Of a DNA stretch of 33,751 nt, positions 1-33,751 are shown piece by piece. The notes beneath the pieces are model-generated. The model saw only the letters and a program-made list of their open reading frames with translations, was not told the origin of the DNA and made no database searches. Within the stretch, counting starts at the first letter, position 1; each line of letters opens with the position of its first letter. Source of the DNA: a virus; the IMG/VR virus record IMGVR_UViG_3300017763_000081, positions 1 to 33,751 of that record, one strand, 5' to 3'. The translations under genes and the position numbers were made by a program.

Positions 1-1
1 A

Positions 2-1573
2 GAACATTTTGTTCACTATGGTTATATTCCAGGATTTGGCTTTTATTGCTTTGGTCTGATACACCTAATTGGTGGATTTTCAAAATCAGGCACAATGCTG
101 TTAAGACAGTTAGTAGACGCAGGTACATTATCAAATCTCCCAGGTGGTTTTAAAGCAAGAGGCTTACGTATCAAAGGTGATGATACACCAATCGGTCCAG
201 CAGAATGGCGTGATGTAGATGCACCGTCTGGAACCATACGAGATAACCTAATGCCATTACCTTACAAAGAGCCTAGCCAAGTGCTTGCTGCTTTGATGGA
301 TAAAATTATTGACGAAGGTAGACGTTTTGCTTCTGCTGCAGATATGAAAGTATCTGACATGTCGTCTAACTCTCCAGTAGGTTCTACACTTGCAATACTA
401 GAACGAACACTCAAAGTAATGTCAGCTGTTAATGCTCGTATATATTATGCAATGAAAAAAGAGTTTGGTCTACTTAAAACTTTAATAAAAGATTATACCG
501 ACCCTAATTATGTATATGACCCATCAACTGGAACACCAGGGGCTAAACAAGAAGACTACGATAAAGTAAATGTTATACCTGTAGCTGACCCTAATGCTGC
601 AACTATGGCACAAAAAGTTGTTCAGTACCAAGCATTTATGCAAATGGCACAACAAAACCCAACTATATATGATTTAAAAGAACTTAATCGTCAGATGTTA
701 ACTGTATTAGGTGTTAAGAATATTAATAAGTTAATTAAAGATGAAGATGATGCTAAACGTCTTGACCCTGTATCTGAAAATATGAATATATTAAATGGCA
801 CTCCTGTGAAAGCATTTATAGAACAAGACCACGAAGCTCATATCGAAGTGCATTTAGCATTTATGAATGACCCCTTAGTGAGAAAAATGGTAGGTCAAAG
901 TGTAAAAGCTACTGCTATTCAAAACGCAATAGAAGCTCACATAGCAGAACATATGGCATTCTTATATAGATTAAAAATAGAAGAACAACTAGGAGTACCA
1001 CTTCCACCTCCTGGTGAAACTCTACCTGAAGATATTGAGACTGAAATAGCTAGACTATCAGCAGCAGGAGCAGAAAAACTTTTACAGAAAAATATAGCTG
1101 AGGCTCAAAAAGAAAAACAACAGCAACAAGCTCAAGACCCTATTATTCAAATGCAACAAGCTGAACTAGAATTGAAGAAAATGGAAGCTCAAGCTAAAGC
1201 TAAGAAAACTGAAGCTGAAATCACAGGTATGCACGCAAATAGTTTATTAGCAGAAGCTAAATTAAAATTTGAACAAGAAAAATTAGTATCAGATTATCAA
1301 AGAGATATTGCATTAGCACAAGCTAAACACGACGCAGATGCTGCATTGCAAGGAGCTCAGATTGGAGCTAAAGCAGAGATGGAACAGAAACAAATAGATT
1401 TAAAAGAAGTATTAGAAGGCGCTAAATTAGGAGCTGAACAAGCTAAAGCTCAAGCTGATATGATGCAGCGCCAAGAAGAATCTAGGATGCGTGATGAGAC
1501 TGCTGCTCATGAGCAGAAGTTAAAAGACAAAACCGAGATAGAAGAAACTAAAGATGAGGATAACACTAACTAA
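2..1573 (+). CDS. Portal protein, C-terminal part (5' truncated)
   Basis: The frame is open from base 2 of the window, well upstream of the first in-frame ATG at 95, so this is the 3' part of a longer gene. The portal forms the dodecameric ring through which DNA is packaged and ejected. The visible start (HYGYIPGFGFY, then GGFSKSGTMLLRQL and LSNLPGGFKARG) and the following segment through PLPYKEPSQVL match what I recall of portal proteins of P22-like and marine podoviruses. The last 150 or so residues are a Gln/Ala/Lys/Glu-rich helical, coiled-coil-like region, as expected for a portal barrel or crown. It is followed by head assembly genes, the usual order. I am confident it is structural and fairly confident it is portal; the missing N-terminus prevents a length check. 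Confidence 0.82.
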   Translation, partial: EHFVHYGYIPGFGFYCFGLIHLIGGFSKSGTMLLRQLVDAGTLSNLPGGFKARGLRIKGDDTPIGPAEWRDVDAPSGTIRDNLMPLPYKEPSQVLAALMDKIIDEGRRFASAADMKVSDMSSNSPVGSTLAILERTLKVMSAVNARIYYAMKKEFGLLKTLIKDYTDPNYVYDPSTGTPGAKQEDYDKVNVIPVADPNAATMAQKVVQYQAFMQMAQQNPTIYDLKELNRQMLTVLGVKNINKLIKDEDDAKRLDPVSENMNILNGTPVKAFIEQDHEAHIEVHLAFMNDPLVRKMVGQSVKATAIQNAIEAHIAEHMAFLYRLKIEEQLGVPLPPPGETLPEDIETEIARLSAAGAEKLLQKNIAEAQKEKQQQQAQDPIIQMQQAELELKKMEAQAKAKKTEAEITGMHANSLLAEAKLKFEQEKLVSDYQRDIALAQAKHDADAALQGAQIGAKAEMEQKQIDLKEVLEGAKLGAEQAKAQADMMQRQEESRMRDETAAHEQKLKDKTEIEETKDEDNTN

Positions 1574-1587
1574 AAAAAAGGATTAAC

Positions 1588-1839
1588 ATGGCAGAGAAAG
1601 AAACGCTTATGCTTTTATCAAGCCAGATAAAAGAAAGACGCAACGAAGTAACGGAAGACATGGCTAGAGGGGGTGCAGACCTTGGAGGTTATCAACATGC
1701 ATGTGGACAGGTTAGAGGATTTGATACAGTTCAAATGATGATTGCTGATATGCTGGTAGTGCACAAAAAAGAAGAAGAAGACTTTGAAAGTAGCCCTACA
1801 GATAATATAGTTACTATAGATAAAGGGGATAAGAAATGA
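1588..1839 (+). CDS. Small conserved-type head-module protein, unknown function
   Basis: This 83-residue product sits between portal and the co-chaperonin-like gene. The start is backed by AAAGGA eight bases upstream, and its stop overlaps the next start in an ATGA arrangement, so the two are probably translationally coupled. It is predicted soluble, with an N-terminal helix (KETLMLLSSQIKERRNEV), a middle part GGYQHACGQVRGFDTVQMMI, and an acidic tail. There is no membrane segment or catalytic motif that I can see. Small proteins of this kind are common after portal genes in marine podoviruses, but I know no function. Confidence 0.7.
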   Translation: MAEKETLMLLSSQIKERRNEVTEDMARGGADLGGYQHACGQVRGFDTVQMMIADMLVVHKKEEEDFESSPTDNIVTIDKGDKK

Positions 1840-2321
1840 GTATAGACCCTAATATCGAAAGCGATTATATTTTAGCTACACCAGATAAAACTATAGTAAA
1901 CGCTGGTGGCAAGCCAATTAAAAAACCCAAAAACACAACTACCACTAATGGTAAAAAAGTAAGTGAGGATGAAGCATTAGCTAAACTTACTACACAACTA
2001 CCTGATGTTAAAGGCTATCGTATTTTATGTATGGTGCCTGAAGCAGATGAAAAGTATGAAAGTGGTCTTATTAAATCAGATTCTGTAAAGCAAATACAAG
2101 AGCATTCAACAGTGGTCTTATTTGTTATGCAGCTAGGAGATTTAGCTTATCAAGATGAAGCTAGATTTCCGACAGGAGCATGGTGTAAAGAAGGAGACTT
2201 CGTTATTACTCGTGCTTATGCAGGCACTAGAATTAAAATTCACGGAAAAGAATTCCGCATTATTAACGACGACACGGTTGAAGCTGTAGTGGATGACCCA
2301 CGTGGCTACGAGCGCGCATAG
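1836..2321 (+). CDS. GroES-like co-chaperonin (Cpn10 domain)
   Basis: The 161-residue protein has a polar N-terminal extension of about 50 residues, then a segment resembling Cpn10/GroES. VKGYRILCMVPEADEKYESG corresponds to the first strand and the mobile loop (residues about 58-77, with GLI near 77-79). GDFVITRAYAGTRIKIHGKE followed by RIINDDTVEAVV (about 120-152) matches the GroES C-terminal half, usually GD.V....YAGTEIK..GEEY.I....D.LAV. GroES caps GroEL and helps fold substrates; phage versions such as T4 gp31 adapt GroEL to fold the major capsid protein. Its place between portal and capsid genes fits capsid folding. The middle of the domain is divergent. It could also be a GroES-fold protein that no longer binds GroEL. 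Confidence 0.75.
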   Translation: MSIDPNIESDYILATPDKTIVNAGGKPIKKPKNTTTTNGKKVSEDEALAKLTTQLPDVKGYRILCMVPEADEKYESGLIKSDSVKQIQEHSTVVLFVMQLGDLAYQDEARFPTGAWCKEGDFVITRAYAGTRIKIHGKEFRIINDDTVEAVVDDPRGYERA

Positions 2322-2330
2322 GAGAATAGC

Positions 2331-3353
2331 ATGGCAGAAATAATTAATGAAATGCCCGACGAAGTAGAAGGTGAAGAACTTGAGGTAGATTTAAATAAAA
2401 AAGAATCTAAACCTGAAAAGTCTACTGCAGATGTAGAGCGAGTAGAACAACCTAAAAAAGCAGACGCGGAGTTAGAAATTGAAGAAGAAGATGATACTCC
2501 ACCTGAAGATAGAGGCAAAGAACCACTACCTGAAGATATTGTAAAAGAGGTAGAGGAAGATACTCTTGAAGGATACTCTGACCGAGTTAAACAAAGATTT
2601 GCTCAACTTAAAAAAATGCAACACGACGAAAGGCGTGAAAAAGAAAGAGCTCAAAGAGAAAAAGATGAAGCTATTGCTTATGCTCAAAAAGTAGCGGAAC
2701 AAAATAAAAAATTACAATCTACTCTAAGTACTGGAGAAGAAGATTATATTAAAACAGTCCTATCGTCTGCTGAAGCAGAGGTTAATTTAGCTAAGCGAGA
2801 ATATAGAGAAGCTTATGAAAGTGGAGAGACTGATGCCATAGTTGAAGCGCAAGCTAAAATGAATGAAGCTCAGATGAAATTATCACAAGCTAAAGGACTC
2901 AAACCTCAATATACTCCTTCACAAACAGAACAAAATAGTGTAGAGTCTAATCAACAACAGGTACGTTCTACAATGCCTAAACCAGATGCTAAAGCTCAAG
3001 CTTGGCAAGAACAAAATACTTGGTTTGGTAAAGATGAAGAAATGACTTCATTAGCTTTAGGACTACATGAAAAATTAGTTAGAAATGGAATTGACCCCAC
3101 TTCTGACGCATACTACCGTCGTATAGATGAAACGATGCAGAAACGATTCCCTGAGAACTTTGGGGATAATTCGTTGGAATCGGATAAACCCGCCCAACGC
3201 AAACCTTCTAATGTAGTTGCACCGGCAACGCGAAGTACTGCGCCAAAGAAAGTACGCCTAAGTAAGACACAAGTTGCTTTTGCTAAAAAGCTTAAGTTAA
3301 CACCGGAGCAATATGCACGAGAAATGATTAAATTGGAGAACGCAAATGGATAA
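2331..3353 (+). CDS. Probable scaffolding protein
   Basis: This 340-residue, highly charged protein starts behind AGGAG. The first 90 residues are strongly acidic (runs such as EEEDDTPPEDRGKE), residues about 90-190 are long Lys/Glu/Gln/Ala helices with coiled-coil character, and the C-terminus is basic (APKKVRLSKTQVAFAKKLKL). That architecture, no recognisable catalytic motif, and the position between portal and major capsid protein are typical of phage scaffolding proteins, which guide procapsid assembly and then leave. The basic C-terminal tail would be the capsid-binding end, by analogy with P22. The assignment rests on architecture and synteny, not on a family motif. Its end overlaps the next gene by eight bases. 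Confidence 0.65.
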   Translation: MAEIINEMPDEVEGEELEVDLNKKESKPEKSTADVERVEQPKKADAELEIEEEDDTPPEDRGKEPLPEDIVKEVEEDTLEGYSDRVKQRFAQLKKMQHDERREKERAQREKDEAIAYAQKVAEQNKKLQSTLSTGEEDYIKTVLSSAEAEVNLAKREYREAYESGETDAIVEAQAKMNEAQMKLSQAKGLKPQYTPSQTEQNSVESNQQQVRSTMPKPDAKAQAWQEQNTWFGKDEEMTSLALGLHEKLVRNGIDPTSDAYYRRIDETMQKRFPENFGDNSLESDKPAQRKPSNVVAPATRSTAPKKVRLSKTQVAFAKKLKLTPEQYAREMIKLENANG

Positions 3354-3798
3354 GGTAAAAAGAGAATCAAGAGAAACAGAAGTAAGACAAGACGAAGCGA
3401 AAAAATGGCAACCTGCCTCACTTCTTCCGGAGTTCAAACAACAACCGGGATGGGCGTATCGTTGGATAAGAGTTTCTTTACTTAATGAACCTGATAACAT
3501 GAACGTCTCTTCAAAAATGCGTGAAGGCTGGGAACCGGTGAAGCATTCGGAACACCCAGAAGTCATAATACAGGCAGACCCCAATAGCCAATTTAAAGAA
3601 GGCATAGAAATTGGAGGTCTATTACTTTGTAAAGCTCCTCAAGAAATGATGGACCAAAGAGCAGCACATATTAATGAAAAAACCCGTGCTCAGACTGAAG
3701 CAGTAGATGCGTCATACATGAATCAAAACGACCCACGTATGCCTAAATTTGCTGAAGGTCAAGAAAATGGTCGAAGTTTTGGAAAGGGGAAAAAATAA
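3346..3798 (+). CDS. Conserved-type head-module protein, unknown
   Basis: A 150-residue soluble protein overlapping the scaffold-like gene by eight bases (ATGGATAA). It has an Arg/Lys/Glu N-terminus, then a compact-looking segment (GWAYRWIRVSLLNEPDNMN, KMREGWEPV) and a later IEIGGLLLCKAPQEMMDQRA before a Gly/Lys tail. The pattern W..RW.R......D..N...K..EGWEPV is one I associate with small proteins next to capsid genes in marine phages, with no assigned function. It could be a minor head protein or scaffold partner. Gene order is the only evidence for its role. Confidence 0.68.
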   Translation: MDKVKRESRETEVRQDEAKKWQPASLLPEFKQQPGWAYRWIRVSLLNEPDNMNVSSKMREGWEPVKHSEHPEVIIQADPNSQFKEGIEIGGLLLCKAPQEMMDQRAAHINEKTRAQTEAVDASYMNQNDPRMPKFAEGQENGRSFGKGKK

Positions 3799-3813
3799 AT
3801 AGGAGAAACAATC

Positions 3814-4431
3814 ATGGCAACTACAGCTACGCCCTATGGGCTTAAAGCAGTAAACCATATAGGCGGTACTCCGTACGCGGGTTCTACACGTCTATTACCG
3901 ATTGCTTCTGGATTTGGAACTAACATATATAATGGCTCTATTGTTAAAATAGCAGCCGCCGGAACTATTGAAGTTGTTACAGTGACAGGTAATGGAGGTG
4001 GCGGAGCAGCCGCATCATTCCCAGCTGGTACAATTGGTGTTTTTGTAGGTTGTACTTACACAGACCCTAGTCTCGGTACAGTAGTATTTAGGCAAAGTTT
4101 CCCAACAGGAACAGTTGCTGACGATATTCAAGCATATGTTATTGACGACCCAGATGTAGTCTTTCAAGCACAAGCGGACGGCTCAGTGACACAAGCTGAC
4201 TTAGGTCAGAACACTCACTTAGCGGCAGCGCAGTCTACAACTACAGGCGACACTACTACAGGTAATTCTAATTCTGCAGTGACCGCCACAACAGCTACGA
4301 CAAACACTTTTGCTTTCCGTATTGTTGATTTTGTAGATGGTCCAAAATCCACTGTAGGTGATGCATTTACCGACTTATTGATTAAATTCAATCCAGGTAT
4401 GCACTCTTACACTAACGCAACTGGAATCTAA
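3814..4431 (+). CDS. Probable capsid decoration or head structural protein
   Basis: This 205-residue protein starts behind AGGAG and lies directly before the major capsid gene. It is rich in Gly, Ala, Thr and Val with few charges and reads as mainly beta-strand (TPYGLKAVNHIGGTPYAG, then alternating Val/Thr stretches), ending FNPGMHSYTNATGI. Low charge, beta-rich composition and the position next to the capsid gene fit a head decoration or capsid-stabilising protein. A Thr-rich stretch around residues 135-160 looks like a linker. No enzyme motif is visible. The structural role is likely; the exact one is inferred. Confidence 0.65.
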   Translation: MATTATPYGLKAVNHIGGTPYAGSTRLLPIASGFGTNIYNGSIVKIAAAGTIEVVTVTGNGGGGAAASFPAGTIGVFVGCTYTDPSLGTVVFRQSFPTGTVADDIQAYVIDDPDVVFQAQADGSVTQADLGQNTHLAAAQSTTTGDTTTGNSNSAVTATTATTNTFAFRIVDFVDGPKSTVGDAFTDLLIKFNPGMHSYTNATGI

Positions 4432-4447
4432 TTAAGGAGAATATGAT

Positions 4448-5377
4448 ATGGCGATTTCAAGAGCCCAGCTCCTTAAGGAGCTATTACCAGGACTTAATGC
4501 TTTATTCGGTTTAGAATATGAGCGTTATGGAGAAGAACATAAAGAGATTTACGAAACTGAATCTTCAGACCGTTCTTTTGAAGAAGAAACAAAACTAGCT
4601 GGTTTTGCAGCCGCACCTCTGAAAAATGAGGGAGCAGCTATTGCGTATGATAACGCACAAGAAGCTTTTACAGCTAGATATAACCACGTAACAATTGCTT
4701 TAGGATTCAGTTTAACTGAAGAAGCGGTTGAAGATAATCTATATGATAGTCTTTCAGCTCGTTATACTAAAGCTCTTGCTCGTTCAATGGCAAATACTAA
4801 GCAAGTTCGTGCAGCTAATGTTTTAAACAATGGCTTCAACGGTGCTTTCTTAGGTGGTGACGCACGTTCACTATTTGGTACAGCCGCTGGCGGTGCAGTT
4901 ACTAACCACCCATTAGTTTCAGGTGGTACAAACAGTAACGTACAGGCAGTTGCAACAGACCTTAACGAAACAGCATTAGAAAACGCAGTGATTCAAATCG
5001 CAGCGTGGACCGATGAAAGAGGGTTATTAATTGCCGCTAAACCTCGTAAGTTGGTAATTCCACCAGCGTTACAATTCGTTGCTACTCGTTTATTAGATAC
5101 TCAACAGCGTGTTGGTACAGCTGATAACGACCTTAACGCATTGAGAAACAATGGTTCAATTCCAGAAGGTTACACAATTAATCACTACTTAACAGACGGT
5201 GATGCATATTTCTTAACAACCGACGTTCCTAACGGTATGAAGCATTTCGAAAGAACTGCATTAACTACTTCTATGGACGGTGATTTCGACACAGGTAATG
5301 TTAGATACAAAGCCCGTGAAAGATATTCATTTGGTTGGTCAGACCCTCTCGGTATGTGGGGTTCACCAGGTGCTTAA
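4448..5377 (+). CDS. Major capsid protein
   Basis: This 309-residue product forms the capsid shell. It follows scaffold-like and decoration-like genes, has AAGGAG upstream, and is followed at once by a strong terminator, all as expected for a highly expressed capsid gene. Sequence cues recalled from HK97-fold capsids of Mu-like and marine podovirus type are LPGLNALFGLEYERYGEEHK at the N-terminus, the ALGFSLTEEAVEDNLYD segment near residue 90, the LLIAAKPRKLVIPPALQF strand near residue 200, and FGWSDPLGMWGSPGA at the C-terminus. The length fits that group. No internal frameshift or truncation is visible. Confidence 0.88.
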   Translation: MAISRAQLLKELLPGLNALFGLEYERYGEEHKEIYETESSDRSFEEETKLAGFAAAPLKNEGAAIAYDNAQEAFTARYNHVTIALGFSLTEEAVEDNLYDSLSARYTKALARSMANTKQVRAANVLNNGFNGAFLGGDARSLFGTAAGGAVTNHPLVSGGTNSNVQAVATDLNETALENAVIQIAAWTDERGLLIAAKPRKLVIPPALQFVATRLLDTQQRVGTADNDLNALRNNGSIPEGYTINHYLTDGDAYFLTTDVPNGMKHFERTALTTSMDGDFDTGNVRYKARERYSFGWSDPLGMWGSPGA

Positions 5378-5394
5378 TTAAAGCACTCCTCCTG

Positions 5395-5427
5395 AAAACC
5401 CGGCTCCTCTCTGTCGGGTTTTCTTTT
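5395..5427 (+). terminator. Rho-independent terminator after capsid gene
   Basis: AAAACCCG (5395-5402) pairs perfectly with CGGGTTTT (5415-5422) around a 12-base loop, followed by a C-interrupted T tract. It lies 18 bases after the capsid stop and would end or attenuate head-module transcripts. Confidence 0.85.
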
Positions 5428-5435
5428 ATATAAGG

Positions 5436-5441
5436 TATAAT
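5436..5441 (+). promoter_or_regulatory. Candidate -10 box before the lipoprotein gene
   Basis: A perfect TATAAT stands 8 bases before the ATG at 5450. No convincing -35 box exists because the terminator stem occupies that place. If used, the transcript would begin within one or two bases of the start codon, giving a leaderless or nearly leaderless message; no Shine-Dalgarno is present there. Confidence 0.4.
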
Positions 5442-5449
5442 ATAAATAA

Positions 5450-5731
5450 ATGATTAAGTGGATATTACTACTAAGTTTCTTTTTATCAGGGTGTACATAT
5501 TTTATACACAATGAGTCCTATCAATTTATAGATAGAAGTAAAAATATGTACGATATAGGAACACTATTTAATGATAAAAAATCTAGTACAGAAATATTAG
5601 TAGACGTATTTAAAGAAAAACCAACAAGAGTAACAGGGTTTAGTTGTGGTAATAAATTATATTCTGATTATCCATGTATGGAAGCTCTAGGTTGTATAAT
5701 AATCGAGGAAAAAAATGCAATATTTGATTGA
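5450..5731 (+). CDS. Small predicted lipoprotein, unknown function
   Basis: A 93-residue protein with a classic lipoprotein signal: MIKWILLLSFFLSGC, with a hydrophobic core and an LSGC lipobox whose Cys15 would be lipidated after signal peptidase II cleavage. The mature part is about 79 residues with three further cysteines (66, 76, 82) that could form a disulfide in the periplasm. The start has no Shine-Dalgarno but sits just after a TATAAT box. It overlaps the next gene by 17 bases. Phage lipoproteins of this size include outer-spanin proteins and superinfection-exclusion proteins such as T5 Llp. Nothing decides between these, although its place outside the lysis cassette favours exclusion or a moron role. 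Confidence 0.65.
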   Translation: MIKWILLLSFFLSGCTYFIHNESYQFIDRSKNMYDIGTLFNDKKSSTEILVDVFKEKPTRVTGFSCGNKLYSDYPCMEALGCIIIEEKNAIFD

Positions 5732-6056
5732 TATGTTTGGAGTTAGCGTTGTATGTATGGTTGCGTCTGTATTAGGAGGTTTCTGTAATTACAATGTTAA
5801 AAAAGCCAAAGGCAAAGTGCCTCGTGGCGGGCATATTAATTGGCTTGTAGAGCGTAAACGTGCTCGTATAGAATTTATGTTATCTGTATTTATTGCAGCT
5901 ATATCAGCTGAGTTCTTTGTACCCCCTATTGTTAATCAATTTGGTCTTCATATAACATTTTCTCCAGCCATAGCTTTCTTTATTGGATATAGTGGTATGA
6001 GACTTATACCTATGATGGAACGCAAAGTATCGCAAGCACTTGATAAGTTGGGATAA
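5715..6056 (+). CDS. Small membrane protein, possible holin
   Basis: A 113-residue protein with a good GAGG Shine-Dalgarno inside the preceding gene. Three hydrophobic segments are visible: residues about 5-24 (FGVSVVCMVASVLGGFC), 54-72 (FMLSVFIAAISAEFFV) and 82-98 (SPAIAFFIGYSGMRLI), separated by a basic loop (KKAKGKVPRGG, VERKRAR). Size, segment spacing and the GG..NY and GYSGMRLI patterns recall LydA-like holins of the holin III superfamily. A separate 3TM-type holin lies beside the endolysin at 19929-20411, so this one may be a second holin, a pinholin or antiholin, or a membrane protein paired with the lipoprotein just upstream. Confidence 0.55.
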   Translation: MQYLIDMFGVSVVCMVASVLGGFCNYNVKKAKGKVPRGGHINWLVERKRARIEFMLSVFIAAISAEFFVPPIVNQFGLHITFSPAIAFFIGYSGMRLIPMMERKVSQALDKLG

Positions 6057-6095
6057 ACTCATGAATTTACTTAGTGCACAAATGTAACTAAAATA

Positions 6096-6101
6096 TATAA
6101 T
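6096..6101 (+). promoter_or_regulatory. -10 box of the pqqA promoter
   Basis: A perfect TATAAT lies 44 bases before the pqqA start in non-coding sequence; transcription would begin near 6108. The -35 is weak (TTAGTG at 6071-6076, 19 bases away). ACAAAT (6078-6083) and ATTTGT (6102-6107) form an inverted repeat around the -10 box, which could be a regulator site. Confidence 0.5.
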
Positions 6102-6108
6102 ATTTGTA

Positions 6109-6121
6109 TCAGCAGTGCTGA
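6109..6121 (+). promoter_or_regulatory. Operator-like dyad or leader hairpin before pqqA
   Basis: TCAGCAGTGCTGA is a perfect 13-base palindrome centred on 6115. It begins at the predicted transcription start and ends 11 bases before the Shine-Dalgarno. As DNA it could be an operator; as RNA it would form a 5-bp stem with a 3-base loop. Confidence 0.4.
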
Positions 6122-6145
6122 AATCTAATATAAAGGAGAAATACT

Positions 6146-6220
6146 ATGGCTTGGACTAAACCATCAGCAACTGAAATGCGTTTCGGTTTTGAAGTAACAA
6201 TGTACGTAATGAACAAGTAA
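6146..6220 (+). CDS. pqqA: PQQ precursor peptide PqqA
   Basis: This 24-residue ORF has AAAGGAGA at 6132-6139 and is flanked by its own -10 box and a UUCG terminator. The peptide starts MAWTKPSATEMRF and continues GFEVTMYVMNK. Its length, the N-terminal W-[TK]-KP segment and the R.G[FL]EVT.Y core are those of PqqA from beta- and gammaproteobacteria, from memory of that family. In PQQ biosynthesis the radical-SAM enzyme PqqE, with chaperone PqqD, joins the side chains of the conserved Glu and Tyr, here Glu16 and Tyr20 with the required three-residue gap. Proteolysis and PqqB/PqqC then give the cofactor. No other pqq gene is in the window, so the peptide would have to use host PqqB-E. It sits in a terminator-bounded island between head and tail modules, as a moron would. 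A convergent peptide of another function is possible but seems unlikely. Confidence 0.88.
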   Translation: MAWTKPSATEMRFGFEVTMYVMNK

Positions 6221-6236
6221 TTGTTTAGTTTTAACT

Positions 6237-6258
6237 AAGGGACTTCGGTCCCTTTTTT
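6237..6258 (+). terminator. Strong rho-independent terminator after pqqA
   Basis: AAGGGAC (6237-6243), a TTCG tetraloop closed by C-G, GTCCCTT (6248-6254), and six consecutive T at 6253-6258. It is 16 bases past the pqqA stop and isolates that gene from the downstream structural operon. Confidence 0.93.
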
Positions 6259-6259
6259 A

Positions 6260-6288
6260 TTGTACAAAAACAGTAAATAGAGTATTAT
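6260..6288 (+). promoter_or_regulatory. Candidate promoter of the downstream structural operon
   Basis: TTGTAC (6260-6265), a 17-base spacer and TATTAT (6283-6288) form a sigma70-like promoter immediately after the pqqA terminator. Transcription would start near 6295 and give an 80-base leader before the gene at 6376. Confidence 0.55.
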
Positions 6289-6307
6289 TAGTTATCTGGG
6301 AACAACC

Positions 6308-6352
6308 AGCTTATCAGACTGCCCCAGCAGACGCATACACGACGGATAAGCT
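6308..6352 (+). ncRNA. Structured leader element (nested hairpins)
   Basis: AGCTTATC (6308-6315) pairs perfectly with GATAAGCT (6345-6352). Inside, CTGC (6319-6322) pairs with GCAG (6327-6330) around a CCCA loop, followed by unpaired ACGCATACACGACG. The element lies within the predicted 5' leader, 11 bases before the GGAGAA ribosome binding site of the next gene, and has no U tract, so it is not a terminator. It could be a cis-regulatory RNA, an RNA stabiliser, or a processing site. I cannot match it to a named riboswitch. Confidence 0.5.
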
Positions 6353-6375
6353 TAACTTTGTATGGAGAATTTAAA

Positions 6376-6834
6376 ATGTCAAGAACAACCTTTTCAGGTC
6401 CCGTTGCCTCAACTAACGGATTTGTGCCTTCAGGACCTTCAACAGCGGTCAATGCTACAGCAACTATTACAGCACAGAATCTTCAAGTAGGATATATTAC
6501 TTCTACTTCAGGAGCTGCAACAACTATCACTCTACCTATTACTACTACAGCCGGTGCGGTTACAGGAGTCTCTCAGCAAATGCTTGCGGTAAGGGGACAA
6601 CAATTTTCTTTTATAGTAGATAACACAGGCGGTGCTAACAATGTAACAATCGCTTTAGGTACTGGCGGGTCATTATCTGATGCCGCTACTATTGCTGCTT
6701 CTGCAGTTGCTTTTGGTAGATTAGTAGTTGCTTCTGGTGCTACTGGTATGGCTCAATTTACTATGATGTTTACTGGTGGTGATGGAGTATCTCCTGGTTC
6801 AGCTACAGGTTACACACTTACACGTACAGCTTAA
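6376..6834 (+). CDS. Gly/Thr/Ala-rich structural protein
   Basis: I start this gene at the ATG at 6376, which has GGAGAA six bases upstream, instead of the in-frame TTG at 6358, whose codons overlap that ribosome binding site. The 152-residue product begins MSRTTFSGPVASTNGFVPSG and is almost free of charged residues. It is rich in Gly, Ala, Thr and Ser with a repeating beta-strand rhythm (AATTITLPITTTAG, NNVTIALGTGGSL). It heads the operon after the leader element. Such proteins accompany head and tail genes in marine phages and are probably virion components (head fibre or decoration); the exact role is unknown. Confidence 0.68.
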   Translation: MSRTTFSGPVASTNGFVPSGPSTAVNATATITAQNLQVGYITSTSGAATTITLPITTTAGAVTGVSQQMLAVRGQQFSFIVDNTGGANNVTIALGTGGSLSDAATIAASAVAFGRLVVASGATGMAQFTMMFTGGDGVSPGSATGYTLTRTA

Positions 6835-6848
6835 TAGGAGAATAGACA

Positions 6849-7460
6849 ATGGCTATAACAACAGATATATGGGCCGTCACTCCTAGCTTTTCAGCTACGT
6901 TATTCCGAGCCGCTGGTGCTATTGGTGGTGCAGGAGATATAACACTACTCACTAATCAGCCTCTAGATAATGGGGCTGGTTATAAGATTCTATTTACTTG
7001 TGCAGGAGACGCAACTGCCGCTACATTTACTATTACTGGATATGTGGCTGGGGATTTATCTCAGTCTGTAACTACTGAAACTGTAGCTGGTGTTAATGCT
7101 GACACCGCAACTTCCGTAAACTATTACTCTAAAATTACTAGCATCTCATCAGATGCAGCGGTAGCATCCAATGTAAGTATTGGTAATGCTATTGCTGATG
7201 GCATGGCTCTACCTAGAGCTAGACTAAAAGGATTTTATTTTGTAGGTTCTGCAGGAGCAGGTAGTGTCACATTAACCTTAGATGGTAATGCGGCATCAGA
7301 TAGAGTTTTATTAAGTATAGCTACTCCAGCTAACGTAGAGTCACAACAGATGGCTTTACCAGGCGATGGAATTTTAATTAACGGAAATGAGCCACAGACA
7401 ACGTTTGGAGTAATAACTCAAACAACAGCCGTGACATCATTAACGGTATTCTGTGGATAA
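6849..7460 (+). CDS. Beta-rich structural protein
   Basis: A 203-residue protein starting behind AGGAG. It is low in charge and rich in Ala, Thr, Gly and Val with alternating hydrophobic residues (MAITTDIWAVTPSFSATLFR, then GYKILFTCAGDATAATFTIT). It ends in a strand-like QTTAVTSLTVFCG. Composition matches the neighbouring gene upstream, suggesting two parts of one virion structure. I see no signal peptide or enzymatic motif. A minor structural or fibre-associated protein is most likely; function is not known. Confidence 0.68.
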   Translation: MAITTDIWAVTPSFSATLFRAAGAIGGAGDITLLTNQPLDNGAGYKILFTCAGDATAATFTITGYVAGDLSQSVTTETVAGVNADTATSVNYYSKITSISSDAAVASNVSIGNAIADGMALPRARLKGFYFVGSAGAGSVTLTLDGNAASDRVLLSIATPANVESQQMALPGDGILINGNEPQTTFGVITQTTAVTSLTVFCG

Positions 7461-7463
7461 GCT

Positions 7464-7550
7464 ATGGAAGAAGAGCCCAAACCAATCAGCAATGAGGAAC
7501 GCCTTGAGCAATTGAGGCGTTGGTTTGAATCACTAGGAGATTGTGTGTAA
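7464..7550 (+). CDS. Candidate 28-residue small protein
   Basis: This ORF fills the gap between two structural genes exactly: it starts three bases after one stop, and its own stop is directly followed by the next ATG. The peptide begins MEEEPKPISNEERLEQLRRW and would form one amphipathic helix. The upstream ribosome binding signal is weak, so translation may depend on coupling. The tight tiling supports it as real, but it could be chance. Confidence 0.45.
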   Translation: MEEEPKPISNEERLEQLRRWFESLGDCV

Positions 7551-7847
7551 ATGGCAACAACTAGAAAAAAAGGAATGGGAATTAAGACTTCGGTTAAGTC
7601 TGGTAATTTTAGAAAGACTAAATCTGGAGCGGGGATGACAAAGAAAGGTGTAAAAGCCTATCGAGCTGCAAACCCAGGTTCTAAACTTAAAACAGCGGTA
7701 ACGGGAAAAGTTAAGAAAGGTTCTAAAGATGCAAAACGACGTAAGTCATTTTGTGCAAGGTCTGCAGGACAAATGAAACAATTTCCAAAAGCTGCTAAAA
7801 ATCCTAATTCTAGATTGCGACAAGCACGCAGAAGATGGAAATGTTAA
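7551..7847 (+). CDS. Very basic small phage protein (possibly virion-associated)
   Basis: A 98-residue protein dominated by Lys and Arg, with AGGAGA upstream inside the previous small ORF. A recognisable part is GSKDAKRRKSFCARSAGQMK followed by NPNSRLRQARRRWKC at the C-terminus, a pattern I have seen in many aquatic phage proteins with no experimental role. Two conserved-looking cysteines (in SFCAR and the last residue) could bind metal or form a disulfide. It would bind nucleic acid non-specifically, so DNA packing in the capsid or ejection with DNA are reasonable ideas, but unproven. It is the first of a run of basic proteins up to 11038. Confidence 0.65.
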   Translation: MATTRKKGMGIKTSVKSGNFRKTKSGAGMTKKGVKAYRAANPGSKLKTAVTGKVKKGSKDAKRRKSFCARSAGQMKQFPKAAKNPNSRLRQARRRWKC

Positions 7848-7849
7848 AA

Positions 7850-8074
7850 ATGGATGAATCAACGAAACACTTATTAGACGCTACGTCTATCTTTACTGCT
7901 GTAGGCACTATGCTCTCATGGCTCCCTCATTTAGCTTCGCTTTTTACAATTGTATGGTTAGGTATTAGAATATATGAAACTAAAACTGTACAAAAGTTAG
8001 TAAAAGGAAAACCTAAAGTTGCAAAGGTAGAACCAAGAAAACCTCAAGCATCAAGCAATAGGGTAAAGAAGTAG
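7850..8074 (+). CDS. Holin-like single-membrane-segment protein
   Basis: I prefer the ATG at 7850 (GGAAA eight bases upstream, product beginning MDESTKHLLDATSIFTAVGT) over in-frame ATGs at 7835 and 7841, which overlap the previous gene. The 74-residue product has one clear hydrophobic stretch, about residues 12-40 (TAVGTMLSWLPHLASLFTIVWLGIRIYE), followed by a basic tail (VQKLVKGKPKVAKVEPRKPQ). The pattern T.HLLD..S..T..G....LP..A...SI.W..IRIYE is common in small phage membrane proteins usually annotated as holins. It is not next to the endolysin, so a role in lysis is uncertain. Confidence 0.6.
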   Translation: MDESTKHLLDATSIFTAVGTMLSWLPHLASLFTIVWLGIRIYETKTVQKLVKGKPKVAKVEPRKPQASSNRVKK

Positions 8075-8830
8075 ATGCCGACAGTAAGTAAAAAGCAAGA
8101 AAAGTTTATGCAGGCAGTGGCTAATAATCCAAAGTTTGCTAAAAAAGTAGGTGTTAATCAATCAATTGGACAGGAGTTTACTAAGGAGAACGGAATGAAA
8201 AAGAACTATATGTATGGTGGTAAAGTTAAAAAAATGATGGGTGGGGGTATGGCAGATAAAAGAGGTAGAGCCATGACTCGCATGGGTGCAGACGCAGGTG
8301 GTCGTGCTATGATGAATAAAGGTGGTGCTACTATGGCTGCTAAAGGTAAAAAAATGGCTGCAGGCGGTAATACATCTCGCATGAATAGAACAGAAGAATT
8401 AGGTCGCGTTGATGCTGAGCGTGCTGATACTGCATCTGGTCGTCGTAATCTTAGAGAAGAAAAAAGTCGTATTAGAGGCGAACTCGGTATGAAAATGGGT
8501 GGAGCCACAGCTGATAAAATGGGTCGTGCTATGGCTAAAGATAAAAAAGGCATGACAGATTCTCAAATGAGTGATGCAGCTGGACGCGCTATGAAAAAAG
8601 GCGGTAAAGTTAAAAAGCAAGGATACAATGCTAGACTTGATGATTCATTAGGAGCTAGAAAAGGTAAGAAAAAACAATCTATGAAAGCTCGTAGAGATGA
8701 GTCTAAAGGAATGAAAAAATCTGCAGGTAAAAAAGCTTATTCAGGTAATCGTAAATCAGCACAAGGTTCAGCATCTAAACGTGCAGATGGCATTGCTAGA
8801 AAAGGACGTACTAAAGGTAGAATGGTTTAA
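8075..8830 (+). CDS. Basic Gly/Met/Lys-rich virion-type protein
   Basis: A 251-residue protein. The first 35 residues form a distinct motif (VSKKQEKFMQAVANNPKFAK ... GVNQSIGQEF) that I recognise from many marine phage proteins of unknown function. The rest is low complexity, very rich in Lys, Gly, Met, Arg and Ala, with GG-containing repeats (MYGGKVKKMMGGGM, AMKKGGKVKKQG) and repeats of the GRAM type. It is probably disordered and DNA-binding. It may be packaged with the genome or act in head maturation; no catalytic motif is seen. It overlaps the next gene by one base (TAATG). Confidence 0.62.
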   Translation: MPTVSKKQEKFMQAVANNPKFAKKVGVNQSIGQEFTKENGMKKNYMYGGKVKKMMGGGMADKRGRAMTRMGADAGGRAMMNKGGATMAAKGKKMAAGGNTSRMNRTEELGRVDAERADTASGRRNLREEKSRIRGELGMKMGGATADKMGRAMAKDKKGMTDSQMSDAAGRAMKKGGKVKKQGYNARLDDSLGARKGKKKQSMKARRDESKGMKKSAGKKAYSGNRKSAQGSASKRADGIARKGRTKGRMV

Positions 8831-8985
8831 TGGCTAATAAAACTAAAGCTAAAGCTAAAAAACCGGCTTTTAAACCACACATGATGTATGACAAAAAAAC
8901 AGGTAAGGGTGTAAAAGCTCCTACTATGGCTAAACATTTAGCTTTAAAGAAAAAAGGCTATATACATAGGAAACCTAAGGCATGA
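8830..8985 (+). CDS. Small basic phage protein (51 residues)
   Basis: The ATG overlaps the previous stop (TAATG). The product has a Lys/Ala N-terminus and a more conserved-looking part, MMYDKKTGKGVKAPTMAKHL followed by ALKKKGYIHRKPKA. The pattern M.D.KTGK...A.T...HL.LKK.GY.H occurs in short phage proteins that I remember only as hypothetical. The one-base overlaps at both ends with other basic genes support it as a real member of this operon. Confidence 0.62.
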   Translation: MANKTKAKAKKPAFKPHMMYDKKTGKGVKAPTMAKHLALKKKGYIHRKPKA

Positions 8986-9149
8986 TGATTTCTAGAGGTA
9001 TGGGGATAATGAACCCTAAAAAAATGAAAAAAGGTGGAAGCGTAAAAAATGCTTGTTATCGTAAAGTAAAAGCAAGCTATAAAGTATTTCCTAGTGCTTA
9101 CGCTTCGGGTGCTATCGCTAAATGCAGGAAAAAGAAAGGTAAAAAGTAA
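8982..9149 (+). CDS. Small basic phage protein with FPSAYASGA motif
   Basis: A 55-residue product overlapping the previous gene by four bases and the next by one. The conserved centre is ACYRKVKASYKVFPSAYASG followed by AIAKCRKKKGKK, a motif of the type C..KVK..YKV.PSAYASGA...CRK that recurs in phage and some large-virus proteins of unknown function. The two cysteines flank the motif. The start could also be 8985 or 9000; the conserved part is unaffected. The N-terminal MKKGGSVKN carries the GG motif seen in several other proteins here. Confidence 0.68.
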   Translation: MMISRGMGIMNPKKMKKGGSVKNACYRKVKASYKVFPSAYASGAIAKCRKKKGKK

Positions 9150-9439
9150 TGGCTGTACGTAAAACCAAAAAAGGACTAGCTTTAAAACGTTGGTTTAAAG
9201 AAGATTGGAAAGACGTAAAGACTGGTAAAGCTTGTGGTAGAAAAAAAGGTGATGGAAGAGGAACTCCTTATTGCCGACCTAGTAAACGTGTATCTACTAA
9301 AACTCCAAAGACATCTGGAGAAATGACAGCAGCACAGAAAAAGTCTAGAATTGCACAAAAGAAAAGACTTGGACAACCAGCAGGTAAACCAAGAAGAGTT
9401 GCATCTCTTAGACGTAAAAGGACAACAAGGAAAACATAA
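9149..9439 (+). CDS. Basic protein, DUF5872-like
   Basis: A 96-residue, Lys/Arg-rich protein. LALKRWFKEDWKDVKTGKAC, then GRKKGDGRGTPYCRPSKRVS, then KTPKTSGEMTAAQKKSRIAQ is a pattern I associate with DUF5872, found in phages and large DNA viruses. Two cysteines (in GKACGRK and PYCRPS) are placed as they could be in a small metal-binding or disulfide-linked fold. It overlaps its neighbours by one base on each side. Function unknown; because it is so basic and sits among structural genes, I suggest DNA binding within the virion. Confidence 0.68.
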   Translation: MAVRKTKKGLALKRWFKEDWKDVKTGKACGRKKGDGRGTPYCRPSKRVSTKTPKTSGEMTAAQKKSRIAQKKRLGQPAGKPRRVASLRRKRTTRKT

Positions 9440-10122
9440 TGGCTACAACTGACACACATAATTTTAATTTAGACCTTAATCTTCTTGTAGAAGAAGCGTT
9501 TGAAAGGTGTGGGACAGAGTTAAGAACAGGATATGATTTAAGAACGGCTACGCGTAGCTTAAACTTATTAACTATTGAATGGGCTAACCGAGGTATAAAT
9601 CTATGGACAGTAGAACAAGGGGAGATAGCTCTTGTATCCGGTACAGCCACTTACGATTTGCCCGCGACTACCATCGACCTCATCAGCCAAGTCATAAGAA
9701 CTGGGACCGGAACACAACAGTCAGACATAGCTATTTCGAGGGTGTCAAATCCTACCTACGCATCTATACCAAGTAAGAATGACACGGGCAGACCGATACA
9801 AGTATATATAGATAGGCAAGCAGCAGTACCTAAAGTAACTATGTGGCCTATACCGGATGCTACTCAACCTTATACTTTTGTATATTGGATGCTAAAAAGA
9901 ATAGACGATGCTGGAACAGGAACAAATACACAACATATACCGTTTAGATTTTTACCGTGTTTAGTAGCAGGATTAGCGTATTATTTATCTATAAAAATAC
10001 CTGAAGCTGGAGATAGAACACAGTTTTTAAAATCAGAATATGAAGAGCAATGGTTGCTTGCATCTACAGAAGATAGAGAAAAAGCAACTTTAACTGTAGC
10101 ACCAAGAACATCATACATATAG
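9439..10122 (+). CDS. Head-to-tail adaptor-like protein (P22 gp4 type)
   Basis: A 227-residue soluble protein. It begins with an N-terminal helical region (FNLDLNLLVEEAFERCGTEL, then LRTATRSLNLLTIEWANRGI) and a beta region (GTATYDLPATTIDLISQVIR). Then comes a central segment predicted as strands (GRPIQVYIDRQAAVPKVTMW), and a helix near the end (RFLPCLVAGLAYYLSIKIPE) before EYEEQWLLASTEDRE. This pattern is one I associate with P22 gp4-type tail accessory or adaptor proteins in marine podoviruses, which attach below the portal and close the head. Length and position agree. The exact ring it forms is inferred. Confidence 0.65.
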   Translation: MATTDTHNFNLDLNLLVEEAFERCGTELRTGYDLRTATRSLNLLTIEWANRGINLWTVEQGEIALVSGTATYDLPATTIDLISQVIRTGTGTQQSDIAISRVSNPTYASIPSKNDTGRPIQVYIDRQAAVPKVTMWPIPDATQPYTFVYWMLKRIDDAGTGTNTQHIPFRFLPCLVAGLAYYLSIKIPEAGDRTQFLKSEYEEQWLLASTEDREKATLTVAPRTSYI

Positions 10123-10131
10123 GAGATTAGC

Positions 10132-10698
10132 ATGGCTGGACCAACTAAAGAAGAAATAAAAAAAATAATGAAAGACCCAAACTCACCCGAGAGAAAAATC
10201 TATGACAAAATGCTTAAATCCAATCCTTTATTTCCAGATTTAGATAAGGTAGGTAAACCTAAAAAACAAACTAAACCTAAAGAAAGTAAGATTTTAGATT
10301 TAGAAAAGAAAAAGCTCAAAGTACTAAAGACAACTCAATCGAAATTAAAAGATTTAGAAAATAAAATTCATAAAAAAGGAGAACCTTATGTTTTATCTCC
10401 AGCTAATCAGCCAAATCTTAAACAAGGTAAAGAAATGAAAAAAGCTATGAGACAAGATGCTAAAAATAAAAAAACAGGAGCTCCACATCTTAAAAGAACA
10501 AGCACTTATAAATTTAATAAAGGTGGTATGCCTGACCTTAGTGGTGATGGTGAAGTTACACAAAAAGATGTGTTAATAGGACGCGGTGTAATTAAGAAAA
10601 AAGCTGGTGGTAAAATTAAAGCTAAAAAAATGAATAAATGTAGAATGGATGGCATAGCTATTCGTGGTAAAACTAGAGCTAAACAAAGGAGTAAATAA
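10132..10698 (+). CDS. Lysine-rich protein with an EF-hand/dockerin-like loop
   Basis: A 188-residue, very basic protein, largely Lys-rich helix. Near residues 132-152 it has MPDLSGDGEVTQKDVLIGRG, in which DLSGDGEVTQKD (135-146) fits the EF-hand or dockerin calcium-loop pattern D-x-S-x-D-G-x-V-x-x-x-D. It ends with another GG-Lys segment (KKKAGGKIKAKK). In marine phage proteins the same M-P-D-L-T/S-G-D-G motif is common, with no assigned role. It may bind calcium and DNA. Start has GGAGAT upstream. Confidence 0.62.
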   Translation: MAGPTKEEIKKIMKDPNSPERKIYDKMLKSNPLFPDLDKVGKPKKQTKPKESKILDLEKKKLKVLKTTQSKLKDLENKIHKKGEPYVLSPANQPNLKQGKEMKKAMRQDAKNKKTGAPHLKRTSTYKFNKGGMPDLSGDGEVTQKDVLIGRGVIKKKAGGKIKAKKMNKCRMDGIAIRGKTRAKQRSK

Positions 10699-10699
10699 A

Positions 10700-11038
10700 A
10701 TGGCTGGAGATAAGAAAAAAAGTAAGTATTTAACCCCTGAACATGAGGCGCCAACGGCTGAAGAAGTAGCTTTTCCAATGGATAGACTTTTTAAAACAAA
10801 TCCAAATACAGCTAGAGGTATAACTAAAGATTATAACTCTGCCGTAAAGAAGGGATTTGATGGGACTGTAGATGACTATTATAATATGTCTCACAGAGGA
10901 GGAACTAAAAAGTATAATCCAGATAAAAAAGAAAATTTTTCTACGGGTAGACAGTTAAAAGCAAATAAACAAAAGAAAATAGTAAAAAAAGCATCAGGTG
11001 GAGTTATATTAGACAGAAATTATCTTAAAGGTAGATAA
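10700..11038 (+). CDS. Basic phage protein, unknown
   Basis: I start at 10700, where AAGGAG stands 8-9 bases upstream, and not at an upstream in-frame GTG that lies in the previous gene. The 112-residue product begins MAGDKKKSKYLTPEHEAPTA. It has a middle part likely helical (FKTNPNTARGITKDYNSAVK), then KKYNPDKKENFSTGRQLK and the C-terminal KKASGGVILDRNYLKGR, which carries the recurring GG-Val/Ile motif. No catalytic residues are evident. It shares its stop with the next start (TAATG). Confidence 0.62.
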   Translation: MAGDKKKSKYLTPEHEAPTAEEVAFPMDRLFKTNPNTARGITKDYNSAVKKGFDGTVDDYYNMSHRGGTKKYNPDKKENFSTGRQLKANKQKKIVKKASGGVILDRNYLKGR

Positions 11039-11406
11039 TGAGCAACAAGTACACCACTAATAAGAATGCAATAGCTGACTGTGATGTATGTGGATTTCAG
11101 TTTAAGCTTAAAAAATTAAAGGACTTGTATGTAAGGAAAACTAACACTCATATAAAAGCGTGTCCAGAGTGTTGGAATCCAGACCAACCACAGAATATGC
11201 AGGGTATGTATCCGGTTGAAGACCCACAAGCTGTAAGGGACCCAAGACCAGATAAAAGTTTTACACCAGATGGACCGTTTAGTAGTAGAGATATACAATG
11301 GGGGTGGAACCCAGTTGGGTCAGGTAATTTGTTAGCAATACCTGATATACCTGATAATTTAAAAGGTACCGGCGGTTTAGGTACTGTTACAGTAACGATA
11401 ACTTAG
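11038..11406 (+). CDS. Zinc-ribbon phage protein
   Basis: A 122-residue protein with two Cys pairs, CDVC at residues 15-18 and CPEC at about 42-45, separated by a basic, strand-rich linker, which is a zinc-ribbon arrangement. Following it is a conserved-looking WNPDQPQ ... YPVEDPQAVRDPRPDKS, then IQWGWNPVGSG, and a C-terminal GGLGTVTVTIT, which resembles the repeats of the protein at 13046. I have seen such zinc-ribbon proteins repeatedly between connector genes of marine podoviruses; function is unknown. A structural zinc-bound tail or connector protein is plausible. Confidence 0.68.
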   Translation: MSNKYTTNKNAIADCDVCGFQFKLKKLKDLYVRKTNTHIKACPECWNPDQPQNMQGMYPVEDPQAVRDPRPDKSFTPDGPFSSRDIQWGWNPVGSGNLLAIPDIPDNLKGTGGLGTVTVTIT

Positions 11407-11415
11407 GAGAAAGAT

Positions 11416-11595
11416 ATGGCTAAAGAAAATCAAACAAGAAAACCTAAAATGGTAGACGGGTTTGCTCAACCACAAGATGTACCTGTACCGAACTTTGCTG
11501 GGTATCCAGAAAAAGATATTAAGACAACAGGTGTAGAAACTCGTGGTAATGGTGCAGCTACTAAAGGCACTAAAGCTCGTGGACCAATGGCATAA
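11416..11595 (+). CDS. Small phage protein with TRGNGAATKGTKARGPMA tail
   Basis: A 59-residue ORF with GGAG seven to eight bases upstream, exactly filling the gap between the zinc-ribbon and the adaptor-like genes. It has a charged N-terminus, a middle DVPVPNFAGYPEKD and a Gly/Lys/Thr tail TRGNGAATKGTKARGPMA. That tail is frequent in short marine phage proteins of unknown role. The good ribosome binding site, consistent spacing and typical composition make it a real gene. Confidence 0.62.
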   Translation: MAKENQTRKPKMVDGFAQPQDVPVPNFAGYPEKDIKTTGVETRGNGAATKGTKARGPMA

Positions 11596-11604
11596 GGATA
11601 AGCA

Positions 11605-12264
11605 ATGACTTATACAGAATTAGTAGCAGCCGTGCAAAGTTATACTGAGAATCAGTATTCAACAACAGATATAAATATATTTATTCAAAACGCTGAGCAA
11701 AGAATATATAACACGACACAGCTACCTGACTTACGAAAAAATGTAACAGGTAAAATGACTACAGGTAATAAGTATATGGGGCTTCCTACAGATTGGTTGT
11801 CATCTTTTAGTATGGCTGTAATTGACCCGGTAACTAATGCATATACCTATCTATTAAATAAAGACGTAAATTTTATTAGAGAGTCTTTTCCTGATACAGA
11901 TACGCCTTTTTTTGGAAAACCAGAGTATTACTCTATTTTTGATGATACTGCAATGTTACTAGGACCAACACCGGATGCTGATTATGATACAGAATTACAT
12001 TATTACTACTATCCTGAAACTATTGTTACTGCTGGGTCTACTTGGTTGGGTAGTAACTTTGATAGTGCTCTTTTGTATGGGACTCTTTTGGAAGCAGCTG
12101 CATTTATGTTGTCAGAGCCTGATACGGTAGCTAACTATACAGCACGCTATCAAGAAGCAATGGGATTATTAACAGGATTAGGTGAAGGTAAAAATAGAAG
12201 AGATGCCTATAGAAGCGGTCAAGCAAGAATACCGGTTCCTGGGAGAGGCAGAAGAATAGGTTAA
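11605..12264 (+). CDS. Phage adaptor/connector-like protein
   Basis: A 219-residue soluble protein. It begins with MTYTELVAAVQSYTENQYST, then TDINIFIQNAEQRIYNTTQL. Strand-like segments follow around MGLPTDWLSSFSMAVI, FFGKPEYYSIFDDTAMLLGP and TELHYYYYPETIV, then a helix FDSALLYGTLLEAAAFM. The layout (helical start with IQ.AE.RI, central beta part with LP.D, Y.YYP, then a C-terminal helix over ALLYG.LLEAA.F) is that of a phage adaptor or head completion family found after portal or capsid in podoviruses. It is probably a second ring of the head-tail interface. Confidence 0.65.
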   Translation: MTYTELVAAVQSYTENQYSTTDINIFIQNAEQRIYNTTQLPDLRKNVTGKMTTGNKYMGLPTDWLSSFSMAVIDPVTNAYTYLLNKDVNFIRESFPDTDTPFFGKPEYYSIFDDTAMLLGPTPDADYDTELHYYYYPETIVTAGSTWLGSNFDSALLYGTLLEAAAFMLSEPDTVANYTARYQEAMGLLTGLGEGKNRRDAYRSGQARIPVPGRGRRIG

Positions 12265-12286
12265 TTTTAACTACGAAAGGGGTATA

Positions 12287-12571
12287 ATGGAACAATTAAA
12301 CTTAGGTGATTTAAATTTTGAGGTACATACAACATCTCACAGAGGGCATACACCAGAAGAAATAGCTGAGTTTGCGTTAGATAAAATTATGTATGTCAGC
12401 AAAGATGCAAATCCTTTAATAAAGGAACAAGCGGAAGCTTTTAAAGGGCATATTAGACACGTTCTAGTACACCATTTAAAAATAGCGGTGAAGTCAGACC
12501 GCACAACACTAGCGAATAAACTGCGTGAAGCGGGGCATTCAGAATTAATTAAATCAATTTTAGATTTGTAG
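12287..12571 (+). CDS. Small helical phage protein, unknown
   Basis: A 94-residue protein with AAAGGGG 7-8 bases upstream. Its sequence is mainly helical and contains several histidines (TTSHRGHTPEEIAEFALDKI, then AFKGHIRHVLVHHLKIAVKS). The same design, with RG.TPEEIAE.A..KI and a later helix, recurs in phage proteins of the T4-like and podovirus groups, but I know no function. It lies between connector-like and tail-like genes and may be a tail or assembly protein. Confidence 0.62.
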   Translation: MEQLNLGDLNFEVHTTSHRGHTPEEIAEFALDKIMYVSKDANPLIKEQAEAFKGHIRHVLVHHLKIAVKSDRTTLANKLREAGHSELIKSILDL

Positions 12572-12580
12572 GAGAAAAAC

Positions 12581-13033
12581 ATGGCAATTTCACAAGCAAT
12601 GTGTACGTCATTTAAAGTTGAATTGCTTAGCGGCGGTCATAACTTTAATACAGCAAACGTAGCACGTACTGTAAACACACAAGACTCGTTTAAGATAGCG
12701 TTATATACATCGTCAGCTTCTCTGGGTGCGGCAACAACAGCTTACACAGCATCAGGCGAAACATCAGGAACAGGATACTCTGCAACTGGACAAGCGTTAA
12801 CTATTTCAGCTGTCCCACAAGCAGACGGTACAACAGCGATTCTTAACTTTTCAACTGAAACTTGGACTACAGCGAGTATTACAGCTCGAGGTGCATTAAT
12901 TTATAATGATACTATGTCTGACACAGCTGTTGCAGTATTAGACTTTGGTGGAGATAAAACATCAACCGCGGGAGATTTCTCAGTAGTATTCCCAACATTT
13001 GATGCTACAAACGCAATTATACGTATAGCGTAA
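12581..13033 (+). CDS. Beta-rich tail-type structural protein
   Basis: A 150-residue protein behind AGGAG. It begins MAISQAMCTSFKVELLSGGH and then has strands rich in Ala, Thr, Ser (FKIALYTSSASLGAATTAYT, GYSATGQALTISAVPQADG). Its C-terminus, FDATNAIIRIA, is strand-like. The pattern SFK..LL.G.H.......D.FKIALYTSSA.L is typical of a family of short structural proteins in marine phages, probably tail or fibre components. No enzyme motif. Confidence 0.68.
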   Translation: MAISQAMCTSFKVELLSGGHNFNTANVARTVNTQDSFKIALYTSSASLGAATTAYTASGETSGTGYSATGQALTISAVPQADGTTAILNFSTETWTTASITARGALIYNDTMSDTAVAVLDFGGDKTSTAGDFSVVFPTFDATNAIIRIA

Positions 13034-13045
13034 TAGAGGTTTATT

Positions 13046-13939
13046 ATGGCTGACGCAATTATTCACCTAGGTGGGTATGGCTCGGGAGCTTGGGATACTG
13101 ATACTTGGGGTGAAACAGTAACTAATTTTACTGGCACCACAGGTTTAGGCAGTGTTACAACGTCAGCTAATGCTACCGCAAGTGTAACAGGACTAGCTGG
13201 TACGACAGCCTTAGGGGATGTCAGCTTTGCTATTATTGTTAACATGGCCGTTACAGGAGTGGTAGGCACAACTGGGTTAGGTACAACAACAGAAATTATT
13301 GCGGGTGGTGGAGCGTCACCAACGGGAGTAAGTGCAACAGGAAGCGTAGGTACTTCAACTGCGTCAGGCAAATCATCAACTACAGTAAGTGGTGTGGGTG
13401 GTACAACTGGACTTGGGTATGTAACATACGTAGAAACTTGGACTGGCTGGGGTTCTGGACCGTGGGGTCGAGGAACTTGGGGTAAACCGGTTATATTAGC
13501 AGTAGTAACGGGTGTAAGTGCAACAGGAGCTTTAGGAACTGCTACTGTAGATGCAGAATCATCACACACAGTTACGGGAGTTGTAGGAACAACTGGATTA
13601 GGAGCCGTATCTACTGTTTCAGATTCTGTAGTAGAAGCTGTTTTAGGAGACTTTGGTACAACCGCTCTTGGCACAGTTACTGTAGGAGCCAAAGCAACAG
13701 CGTCCGTAACAGGAGTGAGTGCGACAGCTACACCAGGCACTACTACTACTATTACGGAGAATAGAGTTCTGCCTGCAGGAGTAGCAGGAACAAGTGCAGC
13801 TGGCACGGCTAGCGTAAGTGGTAAAGCAACTGTAGATGTGACGGGGGTTAGTGGAACTTGTGAAACTAACGATTTTACTTTGGTATGGGGATTGATAGAC
13901 ACAGCTCAAGACCCTAAATGGACGAGGATAGTAGCATGA
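13046..13939 (+). CDS. Repetitive Gly/Thr/Val-rich tail structural protein
   Basis: A 297-residue protein made of degenerate repeats of about 20-25 residues with the core VTGV.GTTGLG.V or VSATG..GT.TV, seen at least eight times. Two Trp/Gly elements interrupt it: YGSGAWDTDTWGE near the N-terminus and WGSGPWGRGTWGKP near residue 137. It is nearly free of charged residues, so a beta-repeat fibre or spike is likely. The C-terminus switches to a short non-repeat VWGLIDTAQDPKWTRIVA. The coding repeats create a long antisense ORF, which is a shadow. Its stop overlaps the next start (ATGA). Confidence 0.68.
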   Translation: MADAIIHLGGYGSGAWDTDTWGETVTNFTGTTGLGSVTTSANATASVTGLAGTTALGDVSFAIIVNMAVTGVVGTTGLGTTTEIIAGGGASPTGVSATGSVGTSTASGKSSTTVSGVGGTTGLGYVTYVETWTGWGSGPWGRGTWGKPVILAVVTGVSATGALGTATVDAESSHTVTGVVGTTGLGAVSTVSDSVVEAVLGDFGTTALGTVTVGAKATASVTGVSATATPGTTTTITENRVLPAGVAGTSAAGTASVSGKATVDVTGVSGTCETNDFTLVWGLIDTAQDPKWTRIVA

Positions 13940-14139
13940 TAGTTGAAGCACAAACATTAAAAGATGGTACAATAGTAAATAAATATGAAACGCATCTAGA
14001 ATGTTCTAATTGTGGAATGAAAGTAGATGCAGAAGAATACGAATCAGGAATCTGCTCTGATTGTGGTGCCGCATGGAATCCTAAGCAACACACAAAAGTC
14101 CATGTCACAAGTGTACCTGCAAGCGGCCAAACAAGTTAA
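13936..14139 (+). CDS. Small zinc-ribbon protein
   Basis: I start at 13936, where the ATG overlaps the preceding stop as ATGA and GAGG lies eight bases upstream; the in-frame ATG at 13918 is less likely. The 67-residue product has two Cys pairs, CSNC near residue 24 and CSDC near residue 43, spaced by 15 residues with GMKVDAEEYESGI between, a typical zinc ribbon. The C-terminal part is polar. It could bind nucleic acid or stabilise a tail structure; no further assignment is possible. Confidence 0.65.
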   Translation: MIVEAQTLKDGTIVNKYETHLECSNCGMKVDAEEYESGICSDCGAAWNPKQHTKVHVTSVPASGQTS

Positions 14140-14151
14140 TAGGAGAAAGAC

Positions 14152-15321
14152 ATGGCAAGTACATATTCAGACTTAAAAATTGAACTCATAACAACTGGTG
14201 AACAATCAGGAACTTGGGGCACTACAACAAATACCAATTTAGGTACAGCCCTAGAAGAAGCTATTACAGGCTCTGCAGATGTTACATTTTCTAGTGGTAA
14301 TGTAACGCTTACTTTAACAAATTCAAACGCAACTCAAGTAGGTAGAAACCTAAGACTTAATTTAGGAGGAACTACAGGTGGTGCTAGAGATTTAGTTTTA
14401 CCAGCTATTCAAAAGTTATATTTAATTAATAACGGTACAGCTGACATTATTACCTGTAAAAACGCATCGGGCACAACCGTTGCAGTTCCAGCAGCTACAT
14501 CCACATTTATTTATAATACTGGTACTAACGTAGTAGATGCGACTAGCTATTTATCTACACTATCTTTAGGTTCAGCTTTGGCTGTTACTTCTGGTGGTAC
14601 AGGTGCTACAACTGCTGGCGCAGCACGTACAGCTTTAGGAACAGCAAAGTCTGGAGCAAACTCTGACATTACCTCTCTTACTGGGTTAACTACAGCGTTA
14701 ACCGTAGCTCAAGGTGGTACAGGAGCAGCGACTCACACAGCGAATGCAGTATTAATCGGGGAAGGCACAGGAGCTATAACATCAGTGTCTCCAGGCACAA
14801 CAGGAAATGTTTTAACATCCAATGGTACGGACTGGACTTCTGCTGCGTCAGCGGGTTTTGATTCAGGTACACGAATGATATTTGCTCAAAACGCAGCTCC
14901 AACTGGATGGACAAAAGACACAACAAATTACAATCAACATGCAATGAGAATTGTAACTGGAACAGGAGGAGGCACTGCAGGTACAGTAGATTTTACCTCG
15001 GCTTTTACCTCACAGGCAGTAGCAGGTTCAGTAGCGGTTACAGGAATTTCTGGTAGTACAAGTGCTACAACGTTGAGCACAGCGCAGATACCGAGCCACA
15101 CTCACACTTACGATAAAACTAATTTTGCTGGTGCTTTTGGTGGAGCTAAATTTGGTTCTCCAGCCGGTGTGAGTACATCAAGCGCTACTTCAGGGTCTAC
15201 AGGTGGAGGCGGTTCTCACGACCACTCATTCTCATTTAGTTCTGGTACTGCAACATTTACTGGAACTGCAATTGATTTAGCTGTAAAATACTTAGACGTT
15301 ATAACAGCAACTGCAGACTAA
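14152..15321 (+). CDS. Tail fibre or collar-type receptor-binding protein
   Basis: A 389-residue protein starting behind AGGAG. The N-terminal part (ASTYSDLKIELITTGEQSGT) is a usual virion attachment segment in marine phages. The middle is Gly/Thr/Ala repeat (LAVTSGGTGATTAGAARTAL, LTVAQGGTGAATHTANAVLI), as in phage fibres. The C-terminal third begins MIFAQNAAPTGWTKD and HAMRIVTGTGGGTAGTVDF, a T4 gp12 or tail-collar-type pattern. It then has histidine motifs PSHTHTY and SHDHSF, which in collar-type fibres coordinate metal ions along the trimer. It therefore probably contacts the host surface. Its specific receptor cannot be told. Confidence 0.78.
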   Translation: MASTYSDLKIELITTGEQSGTWGTTTNTNLGTALEEAITGSADVTFSSGNVTLTLTNSNATQVGRNLRLNLGGTTGGARDLVLPAIQKLYLINNGTADIITCKNASGTTVAVPAATSTFIYNTGTNVVDATSYLSTLSLGSALAVTSGGTGATTAGAARTALGTAKSGANSDITSLTGLTTALTVAQGGTGAATHTANAVLIGEGTGAITSVSPGTTGNVLTSNGTDWTSAASAGFDSGTRMIFAQNAAPTGWTKDTTNYNQHAMRIVTGTGGGTAGTVDFTSAFTSQAVAGSVAVTGISGSTSATTLSTAQIPSHTHTYDKTNFAGAFGGAKFGSPAGVSTSSATSGSTGGGGSHDHSFSFSSGTATFTGTAIDLAVKYLDVITATAD

Positions 15322-15340
15322 TATAGTCGAAAGGGATTAA

Positions 15341-15634
15341 ATGCAATTAGAAAAAGGTACTTTTTGTCCTTTACTAAAGAAAAAATGTATAGGTTTAGAA
15401 TGTTCTTGGTTTGTTAAAATACAAGGAATTGATAAAAATACTGGCAACCAAGTAGATGAATATAATTGTTCTATAGCTTGGATGCCTTTGTTACAGATAG
15501 AAAACTCAGGTACTCAAAGAGAAACTGGAGCAGCAGTCGAATCATTTAGAAATGAAATGGTAAAAGCTAATGAAAATAGCATTAAAGTATTAGCTGAAAG
15601 CGCAAAACAAAATTTATTAGGAGATAAGAAATGA
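15341..15634 (+). CDS. Cys-rich small phage protein, unknown
   Basis: A 97-residue soluble protein with AAAGGG upstream. The N-terminal half has four cysteines (FCPLLKKKCIGLECSWF and later EYNCSIAW), a metal-site-like arrangement. The C-terminal half is helical (TGAAVESFRNEMVKANENSI). The two halves together (FCPL...CIG..C.W......G....Y.C..AW.P.L.IEN) form a family that I recognise from tail regions of marine myo- and podoviruses without known function. It overlaps the next gene by four bases. Confidence 0.66.
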   Translation: MQLEKGTFCPLLKKKCIGLECSWFVKIQGIDKNTGNQVDEYNCSIAWMPLLQIENSGTQRETGAAVESFRNEMVKANENSIKVLAESAKQNLLGDKK

Positions 15635-16542
15635 AACTGTCAATTATAGTAGCCGATAATTCTGTTGCTAAAAATGAAGTAGGATATGTTGGTTTAGACC
15701 TATCGACTTGCAGTATTCCAGCAAATGTATGGGCGTTGCAATGGGATGGAATCAAAGGGCATATTGAATACCAAGGTCAAGGAGTAAATACTGAGATAGA
15801 TGAACTACCTAATTGGGCAGAAGCTGCAGAAATTAAGTGGCAAGCAGCAAAAGATTCTTTTGATGCTCTTAAAGAAGCTGAAGAAAATGCAACTCCTGTA
15901 GCTGAAGCATTTTGGGATAATTACCCTGTAGCTAATATTCAATCAGTAGATAAAATTTTGCTTAAAACATATCCAGGTGTAACTAATGTTCGAGGAGCTG
16001 ACCCAGTAACAAATGTAGTTAAATCAGTACAAACTACTTTAGTTGCTCCAGGCGCAACTGCATTAGCATCATTAGAAACATTATTAAACGAATGTAAAGC
16101 TTTAGGGTTACCTGTAACTTCAGATGCTTTTGCACAAGACACTCCACAAAGTTTTAAAGATTATATGGTAGGACTAGGATACACTATATATAGTGGTGTT
16201 AATGCATTAGGACAGTCTTACGAAAAAGTTTATTATCCTTGGAGTGATGATTTAGCTGCTAAAAAAGCAGACCAAGACGTTAATATAGCTAGAGAAGCAT
16301 CACTTGCTGAAGGCGTAGATTGGAATGGCTCTAATTGGCAGATAGATTTAAATAGCCGTAATAACGTTATGAATCAACTAACTGCTATTACTTCAGGTGT
16401 ATATACAGATGCAACTGTTACTTGGAGAAATACAGCTAACGTAGATGTAGAACTTACTGTAGATGAGTTTAAAGAACTAGCTGGTGCAGTAAATGCAAAA
16501 GTTGAAGAGATATATTTAGCTTCATTCGCTGCAAAGGCATAA
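15631..16542 (+). CDS. DUF4376-containing tail-fibre-associated protein
   Basis: A 303-residue protein following the fibre gene. The N-terminus (DNSVAKNEVGYVGLDLSTCS, then IPANVWALQWDGIKGHIEYQ) resembles the beginnings of phage fibre-assembly proteins. The C-terminal 80 residues (WNGSNWQIDLNSRNNVMNQL, then TWRNTANVDVELTVDEFKEL, AGAVNAKVEEIY) match the DUF4376 domain, found at the ends of phage tail proteins. A helical, polar region joins the two. It probably helps fold or cap the fibre, or is itself a fibre part. The next gene starts after three bases, and the module then changes to metabolic genes. Confidence 0.7.
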   Translation: MKLSIIVADNSVAKNEVGYVGLDLSTCSIPANVWALQWDGIKGHIEYQGQGVNTEIDELPNWAEAAEIKWQAAKDSFDALKEAEENATPVAEAFWDNYPVANIQSVDKILLKTYPGVTNVRGADPVTNVVKSVQTTLVAPGATALASLETLLNECKALGLPVTSDAFAQDTPQSFKDYMVGLGYTIYSGVNALGQSYEKVYYPWSDDLAAKKADQDVNIAREASLAEGVDWNGSNWQIDLNSRNNVMNQLTAITSGVYTDATVTWRNTANVDVELTVDEFKELAGAVNAKVEEIYLASFAAKA

Positions 16543-16545
16543 CCT

Positions 16546-17499
16546 ATGCAAAAGGTCTTAGAGTTCATTTTTAATAATGGGTTCTTAAGAAAATGTAGTA
16601 ACGATGCAAAAGTAAAAGCAACACAAGCTTTTGTTTATATTAGTGCTATAGTTACTATGATTTTTGCTTGGGATACTACATTATTCTTAATCGCCCTAGC
16701 TCTAGGGTGGCTTTGTTTTGGCTTGTGTGTAAGTGTAGGATTACACAAATATGCAGCTCACAGAACGTATGAACCTAAAAATCGACTTATTAAATGGATT
16801 GTATTATGGTTTGCTACTATTGGCTCTTTAGGTAGCACTATCTGTTGGGCTGCAGGGCATAGAGCTCATCATCGACATTCTGACCACATCGAAGACCCTC
16901 ATCGACCAAAAGGTAACTTATGGCACAAGATAAAAGTATGGTTCTATTATGTACCTGCGTTTAATATAAACCCTCTTATCATTAAAGATTTATCTAGAGA
17001 TAAAGACCACGCATTTTTTCACAAGCATTATTACAAAATTATATTTAGTTATGTAGGGGTTTTAGCATTAATTAATCCAGCATATGTAGGTTACTTCTAT
17101 GGCATTCCTATTTGGTATACGTTAATAGGTATTAGTTGGGCTACAGTAATTGCACATATACCTGTACTAAGCTACGGACTACCAGGTACTTGGAGAACGT
17201 ACAACTCTAAAGATTACACAGTAAATAGTCATCTATGGTCTATATTATTTATGGGCGAAGGATTACATAACACACACCATGCAGTACCAGGGTTATGGAA
17301 TAATGCAATTAACAAAGGTGAGTTTGATTTAACAGCTCCTATAATAAAGTTGATTGGTAAACCAAATAATGCTACAGTACGAAAACACCCTCGAATAAGA
17401 AGAGGTTATAAAGTAATTAAAAAAGAACTTAGAGAGGTTCAAGATTATATAGACGAGTATGATAAAACTCATTCAAAAACAGGCCATTATACTTCCTAA
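16546..17499 (+). CDS. Membrane fatty-acid desaturase (acyl delta-9 type)
   Basis: This 317-residue integral membrane protein has all three histidine clusters of the membrane fatty-acid desaturase superfamily: HKYAAH (67-72), HRAHH (105-109) and HNTHH (241-245). These hold a di-iron centre that inserts a cis double bond into an acyl chain using O2. Hydrophobic segments are at about 30-63, 83-103 and 165-205. Length and motif spacing fit the stearoyl-CoA or acyl-lipid delta-9 group. AAAGG lies eight bases upstream. It is followed by a cupin-like protein and an acyl carrier protein, suggesting the acyl substrate might be ACP-bound. Phage use may be membrane remodelling or modification of a virion or lipid component. 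Substrate and regiochemistry cannot be read from sequence. Confidence 0.9.
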   Translation: MQKVLEFIFNNGFLRKCSNDAKVKATQAFVYISAIVTMIFAWDTTLFLIALALGWLCFGLCVSVGLHKYAAHRTYEPKNRLIKWIVLWFATIGSLGSTICWAAGHRAHHRHSDHIEDPHRPKGNLWHKIKVWFYYVPAFNINPLIIKDLSRDKDHAFFHKHYYKIIFSYVGVLALINPAYVGYFYGIPIWYTLIGISWATVIAHIPVLSYGLPGTWRTYNSKDYTVNSHLWSILFMGEGLHNTHHAVPGLWNNAINKGEFDLTAPIIKLIGKPNNATVRKHPRIRRGYKVIKKELREVQDYIDEYDKTHSKTGHYTS

Positions 17500-17905
17500 C
17501 GACCAAGTAACTATAGTTAGGTATTCCCTCTTAGGTTTAATAAATAAAATATGTGTAAATGTAATATATGCTGACGTGGAAAACTATCATAGCCACCCTT
17601 GGAATTATACTTCTATTATATTGTGGGGACGCTACAAGGAGACGCAGTGGAAAGATGGAAAAACCATTACCAAAACTTATTACCCCGGTAGTATATTAAG
17701 ACGAAGATATAATCAGTTTCATAGAATAGTACCTATAGGCAAAAGAGTTATTACATTATTTTTAAGAGGAGCTACAAAAACAAAAGCAAATTTATGGGTA
17801 TATAAAAATAAAGTTTATCCTGAATCTAAATATTGGTTAATGAAAGGGTACACTAAAGAAAAAATGAGAAAACTATTTAACTATATGAAAGAATACAATG
17901 AATAA
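17459..17905 (+). CDS. Cupin-like protein
   Basis: A 148-residue protein overlapping the desaturase by 41 bases in another frame. A cupin pattern is visible: HSHPWNYTSIILWGRYKET (His44, His46 and perhaps Glu61) followed by a strand with YPGSILRRRYNQFHRIVP (His88), the usual HxH...E and H metal ligands. The family includes many small non-haem iron enzymes, isomerases and binding proteins, so the activity is open. The neighbours suggest it serves the same pathway as the desaturase, ACP and oxygenases. It is AT-rich like the rest of the cassette. Confidence 0.6.
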   Translation: MIKLIQKQAIILPNDQVTIVRYSLLGLINKICVNVIYADVENYHSHPWNYTSIILWGRYKETQWKDGKTITKTYYPGSILRRRYNQFHRIVPIGKRVITLFLRGATKTKANLWVYKNKVYPESKYWLMKGYTKEKMRKLFNYMKEYNE

Positions 17906-18131
17906 AATTGAACAAGAAGTAAAAGAAATAATAGTAAAAAGCATTGATAAAGTAGTGTTGGATAGAATAAAACTAACTGATACTTTAGAAGATTTAGGTG
18001 CAGACTCTTTAGACTCTGTTGAAATAATTATGAGTTTAGAAGAAAAATATAATATTAAAGTATCGGAAGATGTATTCTCTGACATTCATACTGTACAAGA
18101 TATAGTAGATTATATAAAGAAAACAAAGTGA
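17898..18131 (+). CDS. acpP: Acyl carrier protein
   Basis: A 77-residue acidic four-helix carrier. The phosphopantetheine attachment motif is present: LGADSLDSVEIIMSLEEKY with Ser37 in DSL, followed by NIKVSEDVFSDIHTVQDIVD, matching AcpP over its whole length. A holo-ACP synthase of the host would load the prosthetic group. ACPs carry growing acyl chains; beside a desaturase it may hold the substrate or product. It overlaps both neighbours by a few bases. Its Lys-rich ends (MNKIEQEVKE, IKKTK) and low GC fit the local cassette. Confidence 0.92.
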   Translation: MNKIEQEVKEIIVKSIDKVVLDRIKLTDTLEDLGADSLDSVEIIMSLEEKYNIKVSEDVFSDIHTVQDIVDYIKKTK

Positions 18132-18817
18132 ATATAAATTACACTTTTGCCCCTAAAGCAAACCAATTAGAAGACGTTATTTTTTTTGAACCTGAACCTG
18201 TAATAGATTATTTATCTACTAGCAGAAAAGGAACTAAAATTTTAAAGTGTCCAGCTTTTTTAGATTATTATAAAAATACATACCTTATCAAAGCTCCTAT
18301 AGATTTAACATTTAAAATATCAGGGTCACATATTGATTGTCAAAATTTATACCCTCAAGATTATCTAAAAAAAATATTTAGTAATAGGCATCAACCAGAA
18401 AATCTTTATTCGACTGTTTCTTTAGCTTGGTATTATATGTTCTATAGTAATAAGTCAGTAATGATTGAAGTAATACCCCCTGTATGGCACAAGAATAAAT
18501 TACAAAATAATATAAATATAATTGGTGCAACTTTTGATATATCTAAGTGGTATAGACCTTTAGAGTTTGCTTTTGAAATTATAGACGATACACAGCTTAT
18601 AGTAATAAAACGAGGAGACCCTTTATACTATGTAAAATTTAATACTTTAGATAAAATTAAATTAGATAGGCAAGAATCTACTAAAAAAATTGAAGAGCTA
18701 ATTATTATGTGTACACAGTTAAAAAATTATATACCTAACAATAGCATGCGTAAAAACTATAGTTTAATGCACAAATTAATAGATAAATTTAAACCAAAAA
18801 AGTGTCTATTTAAATGA
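18128..18817 (+). CDS. Unknown protein of the oxygenase/ACP cassette
   Basis: A 229-residue protein with a GTG start overlapping the ACP stop. Its sequence is rich in Tyr, Lys, Ile and Asn. Segments such as KILKCPAFLDYYKNTYLIKA and PIDLTFKISG, then MFYSNKSVMIEVIPPVWHK and FDISKWYRPLEFAFEIIDD, read as a compact alpha/beta fold. I recall similar proteins (CPAF.D..KNTY.IK.P.DL) beside 2OG-Fe oxygenases in cyanophages and other marine phages, without known activity. No catalytic residues stand out. Position suggests it acts with the oxygenase-like proteins that follow. Confidence 0.6.
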   Translation: MNINYTFAPKANQLEDVIFFEPEPVIDYLSTSRKGTKILKCPAFLDYYKNTYLIKAPIDLTFKISGSHIDCQNLYPQDYLKKIFSNRHQPENLYSTVSLAWYYMFYSNKSVMIEVIPPVWHKNKLQNNINIIGATFDISKWYRPLEFAFEIIDDTQLIVIKRGDPLYYVKFNTLDKIKLDRQESTKKIEELIIMCTQLKNYIPNNSMRKNYSLMHKLIDKFKPKKCLFK

Positions 18818-19326
18818 CACAATTTAGTAGACTAGAAACTTTATCAAATGATGCCTTAGAGTTTTGGAATATTACAAATGTTAATAATGATATATTAGCT
18901 CAAGAAGTTTTAAAAAATATAGATAATAGATTATCTACAGATGATGCTACCACTTTAGTTGAAGACACTCACATTGATATGCAAGCCCCAGAAACAAAAA
19001 AATTAATAAAAGAAATAACCGAAGTATTTAATTTTAGAAATTTAGTAAACGTAGACATATGGGGGCAGATACATAGAAAATATGAAAGCACTCAACTGCA
19101 TGACCATCCCCAGCAAGTATCATGGGTATATTATGTAAAAACACCTCCTAGAGCAGGAGCTTTAGTTTTTAATATACAACAAGGTAATTATAGACCTAAG
19201 CAAATTCAATTTTACCCACAAGCTGGAGAATTAATTATGTTTCCACATTGGGTGCTACATCAAGTAAATAAAAATTTAGATGACGAATATAGAATAAGTA
19301 TCGCAGGAAACGCAAAATATGAGTAA
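18814..19326 (+). CDS. 2OG-Fe(II) oxygenase-like protein (type 5)
   Basis: A 170-residue double-stranded beta-helix enzyme-type protein. Conserved features of the phage 2OG-FeII_Oxy_5 type group are visible: W.QIH near 83-87, LHDHPQQVSWVYYVKTPP with the first metal His (96 or 98), AGALVF, then GELIMFPHWVLHQVNKN with distal His149 and Arg160 in EYRISIAGN for 2-oxoglutarate binding. Such enzymes use O2 and 2-oxoglutarate to hydroxylate a substrate, which here is unknown. It overlaps the preceding and following genes by a few bases. Candidate substrates are a fibre protein, a sugar or a lipid group made by the cassette. Confidence 0.75.
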   Translation: MTQFSRLETLSNDALEFWNITNVNNDILAQEVLKNIDNRLSTDDATTLVEDTHIDMQAPETKKLIKEITEVFNFRNLVNVDIWGQIHRKYESTQLHDHPQQVSWVYYVKTPPRAGALVFNIQQGNYRPKQIQFYPQAGELIMFPHWVLHQVNKNLDDEYRISIAGNAKYE

Positions 19327-19867
19327 TATTAATGGTAAAGATATAAATAACCGAAAGCTTTATATAGAAGACAATTGTTTTTCAAGGGCTTATCAGGAGA
19401 CTTTTTATTCATTTGCTGCTACAAATAATAATTATCAGTTAGGTTTTAATGACACAGATGTAGTAGAAAGACAGCAATATAAATATTATACTTCCAACAT
19501 GGGGGAACAAGAATTACTTCAAACTAAACTTTTTGATGAATTATATAAAACAGAAATAGGGCAAATTATTAAAAATAAACAATTAGTAAGATGTACTATA
19601 AATTCTTCTACAGCTAGCCAAGTTAATTATGCGCATACACACCCAGACCATTTTTCTCTTTTATACTACATAAATTTAGATTGGAAACCAGAATGGGCTG
19701 GAGAAACTTTATTTTATAATGAAGCAGTAGATGAAATTGAATTTACCTCTATATATAAGCCTAATAGAATTATATTATTTGAAGGAGAAATACCTCATTC
19801 TTTACGGTGTCAATCTGTTGCAGCGCCTGAATATAGATTTAGTTTAGCAATGTTTTTTAATAAGTAG
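19319..19867 (+). CDS. 2OG-Fe(II) oxygenase-like protein (prolyl-hydroxylase-like)
   Basis: A 182-residue protein with the 2OG-Fe(II) oxygenase pattern. HTHPDHFSLLYYINLDW has the first metal ligands (His106 or the H108-P-D110 triad). WAGETLFYNE and YKPNRIILFEGEIPHSLR follow, with distal His160 and Arg173 in EYRFSLAMFF for 2-oxoglutarate. It is the second oxygenase-like gene of the cassette, not obviously a duplicate of the first, so the two may act in sequence. Substrate unknown. After it a short non-coding stretch precedes the lysis genes. Confidence 0.78.
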   Translation: MSNINGKDINNRKLYIEDNCFSRAYQETFYSFAATNNNYQLGFNDTDVVERQQYKYYTSNMGEQELLQTKLFDELYKTEIGQIIKNKQLVRCTINSSTASQVNYAHTHPDHFSLLYYINLDWKPEWAGETLFYNEAVDEIEFTSIYKPNRIILFEGEIPHSLRCQSVAAPEYRFSLAMFFNK

Positions 19868-19874
19868 TAATCAC

Positions 19875-19902
19875 TTGGTTTAGGTAGTTAATATGGTAAA
19901 AT
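19875..19902 (+). promoter_or_regulatory. Candidate promoter for the lysis genes
   Basis: TTGGTT (19875-19880), a 16-base spacer and an extended -10 TGGTAAAAT (TAAAAT at 19897-19902) lie in the non-coding gap before the holin gene. No terminator precedes it, so read-through from the cassette would also occur. The ribosome binding site AGGAG is at 19917-19921. Confidence 0.5.
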
Positions 19903-19928
19903 AAGGGCATTGTGTTAGGAGTAAAAAT

Positions 19929-20411
19929 ATGTTATCAATCTTATCAGGAATACTAGGTTTTGCAACATCAGGATTACCTAGCGTATTAAAGTTTTTTGAA
20001 CAAAAAGGCGACCAAAAACATGAACAAGAGATGGCTAAGCTTGAAATACAGCGAACTATGGAGTTAGCAAAAGCTGGCTATGCATCTCAAGAAAAAATTG
20101 AAGAGTTTAAAACTGACCAAGTTGAAATGGAAACGTATGCTCAAGAAAGAGTTGCGTTATACCAACACGACGAAAAAGTCGCGGAAGGCGCGTCTACTTG
20201 GGTTATTAATCTCCGTGCTAGTGTTCGCCCCATTATCACCTATATTTTTGTTTTTATTTTATTGGTGGTCGATTTCGTAGGATTATATTGGGCTATAAAG
20301 TCAGGACATAATTATGCAGAAGCTATGCATATAGTGTTTAGTAATGAAGAAATGGCTATATTAGCATCTATTATTGGCTTTTGGTTCGGGTCTAGACATT
20401 GGGAAAAATAA
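19929..20411 (+). CDS. Holin, 3TM (gene-transfer-release) type
   Basis: A 160-residue protein with a short hydrophobic N-terminus (LSILSGILGFATSGLPSVL), a charged coiled-coil (residues 25-85), then WVINLRASVRPIITYIFVFI and a second membrane stretch (about 101-122 and 140-155) ending FWFGSRHWEK. The W...LR...RP..TY motif before membrane segments and the F.FG.R C-terminus match the 3TM holin family used for lysis or gene transfer agent release. It makes the membrane hole through which the endolysin, encoded directly after, reaches the wall. Confidence 0.78.
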   Translation: MLSILSGILGFATSGLPSVLKFFEQKGDQKHEQEMAKLEIQRTMELAKAGYASQEKIEEFKTDQVEMETYAQERVALYQHDEKVAEGASTWVINLRASVRPIITYIFVFILLVVDFVGLYWAIKSGHNYAEAMHIVFSNEEMAILASIIGFWFGSRHWEK

Positions 20412-20864
20412 GTGAATACATCGGAGAAGGGCTTAGCTCTTATAAAGTATTTTGAAGGAGTTCGTGCGAAACCTTATAAATGTCCTGCAGGCTATTGGAC
20501 TGTGGGCGTTGGTCATCTTATCACTCGTAGTGCTGAGTTACCTGATTCATGGAATCGCGAACTGGAACCTAATGAGATAGATGAGATACTAAAAAAAGAT
20601 TTAGTAAAATTTGAAAATGGAGTTCTTCGGTTATTACATCCTAAACAACCAACACAATCTGAGTTTGATGCTCTTGTCAGCTTTAGCTTTAATCTTGGTT
20701 TGGGATGCTTTCAACGAAGTACAGTTCGTTCAGCGTTTAAGCGTGATGATAAAAAAAGGGCTGGAGAAGTTCTTTTAAAATATTGTTATGCAGGCGGTCG
20801 CAAACTTAAAGGATTGATTAGAAGAAGAATAGCTGAACATGCACTGTTGATGAGCGGGGAATAA
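20412..20864 (+). CDS. Endolysin, GH24 lysozyme
   Basis: A 150-residue GTG-initiated gene directly following the holin stop (TAAGTG), probably translated by coupling. It has the T4-type lysozyme pattern: FEG with catalytic Glu15, KCPAGYWTVGVGH with Cys24 in place of Asp and Thr30, completing the E-(D/C)-T triad of glycoside hydrolase family 24. FDALVSFSFNLGLGCFQRST and GGRKLKGLIRRRIAEHALL at the end match P22/lambdoid muramidases. It cleaves peptidoglycan between N-acetylmuramic acid and N-acetylglucosamine. No signal-anchor is present, so it depends on the holin. Confidence 0.93.
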   Translation: MNTSEKGLALIKYFEGVRAKPYKCPAGYWTVGVGHLITRSAELPDSWNRELEPNEIDEILKKDLVKFENGVLRLLHPKQPTQSEFDALVSFSFNLGLGCFQRSTVRSAFKRDDKKRAGEVLLKYCYAGGRKLKGLIRRRIAEHALLMSGE

Positions 20865-20870
20865 TAAAAT

Positions 20871-23039
20871 ATGGCGTTACGAAAACTTGTATTTAAACCT
20901 GGAATCAACCGGGACCAAACTAATTATTCTTCTGAAGGCGGATGGTATTCGGGCGATAAAATTAGGTTTAGACAAGGCTTTCCTGAAAAAATAGGTGGTT
21001 GGAATCCTATAAACTTTACTCCTTTTGTAGGAACTGCATCTAGCTTAATTTCTTATGGTACGTCTGATGACCAAGAAATTATTGGTATTGGTACTAATGA
21101 TAAGATGTATGTACTTACCGGGACTACTTTAGTAGACACTACTCCTATTCGAACTACATTTACTTCTACTACAACTCCTTCTACAGATAATATGTTTGCT
21201 TCAGCTGATGGAAGTAATGTTCTTACTGTTACCCTTACTAGCGGAGCTAACGAAGGCGACTATGTTACCTTTAGTGGAGCACTTACTTTTGGAGGTATTC
21301 CTGCCTCTGACATTAATAAAGAATTTAAAATATTTAATGTAGAAACTACTAACTTTCAAATTACGGTAGATACGACTGCTACTGCTAGTGTTGGTGCTGG
21401 AGGAGGTGTAGGAATTACCGCTGCTTTTCAAGTAAGTGTTGGGTTTGCAACGGTTACCTATGGATATGGTTGGGGTACTGACCCCTACGGCAGTGGTGAA
21501 TGGGGTGCGGGCGGTAGCGTTCCAGTTGCTATTCCAGCTCGTGTAATATATCAAGACAATTTTAATAATGACATTATTTTTAATATTAAAAACGCAGATA
21601 TTTATTATTGGGAATATAATGCAGGATTAACTAATAGAGGTGTTCTTTTAAATAGTTTAGTTAATGCTAGAGCAGTACCTAATAAAGTAAATAAAAGTAT
21701 GTTTGCACCGAGTGGGCATTTACTTTGTTTAGGAGCCCAAGAATATAATAGAGTTTTAACCGCAGGCGCTAGCATTAGTAGTATTAGTCGAGCTGGAACA
21801 ACAGCAACTGTTACTACTGGTGGTGGTCATGGATTAGTTGTGGGAGACTGGGTAATTTTTAGTAGCCAAGCTCCTGCAGTATATCAAGGTGAGTTTCAAG
21901 TGCGTACCGTTCCAACTGCAACTACGTTTACTTATGTTATACCTTATGACCCAGGTAGCGATGCTACTACAACAGGTACTTATCAAAAAATAGATTACAA
22001 TACTGGAGCTTATGATGGGCTTCTTATTAGATGGGCTAATGTTAATCCTAATATAGGTCCTCAACCTGAAGAATGGAAACCAGAAATTACTAACTCTGCA
22101 GGATTCTTACGAGTTAAACAAGGCTCAAGTATTGTCACTGGATTTATAACACGGCAAGAAGTTTTAGTATTTACAGACATTGCCTTAACTACACTTCAAT
22201 TTACTGGTACAGACGAAGTATTTGCACAAAACGAAATATCTACTTCTATCAATATTATGGGTTCCAAAGTTGTAGCAGAAGCAAACAATATTGTATTCTG
22301 GATGGGTAACGATAAATTCTTTGCTTATGATGGTAGAGTTAATACATTACCTTGCACATTAAAACAATATGTTTTTGAAGACATGAACAAAACACAAGGT
22401 GAAGACTTCCGTTCAGGAATTAATAGTGAATTTAATGAAGTTATATGGTTTTATGTATCAGCGGCATCAACTACCATTGATAGATATGTTATATACAACT
22501 ATGAAGAAAACATTTGGTATTATGGACAGTTAAACAGAACTACGTGGGTTGATTCAGGCACAATACCTTTCCCATTAGCTACAAGTAATGGTTACGTATA
22601 TAGACATGAAGATGGTAATAATGATGGACAGCCAGCAGGTGCAGCTCCATTAGCCATTGATTCTTTTATACAATCTGCCGATATGGGAGTTGATGAAGGA
22701 GACTTTTTTGTATTAACTAAAAGAGTTATACCTGATGTAAACTTCACTAATTCTGAAACAGCCGACCCTGTAACTGGAGCAGCTTTAACGCCAGAAGTAC
22801 AAGTAACAGTAGGGGTACGAAACTTTCCTGGTGCAACTTTATCTAGTAGTGATGTAGGAGGAAATACGTTAACAAGAGATGTAATTACTACGGCAACTAT
22901 TGACCAATATACAAATCAAGTGTTTGTAAGAGCAAGAGGTAGACAAATGGCATTTAAAATAGCTTCAGAAGATGTAGGTGTGCAGTGGCAATTAGGTATG
23001 ACAAGAGTAGAATTTAAACCGGACGGGAAAAGAGGATAA
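20871..23039 (+). CDS. Large tail hub / DNA-stabilising protein (P22 gp10-like)
   Basis: A 722-residue soluble beta-rich protein starting with LRKLVFKPGINRDQTNYSSE, then GWYSGDKIRFRQGFPEKIGG, a pattern that matches P22 gp10-type packaged-DNA stabilisation and tail hub proteins. Residues about 105-190 hold a Gly/Thr module (ANEGDYVTFSGALTFGGIPA ... GGGVGITAAF) that also occurs in the protein at 23224; a related one is at about 302-373 (GGGHGLVVGDWVIFSSQAP). A W-G element (YGYGWGTDPYGSGEWGAG) is near 200. The C-terminal half (SINIMGSKVVAEANNIVFWM, FFAYDGRVNTLP) has beta-propeller-like strands. It would seal the head after packaging. Confidence 0.65.
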   Translation: MALRKLVFKPGINRDQTNYSSEGGWYSGDKIRFRQGFPEKIGGWNPINFTPFVGTASSLISYGTSDDQEIIGIGTNDKMYVLTGTTLVDTTPIRTTFTSTTTPSTDNMFASADGSNVLTVTLTSGANEGDYVTFSGALTFGGIPASDINKEFKIFNVETTNFQITVDTTATASVGAGGGVGITAAFQVSVGFATVTYGYGWGTDPYGSGEWGAGGSVPVAIPARVIYQDNFNNDIIFNIKNADIYYWEYNAGLTNRGVLLNSLVNARAVPNKVNKSMFAPSGHLLCLGAQEYNRVLTAGASISSISRAGTTATVTTGGGHGLVVGDWVIFSSQAPAVYQGEFQVRTVPTATTFTYVIPYDPGSDATTTGTYQKIDYNTGAYDGLLIRWANVNPNIGPQPEEWKPEITNSAGFLRVKQGSSIVTGFITRQEVLVFTDIALTTLQFTGTDEVFAQNEISTSINIMGSKVVAEANNIVFWMGNDKFFAYDGRVNTLPCTLKQYVFEDMNKTQGEDFRSGINSEFNEVIWFYVSAASTTIDRYVIYNYEENIWYYGQLNRTTWVDSGTIPFPLATSNGYVYRHEDGNNDGQPAGAAPLAIDSFIQSADMGVDEGDFFVLTKRVIPDVNFTNSETADPVTGAALTPEVQVTVGVRNFPGATLSSSDVGGNTLTRDVITTATIDQYTNQVFVRARGRQMAFKIASEDVGVQWQLGMTRVEFKPDGKRG

Positions 23040-23224
23040 TGGCTAATATAACTTCAACTAAAGCTCCTAATTTATCACCGCCTAGAACAGAATATGATGT
23101 TGACCAAGCAGTTTTAACTTCTAATCAACTTAGATTATACTTTAATCAAATAGATGCTAATAATAATGCAGTTAAAGAATCAATTGAAGCTGTATCAACA
23201 TTACATTGGTTAGGAGATAATTAA
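23039..23224 (+). CDS. Short conserved-type phage protein
   Basis: A 61-residue ORF joined to both neighbours by one-base overlaps. It has an N-terminal APNLSPPRTEYDVDQAVLTS and a helix NQLRLYFNQIDANNNAVKES, patterns frequent in short tail-region proteins of marine phages. The compact overlaps make translation likely. No function is known; it may be an assembly partner of the large protein upstream. Confidence 0.65.
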   Translation: MANITSTKAPNLSPPRTEYDVDQAVLTSNQLRLYFNQIDANNNAVKESIEAVSTLHWLGDN

Positions 23225-23850
23225 TGGCTTTTCAAACAGTTACACCAATAAGACTTGCTCAAGCTAGTATGACTACAAGTTATCTAGCTATTTATACTTG
23301 TCCTACCGATGCAAGAACTTATATGAAAGATATTATGGTCTGTAATGGAACTGAAGGTGCTGGCACTATTAATATAAATATTGTACCTGATACTCAAGCT
23401 GTAGGAACTAATAATGCAATATATTTTAATTATCCTTTAGCAGCTCATACTACTTTTCAATGGAAAGGCACGCAGATACTAAACGAAGGGGACACTATAC
23501 AAGTCAAAACCTCTTTGTTAGAAAAAACTTTTACAACTACCGCAACCGATAATTGTTTTACTACAAACACTACAAGCGGAACAGAAAGTAATGTTCAAGT
23601 AACTATAGCAAATCATGGAGCCGCTACAGGCGATGTAGTTGGGTTTACAGGAGCCGTTGCTGTAGGAGGCATTACTGCTCCACAACTTAATACAGCTTTT
23701 ACAGTAACTCGTGTGGATGATAATAATTTTATAATAACTACAGCAGGGACAGCAACATCTGTTGCAACAGGAGGGGGTACAGGAATTACTGCGTTATTTT
23801 CGTATGCACCCCTACCTACAATCACTATATCTGGCGGGGAAGCCACATAA
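23224..23850 (+). CDS. Tail structural protein with inserted Gly/Thr module
   Basis: A 208-residue protein. The N-terminal 100 residues (TPIRLAQASMTTSYLAIYTC, then CPTDARTYMKDIMVCNGTEG, WKGTQILNEGDTIQVKTS) are typical of a short virion protein family with a beta-sandwich look. Residues about 111-193 are a module (HGAATGDVVGFTGAVAVGGI ... GGGTGITALF) nearly parallel to the one in the 722-residue protein upstream. The remaining tail APLPTITISGGEAT would directly follow the 100-residue part if the module were removed, so it looks like a domain insertion. Fibre or tail decoration is the probable role. Confidence 0.66.
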   Translation: MAFQTVTPIRLAQASMTTSYLAIYTCPTDARTYMKDIMVCNGTEGAGTININIVPDTQAVGTNNAIYFNYPLAAHTTFQWKGTQILNEGDTIQVKTSLLEKTFTTTATDNCFTTNTTSGTESNVQVTIANHGAATGDVVGFTGAVAVGGITAPQLNTAFTVTRVDDNNFIITTAGTATSVATGGGTGITALFSYAPLPTITISGGEAT

Positions 23851-23855
23851 AACGG

Positions 23856-23884
23856 TTTATAACTAACACATTACATGATATTAT
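23856..23884 (+). promoter_or_regulatory. Candidate promoter before internal virion genes
   Basis: TTTATA (23856-23861), a 17-base spacer and TATTAT (23879-23884) lie in the 59-base gap before the gene at 23910, which has AGGAT upstream. The match to consensus is partial but it is the only sizeable gap in this part of the window. Confidence 0.4.
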
Positions 23885-23909
23885 ACAACTTAATATATAG
23901 GATAGAATT

Positions 23910-25658
23910 ATGAGCTTTTGGGATATTGCATCACAAGCAGCTACTCTAGCAGCTGGAATATATGGAGGACCAATGGTAGGCGCTGCTGTTGGTGCCGGTA
24001 TATCGGGTCTAAGAGGACAAGACCCATTAATGGGTGGTGTAAGTGGATACCTTAGTGGTTTGGGTGGTAGCAATATAGCAACAGCCGCTGATAGCACCGC
24101 TGCAGCAGCTAAAGCCGCTGGAACTAATGTAGGTACAGTAAATCAATCGTTACTTTCTAATAGTGGAGCTCTAGGTCCTTCAGCTATGACTCCTACTATG
24201 ACCGGTTTTGGTGGTGCTTCCGCTGGCGGAATAGGAAATTTATCAACAGCCCCTCTTCCACTAGACAGGTTTGGAAGTCCTATTAAACCTATTCCTATGG
24301 GTCCTCCAGCACCAGCTCAGTTTGGTAATGTTCAAGGAATGAAACCTGGAGTTGATTTTGCTGATATGTCTAGAACTCAACCTCTAGCTGATTTTCCTGG
24401 TGGAGGAGGATATAATAGAGCCTCTGTTGATACTTTAGCCGGAACTAATAATTCAAGTCAATATTATCCAAGAGAATTTGCATCAGATTTTTCTGAAGAT
24501 GTAGTATACAATCCCGCTAATAATACAGGTTTAAAAAATACAGAAATAGGTCCTGACTTTAGTAAAGCAACTAGGGTACCATCTGCAGAACGATATAAAT
24601 TTGTAGACCAAAATACAGTAATACCTGAAGGTGGGTTTTCAATGACTGAAAGATTTAATGCAGTAGTAGACAACCCAGGAGAGTTTTTTAGTCAAATGGG
24701 TGATGGTAATAAATTATTAGGGGCGGGTAAATTTGGATTAACAACTCTACCTTTAGGTGCATCTATATACAATACTATGTATCCTTACGAAGAAACAAGC
24801 AACTTTAGTGATACATTTGAAGATAATAGATTTAGAGGTCCTCAAGGACAACTTAACTTATCAGGTAATACAGGATTAAGATTATTAAAAGGTGGGCAAG
24901 TAAAAAAATATGAAGAAGGCGGTGGAGTAACAGGTATAAGTTCATCTCCTGGATTACCAATTGCAGGTGCTTCATCAGGTATAACAGGAGGTCCAGGAAT
25001 GGGCGCTGTTGATAGCATTAGTGGTGGGTCAATAAGCGGTTCAGGGGGCACAGAAACTTTTAGTGAGATGGTAGCAAGGGGTGTTCACCCAGCAAATGCA
25101 GCAGCTATGCATGGCATGGATACATCCCCTTATTTAGATATGGGACCCGGTATGGAGTTTACAGGTACACCTAGTACATCTCCAGTACGTAGTGGTATAG
25201 GAACACTTCCACCTCCACCAACTTCGTTTACCCCTGAACCAGGTTTTGATTATGAAACATACACTGGCAGTTATATGGAACCCATGGGTAGAAGCACTCC
25301 TGTAGGCATGGACCCAGGTGTTTATGAAGCAGGTTATCCTTCTCCAGTAGGTCCTGGTATAACAAAAAGTAGATTTGAAGAAATGATACGTAAAGGTTAT
25401 GCTAATGGAGGATACTTACAAGGTCCTGGAGATGGTATGAGTGATAGTTTACCGGCAATGATAGGTAATAATCAACCAGCTGCTTTATCTGAAGGTGAGT
25501 TTGTTGTACCTGCTGATGTAGTTAGTCATTTAGGTAATGGCTCTTCAAATGCAGGTTCTAAAAGATTATATGCAATGATGGATAATGTAAGACAAGCTAG
25601 AACAGGAACAGAAAAACAAGGGAAAGAAATTAAACCCGAAAGGTTTATGCCTGCTTAA
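23910..25658 (+). CDS. Probable internal/ejection virion protein
   Basis: A 582-residue protein. The N-terminus is hydrophobic and Gly/Ala-rich (ASQAATLAAGIYGGPMVGAA, VGAGISGLRG), which could insert in a membrane during DNA ejection. A long Gly/Pro/Ser low-complexity middle follows with GG motifs (LLKGGQVKKYEEGGGV, YANGGYLQGPGDGMSD). The C-terminal 80 residues (DGMSDSLPAMIGNNQPAALS, then EGEFVVPADVVSHLGNGSSN, AGSKRLYAMMDNVRQARTGT) form a segment that I recognise at the end of many marine phage virion proteins. It is followed directly by the gene at 25658. Role as ejection or tail protein is inferred. Confidence 0.66.
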   Translation: MSFWDIASQAATLAAGIYGGPMVGAAVGAGISGLRGQDPLMGGVSGYLSGLGGSNIATAADSTAAAAKAAGTNVGTVNQSLLSNSGALGPSAMTPTMTGFGGASAGGIGNLSTAPLPLDRFGSPIKPIPMGPPAPAQFGNVQGMKPGVDFADMSRTQPLADFPGGGGYNRASVDTLAGTNNSSQYYPREFASDFSEDVVYNPANNTGLKNTEIGPDFSKATRVPSAERYKFVDQNTVIPEGGFSMTERFNAVVDNPGEFFSQMGDGNKLLGAGKFGLTTLPLGASIYNTMYPYEETSNFSDTFEDNRFRGPQGQLNLSGNTGLRLLKGGQVKKYEEGGGVTGISSSPGLPIAGASSGITGGPGMGAVDSISGGSISGSGGTETFSEMVARGVHPANAAAMHGMDTSPYLDMGPGMEFTGTPSTSPVRSGIGTLPPPPTSFTPEPGFDYETYTGSYMEPMGRSTPVGMDPGVYEAGYPSPVGPGITKSRFEEMIRKGYANGGYLQGPGDGMSDSLPAMIGNNQPAALSEGEFVVPADVVSHLGNGSSNAGSKRLYAMMDNVRQARTGTEKQGKEIKPERFMPA

Positions 25659-26071
25659 TGAAAACAACACTTGTTCCAAAAGAACATATACATGTAGTTT
25701 GGGATAGAATAAAAAAGTATGTAGAAAAATGTGCTAAATATACATACGGAAGATATACAGCTGATGATATATTAGATGGTTTATTAACTAAAGACCAGCA
25801 TTTGTGGATTGCATTTGACGATAAAGAAATACATGGATTTTGGGTTACAGAAGTTAGCGTGTATCCTCAAATGAAAGCTTTAACTCTACATTTTGTAGGG
25901 GGAAAAGGGTTTAAAGTATGGGGTGAAGTAGGGTTTCCTCCGTTACAAAAGTTTGCAAAAGAGTTAGGTTGTGATGTGATGGAGTCTTTTGGTAGACCAG
26001 GTTGGAAAAAAATGTGGGAAGGGTATGGATACAACCCTAGATATGTATTTTATGAATTACCAGTGGAGTAA
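25658..26071 (+). CDS. GNAT-fold-like small protein of the ejection module
   Basis: A 137-residue soluble protein sharing a one-base overlap with the previous gene. The arrangement of helices and strands (WDRIKKYVEKCAKYTYGRYT, LWIAFDDKEIHGFWVTEVSV, KALTLHFVGGKGFKVWGEVG, FAKELGCDVMESFGRPGWKK, then GYNPRYVFYELPVE) looks like an acetyltransferase (GNAT) fold with the final strand region carrying an RPGW motif. Such small proteins lie beside internal virion proteins in podoviruses, sometimes annotated as acetyltransferases. Without the acetyl-CoA loop being clear, the enzymatic role is uncertain. Confidence 0.55.
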   Translation: MKTTLVPKEHIHVVWDRIKKYVEKCAKYTYGRYTADDILDGLLTKDQHLWIAFDDKEIHGFWVTEVSVYPQMKALTLHFVGGKGFKVWGEVGFPPLQKFAKELGCDVMESFGRPGWKKMWEGYGYNPRYVFYELPVE

Positions 26072-26076
26072 TAAAA

Positions 26077-27360
26077 ATGTTATTAAAGTTAATACCTAAT
26101 AGAGTAAAAGTGTGGTTAATTAAACACCTTTATGCAGATGTTGCAGGAATGGGTGATGGCGGCGATACTGAACTTGCTCATGTTAATCTTAAAGAAGTAG
26201 CTTTATTAAAAGCTCACGGCGGTGCAGGTACTATAAACCCACGTACTGGACTTGTAGAGTTTAAAGGCAAAGGTGGTGGTGGTAGTCCAGCTCCTCAAGA
26301 AAATACTACTTACTCTTCAGACTTACCTGAATATGCAAAACCTTTTTATGAAGAACTATTAAAACAATCTGGTAAAGAAACATACACTACTGATGCTGCG
26401 GGAAATGTTACTGGAGTTAAAACTCCTGACCCATATACAGGAGAAAGATTAGAAGATTTTACTTCAGACCAATTAGCTGTACAGTCTGGTATAAGAGGTA
26501 TGACACCAAGAGGTGAATTTGGTGAATCTATTACAGATACAGAGACTTTAACAGGTTTAGGTACAGGAGCAGCGGCTTCAGGATTAGCGGCAGCGGGTGC
26601 TTATGCCCCTGGTTCATTAGCTTCGTTAGGTATGGCTACTCCTGCTGAGTTTGATGCAGCGGCGGCTACTAAATATATGAGTCCTTACGAAGATGCTGTA
26701 ACAAGTGCGGCTATTAAAGAAGCTAGACGACAAGGTGATATTGCAAAAAATAGAGCTTCTATGCAATCAATTGGTAGAGGTACTTTTGGTGGCGGTCGTG
26801 AAGCTTTAACAATGGGAGAAGCTGATTCTCAAACTAATGCACTAATAGCTGACCTTCGTGCACAAGGTAGAGATAAAGCATTTAATCAAGCTCAACAACA
26901 ATTTCAAAGAGATAGAACAGCTGCAATGGGAGCGGAAGAAGCTACATTAAAAGCTGAAATGGATAGAAGACAGCTTGGACAGCAGGCTGAACAGTTTGGA
27001 GCTGGGTTACAAAAAGATGTAGGATTAGCAGGATTACAATATGGTTTAGCAGGTGCAGGGCAACAGGCTGACATAACCGGTGCTGACCAAAGAGCTCAAC
27101 TAGAACTAATGCAGGCACAAGCAGCTTCAGGTGCAGAACAACAAGCAATGGGACAAGAACGAAAGAATTTAGCTTATCAAGAATTTATGGAACAACAAGA
27201 TGCAGCTAAAAGAGCTCTTGAGTTTCAAAATAATATTTTACGAGGAACAGCGGGTGCATTAGGTTCTACACAAACACAATATACTCCAGCGCCAAGTTTA
27301 GCTTCTCAAATTACAGGTATGGGCATAGCCGGATTAGGCTTATATAACGCACTTTCATAG
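26077..27360 (+). CDS. Probable internal virion/ejection protein
   Basis: A 427-residue protein. The N-terminal RVKVWLIKHLYADVAGMGDG then GDTELAHVNLKEVALLKAHG, GGAGTINPRTGLVEFK is a pattern common in marine podovirus structural genes (GMGDGGDTELAHVN, G.GTINP.TGL.E). The rest is Ala/Gln/Gly-rich helical: EARRQGDIAKNRASMQSIGR with GRGTFGGGRE, then long QAQQQFQRDRTAAMGAEEAT and QAASGAEQQAMGQERKNLAY. It ends GIAGLGLYNALS, a short hydrophobic C-terminus. The helical, Gln-rich middle and hydrophobic end suit an ejected trans-envelope protein, but this is inference from architecture. Confidence 0.6.
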   Translation: MLLKLIPNRVKVWLIKHLYADVAGMGDGGDTELAHVNLKEVALLKAHGGAGTINPRTGLVEFKGKGGGGSPAPQENTTYSSDLPEYAKPFYEELLKQSGKETYTTDAAGNVTGVKTPDPYTGERLEDFTSDQLAVQSGIRGMTPRGEFGESITDTETLTGLGTGAAASGLAAAGAYAPGSLASLGMATPAEFDAAAATKYMSPYEDAVTSAAIKEARRQGDIAKNRASMQSIGRGTFGGGREALTMGEADSQTNALIADLRAQGRDKAFNQAQQQFQRDRTAAMGAEEATLKAEMDRRQLGQQAEQFGAGLQKDVGLAGLQYGLAGAGQQADITGADQRAQLELMQAQAASGAEQQAMGQERKNLAYQEFMEQQDAAKRALEFQNNILRGTAGALGSTQTQYTPAPSLASQITGMGIAGLGLYNALS

Positions 27361-27369
27361 GGTAAAATT

Positions 27370-29247
27370 ATGATAGAAGAATTAAAAGAGTCAGTACAAG
27401 AAGAAGGAATAGCATCTATTATGCCTCAAGGAGGTAACGCTATGACTTCTATAGAGAATGCTACTAATCCAGGTATGCCGGTAGCTAATATTGTAGAGCA
27501 ACAAGAGACTGCTAGAAACTTAAGTGAATCTCAACTTATAGAACTTGCTAAAAGCCCAGACCCTGCACTTATCCCTCCTTATTTAGTAACTGGAGAGTTA
27601 ATGCGTCGTAAAAGTATTCGTGAAAAACAAGCTAAAGCACCTCAATTTACTGTTGCTGAAGAAGTAGTTCAACAAGCTGAGCAAGGTATTATGGGACAAA
27701 TGCAGCAGATGGCACCCAAGATGCCACCTGGCGGTTATACTCCTCCTCGTGAAGAAGTAACTAGAGAACAAATTATGGCAAAAGGACTTCCTCAGTTACC
27801 TAACCCAGGTCAACCTACCATGACAGGATTTGCTGAAGGAGGCATTGTGCATTTTCAAAAAGGTGGGAATAGAGGATTATATTTTCCTAATCAACGCCTT
27901 ACCAGTAACGTACAATCAATAAAACCACGAAGTGGTGGTAGACCTACAGGAGAACCTACCTATCAATTAGTTTCAATGTCTGGAGAACCTTTAATTAGTC
28001 CCTACGGAGATGGGTCAAGAGATATTAATGAAACTATCACCAATAAAATTAATGTAGCAGGTAAAAACCGTAGACCTATAATGACTGATGACCCTATACA
28101 AATAGAAAGAGCCTCGTTAGCAGAAACTTTAAAAACTATTAATGAAGGAGACACTACTTATGAAAGTATAGTTGAAGCTAAAAAAATAGAAGATAAAATA
28201 GCAGCATTAGATGGCTCTCAAGATGGGTATGAGTATACTGATGAAGAAATGTTACGATTAAGTCAACCTAATGTTTTAGGTGGCAGTGAGGACGATTCTA
28301 TTAGTATAGATGAATCTATTAAAGTAGCAGGAAATGAACCTGACCTTACAGGTCTTCCTGATTTTACAGGACTAGCAGGAGAAATAAAAGGTGAAGGTGG
28401 TAGTACTTTCCCTCCTCCGTCACCTTACACTAGATTAAAACCTGGAGAAGAAGCTCAAGCTGCAGAAGATTACTTTATAAAAGCATTAGGTACAAATCCT
28501 GCACAAGCAGAACTATTAGCTTATATAAAAGATAAAGAAGCTAAAACTACAGAAAGACTAGCTAAAGATAGAAAAATGAATATAGCTAGCAGTTTATTAA
28601 AAGCTTCTCAACCTTTCTTTGAAGCAGGTTCATATGGTTCAAAAATTGGTTCTGCAATAGCAACGGGTGGACAAAATTATATAGAAGGTGAGAAAAGAAT
28701 TACGAAAGATGCAGAATCTTTTGAAGATAAAATGTTTGCTCTTAAACAAGCAGAAAGGCAAGCAGCAAGAACAGAAAAAATAGCTACATCAAAATTTGGT
28801 GCTAATAGTTATCAATCAGCTCAAGCTTATAATAGAAAAGTAGAAATACAAGAGCAGCAAGACTTGCTTAAATCACAACAAATTAAAGCAACAAAAGATT
28901 TAAAAGATGCACAAATAAGTAGTACTTTAGCTTTAGCTAGATTTCAAAACAAAATTACTAGAGATGATAAAAATGACGCAGTAAAAGTAGGAGAAATAAA
29001 AACAGAAATAGAAGATAAAATAAGAAAAAAACCTACAGATTTTGGTTTAGATATTGAATCAGCTACGCTTATTAGGTTTGATGAAAATAAAACAAAAGAC
29101 CCTGAACGAAAAGCAAAAATTATAGCGGCTAAAAAGAAATTTAACGATATAGTTGCTCAAAACGTATTAAAAAATGAAGAAATACGAGCTTTACAGGGTA
29201 AGTATTCTTCCGAGTCTAATGTAGTAGATTACAGTTCTTTAAGATAA
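27370..29247 (+). CDS. Probable internal virion protein with coiled-coil C-terminus
   Basis: A 625-residue acidic to neutral protein without a strong ribosome binding site (GGTAAAATT upstream of ATG). The N-terminus holds several conserved-looking elements: LIELAKSPDPALIPPYLVTG, ELMRRKSIREKQAKA, and the GG motif FAEGGIVHFQKGGNRG. The C-terminal 250 residues are long Lys/Glu/Ala/Gln helices (RKVEIQEQQDLLKSQQIKAT, KDLKDAQISSTLALARFQNK) that would form coiled coils. It follows other ejection-like genes and precedes the giant protein, as in podovirus internal protein clusters. Function by synteny only. Confidence 0.6.
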   Translation: MIEELKESVQEEGIASIMPQGGNAMTSIENATNPGMPVANIVEQQETARNLSESQLIELAKSPDPALIPPYLVTGELMRRKSIREKQAKAPQFTVAEEVVQQAEQGIMGQMQQMAPKMPPGGYTPPREEVTREQIMAKGLPQLPNPGQPTMTGFAEGGIVHFQKGGNRGLYFPNQRLTSNVQSIKPRSGGRPTGEPTYQLVSMSGEPLISPYGDGSRDINETITNKINVAGKNRRPIMTDDPIQIERASLAETLKTINEGDTTYESIVEAKKIEDKIAALDGSQDGYEYTDEEMLRLSQPNVLGGSEDDSISIDESIKVAGNEPDLTGLPDFTGLAGEIKGEGGSTFPPPSPYTRLKPGEEAQAAEDYFIKALGTNPAQAELLAYIKDKEAKTTERLAKDRKMNIASSLLKASQPFFEAGSYGSKIGSAIATGGQNYIEGEKRITKDAESFEDKMFALKQAERQAARTEKIATSKFGANSYQSAQAYNRKVEIQEQQDLLKSQQIKATKDLKDAQISSTLALARFQNKITRDDKNDAVKVGEIKTEIEDKIRKKPTDFGLDIESATLIRFDENKTKDPERKAKIIAAKKKFNDIVAQNVLKNEEIRALQGKYSSESNVVDYSSLR

Positions 29248-29257
29248 AGGATAATAT

Positions 29258-32200
29258 ATGGATGTTCGCTTACCTGACGGAACAATTATCCAAAACGTTC
29301 CTGACAATGTTACTCGTCAAGAACTTGATGACAAACTAAAAGCAAGTGGTAAGTTTCCTAGTTTGTTTGATGCCCCTCCTCAACTCGACCAACCACAACA
29401 AGCCACACAATTAGAAGACGGTGAAGGTAGCGACTTCATGCGTGGTATTGGCACGTACTATGACCAGATGGGTGGACTGTTTGGCGGAACTAAAGTATTA
29501 GCTGGTAAAGCATTTGGCTCAGACGACCTTATTAAAAGTGGTCTAGAGTCAATGGAAGAATCTGAGGCAGCTATAGGTAGACGTGGTGTAAAAGAAACGG
29601 ACTCGTTCCTTGCAGCTATTGATAAAGGAGTAGGAAGTTTTCTTACTGAGTATATACCTTTTGTAGCGGGTCAAGGTGTAGGTATGATTAGTGAAGCTGT
29701 ATTAACCGGCATAGCGGGTTCTATGCTAGGTTCAGCAGTTGGACCAGGAGGTACAGTAGCAGGAGGGTTAGGTGGTATTGTTGGTAAAGGTTTAGTTAAG
29801 AAAAAAGTTAAACAAGAAGCTGAAAGAATTGCTAAAAAAGAAGGACAAGATGCAGCTGACCTATATGTAGAAAAACAAGCAAAAGATGGATTTAAAGAGT
29901 TAATGGAAAAAGATTTAGCGTTACGTAGTCAAGTTAATAAGACTATAGGTAGAAACGCTGCTTTAATTCAAATGGCTGGTAGGTTTGGTGTAGGTGAAAC
30001 AACAGGTCGAGCAGTAGATGAAGCAATTAAAGATATAACTGACCCAGATGAACAGTTAGAAGCTATTCAAGAGTTAAGTACTTCTAAATTAGCGGCGGTA
30101 AGTACAGCACATGCATTAGCAGATTACATAGGTATTAAAATTGGTTTGGGTGCATTAGATAGTTTAGCAACGCCTACTCGAAACATGTTACTTAACATAG
30201 CCAAACAAGCAGGAATAACAGGTATTAAAGAAGCACCTGTTGAAGCAGTACAGACAGCGTTAGAAAGGTTTGGTGCTGATTTACCTTTAAGCGACAAACA
30301 AGCTACAGAAGAATATATCAACGCAGCTGCAGCTGGGTTCTTTATGCCTCTTGTACCTAGTGTTATTGGTGGTATAAGAACTACCTCAACTACACCTATT
30401 GACCCAGAAACTAAACCAGAAGATACACCAGAAATTGAACCAAAGGTTAAAGCAAAAGACCCAGGTAAAAAGAAAAAAACTCAAGCTGAAAAAGATAATG
30501 AAGAAGCTGACAAAGTAACTGACCCTATTTTAAACATAATAGATGAAGATGCGAAACCTTATCAAGAACCAAAAACTAAAGCAAATAAGAAAAAAGCAGC
30601 TAAACTTAAAAAAATAGTTAAAGCTGAAAAGAAAAAAATAAAAACTACAAAAAACCCTGTAGCAAAAGCAAAAGCTGAACAAAAAGTAATAGAGGCAGAA
30701 GCAGAATTAAGTGCATTGCAAACTTCTGATGTTTCTTTTGAGACTAGAGATGTACTTAACGTAGACTATCAACCTGCAACAGAAGAACAAATATCAGAGT
30801 CAGAAGTAGTTATGGGACCTGTGCGAGAAGGGTTTGAAAGAATTCAAATAGGTTATGATGAAGCAAATAGCAAACCTATATTAGAAGATAGAGTAAAAAA
30901 AGAAGTAGACCCAGATAGGTTTGAACTAACTTCTCCTCAAGAAACAACTCAAGAAACTGTTGACGTAGAAGAAGAAATAACAACAGACCCACTATCAGAA
31001 AATCTTCCAGGTATACCTACTATTCAAGACCAAGAAGCAGAAATTGCACAAGCTGAACGTGATAGACGAGACCTTGAAACAAAAGCAAAACAAGAAGAGT
31101 TGGCAAAAAATATAGCTCCAGAACGTGATGTAGCAGAAGCTGACAGAATTGTTAAAACTGTTTTAGATAACAATGGAGTATTTGCAAGAGAAGTTAAATA
31201 TCAATCAGACGCAGGTCCTGTAAATCCTCAAACAGCTAAAGACAAAGCTTTAAGACAAATTAAAAATTCTCAAATAGAGCAAGGGCTTACCGAGACGCAT
31301 ACTATCAAAGAAGTAAAGGGTAGACCTAGACAGGAAGGAGAAGAACTGGTATCAGATACTGTAGTTTATTACTTAGCTCCGCGTAAATCTGTTGGTACGC
31401 TTAGTCCTAATGCCTCTCAAAATGCAAATAAACTTTCTAAATTTCTTATAGATAATCTAGATGTAGAGTCTCAAGATGTAAAACAAGAAGGAGCGCTTGT
31501 TCTAGGTAAAACAGCAAATCCTGCTCAAATAAAAAAATGGTTTAAAGATAATGTAACAGCAGCTGAGTTTAATCAAATAGAAAAATCTGCAAAAGGTATA
31601 TTTGCAAGAATTAATACTATATTTAATCAGCCTTCAACTACTAAACAAGATGAAGCTCAAACTGCAATGGAAGAAGCTTTTAGTGAAACTATAATAGACA
31701 AAGTTCAGCAAAAATCTAAAGGCAAACCAGCTAAACCAAAACCTAAAGGAAAAGAAACTATAGGTAGAACTATTAAGAGTAAAGAGTTTTTAGAAGAGTC
31801 CGCTGACAAACAAACAGTAGGAGATTTACTTGCAACTTTTAGAAAAAATCTTAGAGCTATAACCAAGGGAGTAGTAGACCCTATGCAAGAAGCATTGCTT
31901 ACAGCTTTTGAAGATATGCCAGGGATTGCTAATACTAAATTTAAAGTATTAAACTTTATAAAACAAAAAGGTGACCCTACAGGAACTTATAACACTAAAT
32001 CAGATACTGTGCGTGTCACTAAAGATGCATCGCTAGAAGATGTATTTCACGAAATAACTCACGCAGCTACATCTAACGCAATCCGTAACCAAGTAAAAGA
32101 TGGTAAGGGTACAACTAGAGCAGGTAAAAGAACGGTTGCTATCTACAAAGCTGCACAGAAAGCAGACAAGAACAACGAGTTTAAAGAAGCTTTATCTAAC

Positions 32201-33751
32201 ATTGATGAGTTTATTACTTATGCTTTAACTAACAAAGAGTTTCAAATGTTTCTTGCACAAACTCCTAGTGCAGTAGCTACACCAACTACAGTAACTGAAG
32301 GCTCACTATGGTCTAACTTTGTAGGTGCAGTAAAAGATTTATTAGGTTTAGGGGACATATCCAACACATTATTAAATGATGTATTAGCTGTTGCACCTGA
32401 GCTTATGAAAGGCCCAAGAGCAAAAGAACAAGCTGCAAGAAAAGATGAAGTATTGTTTAAGAAAAATGATGTAGCAGATTTTGACAAAGAAGCTGCAGCG
32501 GCGCAACCTAATAAAACAACTAAAAAACAAAAAGTAGAAGAAGCTAAAAAAGCTTTTGAACCTGGTCGATTTAAACAGATATTAAAAAATCTTCGTAGAA
32601 AATTACAAAACTCTCAAGCATACATACAAGCGTGGCAGGATGAATTAAAAAGAGCTGGATTAATAATTGGTGGTTTTCAAGAAGGGTTTAATAATATCTT
32701 TGACAAGATTACACTTAACAGAGGTTTAGCTGATATAGCATTTAAACGAGATATTTTACCCAATGTACTAGAGTTTCAAAGAGCGCAAGCTAAGTTTTTA
32801 GAATTAGCTAAAAGAGCTGGTATGCAAAACGCTGAAGGTCAGCTTAATTTATTTTTTACTGCTCTTCATGATAGTGAAAGACGAGATATATTGTTTGCAT
32901 TAGGTGTACCACTAAGCACAGTTAAAAATTTAAAAGTAGGTACAACAAGAAAAAGTGCTCAACAGCTACGAGATGAGTATATGCAACTTATAACTAAACG
33001 TAGAGACTTATCTGACGCTCAAATAGCACAAATAAAAAAACAACTTTTTAAACTTACTTCTAATAAAAACAATCAAGATGCGGTAAATGGTCTTGATTAC
33101 AGAGGTAATCCCATAGCAAAAAGTAAAAATAATAAAACTGCAAAAGACGTATTAAATAAAAATAGTAATAGGTATAACCCCTCTAAATACAACAAAACAA
33201 CCATGAATAATTATTTAGCTAAATATAATAGCTATAAACAGTCTAATCCAGAACTATATAATGCTATGCAAGCAGTAAGAGATTCTATGACAGAGTTAAA
33301 TAACGCGGCATTAAAACTTAACCAAGAATCTTTTTATACTCCTATTCAATCTATGAATATTATTAAGCTATATGATTTTAAAAACTATGTTCCTTTAAAA
33401 GCTGAATCTAAAACAGCAGCAAAAGAGTTTAATATAGACGCTCCTAGAGTGTCTGGAGATTTAGTAGATGCGGCTTCTCCTATAGGAGGACAAAAAGGTA
33501 CAGCTTCAAATATTTTTGAACAGGTAGTAGAAGATGCTTTACAATCGGCAGCTAGAACTGGAAGAAGTGGTGTAACACAAGCAGTTAAAAATGCAGTTAC
33601 TTTTAAATACTTAAGTAAATATACTGGTCAAAAAAAGGCTTCACGTAAAGCTTTACTAGATGGAACAGTACAATCTTTTACCGCTGAAGAAAGATTTAAA
33701 AATCCTACTAATTTAGAAAATGCTCTTAGAAATGCAAAAGATAAAATTGTA
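29258..33751 (+). CDS. Giant internal virion protein with HEITH metallopeptidase motif (3' truncated)
   Basis: The frame from ATG 29258 is open to the last base, giving at least 1498 residues with no stop in the window. The N-terminus MDVRLPDGTIIQNVPDNVTR then QELDDKL is a motif common at the starts of marine podovirus internal proteins. Residues about 125-175 are a Gly-rich hydrophobic stretch (SEAVLTGIAGSMLGSAVGPG) that could cross a membrane. A Lys/Glu-rich region follows. At 931-935 HEITH in EDVFHEITHAA fits a zinc-peptidase HExxH, with Glu984 in NIDEFITYALTN as a candidate third ligand. The C-terminal part is helical. Giant ejection proteins often carry enzymatic domains that open the cell wall or process proteins during infection. 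Confidence 0.75.
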   Translation, partial: MDVRLPDGTIIQNVPDNVTRQELDDKLKASGKFPSLFDAPPQLDQPQQATQLEDGEGSDFMRGIGTYYDQMGGLFGGTKVLAGKAFGSDDLIKSGLESMEESEAAIGRRGVKETDSFLAAIDKGVGSFLTEYIPFVAGQGVGMISEAVLTGIAGSMLGSAVGPGGTVAGGLGGIVGKGLVKKKVKQEAERIAKKEGQDAADLYVEKQAKDGFKELMEKDLALRSQVNKTIGRNAALIQMAGRFGVGETTGRAVDEAIKDITDPDEQLEAIQELSTSKLAAVSTAHALADYIGIKIGLGALDSLATPTRNMLLNIAKQAGITGIKEAPVEAVQTALERFGADLPLSDKQATEEYINAAAAGFFMPLVPSVIGGIRTTSTTPIDPETKPEDTPEIEPKVKAKDPGKKKKTQAEKDNEEADKVTDPILNIIDEDAKPYQEPKTKANKKKAAKLKKIVKAEKKKIKTTKNPVAKAKAEQKVIEAEAELSALQTSDVSFETRDVLNVDYQPATEEQISESEVVMGPVREGFERIQIGYDEANSKPILEDRVKKEVDPDRFELTSPQETTQETVDVEEEITTDPLSENLPGIPTIQDQEAEIAQAERDRRDLETKAKQEELAKNIAPERDVAEADRIVKTVLDNNGVFAREVKYQSDAGPVNPQTAKDKALRQIKNSQIEQGLTETHTIKEVKGRPRQEGEELVSDTVVYYLAPRKSVGTLSPNASQNANKLSKFLIDNLDVESQDVKQEGALVLGKTANPAQIKKWFKDNVTAAEFNQIEKSAKGIFARINTIFNQPSTTKQDEAQTAMEEAFSETIIDKVQQKSKGKPAKPKPKGKETIGRTIKSKEFLEESADKQTVGDLLATFRKNLRAITKGVVDPMQEALLTAFEDMPGIANTKFKVLNFIKQKGDPTGTYNTKSDTVRVTKDASLEDVFHEITHAATSNAIRNQVKDGKGTTRAGKRTVAIYKAAQKADKNNEFKEALSNIDEFITYALTNKEFQMFLAQTPSAVATPTTVTEGSLWSNFVGAVKDLLGLGDISNTLLNDVLAVAPELMKGPRAKEQAARKDEVLFKKNDVADFDKEAAAAQPNKTTKKQKVEEAKKAFEPGRFKQILKNLRRKLQNSQAYIQAWQDELKRAGLIIGGFQEGFNNIFDKITLNRGLADIAFKRDILPNVLEFQRAQAKFLELAKRAGMQNAEGQLNLFFTALHDSERRDILFALGVPLSTVKNLKVGTTRKSAQQLRDEYMQLITKRRDLSDAQIAQIKKQLFKLTSNKNNQDAVNGLDYRGNPIAKSKNNKTAKDVLNKNSNRYNPSKYNKTTMNNYLAKYNSYKQSNPELYNAMQAVRDSMTELNNAALKLNQESFYTPIQSMNIIKLYDFKNYVPLKAESKTAAKEFNIDAPRVSGDLVDAASPIGGQKGTASNIFEQVVEDALQSAARTGRSGVTQAVKNAVTFKYLSKYTGQKKASRKALLDGTVQSFTAEERFKNPTNLENALRNAKDKIV

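Follow-up and report, generated by a model that had tools for sequence, protein, structure and literature searches.

A phage cassette of desaturase, acyl carrier protein and oxygenase genes coupled to a tail protein gene

Between the tail and lysis genes of an uncultivated phage, kin of the known SAR11 phages, lies a cassette in which a membrane fatty-acid desaturase accompanies an acyl carrier protein (ACP). Comparison of related viral contigs indicates that the desaturase is coupled to two domains of the tail protein encoded immediately upstream. We tentatively read the cassette, with a likelihood somewhat below even, as an acyl-ACP editing module owned by the phage that serves this predicted tail protein and possibly acylates it. 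The core of the cassette passes among phages that are not related to each other, always in company with a single type of tail protein. This suggests that such phages make a special fatty-acyl group, perhaps for attachment to the tail. We found no prior report of the unit in the literature, and none of the isolate phages in the collection carries it.

A six-gene cassette between tail and lysis genes

The DNA comes from an IMG/VR virus record that is incomplete and has 33751 bases, analyzed over its whole length (the window). By its capsid, the closest phage group is that of the HTVC023P-type pelagiphages (61-66% identity). The genes concerned are the following.

15631-16542, plus strand: upstream tail protein, 303 aa (PF14301, E 1e-10), outside the stretch covered by the original prediction, genetically coupled to the cassette
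16546-17499, plus strand: DES, membrane fatty-acid desaturase of the stearoyl-CoA-desaturase (SCD) type (PF00487, E 3e-18)
17459-17905, plus strand: CUP, small cupin-like protein (PHROG 4786 'cysteine dioxygenase', phrog_4786, E 3e-15)
17898-18131, plus strand: ACP, 77-aa acyl carrier protein (PF00550, E 4e-15) with a DSLD serine
18128-18817, plus strand: 229-aa protein with a GTG start (phrog_17480, E 4e-20; also phrog_7084)
18814-19326, plus strand: OX1, 2OG-Fe(II) oxygenase-like, TIGR02466/PF13759 type (PF13759, E 7e-14)
19319-19867, plus strand: OX2, 2OG-Fe(II) oxygenase-like (NCBIfam FlmC-family 2OG-Fe, E 5e-21, below cut-off)
19929-20864, plus strand: flanking holin-like gene (19929-20411) and T4-type lysozyme (20412-20864)

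The six cassette genes (16546-19867) share one strand and each overlaps the next, the five overlaps measuring 41, 8, 4, 4 and 8 bp, bearing out the original prediction that they form one unit. Its placement between tail and lysis genes was also right, with the DUF4376 tail protein on the 5' side and the holin-like gene and lysozyme on the 3' side. The same gene order in independent contigs, together with purifying selection, indicates that the cassette is more than a chance assembly.

DES matched PF00487 with 66.8 bits (cut-off 29.7) and the acyl-CoA desaturase 4ymk of the PDB with an E of 2e-8. In the alignments all nine metal-ligand histidines are conserved (H67, H72, H105, H108, H109, H204, H241, H244 and H245), and the dN/dS of 0.05-0.08 indicates strong purifying selection. 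By profile and ligands DES is thus an SCD-type membrane desaturase, predicted to desaturate an acyl chain borne on ACP, CoA or lipid. A reading in which the ninth SCD histidine is absent, taking NSHLW as the NSxxH motif, was rejected; bacterial homologues show that H204 is the ligand. The ACP matched PF00550 with 56.4 bits and TIGR00517 with an E of 2e-19, slightly below the cut-off, and the Ser37 of its DSLD phosphopantetheine site was invariant in an alignment of 9 homologues.

CUP starts inside DES, an arrangement conserved in its homologues, and its putative metal ligands H44, H46, E61 and H88 (HxH...E...H) are invariant in the alignment; its family placement rests on PHROG 4786 because it had no Pfam match. 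The 229-aa protein is present in few relatives, one of them devoid of DES, and by this distribution is not a fixed cassette member. OX1 reached 52.4 bits against PF13759 (cut-off 27). The values for OX2 were 21.7 bits against PF13640, under the cut-off of 27, and 75.4 bits against the FlmC-family model, under its cut-off of 240. Oxygenase content varies in nearly every relative, so that, judged from these comparisons, the oxygenases are the variable and replaceable portion of the cassette.

Recurrence of the unit and its coupling to a tail protein

We have compared the gene neighbourhoods of DES across viruses and bacteria. Of 36 related viral contigs, 26 had an ACP close to DES, in several arrangements and in both podovirus-like and T4-like genomes; the count takes in contigs that were retrieved by searching with DES alone. 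None of 80 bacterial loci with a desaturase homologue had a neighbouring ACP (Fisher p 4e-18, a value that overstates independence because the contigs are related and some are near-identical). The orders seen were DES-cupin-ACP, DES-(DES)-ACP, DES-ACP-DES and DES-DES-ACP-ACP, and the pairing occupies different sites in unrelated phages, which argues that it is not one frozen recombinant. The gene order asked about in the original prediction does recur, as DES-cupin-ACP or DES-(DES)-ACP, instead of the genes being scattered. The proposal that DES and ACP form an acyl-chain unit gains support from this linkage, kept across phage lineages, and from a holo-ACP synthase (AcpS) gene encoded by one T4-like relative; the 33,751-nt window itself contains no AcpS gene.

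There are departures from the pattern. The ACP is missing in at least two close relatives (L003 and L010), and a related DES stands alone in seven contigs. In other contigs DES adjoins further acyltransferase-type genes, of the hexapeptide type in L219 and L223 and of the GNAT type in L232, which speaks for an acyl-editing role. Contigs L012 and L013 have DES-DES-ACP without the DUF4376-type tail protein, and the 378-aa protein preceding DES in L013 had no Pfam match. Queries with the ACP alone recover many unrelated phage ACPs without DES.

The tail protein comprises an N-terminal beta domain (residues 1-85), a GNAT-like middle domain (about 90-206) and a C-terminal PF14301/DUF4376 domain. 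When both the middle and the DUF4376 domains were present, DES was the next gene in 26 of 27 contigs. It was next in none of the 24 relatives with only the N-terminus (Fisher p 1e-13, overstated for the same reason), and these relatives, lacking the two domains, had neither DES nor ACP. One contig, L247, has both domains and no DES or ACP nearby. The coupling persists at tail protein identities of about 20-45% and despite exchange of the N-terminal domain, and it appears also in the T4-like genome L024.

AlphaFold2 models had a pLDDT of 92.8 for the whole tail protein and 94.0 for the middle domain alone. In Foldseek searches of the PDB the best matches of the middle domain were GNATs, with probabilities up to 0.98 and an E of 0.013 at best. 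All 50 of the 50 matches listed by VIA-align had the GNAT fold (Z 5.9-7.1, over 77-99 of 117 residues). The domain has a Gly-rich loop ahead of the main helix, but its alignment has few invariant residues (only P10 and W115, in domain numbering) and no evident catalytic dyad. It is therefore predicted to be GNAT-like at the level of the fold (Foldseek E >0.01, Z <8) and may be non-catalytic. A search of 10 contigs with the HlyC profile (PF02794) was silent, as were its controls.

A possible acyl chemistry for the tail and competing readings

Desaturases, ACPs and 2OG oxygenases have each been described in phages, where they are usually taken as host-metabolism genes. Here they make up a mobile unit, complete with a carrier, that tracks one particular tail domain from one phage family to another; this points to chemistry of the virion or the receptor more than to metabolism. 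The original prediction had proposed acyl-chain modification and, among its uses, decoration of the virion; the latter is favoured by the coupling of DES to the tail protein and by the GNAT-like tail domain.

A bolder version of this reading, which we consider possible but doubtful, is that there is a family of tail-module cassettes with which tailed phages make a special acyl group, both unsaturated and oxidised, on the phage carrier and attach it to their own tail protein, into which the acyltransferase domain is built; the tail would thus be lipidated. In the main reading, held with a likelihood somewhat below even, the host AcpS, or a phage AcpS in one relative, would put the 4'-phosphopantetheine arm on the phage ACP, which would then be loaded with a fatty-acyl chain out of the host fatty-acid pool. 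One or more double bonds would be added by the membrane desaturase or desaturases, whose family and ligands are established and whose substrate is presumed. Either the chain or its acceptor might be oxidised by the cupin and by the 2OG-Fe(II) oxygenases, which vary among relatives. The acyl group would finally pass to the tail protein, or else to a fibre next to it, the GNAT-like middle domain being probably an acyltransferase or a docking domain. A tail bearing lipid might hold more firmly to the outer membrane of the host, an effect that has been proposed for CdiA acylated by CdiC.

A comparable logic is found among the CdiC/RtxC enzymes of the HlyC type (PMC8510554, PMC8339906). RtxC enzymes such as ApxIC have the GNAT fold and use acyl-ACP as substrate (PMC8339906), and the acylation by CdiC of the receptor-binding domain of CdiA promotes target recognition (PMC8510554). 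The phage differs in that its GNAT-like domain lies inside the tail protein, with no His/Asp dyad seen, and in the addition of a dedicated ACP and desaturases. If the tail is acylated, lipidation joins the known ways of phage host recognition, and some of the unexplained oxygenase genes crowding marine phage tail genes acquire a testable function.

A somewhat unlikely alternative, related to the membrane-fluidity role that the original prediction also proposed, is that DES desaturates host chains (acyl-ACP, acyl-CoA or lipid) and tunes membrane fluidity late in infection, the phage ACP feeding phospholipid or lipid A synthesis and the tail neighbourhood reflecting only late expression. The SCD-type membrane enzyme and the adjoining lysis genes fit this idea. 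Besides, cyanophages, marine phages too, carry lipid desaturases as accessory genes, according to the paper that cites them (Roitman et al. 2018, cited in PMC11480375). In fresh water, one group of pelagimyophages has lipid genes including fabF and stearoyl-CoA desaturase, also a 2OG-Fe protein, with ACP unmentioned (PMC7029224). Remodelling of the host membrane does not predict, however, a coupling to two particular tail domains instead of to lysis genes, and where the contig is T4-like, the neighbours of the unit are tail, neck or terminase genes instead. Nor would a desaturase that works on bulk lipid require an ACP of its own.

The site between tail and lysis genes could simply gather accessory genes with separate roles, co-transferred by recombination at the tail gene, which we judge unlikely. 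HTVC023P-type pelagiphages have 2OG-Fe(II) oxygenase and ferrochelatase genes in the same slot, upstream of the stabilization protein (PMC9599517). The oxygenase set differs in nearly every relative, and DES is more alike between contigs than the flanking genes are, suggesting transfer. Unlike the cassette, the HTVC023P region has neither desaturase nor ACP, and the text of PMC9599517 mentions neither. The pairing of DES and ACP in different orders and sites of unrelated phages, and the lack of both in all 24 relatives without the tail domains, stand against separate roles.

The coupling to a tail domain would also be explained if the chain went onto a host envelope molecule, e.g. lipid A or a glycan of the cell surface, with the tail protein module matching that receptor; superinfection, or the re-adsorption of progeny, would thereby be blocked. 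The hexapeptide acyltransferase gene that follows lone desaturases is of a sugar-acylating kind, and there are 2OG oxygenases, such as LpxO, whose targets are the chains of lipid A. We consider this quite improbable, profile searches having found neither a glycosyltransferase nor an LPS acyltransferase in the cassette.

The jamABC/polyyne cassettes share membrane desaturases and a dedicated ACP with the phage cassette, which differs in its link to phage tail genes, and the three desaturases plus ACP of contig L213 resemble the polyyne desaturase triad plus ACP (PMC8406139), but a small-molecule pathway in which desaturases turn an ACP-bound chain into an alkene or alkyne is very improbable: no fatty acyl-AMP ligase (PF00501) was found in 10 contigs, some of them fragments (12 of 14 controls were detected), and scans of cassette genes recognised neither a thioesterase nor a rubredoxin gene.

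Base composition and origin of the desaturase

The cassette had been described as more AT-rich than its surroundings, as would fit a separate acquisition. The first part holds, with a mean GC per gene of 0.290 against 0.383 outside (p 2e-4) and of 34.5% in DES. The second finds no support, since GC3 (0.195 against 0.215, p 0.48) is the same as in the flanks and the AT-richness is thus no sign of recent acquisition; the AT excess sits at codon positions 1 and 2 and therefore reflects amino-acid content.

We looked for bacteria that might recently have donated DES and found none, the best bacterial relatives having about 30% identity or less, and among annotated phage records no relative of DES exceeded 28% identity. 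Desaturase and ACP matches from 'Acinetobacter phage MD-2021a' were set aside as bacterial contamination because they are surrounded by bacterial housekeeping genes. In the tree, the phage DES sequences formed a supported clade of their own that contained only phages.

Gene content of the cassette

The window, an IMG/VR virus fragment, codes for a capsid protein with 61-66% identity to the capsid proteins of HTVC023P, DSL-LC04 and Pag-Yong1, which places its virus near the HTVC023P-type podoviruses. The original prediction had described six overlapping genes between tail and lysis functions, and this arrangement was confirmed. All six lie on the + strand, with a tail protein of 303 aa on one side and holin-like and lysozyme genes on the other, and their five junctions overlap by 41, 8, 4, 4 and 8 bp, in order.

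Genes of the cassette (16546-19867) and the tail protein upstream
15631-16542, +, tail protein (N-terminal, middle and DUF4376 (PF14301) domains)
Gene 1, 16546-17499, +, membrane desaturase (DES), PF00487
Gene 2, +, cupin-like protein, PHROG 'cysteine dioxygenase'
Gene 3, 17898-18131, +, acyl carrier protein (ACP), PF00550
Gene 4, +, 229-aa unknown
Genes 5 and 6, +, two 2OG-Fe(II) oxygenase-like proteins

DES retains all nine SCD-type histidines, the ACP its DSLD serine and the cupin its HxH/E/H residue set. Close to the tail genes (13918-14139), the window also codes for a small CxxCG...CxxCG protein, zinc-ribbon or rubredoxin-like, that might supply electrons to the desaturase.

Recurrence and coupling to the tail protein

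We gathered related viral contigs by DES searches and grouped them by contig (n=36, window included). The order tail-DES-cupin-ACP or tail-DES-cupin-oxygenase-ACP was found in nine, among them the window and L001, nearly the same virus. Three carried tail-DES-cupin without ACP (L003, L010 and L004, which ends early), and ten carried tail-DES-ACP-DES, including the near-identical L187, L188 and L189 and two contigs with a third desaturase (L212, L213). DES-DES-(cupin or oxygenase)-ACP appeared in five, with two ACPs in L024/L025, and DES-DES-ACP in the near-identical L012 and L013, with T4-like terminase and portal genes behind it in the latter. The remaining seven had a related DES alone, followed in those examined by a hexapeptide acyltransferase and an AdoHcy hydrolase. 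The gene order had been proposed for checking elsewhere, and the pairing recurs in several arrangements: an ACP was near DES in 26/36 viral contigs vs 0/80 loci of the nearest bacterial homologues (about 30% identity or less; Fisher p 4e-18, overstated because the viral contigs are related).

Some variants deserve description. In L213 (2168-6529) three desaturases, with the ACP between the first and second, precede a 257-aa protein resembling by eye the 229-aa unknown. L219 (5851-9289) and L223 (5866-8898, from a 201.7-kb viral contig) have a longer related desaturase followed by a NeuD/PglD-like hexapeptide acyltransferase and S-adenosylhomocysteine hydrolase, without ACP. L232 (5462-7318) has a distant desaturase with a GNAT gene (PF00583) on one side and, judged by eye, a GNAT-like gene on the other.

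Coupling was counted from tail-protein searches, independently of DES. Relatives were of two kinds. Where the match was full-length, DES lay directly behind; where only the N-terminal 60-95 residues matched, the C-terminus was different and neither DES nor ACP was found. With a further search added, DES followed in 26/27 contigs with the middle and DUF4376 domains vs 0/24 with the N-terminus alone (Fisher p 1e-13, overstated, the contigs being related). The sole exception, L247 (2112-3032), has the middle and DUF4376 domains followed by holin and peptidase genes, without desaturase or ACP. The tail proteins of L019 and L023 start with another N-terminal domain but keep the middle and C-terminal domains together with DES; L024, with coupled tail protein and DES, is T4-like. 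Because the coupling survives both N-terminal exchange and a T4-like genome, the moving unit, judged from gene order, is middle domain, DUF4376, DES (with or without a second DES) and ACP, the oxygenases being a variable end.

The cassette had also been thought AT-rich as a sign of separate acquisition. The AT-richness holds (gene GC 0.29 vs 0.38 outside), but it sits in codon positions 1 and 2 and GC3 does not differ (0.195 vs 0.215, p 0.48); it therefore does not point to a recent acquisition. Mobility is better supported by the L011 phage, in which DES is 91% identical to that of the window (dS 0.66) vs 65% for the stabilization protein (dS 1.61) and ~43% for the tail protein. The dN/dS of DES (0.05-0.08) indicates strong purifying selection, stronger than in the structural genes compared.

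A possible role in tail acylation

The AF2 model of the tail protein had a pLDDT of 92.8 (94.0 for the middle domain alone). With the middle domain, Foldseek against PDB placed GNAT acetyltransferases on top (E 0.013, probability up to 0.98) and VIA-align gave GNAT folds in all 50 matches listed (Z 5.9 to 7.1, 77 to 99 residues aligned). This agreement, below a firm threshold, is consistent with a GNAT-like domain. No catalytic dyad was evident in it from sequence conservation. Like the compact AcrVA5, it would span the C-terminal part of a GNAT.

We tentatively favour a cassette that would act as an acyl-ACP editing module serving the upstream tail protein, including acyl transfer, because GNAT-fold enzymes of the RtxC/HlyC group use acyl-ACP (ApxIC without CoA elements; PMC8339906), acylation of the CdiA receptor-binding domain by CdiC promotes target recognition (PMC8510554), and a relative encodes a holo-ACP synthase (AcpS). 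This gene (L262, 1377-1778; G003:C1, about 19876-20277) is on the contig of L013, with a UvsW-like helicase on one side and further T4-like genes on the other, and would fit a phage ACP needing activation. Membrane remodelling is a less likely alternative, hot-spot assembly an unlikely one and receptor modification improbable. A polyyne-like metabolite is very unlikely; no fatty acyl-AMP ligase was found in the 10 contigs scanned.

Other phage desaturases

Phage desaturases have been published (Roitman et al., 2018, as cited in PMC11480375), as has a freshwater pelagimyophage group with fabF and desaturase (PMC7029224), and the 2OG oxygenases of pelagiphages are well known (PMC9599517, PMC11561400). 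In the searchable literature we came across no description of a cassette that pairs desaturase with ACP and is linked to a tail protein; a lipidated tail, if shown, would be new in kind.

In the maximum-likelihood tree, 24 desaturase rows formed a phage-only clade (support 99/98) including DES, several second desaturases and the lone-DES group, while second desaturases of the DES-ACP-DES type branched outside. Two records named Acinetobacter phage MD-2021a (CAKLQH020000002, CAKLQF020000003) were discarded as apparent bacterial chromosome contigs. None of the annotated isolate phages has a desaturase closely related to DES; among true phage sequences the best match, at 26%, comes from Pelagibacter phage Mosig, where the gene lies near the tail fibres in another region rich in oxygenases. 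This large island (L015, 1-12625) also has radical-SAM-like, aminotransferase, carbamoyltransferase, nitroreductase, methylase and Asp/Arg hydroxylase genes, and looks like another tail-side modification island.
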